Shown in pieces: positions 1 through 39,028 of a stretch of 39,028 nucleotides of DNA. The stretch comes from Tannerella sp. Lineage in GTDB: Bacteria; Bacteroidota; Bacteroidia; Bacteroidales; Tannerellaceae. Made by a program: the position numbers and the translations under genes. Within the stretch, counting starts at the first letter, position 1. Each line of letters opens with the position of its first letter. The stretch spans positions 1 to 39,028 of the forward strand of contig JAIROL010000189.1 in NCBI GenBank assembly GCA_031257565.1. The letters are read 5' to 3'. The notes beneath the pieces are model-generated. The model made no database searches. It was not told the DNA's origin and worked only from the letters and a program-made list of their open reading frames with translations.

Positions 1-86
1 ACCAACGGTCTTTTAGCGAAGCGTTAAAAAAACGGCTTGCGTCAAAGATTTATGAATAGAGTGAGTTCAATACAAAAATTTTTTAT

Positions 87-266
87 ATGTGGCAGGAAGC
101 AGCAATCATCGTTATAGCAATACTTGTAGTAGGGTATGTCGGATATAAAATCTATTGTCTTTTCACGAAACCTGTTTCTCCCTGCGATACTTGCGCCGGT
201 TGCTCTCTTAAAGAACAATTGGGAGAAAAGAATCTTGACTGCAAGGAGTTTAAGAAGAAAAAGTAA
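87..266 (+). CDS. FeoB-associated Cys-rich small membrane protein
   Basis: This 59-residue ORF starts at ATG 87 and ends with TAA. Residues about 5-22 form one hydrophobic helix (AAIIVIAILVVGYVGYKIY). A short cytosolic tail follows with the cysteine cluster PCDTCAGCSLKE and a later Cys, and the protein ends in lysines. This is the layout of the FeoB-associated Cys-rich membrane protein family (PF12669), which in Bacteroidetes and Firmicutes usually lies directly after feoB, the ferrous iron transporter. feoB would be just outside the window; the first 60 bases contain only short frames and I cannot assign them to it. A role in ferrous iron uptake is inferred from family context. Confidence 0.8.
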   Translation: MWQEAAIIVIAILVVGYVGYKIYCLFTKPVSPCDTCAGCSLKEQLGEKNLDCKEFKKKK

Positions 267-283
267 ATAATTGCGGCAAATCG

Positions 284-316
284 TTTGTTGTTTAAAAAAT
301 ATTTTTTTACATTTGC
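284..316 (+). promoter_or_regulatory. Bacteroidetes-type promoter for tRNA-Pro
   Basis: TTTG at 284-287 is followed after 20 bases by TACATTTGC at 308-316. This is a full match to the -33 TTTG and -7 TAnnTTTG elements of the Bacteroidetes primary sigma factor. The expected transcript start lies a few bases downstream, about 15 bases before the mature tRNA. Confidence 0.75.
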
Positions 317-336
317 ACCCGCAATAAGGAATTGCA

Positions 337-411
337 CGGGGTGTAGCGCAGTCCGGTTAGCGCACCTGCTTTGGGAGCAGGGGGTCGTGGGTTCGAATCC
401 CGCTACCCCGA
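337..411 (+). tRNA. tRNA-Pro (anticodon TGG)
   Basis: The cloverleaf is complete. Acceptor arm CGGGGTG pairs with TACCCCG, followed by discriminator A. The anticodon loop is TTTGGGA, giving anticodon TGG for proline. The T-arm contains GTTCGAATC. CCA is not encoded, as is common in Bacteroidetes. The 3' half is repeated imperfectly at 7436-7464, which marks this gene as a possible integration target. Confidence 0.95.
378..406 (+). repeat. Candidate attachment site copy 1 inside tRNA-Pro
   Basis: These 29 bases cover the anticodon 3' arm, variable loop and T-arm of tRNA-Pro. They match 7436-7464 at 27 of 29 positions in direct orientation. The 3' end of a tRNA gene is a classic target for tyrosine recombinases, and a recombinase fragment lies between the two copies. 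Assignment as an att site is inferred. Confidence 0.5.
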
Positions 412-549
412 CGAGGTTTAGAAAAGGCTTAGCAATAAGCGATTTATAAACAAATAACTGTCTGTTAAAATCTGAGACAGACAATAATAGACAGTGTTAG
501 TGTTCATCTTTTTATTTTTTAGTGTTGCAGCAAAGAAAATAAAATTAAA

Positions 550-734
550 ATGGCACGAAGAAAAAAAGAACGGTTATGTTACCCGTCGTTAAAAGTCTTG
601 ACAAAAGGCTTGCACCAGCCATTACAACCGATGCACGGGACATAACCGTAGAATATCTCACTCTAATTACGGACACAAAAAAGCCGAACTCTTTCGGCGG
701 ATGCATCCGCCTTTTGTCATTTAAAAACTTTTAA
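550..734 (+). pseudogene. Short decayed ORF, function unknown
   Basis: An ATG at 550 in a typical A-rich start context opens MARRKKERL and stops after 31 codons. In the next frame an uninterrupted stretch from 576 reads LPVVKSLDKRLAPAITTD and continues to TAA at 732-734. The two frames join smoothly if one A is restored near 575, giving a protein of about 61 residues. I do not recognise a family. The 3' end runs into the hairpins at 677-715, so the reading frame may also be truncated there. It could be spurious. Confidence 0.25.
677..715. terminator. Back-to-back terminator hairpins
   Basis: GCCGAA (683-688) pairs with TTCGGC (693-698) across a 4-base loop. Read on the minus strand it is followed by six T residues, so it can end the toxin-antitoxin transcript arriving from 812. 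Overlapping it, GGCGGATGCATCCGCC (696-711) is a perfect palindrome followed on the plus strand by TTTT, a weaker terminator for rightward transcription. Confidence 0.6.
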
Positions 735-811
735 CGTCGCAAAGATGCGTTGGGAATTTGAGATGAGCAATTTTTTTTGAAAAAATGCGTGTATAGGAGA
801 AAATTATTCAG

Positions 812-1078
812 CTATTTATCGGAATAATGGTCTAAAATAGAGAGTACGTAAATGTTTTCGTTGTTTATTTCATAGACAACCCTGTCTTTTTTGGAAAGTT
901 CACGCGACCATTTTCCGGCAAGTTCAAATTTCAGAGGTTCCGGATTTGCGAATCCTTCAAAAGGAGATTCCAAAATACTCCGCAAGATTCGTTCAAGTTT
1001 GTTTTTAGCAGCCTTTTGTCCGCTTTTTTTGATTTGTTCAATATCATGCAGGGCTTTGGGGGAGAATGTTATTTCCAT
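812..1078 (-). CDS. Txe/YoeB-family type II toxin
   Basis: This 88-residue protein has the RelE-fold pattern of YoeB toxins: an N-terminal helix region (SPKALHDIEQIKK), then NPEPLKFELAGKWSRELSKKDRVVYEI, and the C-terminal HY pair in ILDHYSDK. YoeB binds the ribosome and cuts mRNA in the A site. The Arg of the DRVVYE segment and the terminal HY, which carry catalysis in the family, are present; the usual SRR after Trp reads SRE here. The start codon overlaps the upstream antitoxin gene by 10 bases, the usual order antitoxin then toxin. Activity is not shown by the sequence. Confidence 0.88.
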   Translation of the reverse strand: MEITFSPKALHDIEQIKKSGQKAAKNKLERILRSILESPFEGFANPEPLKFELAGKWSRELSKKDRVVYEINNENIYVLSILDHYSDK

Positions 1079-1332
1079 AAGTCCTCAATGGTCATAGTTT
1101 TCCCTTTTCCGGATTTAATATCTTCTTCTGCCTGTTTAATTATGTCGACGTATTCCTTTTTATAGGGAGAGACCTGCTTCGACGCTTCCCTGTCGGCATC
1201 ATCTTCCTCCGACATAATAAGAATTCTGGCTTTTCCTCGCTTCAAGACAACCAGAGTTCCCTTTTCTACCATATTGAAATAGTTTTCCGGATTTTCAATG
1301 AACTTTTTCTGTGAAATTTCTATTCGTTCCAT
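1069..1332 (-). CDS. Phd/YefM-family antitoxin
   Basis: The 87-residue protein starts at MERIEISQKKF; the frame is open further upstream, but that extension would run through the promoter at 1356-1387. The N-terminal half (FIENPENYFNMVEKGTLVVLKRGKARILIMS) is the Phd/YefM dimer and DNA-binding fold. The acidic, charged C-terminal half (QAEEDIKSGKGKTMTIEDLWK) is the part that normally wraps and blocks the toxin. It is cotranscribed with and overlaps the YoeB-type toxin gene. By analogy the complex represses its own promoter. Confidence 0.85.
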   Translation of the reverse strand: MERIEISQKKFIENPENYFNMVEKGTLVVLKRGKARILIMSEEDDADREASKQVSPYKKEYVDIIKQAEEDIKSGKGKTMTIEDLWK

Positions 1333-1355
1333 ATCATTAATTTTTTTGGGCAGGT

Positions 1356-1387
1356 CAAATATGAAAACAATTTTTGAGATACGCAAA
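1356..1387 (-). promoter_or_regulatory. Promoter of the toxin-antitoxin pair
   Basis: On the minus strand TTTG (1384-1387) is followed after 20 bases by CATATTTG (1356-1363), a match to TAnnTTTG at 7 of 8 positions. It lies 24 bases upstream of the antitoxin start. Confidence 0.5.
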
Positions 1388-1431
1388 GATTTTGCCTGAA
1401 AATTACTTATCTTTTCCGAAAACAGCTGGCT

Positions 1432-1584
1432 ATGGATTACAAGGATACTCAAATATGGGAATTGCAAAGGAAGTTACAAAAGCTGGATAGCTTTGTGACG
1501 AATCTGTCAATCGTCGCTGCCGCAGTTTCCGTATTAACAGCGCTAATATTATATAAAGATTTCATCTTGTTAATTTTCAGGTAA
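1432..1584 (+). CDS. Hypothetical 50-residue single-pass membrane protein
   Basis: ATG at 1432 opens a 50-residue ORF beginning MDYKDTQIWELQRKLQKLD, an amphipathic, probably helical segment, followed by a hydrophobic helix at about residues 22-48 (FVTNLSIVAAAVSVLTALIL and onward). It runs opposite to the toxin-antitoxin pair and converges, with a 5-base gap, on another small membrane remnant at 1590. I recognise no family. Codon use and composition look protein-like, but a 50-codon frame can arise by chance. Confidence 0.4.
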   Translation: MDYKDTQIWELQRKLQKLDSFVTNLSIVAAAVSVLTALILYKDFILLIFR

Positions 1585-1589
1585 GAACT

Positions 1590-1735
1590 CTATTTCAATA
1601 ATAAACTGAGAATAGCAATAATTATGCTTATAAGAGCAATTATAAACGTATATCTTTTCCATTTCACTTCATTTTTCTTCGAAGTGTTAACTTTATATTC
1701 CCGCAAAGCCTGAATGCCTTTTTGCGACAGCAAGA
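1590..1735 (-). pseudogene. C-terminal remnant of a small membrane protein
   Basis: The minus strand is open for about 48 codons without a good start. It reads KGIQALREYKVNTSKKNE, then a basic KWKR and a hydrophobic helix FIIALISIIIAILSLLL, ending in a Lys and stop. This resembles the last part of Bacteroidetes proteins that end in a winged-helix-like segment followed by a membrane helix. The 5' part is missing and the frame begins next to the hairpin at 1733-1762, so it is best read as a truncated gene. Confidence 0.4.
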
Positions 1736-1762
1736 AAAAAGTCCGCCATAAAAAGCGGACTT
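1733..1762 (-). terminator. Minus-strand terminator after the HicB-like fragment
   Basis: AAGTCCGC (1739-1746) pairs perfectly with GCGGACTT (1755-1762) across an 8-base loop. On the minus strand the stem is followed by a T-run (TTTTTTC). It lies 33 bases after the stop of the HicB-like fragment. Confidence 0.65.
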
Positions 1763-1794
1763 CAAAGTACAGGGCGTGTCAAAGAGAGTTCTTA

Positions 1795-2004
1795 TCAGAA
1801 CTGCACCGTACTTAATTTTTTTGATATGGCATGGATACCGTTTTCTATTTTCTTTCGTTGCTCTTTTGACGCAAAGGCCAAACCATTCTTGTATTTCCGC
1901 ATCAGAGATGAATTGATTCCGATTTCAGAAACCAGTTCGGAGACATTAAAGAACGGACAGGTTTTTTTTTCCTGTGCGGCGTCAGTCCGGTCGATTTGTT
2001 TCAT
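1795..2004 (-). pseudogene. HicB-like antitoxin, C-terminal HTH fragment
   Basis: The last ~50 residues (SELVSEIGINSSLMRKYKNG, then ASKEQRKKIENGIHAISKKL) match the C-terminal Cro/C1-type helix-turn-helix of HicB antitoxins, where the motif reads roughly GINxSLMRxYxxG followed by KxRKxIExGIHxIxxxL. The N-terminal RNase H-like half of HicB and any HicA toxin gene are absent. Upstream sequence belongs to the recombinase fragment, and the two ORFs overlap head to head at 1996-2004, so the gene was probably cut by a deletion or rearrangement. A 69-residue stand-alone DNA-binding protein is possible but less likely. Confidence 0.55.
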
Positions 2005-2454
2005 TTAAGGAAGCCGGACGGGAATAACCGCATCATCTTCATCCGTCAAAAAGAACTGAACGAAGCGCACGAAACAATCAAACTGTCCCTTCAACCCGAA
2101 GCGGAAGAAATAATAAGCCGGTATAAAGCCGGAGAAGAATCAGCATACCTGTTGAACTTTGAAAGCAAATACATCGCCTACAATTCATTCATCCATTTCA
2201 TCTCAAAGAAAATAGGAGAAATAGCAAAGATCGCCGAATTAGACGGCATCACGCTATACTGGGCGCGCTATTCATGGGCTACAATAGCCGACAGTATCGG
2301 CATAGAAGAAAAAATCATATCCAAAGTCTTAGGACACGTAGACAAATCCATAGCCGGTCGCCATTACATAGTGTTCGACTGGTCAAGGGTTGATCGTGCA
2401 AATCGTGCGGTGATTGATTTTGTGCTGCGAAAAGGCCGAAAACAGGATCAGTAA
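1996..2454 (+). pseudogene. Tyrosine recombinase/integrase, C-terminal fragment
   Basis: The frame encodes the C-terminal half of a phage-integrase-type catalytic domain. Visible motifs are ITLYWARYSWAT (HxxR box with Tyr in place of the first His, as in many Bacteroidetes integrases), KVLGHVD (the GH box) and RHYIVFDW with the probable nucleophile Tyr. The SAM-like core-binding domain and the first catalytic Arg are missing, and no ATG start exists; homology appears to begin near 2040. It is therefore a truncated, inactive gene. It probably belonged to a conjugative or integrative element and supports the view that this region is a decayed island. Confidence 0.75.
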
Positions 2455-2538
2455 CAGCAAAGCCCTGAGTTTCTTGCAAAATCCCGGCCTCTCGCCAATA
2501 TTACAGCGCCGGATGTAATTATTTTCAAAAGGCGTCGA

Positions 2539-3192
2539 TCACATAAAAATCTTGATAAAAACTCTGTTTAAATACCCGTTACTGTCGACACTTTTCACTA
2601 CGATTTTTAATCTGCTGCCTCCTTTTTTATAAAAAACAGAAGAATGAACGGTTTTTACATACCCGACAAAATTGCCATCCTTAAAAATTTTTACAGCCTT
2701 CGGGTCATATCTGTTATTTTTTTCGTATTCCCACTGCAATATATCTCCGGCTGCAATCACATCCGCTTTAATTTTGTTATGTGACAGGCCGCAAATTTCA
2801 CTTGTGAAAGATAAATCTTTTTGAGGCATGTAATCGGCCAAAAATTCAAAGTTATCGGTTGCCAGCAAACCTTGCGTATGTGCTAACAGATAGTATTTGT
2901 CATCTTTGCATTCCGGTTGTATTTCCCAGAAATCATAATATTTCCGAATATCTTCTCTTTCGGATTTGGTGAGACGCTGACCGAATATCTCCAGTACGTT
3001 TTCCGTATATTCTCTGGACAGGTCGGGAAAGCCGGTATATGGCATAAACCCGATATTTGCGGCTTCTTTCTGTGATACAAGATAGCGAAAACGAACGCCC
3101 TGAGTACTGTTCCTGCGAATAATACCTACCCTGTGACGGCGTTCACCTGTCGCCCGCCGCCATGCTAAATATATATTACCCAATGACTTCAT
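2539..3192 (-). CDS. HIRAN-domain protein, partner of the HipA-like kinase
   Basis: This 217-residue protein has two parts. Residues about 1-95 (IYLAWRRATGERRHRVGII, then GFMPYTGFPDLSREY) resemble the N-terminal module found before HIRAN domains in HipA-associated proteins. Residues about 130-217 are a HIRAN domain: FTSEICGLSHN, GDILQWEYEKNNRYDPKAVKIF and GNFVGYV. HIRAN domains in HLTF-type helicases bind DNA ends, and stand-alone bacterial versions often accompany nucleic-acid processing or HipA-like genes. The start overlaps the kinase gene by 17 bases, so the two are translationally linked. Whether it acts as antitoxin, co-toxin or substrate recruiter is unknown. Confidence 0.7.
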   Translation of the reverse strand: MKSLGNIYLAWRRATGERRHRVGIIRRNSTQGVRFRYLVSQKEAANIGFMPYTGFPDLSREYTENVLEIFGQRLTKSEREDIRKYYDFWEIQPECKDDKYYLLAHTQGLLATDNFEFLADYMPQKDLSFTSEICGLSHNKIKADVIAAGDILQWEYEKNNRYDPKAVKIFKDGNFVGYVKTVHSSVFYKKGGSRLKIVVKSVDSNGYLNRVFIKIFM

Positions 3193-4210
3193 TTAATATA
3201 TCTTTTAATCTTTCAAATCGTAAAGATAGCAATTTTACAATCAGGTTCTTTCTATTTTCCGGCATTTTTTGTTCTTTTAAGTTTTCCGGCAAATCCAGGT
3301 CTATGTTATTCACTGTCTTTTCTATTTCTTCGGTTTTAAATATGCTTGCAACTCTTTTTATTTCATTTTCAATCACTCCGCGATATTCAGTTTCTTTTCT
3401 AATTTTATTAATCAGTTCATAATGGCTCAATTTGTTGTCTTCCCATCTGATTTCACACTTATCCCTATCAATATACGATTCTAACATTTTACTGTTTTGC
3501 AACATTTTGTTTACTTTTTCATCTGTAAGTTCCCTGCCAAGGCAACTCCCGCTATCATAAATTGGGGAAAATTCTCCTTTTATTATATTTGCAATAATAT
3601 CCCGTTCTCTTTTTTTTATTTTTAATCTCCAAAACAGTTTAGGCAAGACGGTATCAAGTAATTTATTTTTGTCCTTTTCGTCGTCCCTGGACACACCTTC
3701 TATGTTTGGAACGATAAAACCCCAATTTTCCTGATGTCGATCGCCATTTCCGATTAAACTGTCAAAAATAATCGTTTTAACGAGACAGTCCATTTTGTCT
3801 TTCAGTCGATATTCGGATAATGCTTTTTCGATAAAACGAAAGGTGTATTGAGAGTATGAGCCTTTGCTATCAGGGTTGTACCCGGGATCATAACCGACAA
3901 GGTAATCAATGCCTTCGGACAGTTTATTTTTGTTAGTATCAATCATTGATTTTGAAATACAGCCGATTTCGCCTTTGTGACAGGCAATGTCATAGCGCAG
4001 CACATTAAACCCCAATGCTTTGCCTATTTCAGATGCAATAATTTCCGACCAAAATTCATATTTATAGTCGATCACTTCTTTTTTCAGGGATGTTTTGAAA
4101 TAATACAAATTACCGGTCTGCGGATTCTCGAAAATTGCCTTGTTTCGAGTGCCTCCGGTTTGTAAATGCCGTTTTTCCTGCCATTCGGATATGTCGTAAA
4201 ATTCTGCCAT
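3176..4210 (-). CDS. HipA-like serine/threonine kinase domain protein
   Basis: The 344-residue protein has the features of the HipA C-terminal kinase fold. Residues 19-25 (GGTRNKA) fit the Gly-rich loop, and YYFKT (36-40) carries the likely ATP-binding Lys. GNGDRHQEN (154-162) is the catalytic loop, and IYDSGS (217-222) is the metal-binding loop that replaces DFG. The N-terminal subdomain of classical HipA is missing; a separate HIRAN protein is encoded directly downstream. HipA kinases phosphorylate translation factors or aminoacyl-tRNA synthetases and cause growth arrest. No HipB-type repressor gene is adjacent, but a 24-base palindrome lies 40 bases upstream. The substrate cannot be read from the sequence. 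Confidence 0.75.
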   Translation of the reverse strand: MAEFYDISEWQEKRHLQTGGTRNKAIFENPQTGNLYYFKTSLKKEVIDYKYEFWSEIIASEIGKALGFNVLRYDIACHKGEIGCISKSMIDTNKNKLSEGIDYLVGYDPGYNPDSKGSYSQYTFRFIEKALSEYRLKDKMDCLVKTIIFDSLIGNGDRHQENWGFIVPNIEGVSRDDEKDKNKLLDTVLPKLFWRLKIKKRERDIIANIIKGEFSPIYDSGSCLGRELTDEKVNKMLQNSKMLESYIDRDKCEIRWEDNKLSHYELINKIRKETEYRGVIENEIKRVASIFKTEEIEKTVNNIDLDLPENLKEQKMPENRKNLIVKLLSLRFERLKDILNEVIG

Positions 4211-4250
4211 TCGAAAGTTGTTAATACCATTCTTTTATCTCATCATTTCT

Positions 4251-4274
4251 AATTATGGTGAATTCACCATAATT
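4251..4274. promoter_or_regulatory. Perfect 24-base palindrome, probable operator
   Basis: The half-site AATTATGGTGAA is followed immediately by its exact reverse complement, with the EcoRI-type GAATTC at the centre. It lies 40 bases upstream of the HipA-like kinase start and 15 bases before a candidate rightward promoter. It is AT-rich, has no spacer and no T-run, so it looks like a binding site for a dimeric repressor rather than a terminator. Confidence 0.55.
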
Positions 4275-4288
4275 GCTTTATTTTTAAA

Positions 4289-4320
4289 TTGACAATTTAC
4301 CTGTTTATTTTGCATCTTTG
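4289..4320 (+). promoter_or_regulatory. Candidate rightward promoter
   Basis: TTG (4289-4291) is followed after 21 bases by CATCTTTG (4313-4320), close to TAnnTTTG. It sits 24 bases before the start of the broken gene at 4345. Confidence 0.35.
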
Positions 4321-4344
4321 CCATAAATTTTAATTCAAGTCATT

Positions 4345-4564
4345 ATGCCGGAACTTTTAAAATCTACGATTCAATACTATCAACCGTTCCGTGACCGCGG
4401 GATTCTTTATCATGCCTTCCGAGTAGTCGATTCCCGAAGGTGTGTCATTCGACGACATCGTCTCCCTGTTTAAAAAACGGGAGCCAATACCGTACACAGA
4501 AGACCAGGCGCCTGTTTTTTTACCGGTACCGGAGGTGGTGTTGCCGGAATATCCGGTCGAGTAA
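4345..4564 (+). pseudogene. Frameshifted small gene, function unknown
   Basis: ATG at 4345 opens MPELLKSTIQYYQPFRDRG and continues for about 28 sensible codons before drifting into an Arg-rich tail. The adjacent frame then reads IPEGVSFDDIVSLFKKREP and ends PVFLPVPEVVLPEYPVE with TAA at 4562-4564. Joining the frames near 4425 gives one protein of about 73 residues, consistent with a single-base indel. Similar small proteins with a Pro-rich acidic tail occur in Bacteroidetes mobile elements, but I cannot name a function. Confidence 0.5.
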
Positions 4565-4572
4565 GACAGGGA

Positions 4573-4983
4573 TTACTGTTTGGCTGCCGCTAATCCAATG
4601 ATAACTCCCGGCACGATTATCGTAAAGAAAACTATTGTAAAGACAGTATCCCCCGCACTAAACTTTCTCTCTCCCTTCACTTGATTGCTCCTTACATATC
4701 TCAACATACCGTTTTGGTCAAACAGAAATCTCATGTAAGTATCTTCCTGTTTCCGTGCGCGACCGCGCCTGTCAAAAGCATATCCATTTCCGTAATATAC
4801 ATAGGCATATCCCCCGCTCGCCGTGTCTTCAACCTCTTCCGGCTCTCCAAATTCAAATTCGACATCCTCAACTGTCGCCCCCTTAAACTCCTTCTTTAAT
4901 TCCGGTTCAACACTTACATAACGCGTCGAAAAACAGGACGACAACAGCAGCGACGCCAATAATAACACGGCAATACTCTTCAT
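4573..4983 (-). CDS. Small lipoprotein with BamE/SmpA-like core and C-terminal membrane helix
   Basis: The best start is the ATG at 4983, giving MKSIAVLLLASLLLSSC, a lipoprotein signal with the lipid-attachment Cys at residue 17. The body (ATVEDVEFEFGEPEEVEDTA, then GYAYVYYG and YMRFLFDQNGMLRYV) resembles the short alpha-beta SmpA/OmlA-type fold, in which VxxxFGEPxxV is typical. The C-terminus is an unusual second hydrophobic stretch (TVFTIVFFTIIVPGVIIGLA). The 136-residue protein is probably anchored in the envelope. It has its own transcription unit between the kinase pair and the GNAT pair. The function is unknown. Confidence 0.6.
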   Translation of the reverse strand: MKSIAVLLLASLLLSSCFSTRYVSVEPELKKEFKGATVEDVEFEFGEPEEVEDTASGGYAYVYYGNGYAFDRRGRARKQEDTYMRFLFDQNGMLRYVRSNQVKGERKFSAGDTVFTIVFFTIIVPGVIIGLAAAKQ

Positions 4984-5075
4984 ACTCTCTCTCTTTATCC
5001 GTTCCATGGTTCGTTATTTTTTAGTTTATAATTTATCTCATAATTGTCAGATTGCCGTTCTCTCCGTTCTGTCTT

Positions 5076-5618
5076 TCATATTGCCTTCAAATCAAAGTAC
5101 ATTGTGCGGGTATCTTCGTCGACATCTTTAGTCGTCAAAAATTGAAACCTGTTTTTCTCATAAAAATCCAAGGCAGAGCGATAGGCATCCACTGTTATAA
5201 AACGACAACCGGCATGATGTTGTTTGTGAATATACATTTCACGTATGCTTAAAAGTAACAACTTTTCTAATCCCGAACCTGCAAATTTTTTAGCTACCGC
5301 CATCCGACCGATTTTAACGGCTGGATAAGTTCTGCGTCTTTTGCTATTTGGAATTTTACGCCCGACTTTATTCCAATGTCTTTTTTCTTCTTCCGTTGGA
5401 ATTGCGCTTCGGGTCAAACCATCGCAGGAAAGGCAAAAATAGGCGGCAATTTCATTGTCAAATTCCACTAAACAGGTAACTGCCAACATTGATTCTAAGT
5501 AGTTCTTTGCATCATTAAGCAAAAACTCATTCAAATCAATGTCGCCGCAATCGAAAGTCGCAATGGGTGTATTTTCCTCTAAGCGAATGATCTTGATTTT
5601 TTCTAAAATCAAACTCAT
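5076..5618 (-). CDS. GNAT-family acetyltransferase, probable TacT/AtaT-type toxin
   Basis: The 180-residue protein starts at MSLILEKIKIIRLEE, whose ATG overlaps the stop of the upstream ORF as ATGA; a longer in-frame start at 5648 would run through that ORF. It has the GNAT toxin pattern: FDCGDIDLNEFLLNDA near the N-terminus, KIGRMAVAKKFAGSGLEKL with the acetyl-CoA pyrophosphate loop (about 111-120), and DFYEKNRFQFL with the probable catalytic Tyr153. Relatives such as TacT and AtaT acetylate aminoacyl-tRNA and stop translation. The coupled 52-residue ORF upstream is the likely antitoxin. A housekeeping acetyltransferase is the alternative. Confidence 0.75.
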   Translation of the reverse strand: MSLILEKIKIIRLEENTPIATFDCGDIDLNEFLLNDAKNYLESMLAVTCLVEFDNEIAAYFCLSCDGLTRSAIPTEEEKRHWNKVGRKIPNSKRRRTYPAVKIGRMAVAKKFAGSGLEKLLLLSIREMYIHKQHHAGCRFITVDAYRSALDFYEKNRFQFLTTKDVDEDTRTMYFDLKAI

Positions 5619-5773
5619 AAGGGGAAATCCGCTACCCTTTTGAACCATTCGTATGCCTTGCGCTGTTCTTCCCTCTCTTTGGAAGATATTTTTTGCACAT
5701 TGTCCATTGCTTTTGCAAAACGATGCGCATCTTTACCCGTGAGTACAGGCGTGGGTTTTATTGGTCGTGCCAT
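5615..5773 (-). CDS. Small probable antitoxin of the GNAT protein
   Basis: This 52-residue ORF begins MARPIKPTPVLTGKDAHRFA and ends KAYEWFKRVADFPL. The opening MARPIKxTPxLxGxDAxRF is a recurrent small Bacteroidetes protein found immediately before GNAT or similar toxin genes. The rest is strongly helical and charged (KISSKEREEQRKAYEWF). Its stop codon and the toxin ATG share ATGA, which indicates translational coupling. No helix-turn-helix or ribbon-helix-helix motif is obvious, so how it would repress transcription is unclear. The antitoxin role is inferred from position. Confidence 0.65.
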   Translation of the reverse strand: MARPIKPTPVLTGKDAHRFAKAMDNVQKISSKEREEQRKAYEWFKRVADFPL

Positions 5774-5856
5774 AACTTTTCTTTTTTATTTATTTTCCTG
5801 ATATAAATAACGTACTAAATATATCAATTATTACTTTGATGTTAATCGTATTATGT

Positions 5857-6261
5857 TCAACTTCCTGCACGCGCAGTTTTTGCATCGCCCACAGTATCTC
5901 CCCTTTTTTGGGTGAGTTCCGCAATTGTCTGTTGCTGCAAACTTATTATATCCGTAAGCGCTTTAATGTGTTCGGCTATCCCTTTCGGAATGGTCATTAT
6001 ACCTTCCGATATGGGTATGACATTATCATCGGCCGGATTGTCTTGTTTCTCCATGTCGCCACTTCCATTTATTAACCATTCTAAATTAAGCCCAAATGAG
6101 CTTGACATCTTACATACAAATTCAAAACTCAACTTTCTTTTTTCATTCAAATAATTATTTACAGTCTTTTGAGGTACATTTATCACCTTAGATAAACTCG
6201 TCGGATTTAGCCCTCTTAAGTCTATAAATCTTTTAATCCTTTCAATTACAGCATTTTCCAT
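5857..6261 (-). CDS. Phage-type HTH transcriptional regulator
   Basis: The 134-residue protein starts at MENAVIERIKRFID; its ATG overlaps the upstream stop as TGATG, which favours this start over the ATG three codons earlier. Residues about 5-65 are a Cro/C1-type helix-turn-helix (TSLSKVINVPQKTVNNYLNE, then FVCKMSSSFGLNLEWLINGSG); the LNLEWLxxGxG ending is typical of Bacteroidetes phage repressors. The C-terminal part (IAEHIKALTDIISLQQQTIA) looks like a short coiled coil for oligomerisation; there is no S24 peptidase domain. It follows the J-domain remnant in one minus-strand unit. Target operators are probably local. Confidence 0.75.
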   Translation of the reverse strand: MENAVIERIKRFIDLRGLNPTSLSKVINVPQKTVNNYLNEKRKLSFEFVCKMSSSFGLNLEWLINGSGDMEKQDNPADDNVIPISEGIMTIPKGIAEHIKALTDIISLQQQTIAELTQKRGDTVGDAKTARAGS

Positions 6262-6473
6262 CAATTGCATTTTTTTCGTTTTTCCAAATCTTTCAAAACA
6301 CTATATGCTTCTGATAATAATTGCATTTGCACCGTTGTATTCCTGTCCGTATTTTTATCCGGATACCACTTTTTTGCCATTAATTTATATGCGGCCTTAA
6401 TTTCTTTCTGAGTGGCCTGCGGAAAAACTCCGAGTATTTTATAATAGTCAATAGCATCTCTCGACTTCTCCGG
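6261..6473 (-). pseudogene. J-domain (DnaJ-like) fragment
   Basis: The open frame reads AIDYYKILGVFPQATQKEIK, AAYKLMAKKWYPDKNTDRN and LLSEAYSVLKDLEKR, a full J domain. The invariant HPD that stimulates Hsp70 ATPase is YPD here, so DnaK activation would be impaired. No start codon precedes the domain; the frame opens after a TAA at 6474-6476. The neighbouring frame upstream carries the linker of the HTH gene, and the pieces join if two single-base shifts are repaired. The stop overlaps the next gene as TGATG. Confidence 0.65.
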
Positions 6474-6556
6474 TTATAACAGGTTTTTTCATCACCTCCT
6501 CATTGTCGGCAATCCGATTTTCCGGATTATTACGGTCCTCTACATTATTATATATA

Positions 6557-6802
6557 TCAGCCAGAGGCAGAAGCTTTTTCCATGCTCCTCTTGCCTGTTA
6601 GAAGCCAATTTATTGAACATTCCGGAAATAGTTCAAGTACCCTAAAGATTGTTTTAGACGAAATTGTCGTTTCTTCGTTGATCTGCCTATTCAATGTCCT
6701 TTGTTCTTTTTTATCTATCGCTACGGAATTTACTTTTTTACCTTGATTTTTAAATAGATACTGAATTCTTTCTCTCATTTCTTTTTCTCTGTCATCTCCC
6801 AT
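6557..6802 (-). pseudogene. HTH repressor-like N-terminal part of a broken HTH/J-domain gene
   Basis: The 81-residue ORF MGDDREKEMRERIQYLFKNQ continues into TISSKTIFRVLELFPECSINWLLTGK, the second half of a Cro/C1-type HTH of the kind found in Bacteroidetes phage repressors (INWLLTGxGxM). It stops after SMEKASASG. One base earlier the next frame continues ADIYNNVEDRNNPENRIADN through MKKPVITGEVE, and then shifts again into the J domain ending at 6261. Repairing both shifts gives a single protein of about 180 residues: HTH, acidic linker, J domain. The HTH part alone might still be expressed. Confidence 0.6.
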
Positions 6803-6856
6803 ATCAATTAATAATTAGTTATTTATGATACATCATAATTTATAATCAGTCTAAAT

Positions 6857-6917
6857 AGACATATTTGTCTTATTTTGTGCTCAAAAAATTTAATGCAAGA
6901 TAAATCTGTCTTATCTT
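6857..6917. promoter_or_regulatory. Two inverted repeats upstream of the HTH gene, probable operators
   Basis: AGACA-4-TGTCT at 6857-6870 and AAGATAA-7-TTATCTT at 6897-6917 lie in the AT-rich gap before the HTH gene start at 6802. TGTCT-type half-sites recur (AGTCTAAATAGAC at 6849-6860, CTGTCTTAT at 6907). This spacing fits a repressor-operator region, but no binding partner can be assigned. Confidence 0.4.
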
Positions 6918-6939
6918 TATCCCCGTAATCCAAAAACAG

Positions 6940-7086
6940 ATGCTCTCAAGCGTGAAAGGTCAGGATGCAAAAAAGGCTGTCCCTGACTTGCGCAACATAG
7001 TTCCGGAAAAACTTTTGCAATATACGGCTTTTTTCTTTGATATTGACGGCACAACGGCAATTTGTGCGAGAAAAAATAAATTTTAG
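6940..7086 (+). CDS. Hypothetical 48-residue ORF
   Basis: ATG at 6940 opens a frame reading MLSSVKGQDAKKAVPDLRNI, then VPEKLLQYTAFFFDIDGTTA and a basic end, with TAG just before a strong hairpin. The composition is protein-like and the terminator follows directly, which suggests a real small gene or the tail of a larger lost one. I do not recognise it. The FDIDGT segment resembles the HAD motif DxDGT, but nothing else of that fold is present. Confidence 0.35.
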   Translation: MLSSVKGQDAKKAVPDLRNIVPEKLLQYTAFFFDIDGTTAICARKNKF

Positions 7087-7151
7087 TCCACGATACGAAT
7101 TGATGCCCTTTCCGGTTTTCCGGTTGCAATTCGTGTCGTGGATGTTTTTTT
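7087..7151 (+). terminator. Long-stem terminator-like hairpin
   Basis: The arms 7087-7102 (TCCACGATACGAATTG) and 7127-7142 (CAATTCGTGTCGTGGA) pair at 15 of 16 positions around a 24-base loop that holds the direct repeat TTTCCGG/TTTTCCGG. TG and seven T residues follow. It fits a rho-independent terminator for the short ORF ending at 7086, although the stem is long enough to be a mobile-element end. Confidence 0.55.
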
Positions 7152-7164
7152 AAACTAAACTTGT

Positions 7165-7539
7165 ATGAGAACAAAGCAATTTTTATCTGAACTTATGCGC
7201 CTGGCCTGGCAGTTCGTCAAACGAAACGGCTTTACAATGGCAGAAGCAATGAAGGTCGCCCGGGCAAACATGAAACTGCGACTTGCAATGAAAACGCGCA
7301 TCGTCAAATTCTACTTTCAAAAGGTAGACGGTTCGATACGCGAGGCTTACGGCACGACGAGCGACAGTATTGTACCTGCAACCGCCGGCAATGACACGAG
7401 CAAGAAAAACGACACTGTTCAAACCTACTTCGATACAGGGGGTCGTGGGTTCGACCCCCGCTACATCAACATCCTGAAAATAAAGTGTTTACAAAAAAAT
7501 AAACAATTTTTTTTCATAATCCCAAAGAATTTATTGTAA
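7165..7539 (+). CDS. DUF2693-family SH3-fold protein with an altered C-terminus
   Basis: Residues 1-90 match the DUF2693 (PF10902, WYL_2) pattern of Bacteroidetes mobile elements: a helical start (FLSELMRLAWQFVKRNGFTM, then EAMKVARANMKLRLAM), then VKFYFQKVDGSIREAYGTT, PATAG and VQTYFDT. The family normally ends soon after QTYFDT with a short FR-rich tail. Here codons after that Thr coincide with a copy of the tRNA-Pro 3' half (7436-7464), giving GGRGFDPRYIN and a 20-residue tail unlike the family. The gene is probably transcribed from near 7150. The molecular role is unknown; an Sm-like nucleic-acid-binding fold has been proposed for the family. Confidence 0.7.
   Translation: MRTKQFLSELMRLAWQFVKRNGFTMAEAMKVARANMKLRLAMKTRIVKFYFQKVDGSIREAYGTTSDSIVPATAGNDTSKKNDTVQTYFDTGGRGFDPRYINILKIKCLQKNKQFFFIIPKNLL
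7436..7464 (+). repeat. Candidate attachment site copy 2 (tRNA-Pro 3' half)
   Basis: CAGGGGGTCGTGGGTTCGA is identical to tRNA-Pro positions 378-396, and the rest to CTAC matches with two changes, 27 of 29 in all. The two changes turn it into a perfect hairpin, GGGGGTCG with CGACCCCC. Homology ends before the acceptor stem, so it is not a functional tRNA. The copy lies in the 3' coding end of the DUF2693 gene. Confidence 0.5.
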
Positions 7540-7603
7540 ATGGATTCGACTTCCGGCATTGTTTTATTTGTTTTTTCGGATAGGTCAAATTGAAAAAGAC
7601 TTA

Positions 7604-8122
7604 TTAGTAATCCTCCATCTGACTTATAATTGTACCATCGCTTTTAATTATAATGCGAACGTCCACGTCGCCCCTTTCCATTTCTACATTGTATGATACA
7701 TCAGTTCCTTTTATTATCCTTTCTATATCATCAAAACGATAGTTTGGATATTTCGATGTTATCTGCTTTTTTATCAAATCCGGCAGGTCAGACTGGTAGA
7801 TGTCATATATTAACATAACCAAATGGCCTTGCTCGTCATAATATGCTTGGTAGTCAGATCCTCTGATCTCAAATTCTATTTCATATAGAGATGCTGCTTT
7901 TTCCCATTCAATATCGTAAGCATTTGGAAAGTCTTTCCTGAATTTTTGTACTAAAAGTTCGGTTGGTACTACATTTTGTGAATACTCCATCTTGAATGCC
8001 TGTACCATTTTTTCTATCTCATTGTTATCATATTTTTTTGACATTGACGGATGTTGGGCTGATGCATATAGAAAAGATAATGATGTTAATAATAACAATA
8101 GTCCTAATCTTAAAGTTTTCAT
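7604..8122 (-). CDS. Secreted PepSY-like domain protein
   Basis: The 172-residue protein has a signal peptide (MKTLRLGLLLLLTSLSFLYA, cleavage near ASA-Q). The body follows the Bacteroidetes PepSY-like (DUF2874, PF11396) pattern: KFRKDFPNAYDIEWEKAASL, YEIEFEIRGSDYQAYYDEQG and later KKQITSKYPNYRFDDIERI. Such proteins are periplasmic or surface exposed and may bind peptides or act as inhibitors; no enzyme motif is visible. It is the third gene of an apparent minus-strand operon, 26 bases after the beta-barrel gene, and resembles each half of the lipoprotein at 8853. Duplication within the cluster is likely. Confidence 0.8.
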   Translation of the reverse strand: MKTLRLGLLLLLTSLSFLYASAQHPSMSKKYDNNEIEKMVQAFKMEYSQNVVPTELLVQKFRKDFPNAYDIEWEKAASLYEIEFEIRGSDYQAYYDEQGHLVMLIYDIYQSDLPDLIKKQITSKYPNYRFDDIERIIKGTDVSYNVEMERGDVDVRIIIKSDGTIISQMEDY

Positions 8123-8148
8123 TTTGTTTTGTATTTTATGTTGTTAAA

Positions 8149-8796
8149 TCAATTGAATATGTAGCTCAGTGTGCATCTGAAATTAGAGTTGAAAGCATTG
8201 TCGCCATATATAACCTCTTTCTTATTTACCCTAATAAAGCCATGATCATAGCTCAATCCGAATATAAACTTGTTATATTCTAAATTCAGACCGGCAGTTC
8301 CTCCAGCATCGAAGCGTTTTGCAAAATCATTGAAATACTTAATGTTTGAGTCAAGATTCTCATTTGCAATACTTCCTTGTGTTTTCAGATTTCCTGATAA
8401 TCCGTATCCACCATATACGCCCAATGACGGATATAGTTTGAAACCATTTGTCAGATTGAATTTATAGAATATGCTTACAGGTAGTTGCAGATAAGAAGGG
8501 TTGGCAGTAATTTTATAAGATTCGTAATAGTCGTTTTCTTTATCTTTCCCTCCTAATTGAGAATAAAATAAACCTGTTTCAATACCTGATTTCTCAGAGA
8601 AATGAAGTTGCCCAAAGATTCCGGCATATAGACCCAATTTGTTTTCCAGTCCGGCGTCTTCATATTGACCTATCATATGGTCATAATCACTTAATGACGA
8701 AATGTTAAGACCGCCACGAACCCCGATTTTTAGTTGTTGTGCATTAAGAATAACACAAGAAGATGCTAACAGAAATAATACGAAATACCTTTTCAT
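8149..8796 (-). CDS. PorT-like outer-membrane beta-barrel protein
   Basis: The 215-residue protein has a signal peptide ending in LNAQQ, then alternating amphipathic strands such as LKIGVRGGLNISSLSDYD, GLYAGIFGQLHFSEKSGIET and SYLQLPVSIFYKFNL. It closes with a terminal aromatic strand, NFRCTLSYIFN. GxxxGxN openings and LQLPVxxKY strands are typical of the Bacteroidetes outer-membrane barrel family (PF13568). It is flanked by two PepSY-like genes in the same orientation with 26- and 56-base gaps, so they may form a surface complex. Confidence 0.8.
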   Translation of the reverse strand: MKRYFVLFLLASSCVILNAQQLKIGVRGGLNISSLSDYDHMIGQYEDAGLENKLGLYAGIFGQLHFSEKSGIETGLFYSQLGGKDKENDYYESYKITANPSYLQLPVSIFYKFNLTNGFKLYPSLGVYGGYGLSGNLKTQGSIANENLDSNIKYFNDFAKRFDAGGTAGLNLEYNKFIFGLSYDHGFIRVNKKEVIYGDNAFNSNFRCTLSYIFN

Positions 8797-8852
8797 TTTG
8801 TTTGATTTATTAAAGATTTACTTGAAAAAATATACGGATTGCCCGACTCTCG

Positions 8853-9875
8853 TTAATCATATTGTTGATAAATGAATGTGCCGTTCTCATTGTATATCAC
8901 TTTCAATTCGGCGTCTGTCCTTTTATTTTCCAACTTGATGATATATCCTTTCACTGTTCCTTTTTGGAAATAAGATACTTCATCTATCATATACTCGGAA
9001 TACTTTGAGGAAACAGCATTTTGTACAGCAGTAGATACTGTGTTGTATCTTATTTCCTGTGTGTACATTAATAGTGTTCCATCGCTAACATACCATGCCT
9101 CGTAGTCAATTCCTCCAATTTCAAAATCTACATTATACACATTGCTAACATAGTCCCAGTCAATATCGCGGGCATTTGGAAAAAGGGTATTGAAGTTTGC
9201 AATAATGCCAGAAGGCACATTTGAAGCCAACACATCCATATCCATACCTGAATAATATGCGGCAATAAGGGCGTCTGATTCGTCGTCAGATGTATTTCCT
9301 TCAATTGTTGGGGTAGTCGTATTGGCATCGTTCCCCGGTTTTATGGTATTGTCTTCCCACAGATTCCTGGCAATAAATGTACCGTTCTCATTGTAAAAAG
9401 CATATACTTCTTCTTTATTTTTTTTCAGATCCAAGTAATAACCGATAATATCTCCTTTGTATACGATCTCTGTTTCATCAAGGATATAGCCCTGATAATC
9501 GGTTGCAATAGCGGCTAATACAGCCGGACTCAATTGGCTGTTTGCAATATCATATTTGTACATCAGCAAATTAGCATCGCCATTATACCAGGCCTCATAG
9601 TCTATGTGGTTGACGTCAAAGTCTATTTCATATATGCCGTTTGACACTTTCCACTCCACATCGGTTGCTCCGGGGAACTTCTTATCAAATTCGGCCTTAA
9701 TATTATTGACCGGCTGCGTAGGGGACGATGGAGATGAATAATATGTCGCAATTTGCAACTTTATATCACTTTGTTGTAAATCACTGTTTACATCTAAGGA
9801 CTCTGAATCGCTACTACAACTTGCCCCCAGAAAAGCGAGAGAACTTAAAACGAAGAATCTAATTAACGTTTTCAT
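8853..9875 (-). CDS. Lipoprotein with two tandem PepSY-like domains
   Basis: The 340-residue protein has a lipoprotein signal (FFVLSSLAFLGASC, lipid Cys at residue 20) followed by a Ser/Asp-rich linker. Two similar domains follow. Domain 1 (about 55-175) has FDKKFPGATDVEWKVSNGIY, EIDFDVNHIDYEAWYN and YNENGTFI. Domain 2 (about 220-340) has FNTLFPNARDIDWDYVSNVY, NVDFEIGGIDYEAWYV and YNENGTFIYQQYD. A Thr/Asp-rich linker (about 180-205) joins them. The pattern is PepSY-like/DUF2874. It is first in the operon and probably faces the periplasm or cell surface. The internal duplication is clear from the repeated IDYEAWY and NENGTFI blocks. The function is unknown. Confidence 0.82.
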   Translation of the reverse strand: MKTLIRFFVLSSLAFLGASCSSDSESLDVNSDLQQSDIKLQIATYYSSPSSPTQPVNNIKAEFDKKFPGATDVEWKVSNGIYEIDFDVNHIDYEAWYNGDANLLMYKYDIANSQLSPAVLAAIATDYQGYILDETEIVYKGDIIGYYLDLKKNKEEVYAFYNENGTFIARNLWEDNTIKPGNDANTTTPTIEGNTSDDESDALIAAYYSGMDMDVLASNVPSGIIANFNTLFPNARDIDWDYVSNVYNVDFEIGGIDYEAWYVSDGTLLMYTQEIRYNTVSTAVQNAVSSKYSEYMIDEVSYFQKGTVKGYIIKLENKRTDAELKVIYNENGTFIYQQYD

Positions 9876-10129
9876 AATTTATGTCATTTTAAATAATACT
9901 GTTTTTTCTTTGCTTGAAAAAATTTGTTACAAAGGAAATACATAAATCTGTATACAATTAGGAATCTAAAGACGCCCTAAAAAAAATTGGGCAATGGATA
10001 TCTTCGCTGCATTGCAATTATTTATTATTAATGCGAATCAGTAGTTGAAATTATCCGGTTTGAATTTCGTTACTCAAGTTTCCCACATAAAATAATGGCA
10101 GAAAAAAACAAGCGAATAGAAAAAAAAGC
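9876..10129. other. Intergenic region between divergent units
   Basis: No convincing gene is present. A weak leftward promoter candidate for the PepSY-like operon is TTG at 9955-9957 (minus strand) followed by TTCCTTTG at 9930-9937, a 7 of 8 match with a 17-base spacer. The remainder is AT-rich with A-runs that serve as the T-run of the hairpin at 10130. Confidence 0.35.
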
Positions 10130-10159
10130 AGGGCAACCGCATCAAAATGCGGTTGCCCT
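10115..10159 (-). terminator. Strong minus-strand terminator without an evident gene
   Basis: A perfect 13-base stem (AGGGCAACCGCAT at 10130-10142 with ATGCGGTTGCCCT at 10147-10159) has a CAAA loop. Read on the minus strand it is followed by GC and eight T residues. No coding gene lies upstream on that strand before rpsU, so it may end a short non-coding RNA. Confidence 0.7.
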
Positions 10160-10235
10160 GAAACTTTCCTCTTCGAGTTATTATGAACGAACTCTATCAG
10201 ATAGCGCATGCTTTTTGAAGCGGATTTGCAAAAGT
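10160..10235 (-). ncRNA. Candidate small non-coding RNA ending at the 10130 hairpin
   Basis: Upstream of the terminator on the minus strand are several short hairpins: GAGTT with AACTC, CTATC with GATAG, and GCTT with AAGC. CACTTTTG at 10228-10235 matches TAnnTTTG at 7 of 8 positions, which would start an RNA of about 105 bases including the terminator. No good -33 element is visible, and I cannot match it to a known RNA family. Confidence 0.3.
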
Positions 10236-10287
10236 GCGCAGAATGAATGGATTTGACTGTTATCGTGAAAAATAAATGTTTGAAAAT

Positions 10288-10318
10288 TTTGTTGGTAAAA
10301 AAACAATCCGTAATTTTG
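10288..10318 (+). promoter_or_regulatory. rpsU promoter
   Basis: TTTG at 10288-10291, a 19-base spacer and TAATTTTG at 10311-10318 match the Bacteroidetes consensus exactly. It lies 53 bases before the rpsU start. A second, weaker copy (TTTG near 10252, AATGTTTG 19 bases on) lies upstream. Confidence 0.8.
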
Positions 10319-10371
10319 CGGCTCGAAAAAAGGATTTGATACAAAAAACAATATAATTTAAAACTTTATTT

Positions 10372-10563
10372 ATGATCGTAGTTCCATTGAAAGAAGGCGA
10401 AAACATAGAAAGAGCCTTGAAAAAATTTAAAAGAAAGTTTGAGAAAACTGGAGTTGTTAAAGAACTTAGAAGCCGTCAGGCATTTACTAAACCTTCCGTG
10501 AAAAAGAGAAAAGAGCGTATTCATGCTATTTATGTAAAGCAGTTACAGCAGGCTGAAAGTTGA
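10372..10563 (+). CDS. rpsU: 30S ribosomal protein S21
   Basis: The 63-residue basic protein starts MIVVPLKEGENIERALKKFK and contains KRKFEKTGVVKELRSRQAF and KPSVKKRKERIHAIY, the S21 signature. S21 binds the platform of the small subunit near the anti-Shine-Dalgarno region of 16S rRNA. The length is typical for Bacteroidetes. It opens the unit rpsU-xerC-hpf and is preceded by a consensus promoter at 10288. Confidence 0.97.
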   Translation: MIVVPLKEGENIERALKKFKRKFEKTGVVKELRSRQAFTKPSVKKRKERIHAIYVKQLQQAES

Positions 10564-10587
10564 TTGCTTAATTTTTTTTCCGTTTTG

Positions 10588-10619
10588 TTTGTTTTTTGAG
10601 AAAAAAAATCGTATATTCG
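10588..10619 (+). promoter_or_regulatory. Internal promoter before xerC
   Basis: TTTG (10588-10591), a 20-base spacer and TATATTCG (10612-10619) match the consensus at all but one base. A transcript starting near 10626 would exclude the upstream TTG at 10596, which supports the GTG start at 10656. Confidence 0.55.
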
Positions 10620-10655
10620 TTGCATCTTATTGAACGTGACGAAGTGAGGAGATAT

Positions 10656-11546
10656 GTGAATTTGTTTATAGATTATTTGCGGTATGAGCGGAATTATTCG
10701 GTTCATACTGTAAATTCGTATTTTAATGACTTGTCCCAATTTGTTACTTTTTTAGAAGAAAAAGCCGTTACGGAAGGGGACGCGTTTGACCTCGAAAGAG
10801 TTGATGCGGATATTGTTCGTCAATGGATGATCGAATTAATGAAGCAATCGTTGTCGCCGGCGTCTGTTAATCGGAAGTTGACGTCTTTGCAGTCGTTTTT
10901 TAAGTATTTGGTTCGTCAGGAAATTGTGCAAAAGCATCCGCTTAAGTTGGTTTCCGGCCCTAAAAAATCAAAATCATTACCCTGTTTTATAAAAGAAAAA
11001 GATATTAATAATCTTTTGGATGCGAATTTGAATGATTCCGGTTTCGAAGAGCTGAGAAATCAATTGATGATTGAAATGTTTTATGAGACGGGTATTCGCT
11101 GCTCGGAACTTGTCGGTATAAAAAATACGGATGTAGATCTGGATGCAATGTTACTGAAAGTTACCGGGAAACGGAATAAGCAGCGTTTGATTCCTTTTGC
11201 AGATCGTCTGAAAGAGATGATAATGCATTATATTAATGTACGAGGATGCGAGGTTGGAGTAGATTCTTCTTCTTTTTTTGTAAGGAAAGACGGGCGGCCC
11301 GTATCGTCGGCTATCGTTTATTATGCAGTAAAGAAGAATTTGTCGAATATTCCTACTTTGGCAAAGCGTAGTCCGCATGTATTGAGGCATACTTTTGCAA
11401 CAAGCATGTTAAATGACGGCGCAGAGATGAGCGCGGTCAGAGACCTGTTAGGGCATAGTAGTCTTGCTTCGACGTCGGTATATACACATGTAACGTTTGA
11501 GGAGTTGAAAAAAGTTTATAACGCTCATCCAAGAGCAAAAAAGTAA
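10656..11546 (+). CDS. xerC: Tyrosine recombinase XerC/XerD type
   Basis: The 296-residue site-specific recombinase resolves chromosome dimers at dif. The N-terminal SAM-like domain begins VNLFIDYLRYERNYSVHTVN. All catalytic residues are present: R148 (TGIRCSEL), K172 (TGKRNKQR), H241 and R244 (HVLRH), H267 (LLGHSS) and the nucleophile Y276 (SVYTHV). I chose the GTG at 10656, preceded by AGGAG four bases upstream; the frame is open to a TTG at 10596, but that start precedes the -7 element. The position between rpsU and hpf is conserved in Bacteroidales and marks this as the housekeeping enzyme, unlike the fragment at 1996. Confidence 0.92.
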   Translation: MNLFIDYLRYERNYSVHTVNSYFNDLSQFVTFLEEKAVTEGDAFDLERVDADIVRQWMIELMKQSLSPASVNRKLTSLQSFFKYLVRQEIVQKHPLKLVSGPKKSKSLPCFIKEKDINNLLDANLNDSGFEELRNQLMIEMFYETGIRCSELVGIKNTDVDLDAMLLKVTGKRNKQRLIPFADRLKEMIMHYINVRGCEVGVDSSSFFVRKDGRPVSSAIVYYAVKKNLSNIPTLAKRSPHVLRHTFATSMLNDGAEMSAVRDLLGHSSLASTSVYTHVTFEELKKVYNAHPRAKK

Positions 11547-11558
11547 GGAGAATTTATT

Positions 11559-11858
11559 ATGGATATTAAAATTAAATCAATTCATTTTGATGCGACGGAG
11601 AAATTAGAGGCATTCATCAAAAAGAAAGTTTCTAAATTGGAACACATTTACGAGGGTATTATTATGGCTGACGTCGTATTGAAAGTGGTGAAGCCGGAAA
11701 CGGTGAAAAACAAGAGCGCAGGTATTCGTATTAAAATCAAAAACGGAGGCTGTTTTGCGGAAAAAATCTGCGATACTTTCGAGGAAGCTGTTGATACGGC
11801 GGTAGAAGCGCTGGAAAAGCAATTACTGAAATTCAAAGAAAAAAGCAAGGTTAAATAA
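11559..11858 (+). CDS. hpf: Ribosome hibernation promoting factor (short HPF/RaiA)
   Basis: The 99-residue protein has the Y-family beta-alpha-beta-beta-beta-alpha pattern: MDIKIKSIHFDATEKLEAFI, KKVSKLEHIYEGIIMADVVL and CDTFEEAVDTAVEALEKQL. It lacks the long C-terminal dimerisation domain. HPF binds the decoding region of 30S subunits in resting cells. The gene starts 12 bases after xerC with GGAG upstream, so it is cotranscribed. Confidence 0.92.
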   Translation: MDIKIKSIHFDATEKLEAFIKKKVSKLEHIYEGIIMADVVLKVVKPETVKNKSAGIRIKIKNGGCFAEKICDTFEEAVDTAVEALEKQLLKFKEKSKVK

Positions 11859-11884
11859 AAAAACAGAAAAAAAACCGAATAAAT

Positions 11885-11915
11885 TTTGTGGATTATAAAA
11901 TAATTTCTAAATTTG
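11885..11915 (+). promoter_or_regulatory. Promoter of the tRNA-Thr/tuf unit
   Basis: TTTG (11885-11888), a 19-base spacer and TAAATTTG (11908-11915) form an exact Bacteroidetes consensus. It lies 42 bases before the first tRNA-Thr. Confidence 0.8.
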
Positions 11916-11917
11916 CA

Positions 11918-11949
11918 GCCGTTTCGACCCAAAACGAAGCGGCTTTTTT
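11918..11949 (+). terminator. Terminator of the rpsU-xerC-hpf unit, overlapping the next transcript start
   Basis: GCCGTTTCG (11918-11926) pairs with CGAAGCGGC (11935-11943), nine pairs with one G-T, and is followed by six T residues. It ends the hpf transcript, yet it begins three bases after the -7 element of the tRNA promoter. Confidence 0.65.
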
Positions 11950-11957
11950 ACGGAAAC

Positions 11958-12031
11958 GCCTCTTTAGCTCAGTTGGCCAGAGCACGTGATTTGTAATCTC
12001 GGGGTCGTTGGTTCGAATCCGACAAGAGGCT
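11958..12031 (+). tRNA. tRNA-Thr (anticodon TGT)
   Basis: The acceptor arm GCCTCTT pairs with AAGAGGC, with discriminator T. The D-arm is GCTCAGTTGGCCAGAGC, the anticodon loop TTTGTAA gives TGT (Thr), and the T-arm is TTGGTTCGAATCC. No CCA is encoded. The anticodon stem CGTGA/TCTCG has one T-T mismatch. Confidence 0.95.
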
Positions 12032-12073
12032 CAACATGATGGATTTAATTGATCGGGTGGGCTAAAATAATCG

Positions 12074-12145
12074 GCCTGCGTAGCTCAGGGGTAGAGCGCT
12101 TCCTTGGTAAGGAAGAGGTCCCGAGTTCAATTCTCGGCGCCGGCT
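12074..12145 (+). tRNA. tRNA-Thr (anticodon GGT)
   Basis: The anticodon stem CTTCC/GGAAG encloses loop TTGGTAA, anticodon GGT (Thr). The D-arm (GCTCAGGGGTAGAGC) and T-arm (CCGAGTTCAATTCTCGG) are normal. The acceptor arm GCCTGCG faces CGCCGGC, leaving a U4-C69 mismatch. It lies 42 bases after the first tRNA-Thr and 63 bases before tuf. Confidence 0.92.
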
Positions 12146-12208
12146 CTTTAGGCAAAAAAATCAAAGGATGGATGAACATTCTAATTAATATAAAAGGATA
12201 TTTAAATT

Positions 12209-13396
12209 ATGGCAAAAGAACATTTTAACAGGACGAAACCGCATGTTAACATCGGTACAATTGGTCACGTCGACCATGGTAAGACAACCTTGACGGCAGC
12301 TATTACAACTGTTTTGGCGAAAAAAGGTTTTTCCGAAGTACGTTCATTCGATTCTATCGATAACGCCCCGGAAGAAAAAGAAAGAGGTATTACAATTAAT
12401 ACGGCTCACGTAGAATACGAAACTGCTAATCGTCACTATGCACACGTCGACTGTCCGGGTCACGCCGACTATGTGAAAAACATGGTAACCGGCGCCGCGC
12501 AGATGGACGGCGCTATTATTGTAGTTGCCGCTACAGATGGTCCTATGCCTCAAACTCGCGAGCACATCCTTTTGGCTCGTCAGGTAAACGTGCCTCGTTT
12601 GGTTGTGTTTATGAATAAATGTGATATGGTTGACGATCCGGAAATGTTGGAACTTGTAGAGATGGAAATGCGTGAATTGCTTTCATTCTATGATTTCGAC
12701 GGCGATAATACTCCGGTTATTCAGGGTTCTGCATTGGGCGGATTGAATGGCGATCTGAAATGGGAAGAAAAAATCCTCGAGTTAATGGATGCTGTTGATA
12801 CTTGGATTCCACTTCCTCCGCGCGATATTGATAAACCATTCCTTATGCCGGTTGAAGACGTGTTCTCTATAACAGGTCGCGGCACAGTGGCTACCGGTCG
12901 TATAGAAACAGGTGTTGTTCATACAGGCGATGAAGTTGAAATCATCGGTTTAGGCGCGGGAAACAAAAAATCTGTTGTAACAGGCGTTGAAATGTTCCGC
13001 AAGATTCTTGATGAAGGTCAGGCCGGCGACAATGTAGGTCTGTTGCTTCGCGGTATTGATAAAAACGAAATTAAACGCGGTATGGTACTCTGTCATCCCG
13101 GAAAGGTTAAACCTCATTCTCAATTTAAAGCGGAGGTTTATATCTTGAAGAAAGAAGAAGGAGGCCGTCATACTCCGTTCCACAACAAGTATCGTCCTCA
13201 GTTCTATATTCGTACTTTGGACGTGACAGGCGAGATCACGTTACCGGAAGGCGTTGAAATGGTAATGCCCGGCGATAATGTAACAATTCAGGTGGATTTG
13301 ATCTATCCGGTTGCATGTAATGTAGGTCTTCGTTTCGCTATTCGTGAAGGCGGACGTACCGTAGGCGCCGGTCAGATTACAGAATTGATGGACTGA
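12209..13396 (+). CDS. tuf: Elongation factor Tu
   Basis: The 395-residue GTPase delivers aminoacyl-tRNA to the ribosome. The G1 motif GHVDHGKT is at residues 19-26, and the G3 motif DCPGHADY (about 80-88) and G4 motif NKCD (about 136-139) are intact. Domains II and III follow ([19 protein letters not shown], and the C-terminal [13 protein letters not shown]). It is cotranscribed with the tRNA-Thr genes and followed by tRNA-Trp, secE and nusG, the usual Bacteroidales order. Confidence 0.98.
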
Positions 13397-13413
13397 TTTT
13401 ATCATAAAAAACG

Positions 13414-13444
13414 TATAGCCGGTCTGAAATAGCGATCGGCTATA
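13414..13444 (+). other. Hairpin between tuf and tRNA-Trp
   Basis: TATAGCCGGTC (13414-13424) pairs with GATCGGCTATA (13434-13444), 11 pairs including one G-T, around a 9-base loop. No T-run follows, and it ends five bases before tRNA-Trp. It may be a processing signal or a weak pause rather than a terminator. Confidence 0.5.
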
Positions 13445-13449
13445 TCTCT

Positions 13450-13522
13450 ACGGAAGTAGCTCAGTTGGTAGAGTACCGGTCTCCAAAACCGGCTGTCGGG
13501 AGTTCGAGCCTCTCCTTCCGTG
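13450..13522 (+). tRNA. tRNA-Trp (anticodon CCA)
   Basis: The acceptor ACGGAAG pairs with CTTCCGT, with discriminator G. The anticodon stem CCGGT/ACCGG has loop CTCCAAA, anticodon CCA (Trp). The T-arm is GGGAGTTCGAGCCTCTC. The gene lies 22 bases before secE, its conserved place in this operon. Confidence 0.96.
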
Positions 13523-13544
13523 CAAAATTAAATAAAAGTTATCA

Positions 13545-13733
13545 ATGAATATAGTCAATTATATTAAAGTCTCATACAACGAGCTTGTACATAAAGTATC
13601 GTGGCCGACAAAGGTAGAGCTTTCCAATAGCGCTGTGGTTGTTTTACTTGCTTCCATAATCATAGCGTTAGTCGTCTTTGCGGTCGATTTCGTATTTGAG
13701 CATGCGATGCGTTTTGTTTATGACAATATTTAA
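13545..13733 (+). CDS. secE: Preprotein translocase subunit SecE
   Basis: The 62-residue protein is the short, single-helix form of SecE. An amphipathic N-terminal segment (YIKVSYNELVHKVSWPTKVE) carries the family motif ELxKVxWPT, and one membrane helix follows (AVVVLLASIIIALVVFAVDF). It clamps SecY in the inner membrane. nusG follows after 8 bases. Confidence 0.95.
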   Translation: MNIVNYIKVSYNELVHKVSWPTKVELSNSAVVVLLASIIIALVVFAVDFVFEHAMRFVYDNI

Positions 13734-13741
13734 TCTGCGTT

Positions 13742-14284
13742 ATGTCTGACGTTCAACCTAAATTTTATGTTCTCCGCGCTATCAGCGGGAAAGAGAACAA
13801 GGTGCGCGAATACATTGAATCCGAAATGAAAAATTCGGACTTGGGACAATACGTGTTGCAGGTGCTTATTCCGACAGAAAAAACATTTACGGTGCGTAAT
13901 GGCAAGAAAGTCGTGAAAGAACGCGCTTATTTGCCGGGTTATGTATTGGTAGAAGCAAATCTGGTAGGAGAGGTGGCTCACCGTTTGAGAAATATACCGA
14001 ATGTAATCGGATTTCTTGGCGGACTCGAACATCCGATTCCGTTGCGTCCCTCAGAAGTTAGCCGCGTTTTAGGTACCGTCGACGAACTGCAGGAACAGGA
14101 GGAAGATATTGATCTTCAGTATTTTGTTGGCGAGACGGTGAAAGTGACTTATGGACCTTTCAATGGTTTTACCGGCGTCATAGAGGAAGTCAATGCGGAA
14201 AAAAAGAAACTTAAAGTGATGGTGAAAATTTTCGGGCGAAAAACGCCCCTGGAGTTGAGTTATGTACAAGTAGAAAAAGAATAA
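13742..14284 (+). CDS. nusG: Transcription termination/antitermination factor NusG
   Basis: The 180-residue protein has the NGN domain ([20 protein letters not shown], then [20 protein letters not shown] and PNVIGFLGG) and a C-terminal KOW domain ([20 protein letters not shown]). NusG binds RNA polymerase and couples it to Rho or the ribosome. The length and neighbours are typical. Confidence 0.97.
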
Positions 14285-14353
14285 AACTTTTGTTACGGGA
14301 AGTTGACTTCTTTTTGTTTTTTATTTATTATATAGTTAAAAAAAATCAAAAAA

Positions 14354-14800
14354 ATGGCTAAAGAAATTGCTGGACAACTTAAGTTGCAGATTAAAGGGGG
14401 AGCCGCAAATCCTTCTCCGCCAGTAGGACCGGCTTTAGGTTCTAAAGGTATTAACATAATGGAGTTTTGCAAGCAATTCAACGCCAGAACCCAGGACAAA
14501 GGCGGTAAAGTTTTACCGGTTGTAATTACTTATTATTCAGACAAATCGTTTGAGTTTGTGGTTAAAACGCCTCCTGTTGCCATTCAGTTGATGGAAGCTG
14601 CTAAATTAAAAAGCGGTTCAGCTGAACCAAATCGTAAAAAAGTTGCAGAAGTAACTTGGGATACGGTTAAACAGATTGCGGAAGACAAAATCGTCGATTT
14701 GAATTGTTTCACTGTTGAGTCTGCCATGAAGATGGTAGCCGGAACAGCAAGAAGTATGGGTATTACGGTAAAAGGGGAATTCCCGGGAGCAAACCAATAA
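14354..14800 (+). CDS. rplK: 50S ribosomal protein L11
   Basis: The 148-residue protein has the N-terminal Pro-rich hinge ([20 protein letters not shown]) and the C-terminal rRNA-binding domain ending in [13 protein letters not shown]11 forms the GTPase-associated centre with 23S rRNA. It heads the L11-L1-L10-L12 group; rplA follows after 14 bases. Confidence 0.98.
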
Positions 14801-14814
14801 AAGTCAAGTAAAAG

Positions 14815-15510
14815 ATGAGTAAACTTACAAAAAATCAGAAACTGGCTTCGGGTAAAATTGAAAACGGGAAAACGTATACGTTGAAAGAGGCGTCAGCGCT
14901 GGTTAAAGAAATTACTTTGACCAAATTTGATGCATCCGTAGATGTTGACGTCCGTCTCGGAGTTGATCCCCGTAAAGCTAATCAAATGGTAAGAGGCGTC
15001 GTCTCTTTACCACATGGGACCGGAAAGGTTACCAGGGTTCTTGCGTTATGTACTCCCGACAAAGAAGCAGAGGCAAAAGCTGCCGGCGCCGATTATGTCG
15101 GTTTGGATGAATATGTTGAGAAAATCAAAGGCGGTTGGACCGACATAGACATCATTATTACAATGCCTTCCATCATGGGAAAAATTGGCGCTTTAGGACG
15201 TATTTTAGGTCCGCGCGGTTTGATGCCTAACCCTAAAAGCGGTACGGTGACAAACGATATAGGTAAAGCTGTAGAAGAAGTGAAACAAGGTAAAATAGAC
15301 TTTAAAGTCGATAAAACCGGAATCGTTCATTCTTCTGTCGGTAAATCATCTTTCAACGCAGATCAAATATACGATAATGCAAAGGAATTTATATCTACAT
15401 TGATTAAATTGAAACCTTCTGCAGCCAAGGGTACTTATTTGAAAAGCATTTATCTTTCCTCAACAATGAGTCCGGGTATTAAAATTGATCCTAAATCAGT
15501 TGAAGATTAA
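14815..15510 (+). CDS. rplA: 50S ribosomal protein L1
   Basis: The 231-residue L1 protein is recognised by [20 protein letters not shown], the loop [14 protein letters not shown] and the C-terminal [19 protein letters not shown]1 builds the mobile stalk near the E site and in many bacteria represses the rplK-rplA mRNA. It lies between rplK and rplJ with short gaps. Confidence 0.98.
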
Positions 15511-15532
15511 TAACTTAAAAAATTCAGAGACG

Positions 15533-16069
15533 ATGAAAAAGGAAGATAAAGGCAGAATCATAAACGAGTTAACTGAACAGTTAAAGCAGTATCCTCATAT
15601 TTATCTTACGGATATTGAAGCTCTTAATGCCGAGAAAACAAGCAAGTTGAGAAAAGCATGCTACAAGCAGGAAGTTAAACTTGTCATGGTGAAAAATACA
15701 TTGCTTAAGAAAGCAATGGATAATGTGGAAGATACCGATTTTTCGGAATTATATAGCGTACTGAAGGGGAATACCGCCGTCATGTTGGCAAATGTAGCGA
15801 ACGCGCCTGCGCGTCTTATTCAAGAATTTATCAAAGACGCGAAAGATAAGGAAGCTGCAAGGCCGAAACTGAAAGGAGCTTATGTTCAGGAAGGTTTCTA
15901 TACGGCAAACGATTTGGAAGCTTTGGCTACAATAAAGAGCAGAGAAGAATTGATCGGAGATGTAATCGGATTATTACAGTCGCCGGCCAAAAATATTATT
16001 TCTGCATTGCAGTCTAATGGCGGACAGAAAATACACGGACTTTTAAAAACGCTTGAAGAGCGTACATAA
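15533..16069 (+). CDS. rplJ: 50S ribosomal protein L10
   Basis: The 178-residue protein starts at MKKEDKGRIINELTEQLKQY; the frame extends 48 bases further into rplA, but this ATG gives the normal length. The N-terminal domain carries VKNTLLKKAM and GNTAVMLANVANAPARLIQE; the C-terminal helix binds L7/L12 dimers. The rplA-rplJ gap is only 22 bases, so there is no room for a long autoregulatory leader there. Confidence 0.96.
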   Translation: MKKEDKGRIINELTEQLKQYPHIYLTDIEALNAEKTSKLRKACYKQEVKLVMVKNTLLKKAMDNVEDTDFSELYSVLKGNTAVMLANVANAPARLIQEFIKDAKDKEAARPKLKGAYVQEGFYTANDLEALATIKSREELIGDVIGLLQSPAKNIISALQSNGGQKIHGLLKTLEERT

Positions 16070-16110
16070 TTTTTTTTTACAGATTATAAATCATTTAAAT
16101 CATAACGAAA

Positions 16111-16482
16111 ATGGCAGATTTGAAAGCTTTTGCAGAACAATTAGTGAATCTTACCGTAAAAGAGGTAAACGAATTAGCAACAATCCTTAAAGATGAATAT
16201 GGCATCGAGCCGGCTGCAGCAGCCGTAGCGGTTGCCGCTCCTGCTGCAAGCGCGGCGGTAGTTGAAGAAAAAACGGAATTTGACGTCGTTCTTAAGTCGG
16301 CAGGCGCTAATAAACTGGCAGTTGTAAAATTGGTGAAAGAGTTGACCGGTCTTGGTTTGAAAGAAGCAAAAGACCTGGTTGACGGCGCTCCAAATAATGT
16401 TAAAGAGGGCATAGCTAAATCAGATGCTGAAGGCATTAAAAAAAGTCTGGAAGAAGCAGGAGCGGAAGTTGAGCTTAAATAG
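16111..16482 (+). CDS. rplL: 50S ribosomal protein L7/L12
   Basis: The 123-residue protein has the N-terminal dimerisation domain ([20 protein letters not shown]), an Ala-rich hinge (residues about 33-52) and the C-terminal factor-binding domain ([20 protein letters not shown] through [20 protein letters not shown]). It recruits translational GTPases. An attenuator-like hairpin follows. Confidence 0.98.
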
Positions 16483-16510
16483 TTCATATAACCCTGCCCG
16501 GCAGGTAAAT

Positions 16511-16549
16511 GGTTAAGGATCCCACTATCATGGGGTTCTTAACCTTTTT
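16511..16549 (+). terminator. Attenuator-like hairpin between rplL and rpoB
   Basis: GGTTAAGGATCCC (16511-16523) pairs with GGGGTTCTTAACC (16532-16544), 13 pairs with two G-T, and is followed by five T residues. There is no promoter consensus between it and rpoB at 16592, so it probably reduces readthrough into rpoBC, as the rplL-rpoB attenuator does in other bacteria. Confidence 0.65.
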
Positions 16550-16591
16550 GTGTCTATTTTTATTATTAAGTTCAATTAATTCCTACGATAG

Positions 16592-19500
16592 ATGTCTTCA
16601 ACAACTAAAACCCAACGAATCAACTTTGCTTCGATAAAAGATCAACTTCCTTATCCTGATTTTCTCGAAGTACAATTGAAGTCATTTCAAGACTTTCTCC
16701 AATTAGATATGCCCCCGGAGAAGAGAAGAAAAGAGGGGCTTTATAAAGTATTTACAGAAAATTTTCCGATAGCAGACACACGCAATAATTTTGTGTTGGA
16801 ATTTCTTGATTATTATCTGGAGCCTCCACGTTATACGATGGAGGAATGTATAGCGCGCGGATTAACATATAGCGTGCCTCTTAAAGCAAAAATGAAACTG
16901 TATTGTACGGATCCGGAACATGAGGATTTCGATACGGTTATTCAGGATGTTTATCTCGGTCCGATTCCTTATATGACAAATCGTGGAACATTTATCATCA
17001 ATGGCGCCGAGCGTGTTGTCGTTTCTCAATTACATCGTTCTCCGGGCGTATTTTTCGGACAAAGCGTACATGCTAACGGAACAAAACTTTATTCGGCGCG
17101 CATTATTCCTTTTAAAGGATCATGGATCGAATTTGCCACAGACATCAATAATGTGATGTATGCATATATCGACCGTAAAAAGAAATTACCCGTAACGACT
17201 TTATTGAGAGCCATAGGGTTTGAAAGCGACAAGGATATTCTTGAAATATTTAACCTGGCAGAAGAGGTAAAGGTTACGAAATCAAACCTGAAAAAATATG
17301 CAGGCCGTAAATTGGCTGCACGCGTGCTTAGAACATGGGTCGAAGATTTTGTTGATGAAGATACCGGCGAGGTTGTTTCCATTGAACGTAACGATGTGGT
17401 TGTCGACCGTGAGGCTTCACTGGACGAAAATAATATAGATGTGATCTTTGAATCCGGGACCCAGCATATATTATTGCATCGCGAGGATCAAAATCTGAAC
17501 GATTATGCTATAATTTACAATACATTGCAAAAAGATCCGAGTAACTCGGAGAAAGAGGCCGTATTGTATTTATATCGTCAGTTGCGTAATGCGGAACCTG
17601 CAGATGATGCAAGCGCGCGTGAAGTCATAACGAATCTGTTCTTTTCTGAAAAACGTTATGACCTTGGAGATGTCGGACGTTTTCGTATCAACCGTAAGCT
17701 TAATCTTCAGATAAGCGACGATATAAAAGTTTTGACAAAAGAAGATATCATTGAGATTATCAAATACCTGATACAATTGATAAACTCGAAGGCCGTTGTT
17801 GACGACATTGACCATTTAAGTAACCGACGCGTTCGTACGGTTGGCGAACAGCTTTATAACCAGTTTGGCATAGGTTTGGCGCGTATGTCGCGAACCGTTC
17901 GCGAGCGAATGAATGTTCGTGATAATGAGGTGTTTAAGCCTATTGATCTGATTAATGCAAAAACCATTTCTTCGGTTGTAAATTCATTTTTCGGAACAAA
18001 TGCGTTATCTCAATTTATGGATCAGACAAATCCGCTGGCAGAGATCACTCATAAACGTCGTTTGTCGGCGCTGGGACCTGGCGGATTGTCGCGTGAGCGT
18101 GCAGGATTTGAAGTGCGTGACGTCCATTATACGCACTATGGACGTCTTTGTCCGATTGAAACGCCTGAAGGTCCGAATATCGGTTTGATATCTTCACTTT
18201 GTGTTTATGCGAAGATCAATGACCTGGGATTTATAACGACTCCATACCGTAAGGTAGAAGCCGGAAGCGTTGATTTTTCGGATAAAGCGCTGGAATATTA
18301 TACCGCAGAGGAAGAAGAAGCTAAAATTGTTGCACAAGGTAACGCCCCATTGGATTCAAATGGCCGCTTTATTCGCGACAGGGTAAAATCAAGATATGAA
18401 GCGGACTTCCCGGTGGTAAATCCGGAAGAGGTCAATTTGATGGACGTGGCTCCTACGCAGATTGCTTCTATTGCGGCGGCATTGATTCCGTTCCTTGAAC
18501 ATGATGATGCAAACCGCGCTTTGATGGGATCAAACATGATGCGTCAGGCGGTTCCGTTGATTCATGCGGAAGCTCCTATCGTTGGTACGGGTATCGAAGC
18601 GCAGGTTGCATGTGATTCCCGTACGCAGATTATGGCAGAAGGCGCAGGGGAAGTGATATATGTTGACTCTACTACTATAAAAATAAAATATGACCGTACG
18701 GAAGATGAAGAATTTGTTAGCTTCGAAAATGCAGTCAAGGTATATTATATTCCGAAATGGCGTAAAACAAACCAGAGTACAACGGTAGACCTGCGTCCTG
18801 TCTGTGTTCGCGGACAGCGCGTTGAGAAAGGAGAAATCCTTACGGAAGGTTATTCGATACAAAACGGAGAACTTGCTTTGGGGCGCAACGTTAAAGTTGC
18901 GTATATGCCTTGGAAAGGGTATAACTATGAGGATGCTGTTGTACTCAACGAACGCATTGTACGTGACGATATATTTACCTCCGTTCATGTGGATGAATAT
19001 ATCCTGGAGGTTCGCGAAACAAAACGCGGCGCGGAGGAACTGACGTCCGATATTCCGAATGTTAGCGAAGAAGCAATTAAAGATTTGGATGAAAGAGGAA
19101 TTGTACGCGTAGGCGCTCATATCAATCCGGGAGATATCATCATTGGTAAGATTACTCCTAAAGGAGAATCGGATCCTTCCCCCGAAGAAAAATTATTGCG
19201 CGCAATATTCGGCGATAAAGCGGGAGATGTGAAAGATGCTTCATTGAAAGCAACCCCTTCATTACATGGCGTTGTTATCGGAACAAGTCTTTTTTCAAGA
19301 ATTATTAAGAATAATAAGAATAAGAATAGTCGTCAGACAGAAAAAACGGTTATTCCGAAACTGGAAGAAGAATACGATAAGAAAATGGCGGAACTGAAAG
19401 CGATACTTATTGAAAAATTGTTAATTCTGACAAAGGATAAAACATCGCAGGGGGTTAAGGATTATCTTAATATGGATGTTATAGCCAAAGGCGCCAAATT

Positions 19501-20413
19501 TACAAAGAAGGCTCTCGAAGATCTTGATTACAATACAGTTCAGGTGAGTAAGTGGACTACTGATAATCACGCGAACGAGTTTATTAAGAATCTTATTGTC
19601 AATTATCTAAAGAAATATAAAGAGCTGGATGCGGAACTTCGTCGTAAAAAGTTTGATTTGACTATTGGCGATGAGTTACCAACCGGTATCATTCAGATTG
19701 CTAAGGTTTATGTCGCGAAAAAGCGTAAGATACAGGTCGGCGATAAAATGGCCGGTCGCCATGGTAATAAAGGTATCGTATCAAAAATCGTACGTCAGGA
19801 GGATATGCCGTTTCTGGAGGACGGAACGCCGGTGGATATATGTTTGAATCCTCTGGGCGTGCCTTCGCGTATGAATCTGGGACAAATTTTTGAAGCTGTT
19901 CTGGGTTGGGCGGGGCAGGTTCTGGAGAAAAAATTTGCCACTCCGATTTTTGACGGCGCCTCTCTGGACGATTTAAATACATGGACGGACAAAGCCGCCC
20001 TTCCACGTTACGGAAAATCATATTTATATGACGGAGGTACGGGCGAACGTTTCGACCAGCCCGCCACGGTAGGCGTTACGTATTTCCTTAAATTAGGACA
20101 TATGGTTGATGATAAAATGCATGCGCGTTCTATTGGTCCGTATTCTTTAATTACGCAACAGCCGCTTGGAGGTAAGGCGCAGTTTGGAGGTCAGCGTTTC
20201 GGAGAAATGGAGGTTTGGGCTATCGAAGCATTCGGAGCTTCACATATCCTTCAGGAAATACTTACCGTGAAATCGGATGATGTAGTCGGGCGTTCCAAAA
20301 CTTATGAAGCGATAGTTAAGGGCGAACCGATGCCGAAACCGGGCATTCCGGAGTCGTTGAACGTTCTTCTCCATGAGTTGAGAGGTTTGTGTTTGAGTTT
20401 TACATTAGAATAA
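16592..20413 (+). CDS. rpoB: RNA polymerase subunit beta
   Basis: The 1273-residue subunit has the expected landmarks: [19 protein letters not shown] near residue 135, the rifampicin-binding cluster from about residue 465 ([20 protein letters not shown] and [20 protein letters not shown]), [17 protein letters not shown], and the C-terminal [20 protein letters not shown]. The usual rifampicin-contact residues (Q, D, H, R, S of that cluster) are in their sensitive state. rpoC starts 25 bases downstream. Confidence 0.99.
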
Positions 20414-20438
20414 TTAACTCTTTATAAATCAGATAAAA

Positions 20439-23400
20439 ATGGCATTCAGAAAAGATACAAAAATAAAGAGTGACTTTACAAAAATAACAATTGGGTTGGC
20501 GTCGCCGGAAGATGTTTTAGAAAATTCTCATGGCGAAGTGCTTAAACCGGAAACAATAAACTATCGCACATACAAACCGGAACGCGACGGTTTGTTTTGC
20601 GAGCGCATATTTGGTCCTGTAAAAAATTATGAATGTTATTGCGGTAAGTATAAACGTATCCGCTATAAAGGCATAGTTTGCGACCGATGCGGTGTGGAAG
20701 TTACTGAAAAGAAAGTGCGTCGCGAGCGTACCGGACATATACATTTGGTTGTGCCTGTAGCACATATATGGTATTTCCGTACTTTACCGAATAAAATCGG
20801 TTATTTATTAGGATTACCGACTAAAAAGTTGGATTCTATCATTTATTATGAACGCTATGTCGTCATACAAAGGGGTTGCGTTGATTCGGTCGATGATTTG
20901 AATCTTTTGTCGGAAGAAGAATATCTTCAGATACTGGATGGTCTGCCAAAAGAAAATCAGATGCTCGAAGATACGGATCCTAATAAGTTTATTGCAAAAA
21001 TAGGCGCCGAAGCAATATATGACCTGTTAGTCAGACTGGACTTGGACGCTCTTTCCTATGAATTACGTAATCATGCGATGACGGACACTTCGCAACAACG
21101 TAAGAATGAAGCGTTAAAACGCTTGCAGGTAGTGGAATCTTTCCGCGCATCTAAGGGAAGGAATAAACCGGAGTGGATGGTCGTGAAAGTTGTTCCGGTG
21201 ATTCCGCCGGAGTTGCGTCCGCTTGTTCCGCTTGACGGAGGTCGTTTTGCGACGTCCGACTTGAATGATTTGTATCGCCGCGTTATTATACGAAATAATC
21301 GTCTTAAACGGTTGATTGATATAAAAGCCCCCGAAGTAATCTTACGTAATGAAAAACGTATGTTGCAAGAGGCTGTCGATTCGCTTTTTGACAATTCAAG
21401 AAAGTCGAGCGCCGTTAAATCAGATGCAAATCGTCCGTTAAAATCCTTATCCGATAGCTTGAAAGGAAAACAGGGACGTTTTCGTCAGAACCTGTTAGGA
21501 AAGCGCGTAGACTATTCTGCGCGCTCGGTGATCGTTGTTGGTCCGGAACTTAAAATGGGTGAATGCGGGATACCTAAAGATATGGCGGCCGAGTTGTATA
21601 AACCGTTTATCATCCGTAAGTTGATAGAACGCGGAATCGTGAAAACGGTTAAATCGGCGAAAAAGATTGTGGACCGTAAAGAGCCGGTTGTATGGGATAT
21701 CCTCGAATATGTAATGAAAGGACATCCGGCGCTCCTTAACCGCGCTCCGACATTGCACCGTTTAGGAATACAAGCGTTTCAGCCAAGAATGATAGAAGGA
21801 AAAGCTATTCAATTGCATCCTCTGGCATGTACTGCATTTAATGCGGATTTTGACGGAGATCAGATGGCCGTACACCTGCCATTAGGAAATGAAGCTATCC
21901 TTGAAGCGCAAATGTTGATGCTTGCTTCGCATAACATACTGAATCCTGCTAATGGAGCGCCTATTACGGTACCTTCGCAGGATATGGTACTCGGATTATA
22001 TTATATTACAAAGATCCGTCCCGGTATGAAAGGGGAGGGATTGGTATTCTACGGACCGGAAGAAGCTACGATTGCTTATAACGAGGGCAAACTGGATATA
22101 CATGCTATTATAAAAGTTTGTGTTGACGACGTAGATGAAAACGGAGAATTTGTTAAGAAACTTATCGAAACAAGCGTTGGCCGTTTGATGATAAATGAAT
22201 ATATTCCGAGAGAAGTAGGTTTTGTAAATGAGGTCTTAGGCAAAAAGACTTTGCGCGATATCATCAGCGATGTTATAAAAATATGCGGCGTAGCGCGTAC
22301 TTGTCAGTTCCTTGACGATATAAAGAATCTCGGATATTATATGGCCTTCAAGGGAGGTTTGTCGTTTAATCTGGCAGATGTGCTTATTCCAAATGAAAAA
22401 GATTCGTTGGTAAAAGAAGGATACGATGAAGTAGAACAAATCGTAGCTAATTATAGCATGGGTTTCATTACAAATAACGAGCGTTATAATCAAATTATTG
22501 ATACATGGACGCATGTAAACAGCAGATTGTCAAAAATTCTTATAGATAAGCTAAGCGCTGATAATGACGGATTCAACTCTATCTATATGATGATGGATTC
22601 CGGCGCCCGTGGTTCTAAAGAACAGATACGACAACTTTCCGGTATGCGCGGGTTGATGGCCAAACCGCAGAAGAGCGGAAGCGATGGCGGTCAGATCATC
22701 GAGAATCCGATTTTGTCGAATTTTAAGGAAGGATTGTCGGTATTGGAATACTTCATTTCTACGCACGGCGCTCGTAAGGGTTTGGCTGATACGGCATTGA
22801 AGACTGCCGACGCGGGATACCTGACACGTCGTCTTGTAGATGTTTCTCATGATGTGATTATTAACGAAGAAGATTGTGGAACGCTACGCGGTTTGACATG
22901 TACGGAACTTAAAAATAACGAAGATGTTATAGCTAAACTTTACGAACGGATTCTTGGACGCGTATCCGTTCATGATATCATTCATCCTATTACCGGAAAA
23001 GCGATCGTTAAAGCCGGCGAAGAAATTCGTGAAAAAGAAGCGCAGGAGATACAGGATTCGCCAATAGAAAGTGTGGAGATACGCTCGGTTCTTACTTGTG
23101 AATCCAAGAAAGGCGTATGCGCAAAATGCTATGGTCGAAACCTTGCTACAGGACAGATGGTTCAGAAAGGCGAAGTCGTTGGCGTTATTGCCGCGCAATC
23201 GATCGGCGAGCCGGGTACGCAGTTGACCCTTCGCACATTCCACGTGGGGGGTATTGCCTCTAATATCGCGACGGAAAACAGCCTTGTTTCAAAATATGAC
23301 GGCGTGCTGGAAATAGATGAGTTACGTACGGTTTACTCTGTAGACGACAAATGTAATGTTGTTGTGAGTCGTCTTGCCGAAATGCGTATTGTTGATTCAC

Positions 23401-24728
23401 ATACGAAGATTGTTCTGCATAACAGTAATATCCCTTATGGCTCGAAACTGTTCTTTAGTAATGGAGATGCAGTTAAGAAAGGGGATAAAATCATGGAGTG
23501 GGACCCGTTTAATGCCGTAATTATTGCGGAAGCAGATGGTAAAATCGCTTTTGAAAGTATGGTGGAAAATATCACTTATAAGGTAGAAAGCGACGAAACG
23601 ACCGGTTTGAAAGAAATGATTATCATTGAATCGAAAGATAAAACGAAGGCTCCTTCCGCTTATATCATGGATTTAAAGAAAAATGCATTGAAGAACTATT
23701 CTCTACCTCTTGGAGCGCATTTGACAAAGTCTGAAGGCGATATTGTTAAAACGGGCGAAGTATTAGTTAAGATACCGCGTGCAGTAGGTAAGACCGGCGA
23801 TATCACCGGAGGTCTTCCCCGTGTAACCGAGTTATTCGAAGCGCGTAACCCGTCAAATCCTGCAATTGTTTCCGAGATAGACGGCGAGGTGACATTTGGT
23901 AAGATAAAACGTGGTAATCGCGAAATAATAGTTACTTCCAAGCTGGGAGAAGAAAAGAAATATATGGTTCCATTGTCCAAACAGTTGTTGATTCAGGAAA
24001 ACGATTATATTCGCGCCGGTATGCCTCTTTCCGATGGCGCTACTACTCCTGCCGATATTCTTGCGATAAAAGGACCTACCGCCGTTCAGGAATATATTGT
24101 GAATGAAGTGCAGGACGTATACCGTCTGCAAGGCGTAAAGATCAATGATAAACACTTTGAAGTTATCGTACGTCAAATGATGCGTAAAGTAGAAGTCGTT
24201 GATCCGGGAGATACGCGCTTTTTGGAACAGCAGGTTGTGGACAAACTGGAAATTATGGACGAGAATGACCGTATATGGGGTAAGAAAGTGGTTACCGACG
24301 CCGGCGAATCTCAGAATCTCAGACCGGGACAAATTGTTACGGCACGTAAGTTGAGAGATGAAAACAGTCAACTGAAACGTCGTGATATGAAACTTGTTTT
24401 GGTGCGCGACGCTATTCCTGCAACGACAAACCAGATATTGCAGGGTATAACCCGTGCAGCATTGCAAACGTCGAGCTTCATGTCGGCCGCTTCATTCCAG
24501 GAAACAACGAAAGTATTGAATGAAGCTGCTATCAATGGAAAAACAGATTATCTTGAGGGCTTGAAAGAAAATGTTATATGCGGCCATCTTATACCTGCAG
24601 GTACGGGGCAGCGCGAGTTTGATCGTATCATTGTAGGGGCAAAAGATGAATTTGAACGAAATGCGTCTATTCGTGTGAAGGCTCGTTCCAGAGAAGATAA
24701 CAGTATTAAGATGGAGATGAAGGATTAA
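20439..24728 (+). CDS. rpoC: RNA polymerase subunit beta-prime
   Basis: The 1429-residue catalytic subunit shows the N-terminal zinc site ([20 protein letters not shown], about 66-86), the Mg-binding loop NADFDGDQM (about 467-475), the second zinc site ([15 protein letters not shown] near 890, with an earlier Cys in TLRGLTC) and the bridge and trigger helix region ([20 protein letters not shown]). The length is normal for Bacteroidetes. It ends 21 bases before the HerA-like gene. Confidence 0.99.
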
Positions 24729-24749
24729 TAAAATGATCAATCATAACCA

Positions 24750-26291
24750 ATGTTTGATAAAACACAGAGCGCTTTAATAGCTATTGCGGGCAATAGAGAG
24801 TTATGTCTTGTTCCCGGTATGGCGAATCGTCATGGCCTGATAACCGGCGCTACCGGTACAGGTAAGACATGTACGTTGCAAAATATGGCGGAAACGTTCA
24901 GTAGTATGGGCGTTCCCGTCTTTGCGACGGATATAAAGGGGGATTTATCGGGCGTAAGCAAAGCCGGTGGCGGAAATGTTCATCTGCAAAAAAATGTGAA
25001 TGAAAATAATTTAATATCCAAAGGTTTTGAATATCGTGGATTTCCGGTATGTTTCTGGGATATTTTCGGAGAGCAGGGCCATCCGTTGAGAACTACCATA
25101 TCGGAGATGGGGCCGTTGTTGTTGAGTCGCCTACTCGATTTGAATGAAACGCAAAGCAGCGTGTTGACAATGGCATTTCGTATAGCTGATGACGAGCGTT
25201 TGCTTCTTATCGACCTGAAAGATTTGCGTAAGCTTCTGGAACATATCGGAACAGCGCGCAGTAAATATACCGTTTCCTTTGGAAACATATCGCCGGCCAG
25301 TATTGGCGCTATACAGCGAGGTTTGCTGACGCTGGAAGAACAGGGTGGCGATATGTTTTTCGGAGAACCTGCACTGGACATTTTCGATTTCATGCAAACA
25401 CAGGGAGGAAGGGGCGTCATAAATATTCTGGAAGCCGATAAATTGATACGTTCGCCGAAAAGTTATACCTCGTTTTTGCTTTATCTTTTGTCTGAATTAT
25501 TTGAAGAATTACCCGAAGTAGGGGATCCGGATAAACCCAAGCTTGTGTTTTTCTTTGATGAAGCGCATATGTTGTTTAGCGATATACCAAAAGCTTTACT
25601 GGAGAAAATAGAGCAGGTGGTAAGACTTATACGATCAAAAGGGGTGGGCGTGTATTTTTGCACCCAGAGCCCGCTTGATATACCGGAATCCATACTGGGC
25701 CAGATGGGAAACCGAGTGCAGCATGCTTTACGCGCATTTACTCCACGTGATCAGAAAGCTGTGTCTGCTGCGGCGTCCACGTTTCGTCAAAATCCGGCTT
25801 TTAAAACCGAAGATATTATAACGCAATTGGGCGTGGGAGAGGCCTTAATTTCCTTTTTGGACGAAAAAGGTAGCCCTACAATGGTAGAGAGGGCAGTCAT
25901 TATTCCCCCTGAAGGACAGGCTGGTCCGATAACGCCGGACGAGCGCCGGAGATTTATGCATACTTCGCTTGTATTTGGCAAGTATGAGCGTACTATAGAC
26001 CGGGAATCGGCGTTTGAGGTCCTGTCCGAACGGATTGAGAAAATTCGACAGGCAAAAGATGATGCAGAACGTCAGAAAGAAGATATCAGATTACAAAAAG
26101 AAAAAGAAAAACAGGAGCAGACGGAACGTATAGCGCAAGAGCGACTTGATCGTCAGAAAAAGCGTGAACAGGACAAGAGCATGGTCGGTAGTCTTACGAA
26201 AATGGTTACAACAAAAGCCAAGCGTGAAGCGGTTAATACTTTATTTAAGTTCGGACGCGGATTACTGGGTTCTTTATTGAAAAGTAAATAA
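24750..26291 (+). CDS. HerA-like ATPase (DUF853/YjgR family)
   Basis: The 513-residue protein has Walker A GATGTGKT (about 33-40) after NRHGLIT, Walker [12 protein letters not shown] (about 264-274) and the family blocks [31 protein letters not shown] and [15 protein letters not shown] charged coiled-coil tail (about 425-480, rich in KEKEKQEQ) and a basic end complete it. DUF853 proteins are FtsK/HerA-type ATPases with a putative DNA-translocation role; E. coli YjgR is the best known member and its function is not established. It lies 21 bases after rpoC, so readthrough is likely. Confidence 0.88.
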
Positions 26292-26306
26292 GCATTTCTT
26301 TACCTG

Positions 26307-26361
26307 CCGGCAATTCGGATTCTGTTGTGAAACAATCGTCATCGAAAAAAACAATTGCCGG
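26307..26361. repeat. Inverted repeat after the HerA-like gene
   Basis: CCGGCAATT (26307-26315) is repeated in reverse complement as AATTGCCGG (26353-26361), separated by 37 bases. It begins 16 bases after the stop codon, but only TTTG-type short T-runs follow, so terminator function is uncertain. Confidence 0.4.
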
Positions 26362-26396
26362 ATTTGCTGAAAAACGAAAAATCCAATTATTTGATT

Positions 26397-26838
26397 TTAA
26401 CCCAATTTGCCGCGCGTCGAGATGTAAATATGCGGAATTTCAGTCGCCCATCTCGAAACGCAGGACAGTTTCGGTGATGAGGGTCTGAAAAGAGTTATTA
26501 AATCTTCGCCATAACAATTAGGCGACATAAATTGTCCCGTAAGTTTTCCCTGTGGCCCGACCTCTATCCGCGTGGCAATCACGGCTTCTATGCCTTCTTT
26601 CTCCGCCCATGACAATTCCGGTTTCTATCGACGCGCTTACAATGATAACTTTATGGCCATTCATCACATGTTTTTTTAGCGTCCGGTAAACGTCCTGCCT
26701 GACACAATGATCAATTGTCGATATAAAGGAGACTCCAAAGTCATTGAATTTTTCAATGTGCCAATTCCTGTAAAACAGGGAAAAAAGCGCCTGTTTTGCT
26801 TTGCCGTTATCCAATAATCCTGTTTTATAACTTTTTTA
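26397..26838 (-). pseudogene. HAD-IB family phosphatase, broken by frameshifts
   Basis: Fragments in two frames join into one protein of the HAD subfamily IB (SerB-like phosphatases). The first reads KTGLLDNGKAKQALFSLFYR, then HVMNGHKVIIVSASIE, the motif II region. The second reads SWAEKEGIEAVIATRIEV, then GKLTGQFMSPNCYG and ends IPHIYISTRGKLG, where the motif III/IV YGDSxxD has been deleted to STRG. The N-terminal nucleophile motif DxDGT is absent, the 5' end meeting a GC-rich hairpin (CGCCGG/CCGGCG, 26839-26856). The gene cannot give an active enzyme. Confidence 0.65.
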
Positions 26839-26860
26839 CGCCGGAGAGCGCCGGCGTTTT
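26839..26860 (+). terminator. GC-rich hairpin with short T-run
   Basis: CGCCGG (26839-26844) and CCGGCG (26851-26856) pair around AGAGCG and are followed by TTTT on the plus strand. It may end readthrough from the HerA-like gene. Confidence 0.4.
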
Positions 26861-27158
26861 CTCCGGTCGTTTTGCGGATAACCATCCCGACGCTGTGGGG
26901 GCGACATACTGAAAGTTTTTAAGACTTGATCTCTTTCGCATCACGGATTTTCTGCTTTGAAAGTAAACGAATGACTTCTTTATGTTTGTTTTTGTTTTTC
27001 TTTTCCATAACTTTGTTTCATTTTCGCCGTCCGTTTTTTATCGAAAGGTAACGATTTTTGATTAAAACTTAGGTGAACCTAAGAACGAAGGAAAGTTGTT
27101 CAACGGCGATGGGGTAAAATCGGTTAGTGGATGTTTTTTGTACAAAATTTGAGTAGCA
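26861..27158. other. Intergenic region with a short inverted repeat
   Basis: No sizeable gene is seen. A 29-codon minus-strand frame (26919-27008, MEKKNKNKHKEVIRLLSKQK) is possible but unsupported. A perfect inverted repeat CTTAGGT-GA-ACCTAAG lies at 27068-27083, 75 bases before the transposase remnant. Confidence 0.4.
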
Positions 27159-27443
27159 ATGAAATATGAAGAAGTATTGATTTTGGCGCGTAGCCTGTCA
27201 CAAGAAGATCAGTTACAGTTGGTTGTGAATCTAACACAGCCGCAAACAGGCGACGGCGGGATATTTCGCGGTCGCGGTAAATCATTTACCAACAGACAGG
27301 TTCCTTGTCCGCATTATGGCGGCAAGCATTATAAGCGTTCAGGAAAAACCGGCGGCTCGCAACGCTTCAAGCGCCATGATTGTGGAAAAACGTTCACAGA
27401 ATATGCTGTTAGCAACACAAAATTAAACTATAACCATATTTAA
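27159..27443 (+). mobile_element. IS1595-type transposase remnant (N-terminal zinc ribbon)
   Basis: The 94-residue ORF begins MKYEEVLILARSLSQEDQLQ and contains VPCPHYGGKHYKRSGKTGGS followed by QRFKRHDCGKTFTEY. This is the N-terminal zinc-ribbon part of IS1595-family (ISXO2-like) transposases, normally CPHC...KCHDCGKTF. Two of the four zinc ligands are replaced (Tyr and Arg), and the protein stops after TEYAVSNTKLN where the DDE catalytic domain should begin. It is therefore an inactive fragment. It ends three bases before the membrane regulator gene. Confidence 0.75.
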
Positions 27444-27446
27444 TGT

Positions 27447-30029
27447 ATGAAAAACACTCGCAAACCGACACGTTTCGATTACAGATGCATTGTTTCCTGT
27501 CTATTTATATATTTCTCCGTATCTGCTGTTTCGGCCCGGGAAATACAATATGGATTAAAATTCAACTCTAACAACTACGAACCCGAAGCGCGTACAAGTT
27601 TAAATTTAAGCCCTGATGGCTATCTTTCTTTTTCTAAAGGATTTTCTATGGCATTTGATGCTAAATTTCATTTCAAAGACGTGCATATATATGGCTATAT
27701 ATTCAAGATAATGAATGATAAAGGGAATACGATAGATCTTGTAATAGGGGACGTCAATCTTGTTTTTTCTATGCCTTCAGGGGGTATTGCCTCCAGTAAT
27801 ACCTTGTCTGATGTAAATATAGTTCCGGACCAATGGATTCCAATGTGCATAAACGTAGATATTGAAAAAGAAGAATTGAAAATAATAGCAGGAAAATATG
27901 AAGAAAAATGGAATACTCCCGAAGTACGGGAATTTAACAATGTAGAAATCGTGTTTGGGAAAATAAACGATCAGCGCAAACAAGTCATAGATGTTCCGGA
28001 TATGACCATTAAAAATCTGGAAATTGCCGATCTGCCGGGAAAGCCTAAATATTCATGGAAACTTTCCATGCACGCATCGGATGGGGTTTATGACGATTTG
28101 AAACGCCATTTTGCGAAATGCGAGAATCCAAACTGGCTATTGGACAGTTATGGAGTATGGAAAAAGGCGACGACATTTAACACAAATAGAACTCCTTATT
28201 TGTCATACGATTTTGACAAGAATAGGGTTGCTGTGGCCGATCAACATTCTTTTTATCTCTTTTCGGTAAAAGACAGCCGTTTGGAAAAGCGCGCCGTAAA
28301 TAAGAAACTATCCTATACCCTAACGGCGAATCAAATGATATATAACTCGTTGGATTCAAATTTCTACGCATATAATTTAATAAAAGAAAACGACGCCCGG
28401 GAATTTGTTCCGTTTGACTATTCGGAAGGCAAGTGGGGCATAACTACTGCACATGAGAACAATACGGAATACAGGCATCATAACCGGTATTTTTCTTCCA
28501 AATATAATCGTTTGTACATATTTGGAGGATATGGACATTTGAAATATAAAGAAGGAGTCTTTGTCTATGATGTTAATAGTGGATCATGGTCTAAAGAGGT
28601 ATTAAAAGGATATGTCCCGGCGCCGAGGTATTTAAGTGGGATGGGAAAAATAGATGATGATCATTTGTTATTGTTTGGCGGTTATGGAAGCGAAACCGGA
28701 GATCAGGCGCTTCAGGCTCAGTTTTATTATGATTGTTACATCGTTGATGTGAGAACAATGGAAGCCAAAAGGCTTTGGACGTTGGAAAATCCGGCAGAAA
28801 ATTTTGTTGTTTCGAATTCCCTGGTTGTCGATACGGCCAATAAAAGTTTTTATGCTTTATGTTATCCCCTTATGAAGTCTAACTCCATTATTTCATTATA
28901 CAGGTTTTCTCTGGAAAAGCCGGAATATGAAGTAATGGTCGGTCAGATGCCAATAAGGTTTAATGATGTGCTTTCGTACGTGGATCTTTTTCTTGATAAA
29001 ACCGAAAATAAATTAATTGCTACGACTTTTGCTCCTGACAGGGAAACGGAAGCAAATATATCGATATACACCATGTCGTTTCCTCCGTTGAAAAAATCCG
29101 ATATCTATCAGACAGGAAAAGAAAGTTCTACGGTTTTCCGGCTGACCCTGACCCTGTTACTGCTACTCTTTTCCGTTCTTGTTTTAATCCTGTTCTTTAT
29201 CAGGAAAAAGAGGAAACAGACGGGTCTCGGAGGTATTGGAAATAAGATAGAGGTAGGGAATAGTGTGGCTATTGCAGGAATCAATACGGTAAAACAATTA
29301 CAAAAGCAGACTATATATTTGTTTGGGGGGTTCCAGGTAGTCGATAAACAGGGAAATGATATAACGGCGGATTTCAAACCTTTATTAAAAAACTTGTTCC
29401 TGTTAATATTATTGAATACAATCAAAAATGGAAAAGGGATCTCCTTCTCTAAATTGAAAGAGATATTATGGTTTGACAAAAGCGAAGAGAGCGCTAATAA
29501 TAATCGAGGAGTCGCATTGAGCAAGATACGGCAAATAGTGGAGAATGTAGGTGGAATACGGTTTAATAAAAAAGGCGTCTACTGGAGCGTCGAATTCGGA
29601 GAGGAGGTTTACTGTGATTATTATGAGGCGCTTATTCTGATAAAAAAAATAAAAGAAAACAAAGAAACAACCATCCATGATATTAAAAGGCTTTTGGCGA
29701 TTGTTACGGTAGGAGAGCTTTTACCCAATACGCAAGTAGAATGGGCGGATATATTCAAATCTGATTTCTCCAATGAACTTGTCGACTTGATATTATCCCT
29801 CATCCGACGAGAATCTGCCGCATTTTCTGACGATACATATATTGAAATGGCGAATGCCCTATTAATTCATGATCCGTTAAATGAAGACGCCTTAAAATTA
29901 AAATGTAAAGCGCTGGTCAAAATGGGTAAAAACGGACTTGCCAAAAATACTTATACTACATTTACTAAAGAATATGCCATCCTGTTTGGAGTAGAGTATA
30001 AATATTCTTTCGATCAGATAGTCAATTAA
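27447..30029 (+). CDS. Membrane-spanning one-protein regulator: LamG/kelch-like sensor with SARP/BTAD-like output
   Basis: The 860-residue protein starts with a signal sequence (about 1-30, ending VSAVSA). Residues about 35-200 resemble a LamG/concanavalin-like fold (GYLSFSKGFSMAFDAKFHF, then VPDQWIPMCINVDIEKEELK). Residues about 240-550 look like a kelch-type propeller, with LYIFGGYGHLKYKEGVFVYD and LLLFGGYGSETGD. One helix spans the membrane at about 562-585 (LTLTLLLLLFSVLVLILFF). The cytoplasmic part has an OmpR/SARP-like winged helix (about 620-720, IYLFGGFQVVDKQGNDIT and NNNRGVALSKIRQI) and a helical BTAD-like end (about 725-860). I infer ligand-controlled transcription without a kinase. 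The ligand and targets are unknown. Confidence 0.75.
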   Translation: MKNTRKPTRFDYRCIVSCLFIYFSVSAVSAREIQYGLKFNSNNYEPEARTSLNLSPDGYLSFSKGFSMAFDAKFHFKDVHIYGYIFKIMNDKGNTIDLVIGDVNLVFSMPSGGIASSNTLSDVNIVPDQWIPMCINVDIEKEELKIIAGKYEEKWNTPEVREFNNVEIVFGKINDQRKQVIDVPDMTIKNLEIADLPGKPKYSWKLSMHASDGVYDDLKRHFAKCENPNWLLDSYGVWKKATTFNTNRTPYLSYDFDKNRVAVADQHSFYLFSVKDSRLEKRAVNKKLSYTLTANQMIYNSLDSNFYAYNLIKENDAREFVPFDYSEGKWGITTAHENNTEYRHHNRYFSSKYNRLYIFGGYGHLKYKEGVFVYDVNSGSWSKEVLKGYVPAPRYLSGMGKIDDDHLLLFGGYGSETGDQALQAQFYYDCYIVDVRTMEAKRLWTLENPAENFVVSNSLVVDTANKSFYALCYPLMKSNSIISLYRFSLEKPEYEVMVGQMPIRFNDVLSYVDLFLDKTENKLIATTFAPDRETEANISIYTMSFPPLKKSDIYQTGKESSTVFRLTLTLLLLLFSVLVLILFFIRKKRKQTGLGGIGNKIEVGNSVAIAGINTVKQLQKQTIYLFGGFQVVDKQGNDITADFKPLLKNLFLLILLNTIKNGKGISFSKLKEILWFDKSEESANNNRGVALSKIRQIVENVGGIRFNKKGVYWSVEFGEEVYCDYYEALILIKKIKENKETTIHDIKRLLAIVTVGELLPNTQVEWADIFKSDFSNELVDLILSLIRRESAAFSDDTYIEMANALLIHDPLNEDALKLKCKALVKMGKNGLAKNTYTTFTKEYAILFGVEYKYSFDQIVN

Positions 30030-30134
30030 AGGACTGCGTTTCTTAGGCGCTGTCAATAAATAAATATGTCAAATTATATTTATAACAAATTATCATATAG
30101 CAAATTAATATAAAGATAAGATGTATTTATTATT

Positions 30135-30167
30135 AGACAGCTACTTAACATGATGAGCTGTCTTTTT
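30135..30167 (+). terminator. Terminator after the membrane regulator
   Basis: AGACAGCT (30135-30142) pairs perfectly with AGCTGTCT (30156-30163) across a 13-base loop and is followed by TTTT. It lies 106 bases after the regulator stop and before the tdh promoter. Confidence 0.65.
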
Positions 30168-30203
30168 ATAAAATGAGATAAAACAACAAACAAAATATTT
30201 TGT

Positions 30204-30234
30204 TTTGTATTTCTCTCGGCTTGCGCTATCTTTG
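30204..30234 (+). promoter_or_regulatory. tdh promoter
   Basis: TTTG (30204-30207), a 19-base spacer and TATCTTTG (30227-30234) match the Bacteroidetes consensus exactly, 32 bases before the start codon. Confidence 0.8.
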
Positions 30235-30266
30235 CCGTGATTTTTTAAAACCATAATTAAGTTAAG

Positions 30267-31229
30267 ATGAAAAATATATTAGTGATAGGTTCAACGGGAC
30301 AGATAGGTTCGGAACTTACAATGGAGTTGAGGAGGCGTTATCCGAAAGGGAACGTTGTGGCGGGCTATATTCCGGGCGCTAAACCACGGGGCGAACTTGC
30401 CGAATCAGGTCCTATGGCTATAATAGATATAACAAATGAACAGCAGATTGCAGAAGCTGTTTCACGTTATGATATTGATACGATCTATAATCTGGCGGCT
30501 CTGCTATCGGCCGTTGCGGAGGCAAAGCCACTTTTGGCCTGGAATATTGGAATAGGGGGGCTTTTTAACGTGCTCGAAGTGGCGCGTGAAATGAATTGCG
30601 CAGTCTTTACGCCAAGTTCAATAGGGGCCTTTGGGCCGGATGCGCCGAAAAATAAAACTCCGCAGGATACCGTTCGAAGTCCGCAAACGATGTATGGGGT
30701 GACAAAAGTGACCGGAGAGTTGTTAAGTGATTATTATTTCAGACGTTACAATGTGGATACGCGCTCGGTGCGGTTTCCCGGATTGATTTCTTATGTGGCT
30801 CCTCCGGGAGGAGGTACGACTGATTATGCCGTAGATATATTTTATTCGGCGGTTAAAGGCGAAAAGTTTATATGCCCTATAGCGGCAGGTACGTTCATGG
30901 ACATGATGTATATGCCTGACGGGGTTCATGCCGCTATACGGATAATGGAGGCGGATCCTTTCAGACTGAAGCATCGTAATGCATTTAATGTGACGGCAAT
31001 GAGTTTTGATTCCGAAATAATTTATCGCCGGATAAAAAAATATGTTCCGGATTTTGAGATGGAGTATAAGGTAGATCCGTTGCGCCAACATATTGCAGAA
31101 TCATGGCCTAATTCGCTGGACGATACGTGCGCGAGAGAAGAATGGGGCTGGAAGCCGGAATATGACTTGGATATGATGACGAAAGATATGCTGGAAAAGT
31201 TAAAAATAAAATTAGGTAAAGATCAATAA
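30267..31229 (+). CDS. tdh: SDR-type L-threonine 3-dehydrogenase
   Basis: The 320-residue enzyme of the extended short-chain dehydrogenase/epimerase fold oxidises L-threonine with NAD to 2-amino-3-ketobutyrate. Visible features are the dinucleotide loop GSTGQIG (8-14), the catalytic Y143-x3-K147 (MYGVTK) with the preceding TPSSIGAFG, and the family block RFPGLISYVAPPGGGTTDYA. These identify the SDR-type threonine dehydrogenase rather than the zinc-dependent enzyme or a sugar epimerase. The usual partner kbl (ketobutyrate CoA ligase) is not in the window. The stop overlaps the next ATG by one base (TAATG). Confidence 0.88.
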   Translation: MKNILVIGSTGQIGSELTMELRRRYPKGNVVAGYIPGAKPRGELAESGPMAIIDITNEQQIAEAVSRYDIDTIYNLAALLSAVAEAKPLLAWNIGIGGLFNVLEVAREMNCAVFTPSSIGAFGPDAPKNKTPQDTVRSPQTMYGVTKVTGELLSDYYFRRYNVDTRSVRFPGLISYVAPPGGGTTDYAVDIFYSAVKGEKFICPIAAGTFMDMMYMPDGVHAAIRIMEADPFRLKHRNAFNVTAMSFDSEIIYRRIKKYVPDFEMEYKVDPLRQHIAESWPNSLDDTCAREEWGWKPEYDLDMMTKDMLEKLKIKLGKDQ

Positions 31230-31810
31230 TGCTTGAGCGTTTACTGGAATATGAGCGCGAGTGGTTTTTCGCCATAAACGGCTCGCATAGATGGTGGCTG
31301 GATCATTTGATGTTTGCTTTTGCGGGTATATGGGCATGGCTTCCGCTGACGCTTGTTCCTTTGTATTTTCTTTTAAAAAGACGCAAGGAATGGGTATTAA
31401 CGCTTATCTGTACTATATTGACGGGCGTGATTAACCTGTTTGTGACCGCTCTTTTCTTTAAGCCGTTATTTAAACGCTTTCGTCCGACGCATCATCCGTC
31501 GTTTATGGACGATGTGAGAATTTTGAACGACTATATTGCAAGCGGGGATTATAGCTTTATATCAGGACATTCTACCAACGCTTTTGCTTTTGCCGCGATG
31601 TCCGCGCTGATCGTAAAGAATAAATGGTACTCTTTTGCCATATTTATCTGGGCTGTTATGATGGCGTATTCACGGGTGTATCTGGGGGCTCATTTTATCA
31701 CGGACGTTATACCCGGAATGTTGACGGGAGCGCTGATCGGGTGGCTGTTGTATTTGTTGTATAAATTTATGAGAAATAAAAAAGAGGAGCGTTTAAAGTC
31801 GAAAAATTAA
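31229..31810 (+). CDS. PAP2-family membrane phosphatase
   Basis: The 193-residue integral membrane protein has the three acid-phosphatase motifs KRFRPTH, SGHSTN and SRVYLGAHFITD. Hydrophobic helices surround them (MFAFAGIWAWLPLTLVPLYF, then LICTILTGVINLFVTALFF, IFIWAVMMAYS and MLTGALIGWLLYLLY). Family members remove phosphate from undecaprenyl diphosphate, lipid A or phosphatidylglycerol phosphate on the outer face of the inner membrane; the exact substrate cannot be read. It is coupled to tdh by a TAATG overlap and followed after 7 bases by a second PAP2 gene. Confidence 0.88.
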   Translation: MLERLLEYEREWFFAINGSHRWWLDHLMFAFAGIWAWLPLTLVPLYFLLKRRKEWVLTLICTILTGVINLFVTALFFKPLFKRFRPTHHPSFMDDVRILNDYIASGDYSFISGHSTNAFAFAAMSALIVKNKWYSFAIFIWAVMMAYSRVYLGAHFITDVIPGMLTGALIGWLLYLLYKFMRNKKEERLKSKN

Positions 31811-31817
31811 CAAGATA

Positions 31818-32675
31818 ATGGTTATAGTTAGATTTTTAATAATCATATTTTTTATTGTTTTTTGTAATTGTGGCATGATGGGGCAGAAAGATACGTCGTC
31901 ACTTCCGACAATGACGTCCAAAAACCTGATTACATTGGATGATTATAATCCGGACGCCGTATATGGCGCGTCTTATAGGGAGATGATGAAGAGTCGGGGA
32001 AAGGAAACGGGAAAGACGCCGTTTAATCGTCAGGGATCAAAATTTATCCTTCCGACCTTGTTTATTGTCTATGGCGTTTCTGCACGTTTCAACCAGCTTC
32101 CTGTACGTCGGCTTGATTTTGATATCAAACATGAAATAAATAAGCGCATTGACCGCCAATATAATATTGACGATTATTTTGAATACGGACTTCCGGTAGC
32201 GGCCTATGGGCTGGGGTTTATTCCCGGCGTCGGTAAGCGTAACTTTCGTGATCGGACGCTGGCGATGGCGACTTCATTCCTGTTTATGGAAGGTTCGGTG
32301 AAGTTATTGAAGGAAGTTGTGCCGGTAAAACGTCCGTATGGAGACGATCGGTCGTTCCCTTCCGGGCATACGGCCGTGACGATGATGAGCGCGCATTTCA
32401 TGTATAAGGAATATAAGGATTGTTCGCCATGGATCGGAGTGAGCGGTTATATGGTAGCTGCCGCGACCGGCGTACTCAGAATGTTGAACGACGCCCATTG
32501 GTTCAGCGATGTGATGATGGGCGCTGGCATTGGTATTCTGAGTACGGAAATCGGGTATATGGCGCTTCCGGTATGGCATTCGATATTTGGCATAAAAGAC
32601 GGGGAGCGGCGCTTTGTCGCTGTTCCTGCATTCAGTACGCAAGGCCTTGGGCTAGGTCTTGTGTATCAGTTTTAG
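31818..32675 (+). CDS. Second PAP2-family phosphatase, exported
   Basis: The 285-residue protein begins with a hydrophobic signal (VRFLIIIFFIVFCNCGMM). A charged region precedes the PAP2 motifs KRPYGDDRSFPSGHT and LRMLNDAHWFSDVMMG near residues 170-235. The C-terminus is short and hydrophobic with a terminal aromatic (LGLGLVYQF), a sign of outer-membrane or periplasmic placement. It differs from the neighbour by this signal and by its motif spacing. The substrate is unknown; lipid or pyrophosphate hydrolysis is inferred from the family. Confidence 0.82.
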   Translation: MVIVRFLIIIFFIVFCNCGMMGQKDTSSLPTMTSKNLITLDDYNPDAVYGASYREMMKSRGKETGKTPFNRQGSKFILPTLFIVYGVSARFNQLPVRRLDFDIKHEINKRIDRQYNIDDYFEYGLPVAAYGLGFIPGVGKRNFRDRTLAMATSFLFMEGSVKLLKEVVPVKRPYGDDRSFPSGHTAVTMMSAHFMYKEYKDCSPWIGVSGYMVAAATGVLRMLNDAHWFSDVMMGAGIGILSTEIGYMALPVWHSIFGIKDGERRFVAVPAFSTQGLGLGLVYQF

Positions 32676-32731
32676 CAATACAATAAAATATTAAAAAAGA
32701 TAGTATGGCGATATATAATCCAAATATTTTG

Positions 32732-32739
32732 TATTTTTG
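32732..32739 (+). promoter_or_regulatory. Probable -7 element before the arginine decarboxylase gene
   Basis: TATTTTTGC at 32732-32740 matches TAnnTTTGC fully, 48 bases before the ATG. No TTTG lies at the right distance upstream; TATG at 32704-32707 is the nearest candidate, so the promoter is incomplete by eye. Confidence 0.4.
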
Positions 32740-32787
32740 CACGCTCATTAATAAATTATTATTAACTCTAAATTATTGATTGAAAAG

Positions 32788-33327
32788 ATGGTGAAAAAAG
32801 TAGGGAACTTGATCCCGGAAACCTTTTTTGTCGCTAAAGGCAGCGGCGATTCCGATCTGGAAAAACATGCCGGTTCTTATCACATGGCATTATTCGATGC
32901 GGGTATAGCGGATTACAATATCATGACGTATTCTTCTGTTTTACCGGCTACGGCTCGCCTTGTGACAATGGATGAGGTGGATCTGCCGCCTTTTGGTTCG
33001 GAGCTTAAAACAATTATGGCCGTATCTCACGGTTATCAGGATGAGTTCATTTCCGCCGGCGTTGTTTATGCCTGGATGTATAAAGACGAAAACTTTGATG
33101 AAAAGGCCGGAGGGCTTGTTTGTGAAGTGAGCGGACGTTATCGTATTGAAGAATTGGAGGCGCGTCTTATACGCGTTATCAATGACCTGCATCAGAAAAC
33201 TTATCGTAAGTATTATCTTGGCGATCTGAATTTTATAACGGAGGGGATTACGATAGAAAAGCGATATGGAACGGCGCTTGCGGCGCTTTGTTTTATTGAT
33301 TTTCTGTTTCCTGAAATAAAAAAGTAA
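32788..33327 (+). CDS. Pyruvoyl-dependent arginine decarboxylase
   Basis: The 179-residue enzyme converts arginine to agmatine, the first step of polyamine synthesis or acid tolerance. It matches the PvlArgDC family: PETFFVAKGSGDSDLEKHAG, the self-cleavage site MTYSSVLPATA (between S49 and S50, giving the pyruvoyl group), and EFISAGVVYAWMYKDE. I chose the ATG at 32788; the frame is open to a TTG four codons earlier that precedes the conserved start. A terminator follows at 33355. Confidence 0.92.
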   Translation: MVKKVGNLIPETFFVAKGSGDSDLEKHAGSYHMALFDAGIADYNIMTYSSVLPATARLVTMDEVDLPPFGSELKTIMAVSHGYQDEFISAGVVYAWMYKDENFDEKAGGLVCEVSGRYRIEELEARLIRVINDLHQKTYRKYYLGDLNFITEGITIEKRYGTALAALCFIDFLFPEIKK

Positions 33328-33354
33328 TTTGATAGTAAGAAATATAAGCGAAAG

Positions 33355-33390
33355 CTGCCTGTTGAGAGTTGTTCGACAGGTAGTTTTTTT
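33355..33390 (+). terminator. Terminator after the arginine decarboxylase
   Basis: CTGCCTGT (33355-33362) pairs with ACAGGTAG (33376-33383), eight pairs with one G-T, around a 13-base loop and is followed by seven T residues. Confidence 0.75.
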
Positions 33391-33510
33391 GTTAAATCGG
33401 TTTTTTATTTGTCGTATTTATTGTAAAGTTGTGAATTTTGCAAGAAAAGAGGCTGGATTTATTTATTTTTTTGTTTCTTTGTAGATTAAAATTTATATAA
33501 ACTTAGTCTT

Positions 33511-35151
33511 ATGAAGAAGATCATATCTGTTTGTATGGGCGTCCTGTTTTTATTTTGCGGCACGGATATATATGCCTGTACGGGGTTTCTTGTTGGAAAA
33601 AAGGCGTCGGTGGACGGCTCGGTAATGATTTCTTATGCTGCCGATTCGCATACGTTGTATGGCGAGATGTATCGCTGGCCGGCGGCCGTCTGGCCAAAAG
33701 GCGCGTTCCTTGAGGTTGTGGAGTGGGATTCCGGCAGGCCTCTGGGGAAAATACCGCAGGTTGAACAAACGTATGCGGTAATAGGAAACATGAACGAGCA
33801 TCAGCTTGCCATTACGGAAAGCACATGGGGAGGCCGCCCTGAACTTGTCGATACGACCGGCATTATCGATTACGGAAGCCTCATCTATATAACTTTACAG
33901 AGAGCAAAAACAGCCCGTGAAGCCATAAAAACGATGGCTGATCTGGTTGCGGATCATGGTTATTGCAGCGGTGGGGAATCTTTTTCGATAGCTGATAAAA
34001 ACGAAGCATGGATCATGGAAATGATCGGTAAAGGCGCTGGTAATAAAGGCGCGGTATGGGTTGCCATACGTATTCCGGATGACTGTATCTCCGCACACGC
34101 CAATCAGTCGAGAATACATCAGATACCTTTTGATGATCAAGAAAATTGTATGTATTCGCCGGATGTGGTTTCTTTGGCCCGGGAGAAAGGTTATTTTAAC
34201 GGAAAAGATAAGGATTTCAGTTTTACAAATGCTTATTGTCCGTATGATTTCGGAGGTTTACGTGGCTGCGAAGCTCGCGTATGGGCTTTTTTCCGTAAAT
34301 ATGATCCGTCTATGGATAAGTATGAAGCGCTTATAAAAGGCGATTTTACCCAAAAGCCGATGCCTTTATATATAAAACCGAATCGTAAACTTTCGGTACA
34401 GGATGTACAGAACGGTATGCGCGATCATTATGAAGGTACGGATCTTGATATGACGAAAGATGCGGGAGCAGGACCCTATAAGGTTCCTTACCGTTGGCGT
34501 CCGATGCATTTTGAGGTGGATGGACAGGAATATTTGAATGAGCGCGCTATCGCTACTCAGCAATCCGGATTTGTCATTGTTCCGCAATTGAGGAATTGGT
34601 TGCCGGACGCTATAGGCGGTATTCTTTGGTTTGCTGTTGACGATGCGGATATGGCGGTATTTAATCCGGTCTATTGTTCTTCGCTTGCGGTACCTGAATG
34701 TTATCGTGCGGGTAATGGCGATCTGTATAACTTTTCATGGACTTCGGCGTTCTGGATACATAACTGGGTGGCTAATACGGCCTATAGCAAGTATGATTTT
34801 ATGATCAAGGATATCCGAAAGGTGCAGCAGGAACTGGAGGACGAGTACCGGCATACGATTCCTGCGATTGATAAAGCTGCGGCGGAATTATATAACAAAA
34901 ATCCGGAAGAAGCGCGCCGTTTTCTTACATGGTACAGCACAACTACGGCAGACAAGGCAACTGTACGCTGGAAGCAGCTTGGCGAATATCTGCTGGTAAA
35001 GTATATTGACGGAAATGTAAAAAAAGAAGAGAACGGACAATTTAAACGTACCCGGTACGGAATGCCGGCTTCTCCTGATTTTCCCGGATATGACGAAGAT
35101 TATTACCGGTCGATAGCGAATAGCGCCGGAGATAGATTGAAAGTGAAATGA
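33511..35151 (+). CDS. Secreted C69-family dipeptidase
   Basis: The 546-residue peptidase has a signal peptide (IISVCMGVLFLFCGTDIYA) whose cleavage would expose Cys23 of CTGFLVGKKAS as the N-terminal nucleophile, as in the Ntn-hydrolase family C69 (PepD, broad dipeptidases). Other conserved blocks are GNMNEHQLAITESTWGGRPE, DYGSLIYITLQRAKTAREAI and GESFSIADKNEAWIMEMIGK. It is probably periplasmic and takes dipeptides. It has its own unit between two terminator or repeat regions. Confidence 0.88.
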   Translation: MKKIISVCMGVLFLFCGTDIYACTGFLVGKKASVDGSVMISYAADSHTLYGEMYRWPAAVWPKGAFLEVVEWDSGRPLGKIPQVEQTYAVIGNMNEHQLAITESTWGGRPELVDTTGIIDYGSLIYITLQRAKTAREAIKTMADLVADHGYCSGGESFSIADKNEAWIMEMIGKGAGNKGAVWVAIRIPDDCISAHANQSRIHQIPFDDQENCMYSPDVVSLAREKGYFNGKDKDFSFTNAYCPYDFGGLRGCEARVWAFFRKYDPSMDKYEALIKGDFTQKPMPLYIKPNRKLSVQDVQNGMRDHYEGTDLDMTKDAGAGPYKVPYRWRPMHFEVDGQEYLNERAIATQQSGFVIVPQLRNWLPDAIGGILWFAVDDADMAVFNPVYCSSLAVPECYRAGNGDLYNFSWTSAFWIHNWVANTAYSKYDFMIKDIRKVQQELEDEYRHTIPAIDKAAAELYNKNPEEARRFLTWYSTTTADKATVRWKQLGEYLLVKYIDGNVKKEENGQFKRTRYGMPASPDFPGYDEDYYRSIANSAGDRLKVK

Positions 35152-35164
35152 AATTCAACCAAAC

Positions 35165-35183
35165 TAAATAATGTACTCATGAA
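35165..35183 (+). repeat. Leader duplication copy 1
   Basis: These 19 bases (TAAATAATGTACTCATGAA) recur exactly at 35307-35325, where they contain the start codon of the outer-membrane gene. Here the ATG opens only 13 codons (MKRTCKTACAGDI). Confidence 0.7.
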
Positions 35184-35306
35184 ACGAACATGCAAAACGG
35201 CTTGCGCCGGAGATATATGAACATGGCGAGTTTACTCGTGATTGATAATTTTAAAAAGTATTGCGTGATTGCCAAAGGCAATTCATGTTTCCTTAGTGTT
35301 AAATAA

Positions 35307-35325
35307 TAAATAATGTACTCATGAA
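35307..35325 (+). repeat. Leader duplication copy 2, with the start codon of the outer-membrane gene
   Basis: Exact second copy of 35165-35183, offset by 142 bases. The ATG at 35321 is the start of the barrel protein. The interval holds a short inverted repeat ATTGCC-AAA-GGCAAT (35268-35282). Confidence 0.7.
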
Positions 35326-35860
35326 GAGATTAGTATTTTTAACGGTGTGCTTAGTCGTTTTTGTGGCTAATGGCTTTGCCCAGAGCGACTATAAGGGAGA
35401 AAAAGGCGTTTCTTCCGTTGGCGTAATATTGGGGTATGCAGTGGAGAACGAGACCGCTGTTTTCGGCGTTGACTACAGATATAATATAAAAGACCGTATA
35501 CGTTTAGCGCCGTCAATTTTGTATACGGTAAAAAATGATGATAATAGAAGTACGTGGTATGTAAATGCGGATGCGCATTACCTGATGCGCGTTACGGATA
35601 AAATGACGATCTATCCGGTCGGAGGCCTCGGACTTTCTATTTGGAATTTTGATAATGTTTCAAATGAAGTTCTTATATTGAAAGATAGCTATTTAAGTAC
35701 GGACTCGGAGACAAAAATACGTTTAGGACTTAATTTGGGTTTCGGGGGAGAGATGCGCCTGACTCGGGATCTCATCGTTGGCGCGGAATTCAGATATAAC
35801 CTGACAATCAGACATGACAATCAGGCGATGATTCTGACGCGTGCGGCATATTATTTCTAA
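35321..35860 (+). CDS. Outer-membrane beta-barrel protein
   Basis: The 179-residue protein has a signal peptide (LVFLTVCLVVFVANGFAQ) followed by alternating strands: VGVILGYAVENETAVFGVDY, RIRLAPSILYTVKN and TIYPVGGLGLSIWNF. The end is a barrel closure with a terminal aromatic (AMILTRAAYYF). It resembles small OmpX/OmpW-sized barrels of the Bacteroidetes. No substrate can be assigned. A duplicated leader sits upstream and radA follows after 45 bases. Confidence 0.75.
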   Translation: MKRLVFLTVCLVVFVANGFAQSDYKGEKGVSSVGVILGYAVENETAVFGVDYRYNIKDRIRLAPSILYTVKNDDNRSTWYVNADAHYLMRVTDKMTIYPVGGLGLSIWNFDNVSNEVLILKDSYLSTDSETKIRLGLNLGFGGEMRLTRDLIVGAEFRYNLTIRHDNQAMILTRAAYYF

Positions 35861-35905
35861 CTAAAAAAACGGCGAACCTATATTTAAGGCAGGCAGGATT
35901 AAATA

Positions 35906-37276
35906 ATGGTAAAAATAAAGTCCGTATATGTGTGTTCCAATTGCGGGGCAGAGTCTTTAAAATGGATAGGCAAGTGTCCGTCGTGTGGCGAATGGAATAC
36001 CTATGCGGAAGAGGCGATAAAAAAAGAGCCGGCTGCACAGCGTTCTATTCCCGGCGTGGAACGGAGCGGCGTAAAACTGCAGCTTCTGCGTGACGTGACG
36101 TCGGAAGAAGAGGTTCGTTTGGACTTACATGACGCCGAGCTTAATCGGACGCTTGGGGGCGGATTTGTCAAAGGTTCCCTTGTTCTTATCGGCGGCGAAC
36201 CGGGCATTGGTAAATCTACGCTTGTATTGCAGACTGTCCTGAAATCAAAAGAGTTGCGCACTTTATATGTTTCCGGCGAGGAAAGCGCACAGCAGTTGAA
36301 ACTACGTGCAGACCGTCTGTCCGGCGGCGCCGATAGCATAGAGAATTGCTATATTCTTTGCGAAACCAATCTTGAGCAAGTTTTTGTACAGGCGTATCAT
36401 CTTCAACCGGATTTACTGATAATTGATTCCATACAAACCATGTTTACGGAAATGGCGGAATCTTTTCCTGGAAGCGTTACGCAGGTACGCGAATGCAGCG
36501 CTATGATATTGAAATATGCCAAAGAAACCGGAACGCCGGTGTTGCTGATAGGGCACATCAATAAAGAAGGTAGTCTTGCGGGACCTAAAGCGCTGGAACA
36601 TATTGTAGATGCGGTTTTGCAGTTTGAAGGCGACCGGCATTATATGTATCGCATCCTGCGCAGTATAAAAAATCGTTTTGGAAGTACGTCGGAGCTTGGT
36701 ATTTATGAGATGCGCCGGAACGGGCTTCGTCAGGTAAGTAATCCTTCGGAACTATTGTTGACGGAAAATCATGAAGGGTTGAGCGGCGTGGCGATAGCTG
36801 CAGCCGTAGAAGGAGTACGCCCGTTTTTGATAGAAACCCAATCCCTGGTCAGTTCTGCCGTTTACGGAAATCCGCAGCGTAGCGCCACAGGGTTTGATAT
36901 ACGTCGCATGAATATGTTGCTGGCCGTATTGGAGAAACGCGCAGGTTTTAAACTTGCCCAGAAGGATGTATTTCTGAATATAGCCGGAGGATTACGGATA
37001 AACGACCCTGCGATGGATCTGTCTGTTATCAGCGCCGTATTGTCGTCCAGTCTGGATGTCGCTATCGATCGTGGCGTTTGTATGGCCGGCGAAGTGGGAC
37101 TGTCCGGAGAAATTCGTCCGGCAACCCGTATGGAACAACGTATCCGGGAGGCGGAGAAACTTGGTTTTTCACGTATTATAATACCTCAAATGAAGGGCGT
37201 TGAAGGCTTAAAATCCAAAATAGAAGTCATAAAAGTAAGGAAAGTAGAGGAGGCTTTCCGGGAGTTGTTTGGCTGA
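35906..37276 (+). CDS. radA: DNA repair protein RadA
   Basis: The 456-residue RecA-like protein aids branch migration in recombination repair. The N-terminal zinc finger has Cys 10, 13, 24 and 27 (CSNCGAESLKWIGKCPSCGE). Walker A GGEPGIGKST lies at about 96-105, followed by VSGEESAQQLKLRADRL, the RadA-specific KNRFGSTSELG and a C-terminal Lon-like domain (FKLAQKDVFLNIAGGLRIND). All family motifs are intact. Confidence 0.97.
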   Translation: MVKIKSVYVCSNCGAESLKWIGKCPSCGEWNTYAEEAIKKEPAAQRSIPGVERSGVKLQLLRDVTSEEEVRLDLHDAELNRTLGGGFVKGSLVLIGGEPGIGKSTLVLQTVLKSKELRTLYVSGEESAQQLKLRADRLSGGADSIENCYILCETNLEQVFVQAYHLQPDLLIIDSIQTMFTEMAESFPGSVTQVRECSAMILKYAKETGTPVLLIGHINKEGSLAGPKALEHIVDAVLQFEGDRHYMYRILRSIKNRFGSTSELGIYEMRRNGLRQVSNPSELLLTENHEGLSGVAIAAAVEGVRPFLIETQSLVSSAVYGNPQRSATGFDIRRMNMLLAVLEKRAGFKLAQKDVFLNIAGGLRINDPAMDLSVISAVLSSSLDVAIDRGVCMAGEVGLSGEIRPATRMEQRIREAEKLGFSRIIIPQMKGVEGLKSKIEVIKVRKVEEAFRELFG

Positions 37277-37399
37277 AAGTTTCCCTGTAATAGCGCGTAA
37301 AGCGTTTAAACGATAAGATATCCCATTTAACGTTTTGTGCCTGTCGTCGCGCTAACGACACGAGTGAAAAGGCCGTTTTTTTTGAGTTAAAAGGAAAAT

Positions 37400-39025
37400 A
37401 TGATAAAGGAATTACGATTACGTATTTTGCCGGAAGAGGCGGTTAATGAACAGTCGTTGCGAGCGGTAGTTTGTCGTGAAACGGGCGAGAATCCGGAAGC
37501 GATCCGTGCGGTACGCGTATTGAAACGTTCGATCGACGCCCGGCAACGGATGGTTTATGCGAATGTGTCGCTAAGGGTTTTTATCAACGAGGAACCTGCG
37601 GATAATGAATTTAGAACGATTGAATATAAGGATGTTTCAGGCAAGAGGCAGGCGATTGTGGTAGGAGCCGGTCCGGGAGGGTTATTTGCTGCGCTTCGCC
37701 TGATTGAACTTGGATTCTGCCCCGTTGTGCTGGAGCGTGGAAAAAACGTTCATGACCGGAAAAAAGATATTGCGCTAATCAGCCGTGAGCATTGCGTTAA
37801 TCCGGAATCCAATTATTGCTTTGGCGAAGGCGGCGCGGGCGCATATTCCGACGGGAAATTATACGCCCGCAGCAAGAAGCGCGGCTCTGTCGACCGGATT
37901 TTGCATATTTTCTGCCAGCATGGCGCCGGTCGATCGATCTTATCCGACGCGCATCCGCATATCGGAACGGACAAGCTGCCTGGCGTAATCGAAAATATGC
38001 GTAACCGGATTCTACAATCCGGCGGCGAAGCGCATTTCGAAACATGCATGGAATCGTTGATCATAAAGAATGATGAAGTAATTGGCGTGCAAACGCGCGA
38101 CGGTCGTTTGTTTATGGGGCCGGTCATACTTGCAACCGGACATTCTGCGCGGGATGTGTATCGCTACCTTGCCTCTCGGCAGATTGCCATGGAAGCAAAA
38201 GGCATTGCCGTCGGCGTACGCCTTGAACATCCGCAACTGCTTGTCGATCAGATTCGCTATCATAATAAAAGCGGAAGAGGGGCGTTTCTTCCGGCGGCAG
38301 AATATCGTTTTGTCGCTCAATCTGCAGGTAGGGGCGTCTATTCCTTTTGTATGTGTCCCGGCGGATTCGTCGTACCTGCGGCAAGCGGGCCGGAAGAGGT
38401 GGTGGTAAACGGAATGTCGCCGTCGAGCCGTAGTTCCCGATGGGCAAATTCCGGCATGGTGGTCGAAATACGATCGGAAGATTTATTAAACAGGGAATTG
38501 AATATGCGTAACGCCGGATTGAATATTTCCGCAGATACAGGGTCCATACTACCGTATGGATTATCCGATAATTTATCTATGATGCATTTTCAGGAGCGAC
38601 TGGAGCGGCTGTGTTGGATAAACGGAGGCATGAGGCAAACGGCCCCTGCGCAACGAATGGCGGATTTTGTGCAGAAGCGTAACTCATCGGATCTGCCTGT
38701 TTCGTCTTACACGCCCGGATTATTGGCGTCTCCGTTACATTTCCGGATGCCGGAATTTATTACGTCCCGTTTGCGTGACGGTTTTCGTCAATTTGATAAA
38801 GTGTCGCGCGGTTTTCTGACGAACGAAGCTTGTATGATCGGGGTAGAAACGCGAACATCGTCTCCTGTTCGCATTCTGCGCGACCGGGAGACGATGCAAC
38901 ATATAACATTGAGAGGTCTATATCCTTGCGGAGAAGGCGCAGGTTATGCCGGAGGTATTGTTTCTGCCGCAATCGATGGAGAACTTTGCGCAGAACGCGT
39001 GTCGGAAAAACTGCTTTTTAAATAG
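37400..39025 (+). CDS. FAD-dependent oxidoreductase (COG2509 type)
   Basis: The 541-residue protein starts MIKELRLRILPEEAVNEQSL, a ~85-residue N-terminal domain typical of COG2509. The Rossmann FAD-binding loop GAGPGG follows at residues 89-94, with ERGKNVHDRKKDI after it. ESNYCFGEGGAGAYSDGKLY is the family signature, and PCGEGAGYAGGIVSAAIDGE at the C-terminus is the second flavin-binding block. The substrate is unknown; the family is annotated only as putative dehydrogenases. It is complete, ending at TAG three bases before the window end. Confidence 0.88.
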   Translation: MIKELRLRILPEEAVNEQSLRAVVCRETGENPEAIRAVRVLKRSIDARQRMVYANVSLRVFINEEPADNEFRTIEYKDVSGKRQAIVVGAGPGGLFAALRLIELGFCPVVLERGKNVHDRKKDIALISREHCVNPESNYCFGEGGAGAYSDGKLYARSKKRGSVDRILHIFCQHGAGRSILSDAHPHIGTDKLPGVIENMRNRILQSGGEAHFETCMESLIIKNDEVIGVQTRDGRLFMGPVILATGHSARDVYRYLASRQIAMEAKGIAVGVRLEHPQLLVDQIRYHNKSGRGAFLPAAEYRFVAQSAGRGVYSFCMCPGGFVVPAASGPEEVVVNGMSPSSRSSRWANSGMVVEIRSEDLLNRELNMRNAGLNISADTGSILPYGLSDNLSMMHFQERLERLCWINGGMRQTAPAQRMADFVQKRNSSDLPVSSYTPGLLASPLHFRMPEFITSRLRDGFRQFDKVSRGFLTNEACMIGVETRTSSPVRILRDRETMQHITLRGLYPCGEGAGYAGGIVSAAIDGELCAERVSEKLLFK

Positions 39026-39028
39026 TTA

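Follow-up and report, generated by a model that had tools for sequence, protein, structure and literature searches.

A predicted membrane-anchored SARP-type regulator of glycan-utilisation loci in Tannerella and other Bacteroidota

A gene on a contig of Tannerella sp. (JAIROL010000189.1; 39,028 nucleotides, analysed as a whole and hereafter called the window) encodes a protein which, with a probability that we put at roughly 0.7, is a one-component activator of the SARP type, anchored in the membrane and acting on glycan-utilisation loci. The predicted structure of the protein, the genes that accompany its relatives and an array of short direct repeats ahead of these genes point to this function.

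Results

Domain architecture of the focal protein

The features of the gene and of its immediate surroundings are collected in Table 1.

Table 1. Features in and around the regulator gene; positions are those of the window and residues those of the encoded protein.
Feature	Position	Strand	Basis
Short ORF with zinc-ribbon-like cysteine pattern, directly upstream of the gene	27159..27443	+	
Stretch shared with locus L023, 90% DNA identity	27436..30045	+	
Gene for the 860-aa membrane-anchored SARP-type regulator (predicted)	27447..30029	+	full-length homologs found
N-terminal export helix, residues 12-27	27480..27527	+	AlphaFold helix
LamG/concanavalin-like beta-sandwich, residues ~35-205	27549..28061	+	AlphaFold strands and Foldseek
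Kelch beta-propeller, residues 233-549	28143..29093	+	AlphaFold and fold search
Transmembrane helix, residues 562-586, followed by RKKRK	29130..29204	+	AlphaFold, hydropathy
Disordered juxtamembrane linker, residues ~587-617	29205..29297	+	pLDDT <50 at 586-617
OmpR/SARP-type winged helix, residues ~622-720	29310..29606	+	AlphaFold and fold comparison
BTAD, TPR-like helical domain, residues ~724-859	29616..30023	+	AlphaFold and fold comparison; Pfam weak
Stem-loop with T run, probable terminator	30135..30168	+	

The original prediction had read a signal sequence, a LamG-like segment, kelch motifs, a long hydrophobic helix, a winged-helix segment and a helical, BTAD-like C-terminus from the letters of the sequence, and all of these parts were recovered in the AlphaFold model. 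The signal sequence corresponds to the export helix, at a site where hydropathy exceeds 1.6 in several homologs but not in the focal protein. The LamG-like segment forms a sandwich for which Foldseek returned laminin G (1qu0_C) with an E value of 4.3e-7; sequence-level matches were weak, a PDB sequence search with the LamG profile gave no significant match, and fold comparison alone succeeded. The kelch motifs belong to the predicted propeller, structure prediction having been set as the test beforehand, and the hydrophobic helix, originally given as near residues 562-585, was placed at residues 562-586, with AlphaFold and hydropathy as evidence. In this model the LamG and kelch domains would lie outside the inner membrane and the SARP half in the cytoplasm.

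The cytoplasmic half was modelled with a pLDDT of 92.5, the winged helix and the BTAD following each other as one module, and here structure prediction and fold search agreed with what had been proposed. AfsR and EmbR were the sole Foldseek matches at E≤1e-3 and also ranked top in VIA-align, with a sequence identity to solved SARPs of only 12-18%. No Pfam or NCBIfam family names the whole focal protein, and BTAD stayed below the cut-off; among 28 family members, two matched Pfam BTAD at E≤0.1. A PDB sequence search with the cytoplasmic profile gave no significant match. By its modelled fold, the cytoplasmic half is a complete SARP module.

The single transmembrane helix and the long disordered linker of the model would also permit regulated proteolysis, in which the ligand triggers cleavage and the SARP half is freed as a soluble factor. 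No finding requires such a cleavage and this mode of action seems rather improbable.

The regulator family and its gene context

A contig scan with two N-terminal peptide patterns, which favours close kin and is non-exhaustive, yielded 31 family loci. Their hosts include Dysgonamonadaceae, Tannerella, Tannerellaceae, Candidatus Azobacteroides and Candidatus Symbiothrix (the latter two being termite-gut symbionts), as well as Bacteroides nordii, B. salyersiae, Barnesiella, Muribaculum, Hufsiella arboris and others. With a profile of the SARP half at E≤1e-10, matches were found in 13 of 392 drawn Bacteroidota genomes, and 16 of 61 related genomes have a regulator match (both counts include the own genome), the one in G032 being partial and at a contig end. 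The own genome holds four full-length members, namely that of the window and three others at 45%, 28% and 28% identity. In all 28 members scanned, a hydrophobic segment precedes the SARP half and a kelch match at E≤0.1 is present. Two members of another genome (G033:C68, 10449-12987, and G033:C8, 3312-5611) are each matched as two parts that fall in different open frames and are possibly broken copies.

A search for the same architecture and its neighbouring genes had been proposed with the original prediction, and it connected the family to glycan uptake. Within the 31 loci, susC was found in 18, susD in 14, GH92 in 6, GH43 in 5 and GH3 in 3. These are raw counts, taken on either side and strand within at most 8 kb, a range frequently shortened by contig ends; neighbours were clustered by similarity and named from Pfam matches of one or two members each. 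The 13 loci without susC include some that are truncated by contig ends. In the own genome, the paralog locus on contig C256 contains susC, susD, GH43, GH92, GH3 and a GDSL esterase.

The closest orthologs (L023, L024, L025 and L026) are 87, 88, 78 and 72% identical to the focal protein. In all four the regulator lies directly upstream of susC, followed by susD on the same strand, and in three of them clustering places a DUF3823 gene after susD. The susC of L024 shows as two ORFs.

A repeat array ahead of regulator-adjacent operons

Upstream of operons adjoining the regulator, TTAA-type direct repeats spaced by 11-12 bp precede a TAnnTTTG box, which we take to be the −7 element of Bacteroides promoters. 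Among 21 chosen sites, 20 show predicted repeats starting at −38 or −39, −27 and −15, and the seven-base unit from −15 ends 8 bp before the box. This spacing first emerged on visual inspection of L032, L027, L046, L031 and the focal clade, and was then scored with jitter. The score comprises the box and three repeats, with a maximum of 18, and was applied to the 31 loci (438,024 bp), to 20 dinucleotide shuffles and to the reversed sequence.

At a score of at least 17, the loci contained 16 sites against a shuffle mean of 0.05 (most 1) and none in the reversed sequence; 13 arrays were perfect, with none in either control. At ≥16 there were 24 sites (shuffle mean 1.0, most 3; reversed 2) and at ≥15 there were 35 (mean 7.55, most 13; reversed 16). 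These statistics are not fully blind because the position of the first repeat (−38/−39) was fixed after the first scoring. Three of the 16 arrays at ≥17 come from loci of the first look (L027, one of L032, and L046), and the other 13 are distributed over 10 loci, among which L043 and L044 are near relatives. An array was present in 12 of the 31 loci at ≥17 and in 17 at ≥16, leaving 14 without any at ≥16.

All 24 arrays at ≥16 lie outside the listed ORFs (minimum length 90 aa), and 20 are situated 33-177 bp ahead of an ORF on the same strand. Three of the remaining four have no ORF in reach and for one it is 583 bp away. The first genes behind the arrays include susC, GH43, GH92, a pectate-lyase-like gene and one for a GxGYxYP protein; L032, L034, L041, L043 and L044 each have two or more array promoters. 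The first scoring showed no clear array at the susC promoters of C256 and L047, nor in the regulator-side intergenic regions of L045 and L034. The C256 and L034 loci do have arrays elsewhere.

Distribution of the array beyond the family loci

Fourteen regions around distant members (249,738 bp) gave two sites at ≥17 against a control mean of 0.05 (most 1), three at ≥16 (0.9, most 3; reversed 1) and ten at ≥15 (8.0; reversed 18); no array at ≥16 was present in 11 of the 14.

Searching 61 genomes for the exact pattern returned 18 sites in 11 genomes, with none in the reversed control. Seven of the 18 were known from the earlier scans: G001:C11, G016:C118, G002:C208, G002:C55 and G000:C256 (partly as L028, L046 and L029), and also G000:C167 and C288, G000 being the own genome. 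An exact array was found in 9 of 16 regulator genomes and in 2 of 45 others (9, 7; 2, 43; Fisher p 2.8e-5, ignoring kinship). Kinship is likewise ignored in the comparisons within the genus, where 9 of 15 members with the regulator and 2 of 22 without it have the array (p 0.0014), or 7 of 13 and 1 of 17 after removal of members less than 75% complete (p 0.005). The remaining 7 of the 16 regulator genomes have no exact array; the 16 include G032, which counts by its partial match. When mismatches were allowed in the own genome, the pattern no longer stood out from its reversed control (7 sites versus 7 at two mismatches, 46 versus 48 at three). Thus, in the own genome, the strict forms of the pattern alone carry information.

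Six of the 18 exact arrays share a contig with a listed regulator, and the other 12 are on contigs without one. One of these lies in the own genome at a susC promoter (C288, ~22135-22181; L110, L173): it is a perfect TTAA array with no family regulator on its contig, and the only one of 40 own-genome susC upstream regions, scored on the gene strand, to reach 16 (among the 40, one is 132 bp long and one derives from a paralog locus). One of the four regulators may use it as an additional target, or its own regulator may lie past the contig end. A strict array without mismatch is also found on C167 (4352-4397), and arrays with one mismatch on C54 (6424-6470) and C200 (6511-6556), all in or near glycan-type loci; none of these contigs carries a listed regulator.

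The 12 arrays on contigs without a listed regulator, and the perfect one at the susC promoter on C288 in particular, would be expected if the repeats were read by another regulator common in such loci, the focal protein sensing or binding something else. Against this, the arrays track the regulator family across the 61 genomes, and their spacing fits a SARP and not the HTCS or SusR spacings given in PMC3878776. We consider another reader quite unlikely and regard the arrays as probable operators of the SARP family.

The window copy and its separated operon

In the window, the gene sits between herA, itself behind rpoB-rpoC, and an epimerase gene. No susC, susD or glycosidase genes were found beside it within the window, and the original remark that it has no obvious operon partner holds: this copy is orphaned. 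Homology to L023 is confined to the gene, beginning 11 bp ahead of the start codon and ending 16 bp past the stop. Judged by resemblance, the short ORF directly upstream is probably the N-terminal remnant of a transposase; it gave no Pfam match at E≤0.01 and no tblastn match in the other loci compared. Further upstream, 35 bp (26397-26431) recur at 94% on contig C79 of the own genome (L083/L161), and behind the gene 41 bp (30100-30140) recur identically on C200 (L171, 2411-2451), shortly before an array, possibly as a short mobile repeat. Elsewhere in the window, two close-set genes on the minus strand (7604-8122 and 8853-9875) encode proteins of one similarity family (cluster 174).

The window RpoB shares 88-94% identity with its counterparts in three genus members and 81-82% with those in the hosts of L023, L025 and L026, none being found for the host of L024. 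HerA is 75-80% identical within the genus versus 43% in the hosts of L024 and L026, with no match in those of L023 and L025. In the regulator tree, the focal protein groups with L023 and L024 (100/100) and L025 (99/97), all from Dysgonamonadaceae.

The operon which in the orthologs adjoins the regulator was found on another contig of the own genome, C42. There, susC and susD, 92% and 94% identical to those of the ortholog locus, lie side by side, followed by a DUF3823 gene and a SASA esterase gene, with no regulator in front of susC-susD. The contig has kept the ~80-bp element placed between regulator and susC in L023-L026 (77-88% DNA identity over 61-279 bp), and a 19-base core of it has a single exact match in the own genome; with up to three mismatches, the core gave 24 matches versus 30 in the control. 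The C42 promoter has the variant repeats CTAA, TTAA and GTAA and the box GATATTTG, with a score of 15 out of 18. Because chance reaches this score, the case for this promoter rests on conservation and identical spacing. In L024 the element occurs twice (9821 and 10301), right behind the regulator stop and before susC. A palindrome within the element (ATGCAAA...TTTGCAT) was dropped as a candidate, being lost in L024 and overlapping the −7 box.

Judged from these sequence comparisons, the susC-susD-DUF3823-esterase operon on C42 would most likely be the target of the focal gene. This gives substance to the original suggestion that targets lie elsewhere. The accompanying suggestion that the protein acts on its own locus found no support, as the window contains no array at ≥16 and one at 15. 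The simplest account would be that regulator and operon were acquired laterally and later separated. No 'empty site' could be demonstrated between herA and the epimerase gene, since the content behind herA differs in three relatives, in one of which only ~880 bp follow herA.

The solitary position of the gene beside a probable transposase remnant, homology to L023 that stops right at its ends and the variable content behind herA in three genus members would also suit a copy left stranded by the transfer, decaying or unemployed, with something else running the C42 operon. Since the frame is intact over all 860 codons, the cytoplasmic half shares 91% identity with its L023 counterpart and the C42 element is conserved, we hold this to be unlikely. 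It might further be supposed that the window contig (C207) is chimeric or C42 misbinned, and that gene and target do not share a genome: the regulator groups with Dysgonamonadaceae while the window RpoB is nearer to its own genus, and the assembly consists of 294 contigs with 2.19% estimated contamination. This is very unlikely, given that the gene is embedded in a 39-kb contig, where it immediately follows an rpoB-rpoC-herA stretch belonging to the lineage of the genome, and the function of the family is independent of this contig. A transferred regulator with an operon on another contig of the same genome is the reading that we prefer.

Discussion

In the scheme that we propose, the exported LamG and kelch domains would bind a ligand outside the inner membrane. 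This ligand would most likely be an oligosaccharide freed by the cognate SusC/SusD system, a glycan being suggested by the gene context. Its binding may alter the pairing of the transmembrane proteins, upon which the cytoplasmic SARP modules would align head-to-tail on three or more TTAA-type repeats. Fold and spacing suggest that they would then contact RNA polymerase beside the −7 box, in the manner of AfsR at the afsS promoter, and that susC-susD and glycosidase operons would be transcribed, i.e. activated rather than repressed. Kinase, receiver and anti-sigma factor would be unnecessary.

On balance we lean towards a wider reading, in which Bacteroidota possess, in addition to SusR, HTCS and ECF sigma/anti-sigma pairs, a further class of glycan-sensing regulators: membrane SARPs, assembling on arrays of direct repeats with 11-12 bp spacing, would recruit RNA polymerase directly, regulator and operon would move between bacterial families, and the array would keep the wiring after the two have parted, as proposed for the genome of the window. 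If this is true, a SARP combined with an exported glycan-type sensor joins environment and promoter across the membrane in one protein, in bacteria whose livelihood is glycan degradation. Glycan loci, among them the GH43/GH92 loci of cultured Bacteroides salyersiae and B. nordii, thereby gain a predicted regulator and a DNA address that can be read. Each half of the protein was known already; their union, and a SARP heading glycan loci, did not appear among the literature matches listed. The full-text search returned no such regulator of glycan loci among these matches (titles and abstract starts), with subscription journals and preprints mostly outside its range.

ToxR and CadC are winged-helix activators tethered to the inner membrane, with the DNA-binding domain N-terminal and no known BTAD, whereas in the focal protein winged helix and BTAD are C-terminal, after the membrane helix. 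The HTCS of Bacteroides resemble it in being one polypeptide with a large exported sensor, often propeller-built, and in their placement in glycan loci. Unlike them, it has no histidine kinase, as originally stated, and no ATPase, receiver or AraC domain among its Pfam matches to E 10; the same library finds HTCS domains in a neighbour gene at L026.

SusR of Bacteroides thetaiotaomicron, according to PMC3878776, is a membrane protein that activates a susC-susD system and has a periplasmic sensor and a C-terminal cytoplasmic DNA-binding part. The focal protein is predicted to share this order of exported sensor, membrane helix and C-terminal DNA-binding part. The DNA-binding domain of SusR is said there to be unlike any other known one, whereas that of the focal protein is of the SARP type, a comparison made by description. 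The same text gives predicted SusR repeats 67 or 77 bp apart and an HTCS repeat spacing of ~21 bp, in contrast to the 11-12 bp of the focal-family arrays.

Actinobacteria have membrane-bound BTAD proteins with LysM domains, and tethering of a BTAD may therefore not be unique; the SARP literature search returned nothing on such proteins among the matches listed. SARPs are known mainly as soluble activators of antibiotic genes in actinobacteria (abstract of PMC10936776, and in part general background). AfsR of Streptomyces coelicolor and EmbR of Mycobacterium tuberculosis have the winged helix and BTAD found across the whole cytoplasmic half of the focal protein, in which an exported sensor and a transmembrane helix come first and this module forms the C-terminal end. 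PMC10936776 gives a spacing of 11 or 22 bp for SARP repeats, the last one being 8 bp from the −10 element, and the predicted array matches such promoters in its direct repeats, its 11-12 bp spacing and a last repeat ~8 bp from the box. The afs box of AfsR has two repeats and the predicted operator of the focal family three or more, in promoters of the Bacteroidota type whose predicted targets are glycan uptake genes.
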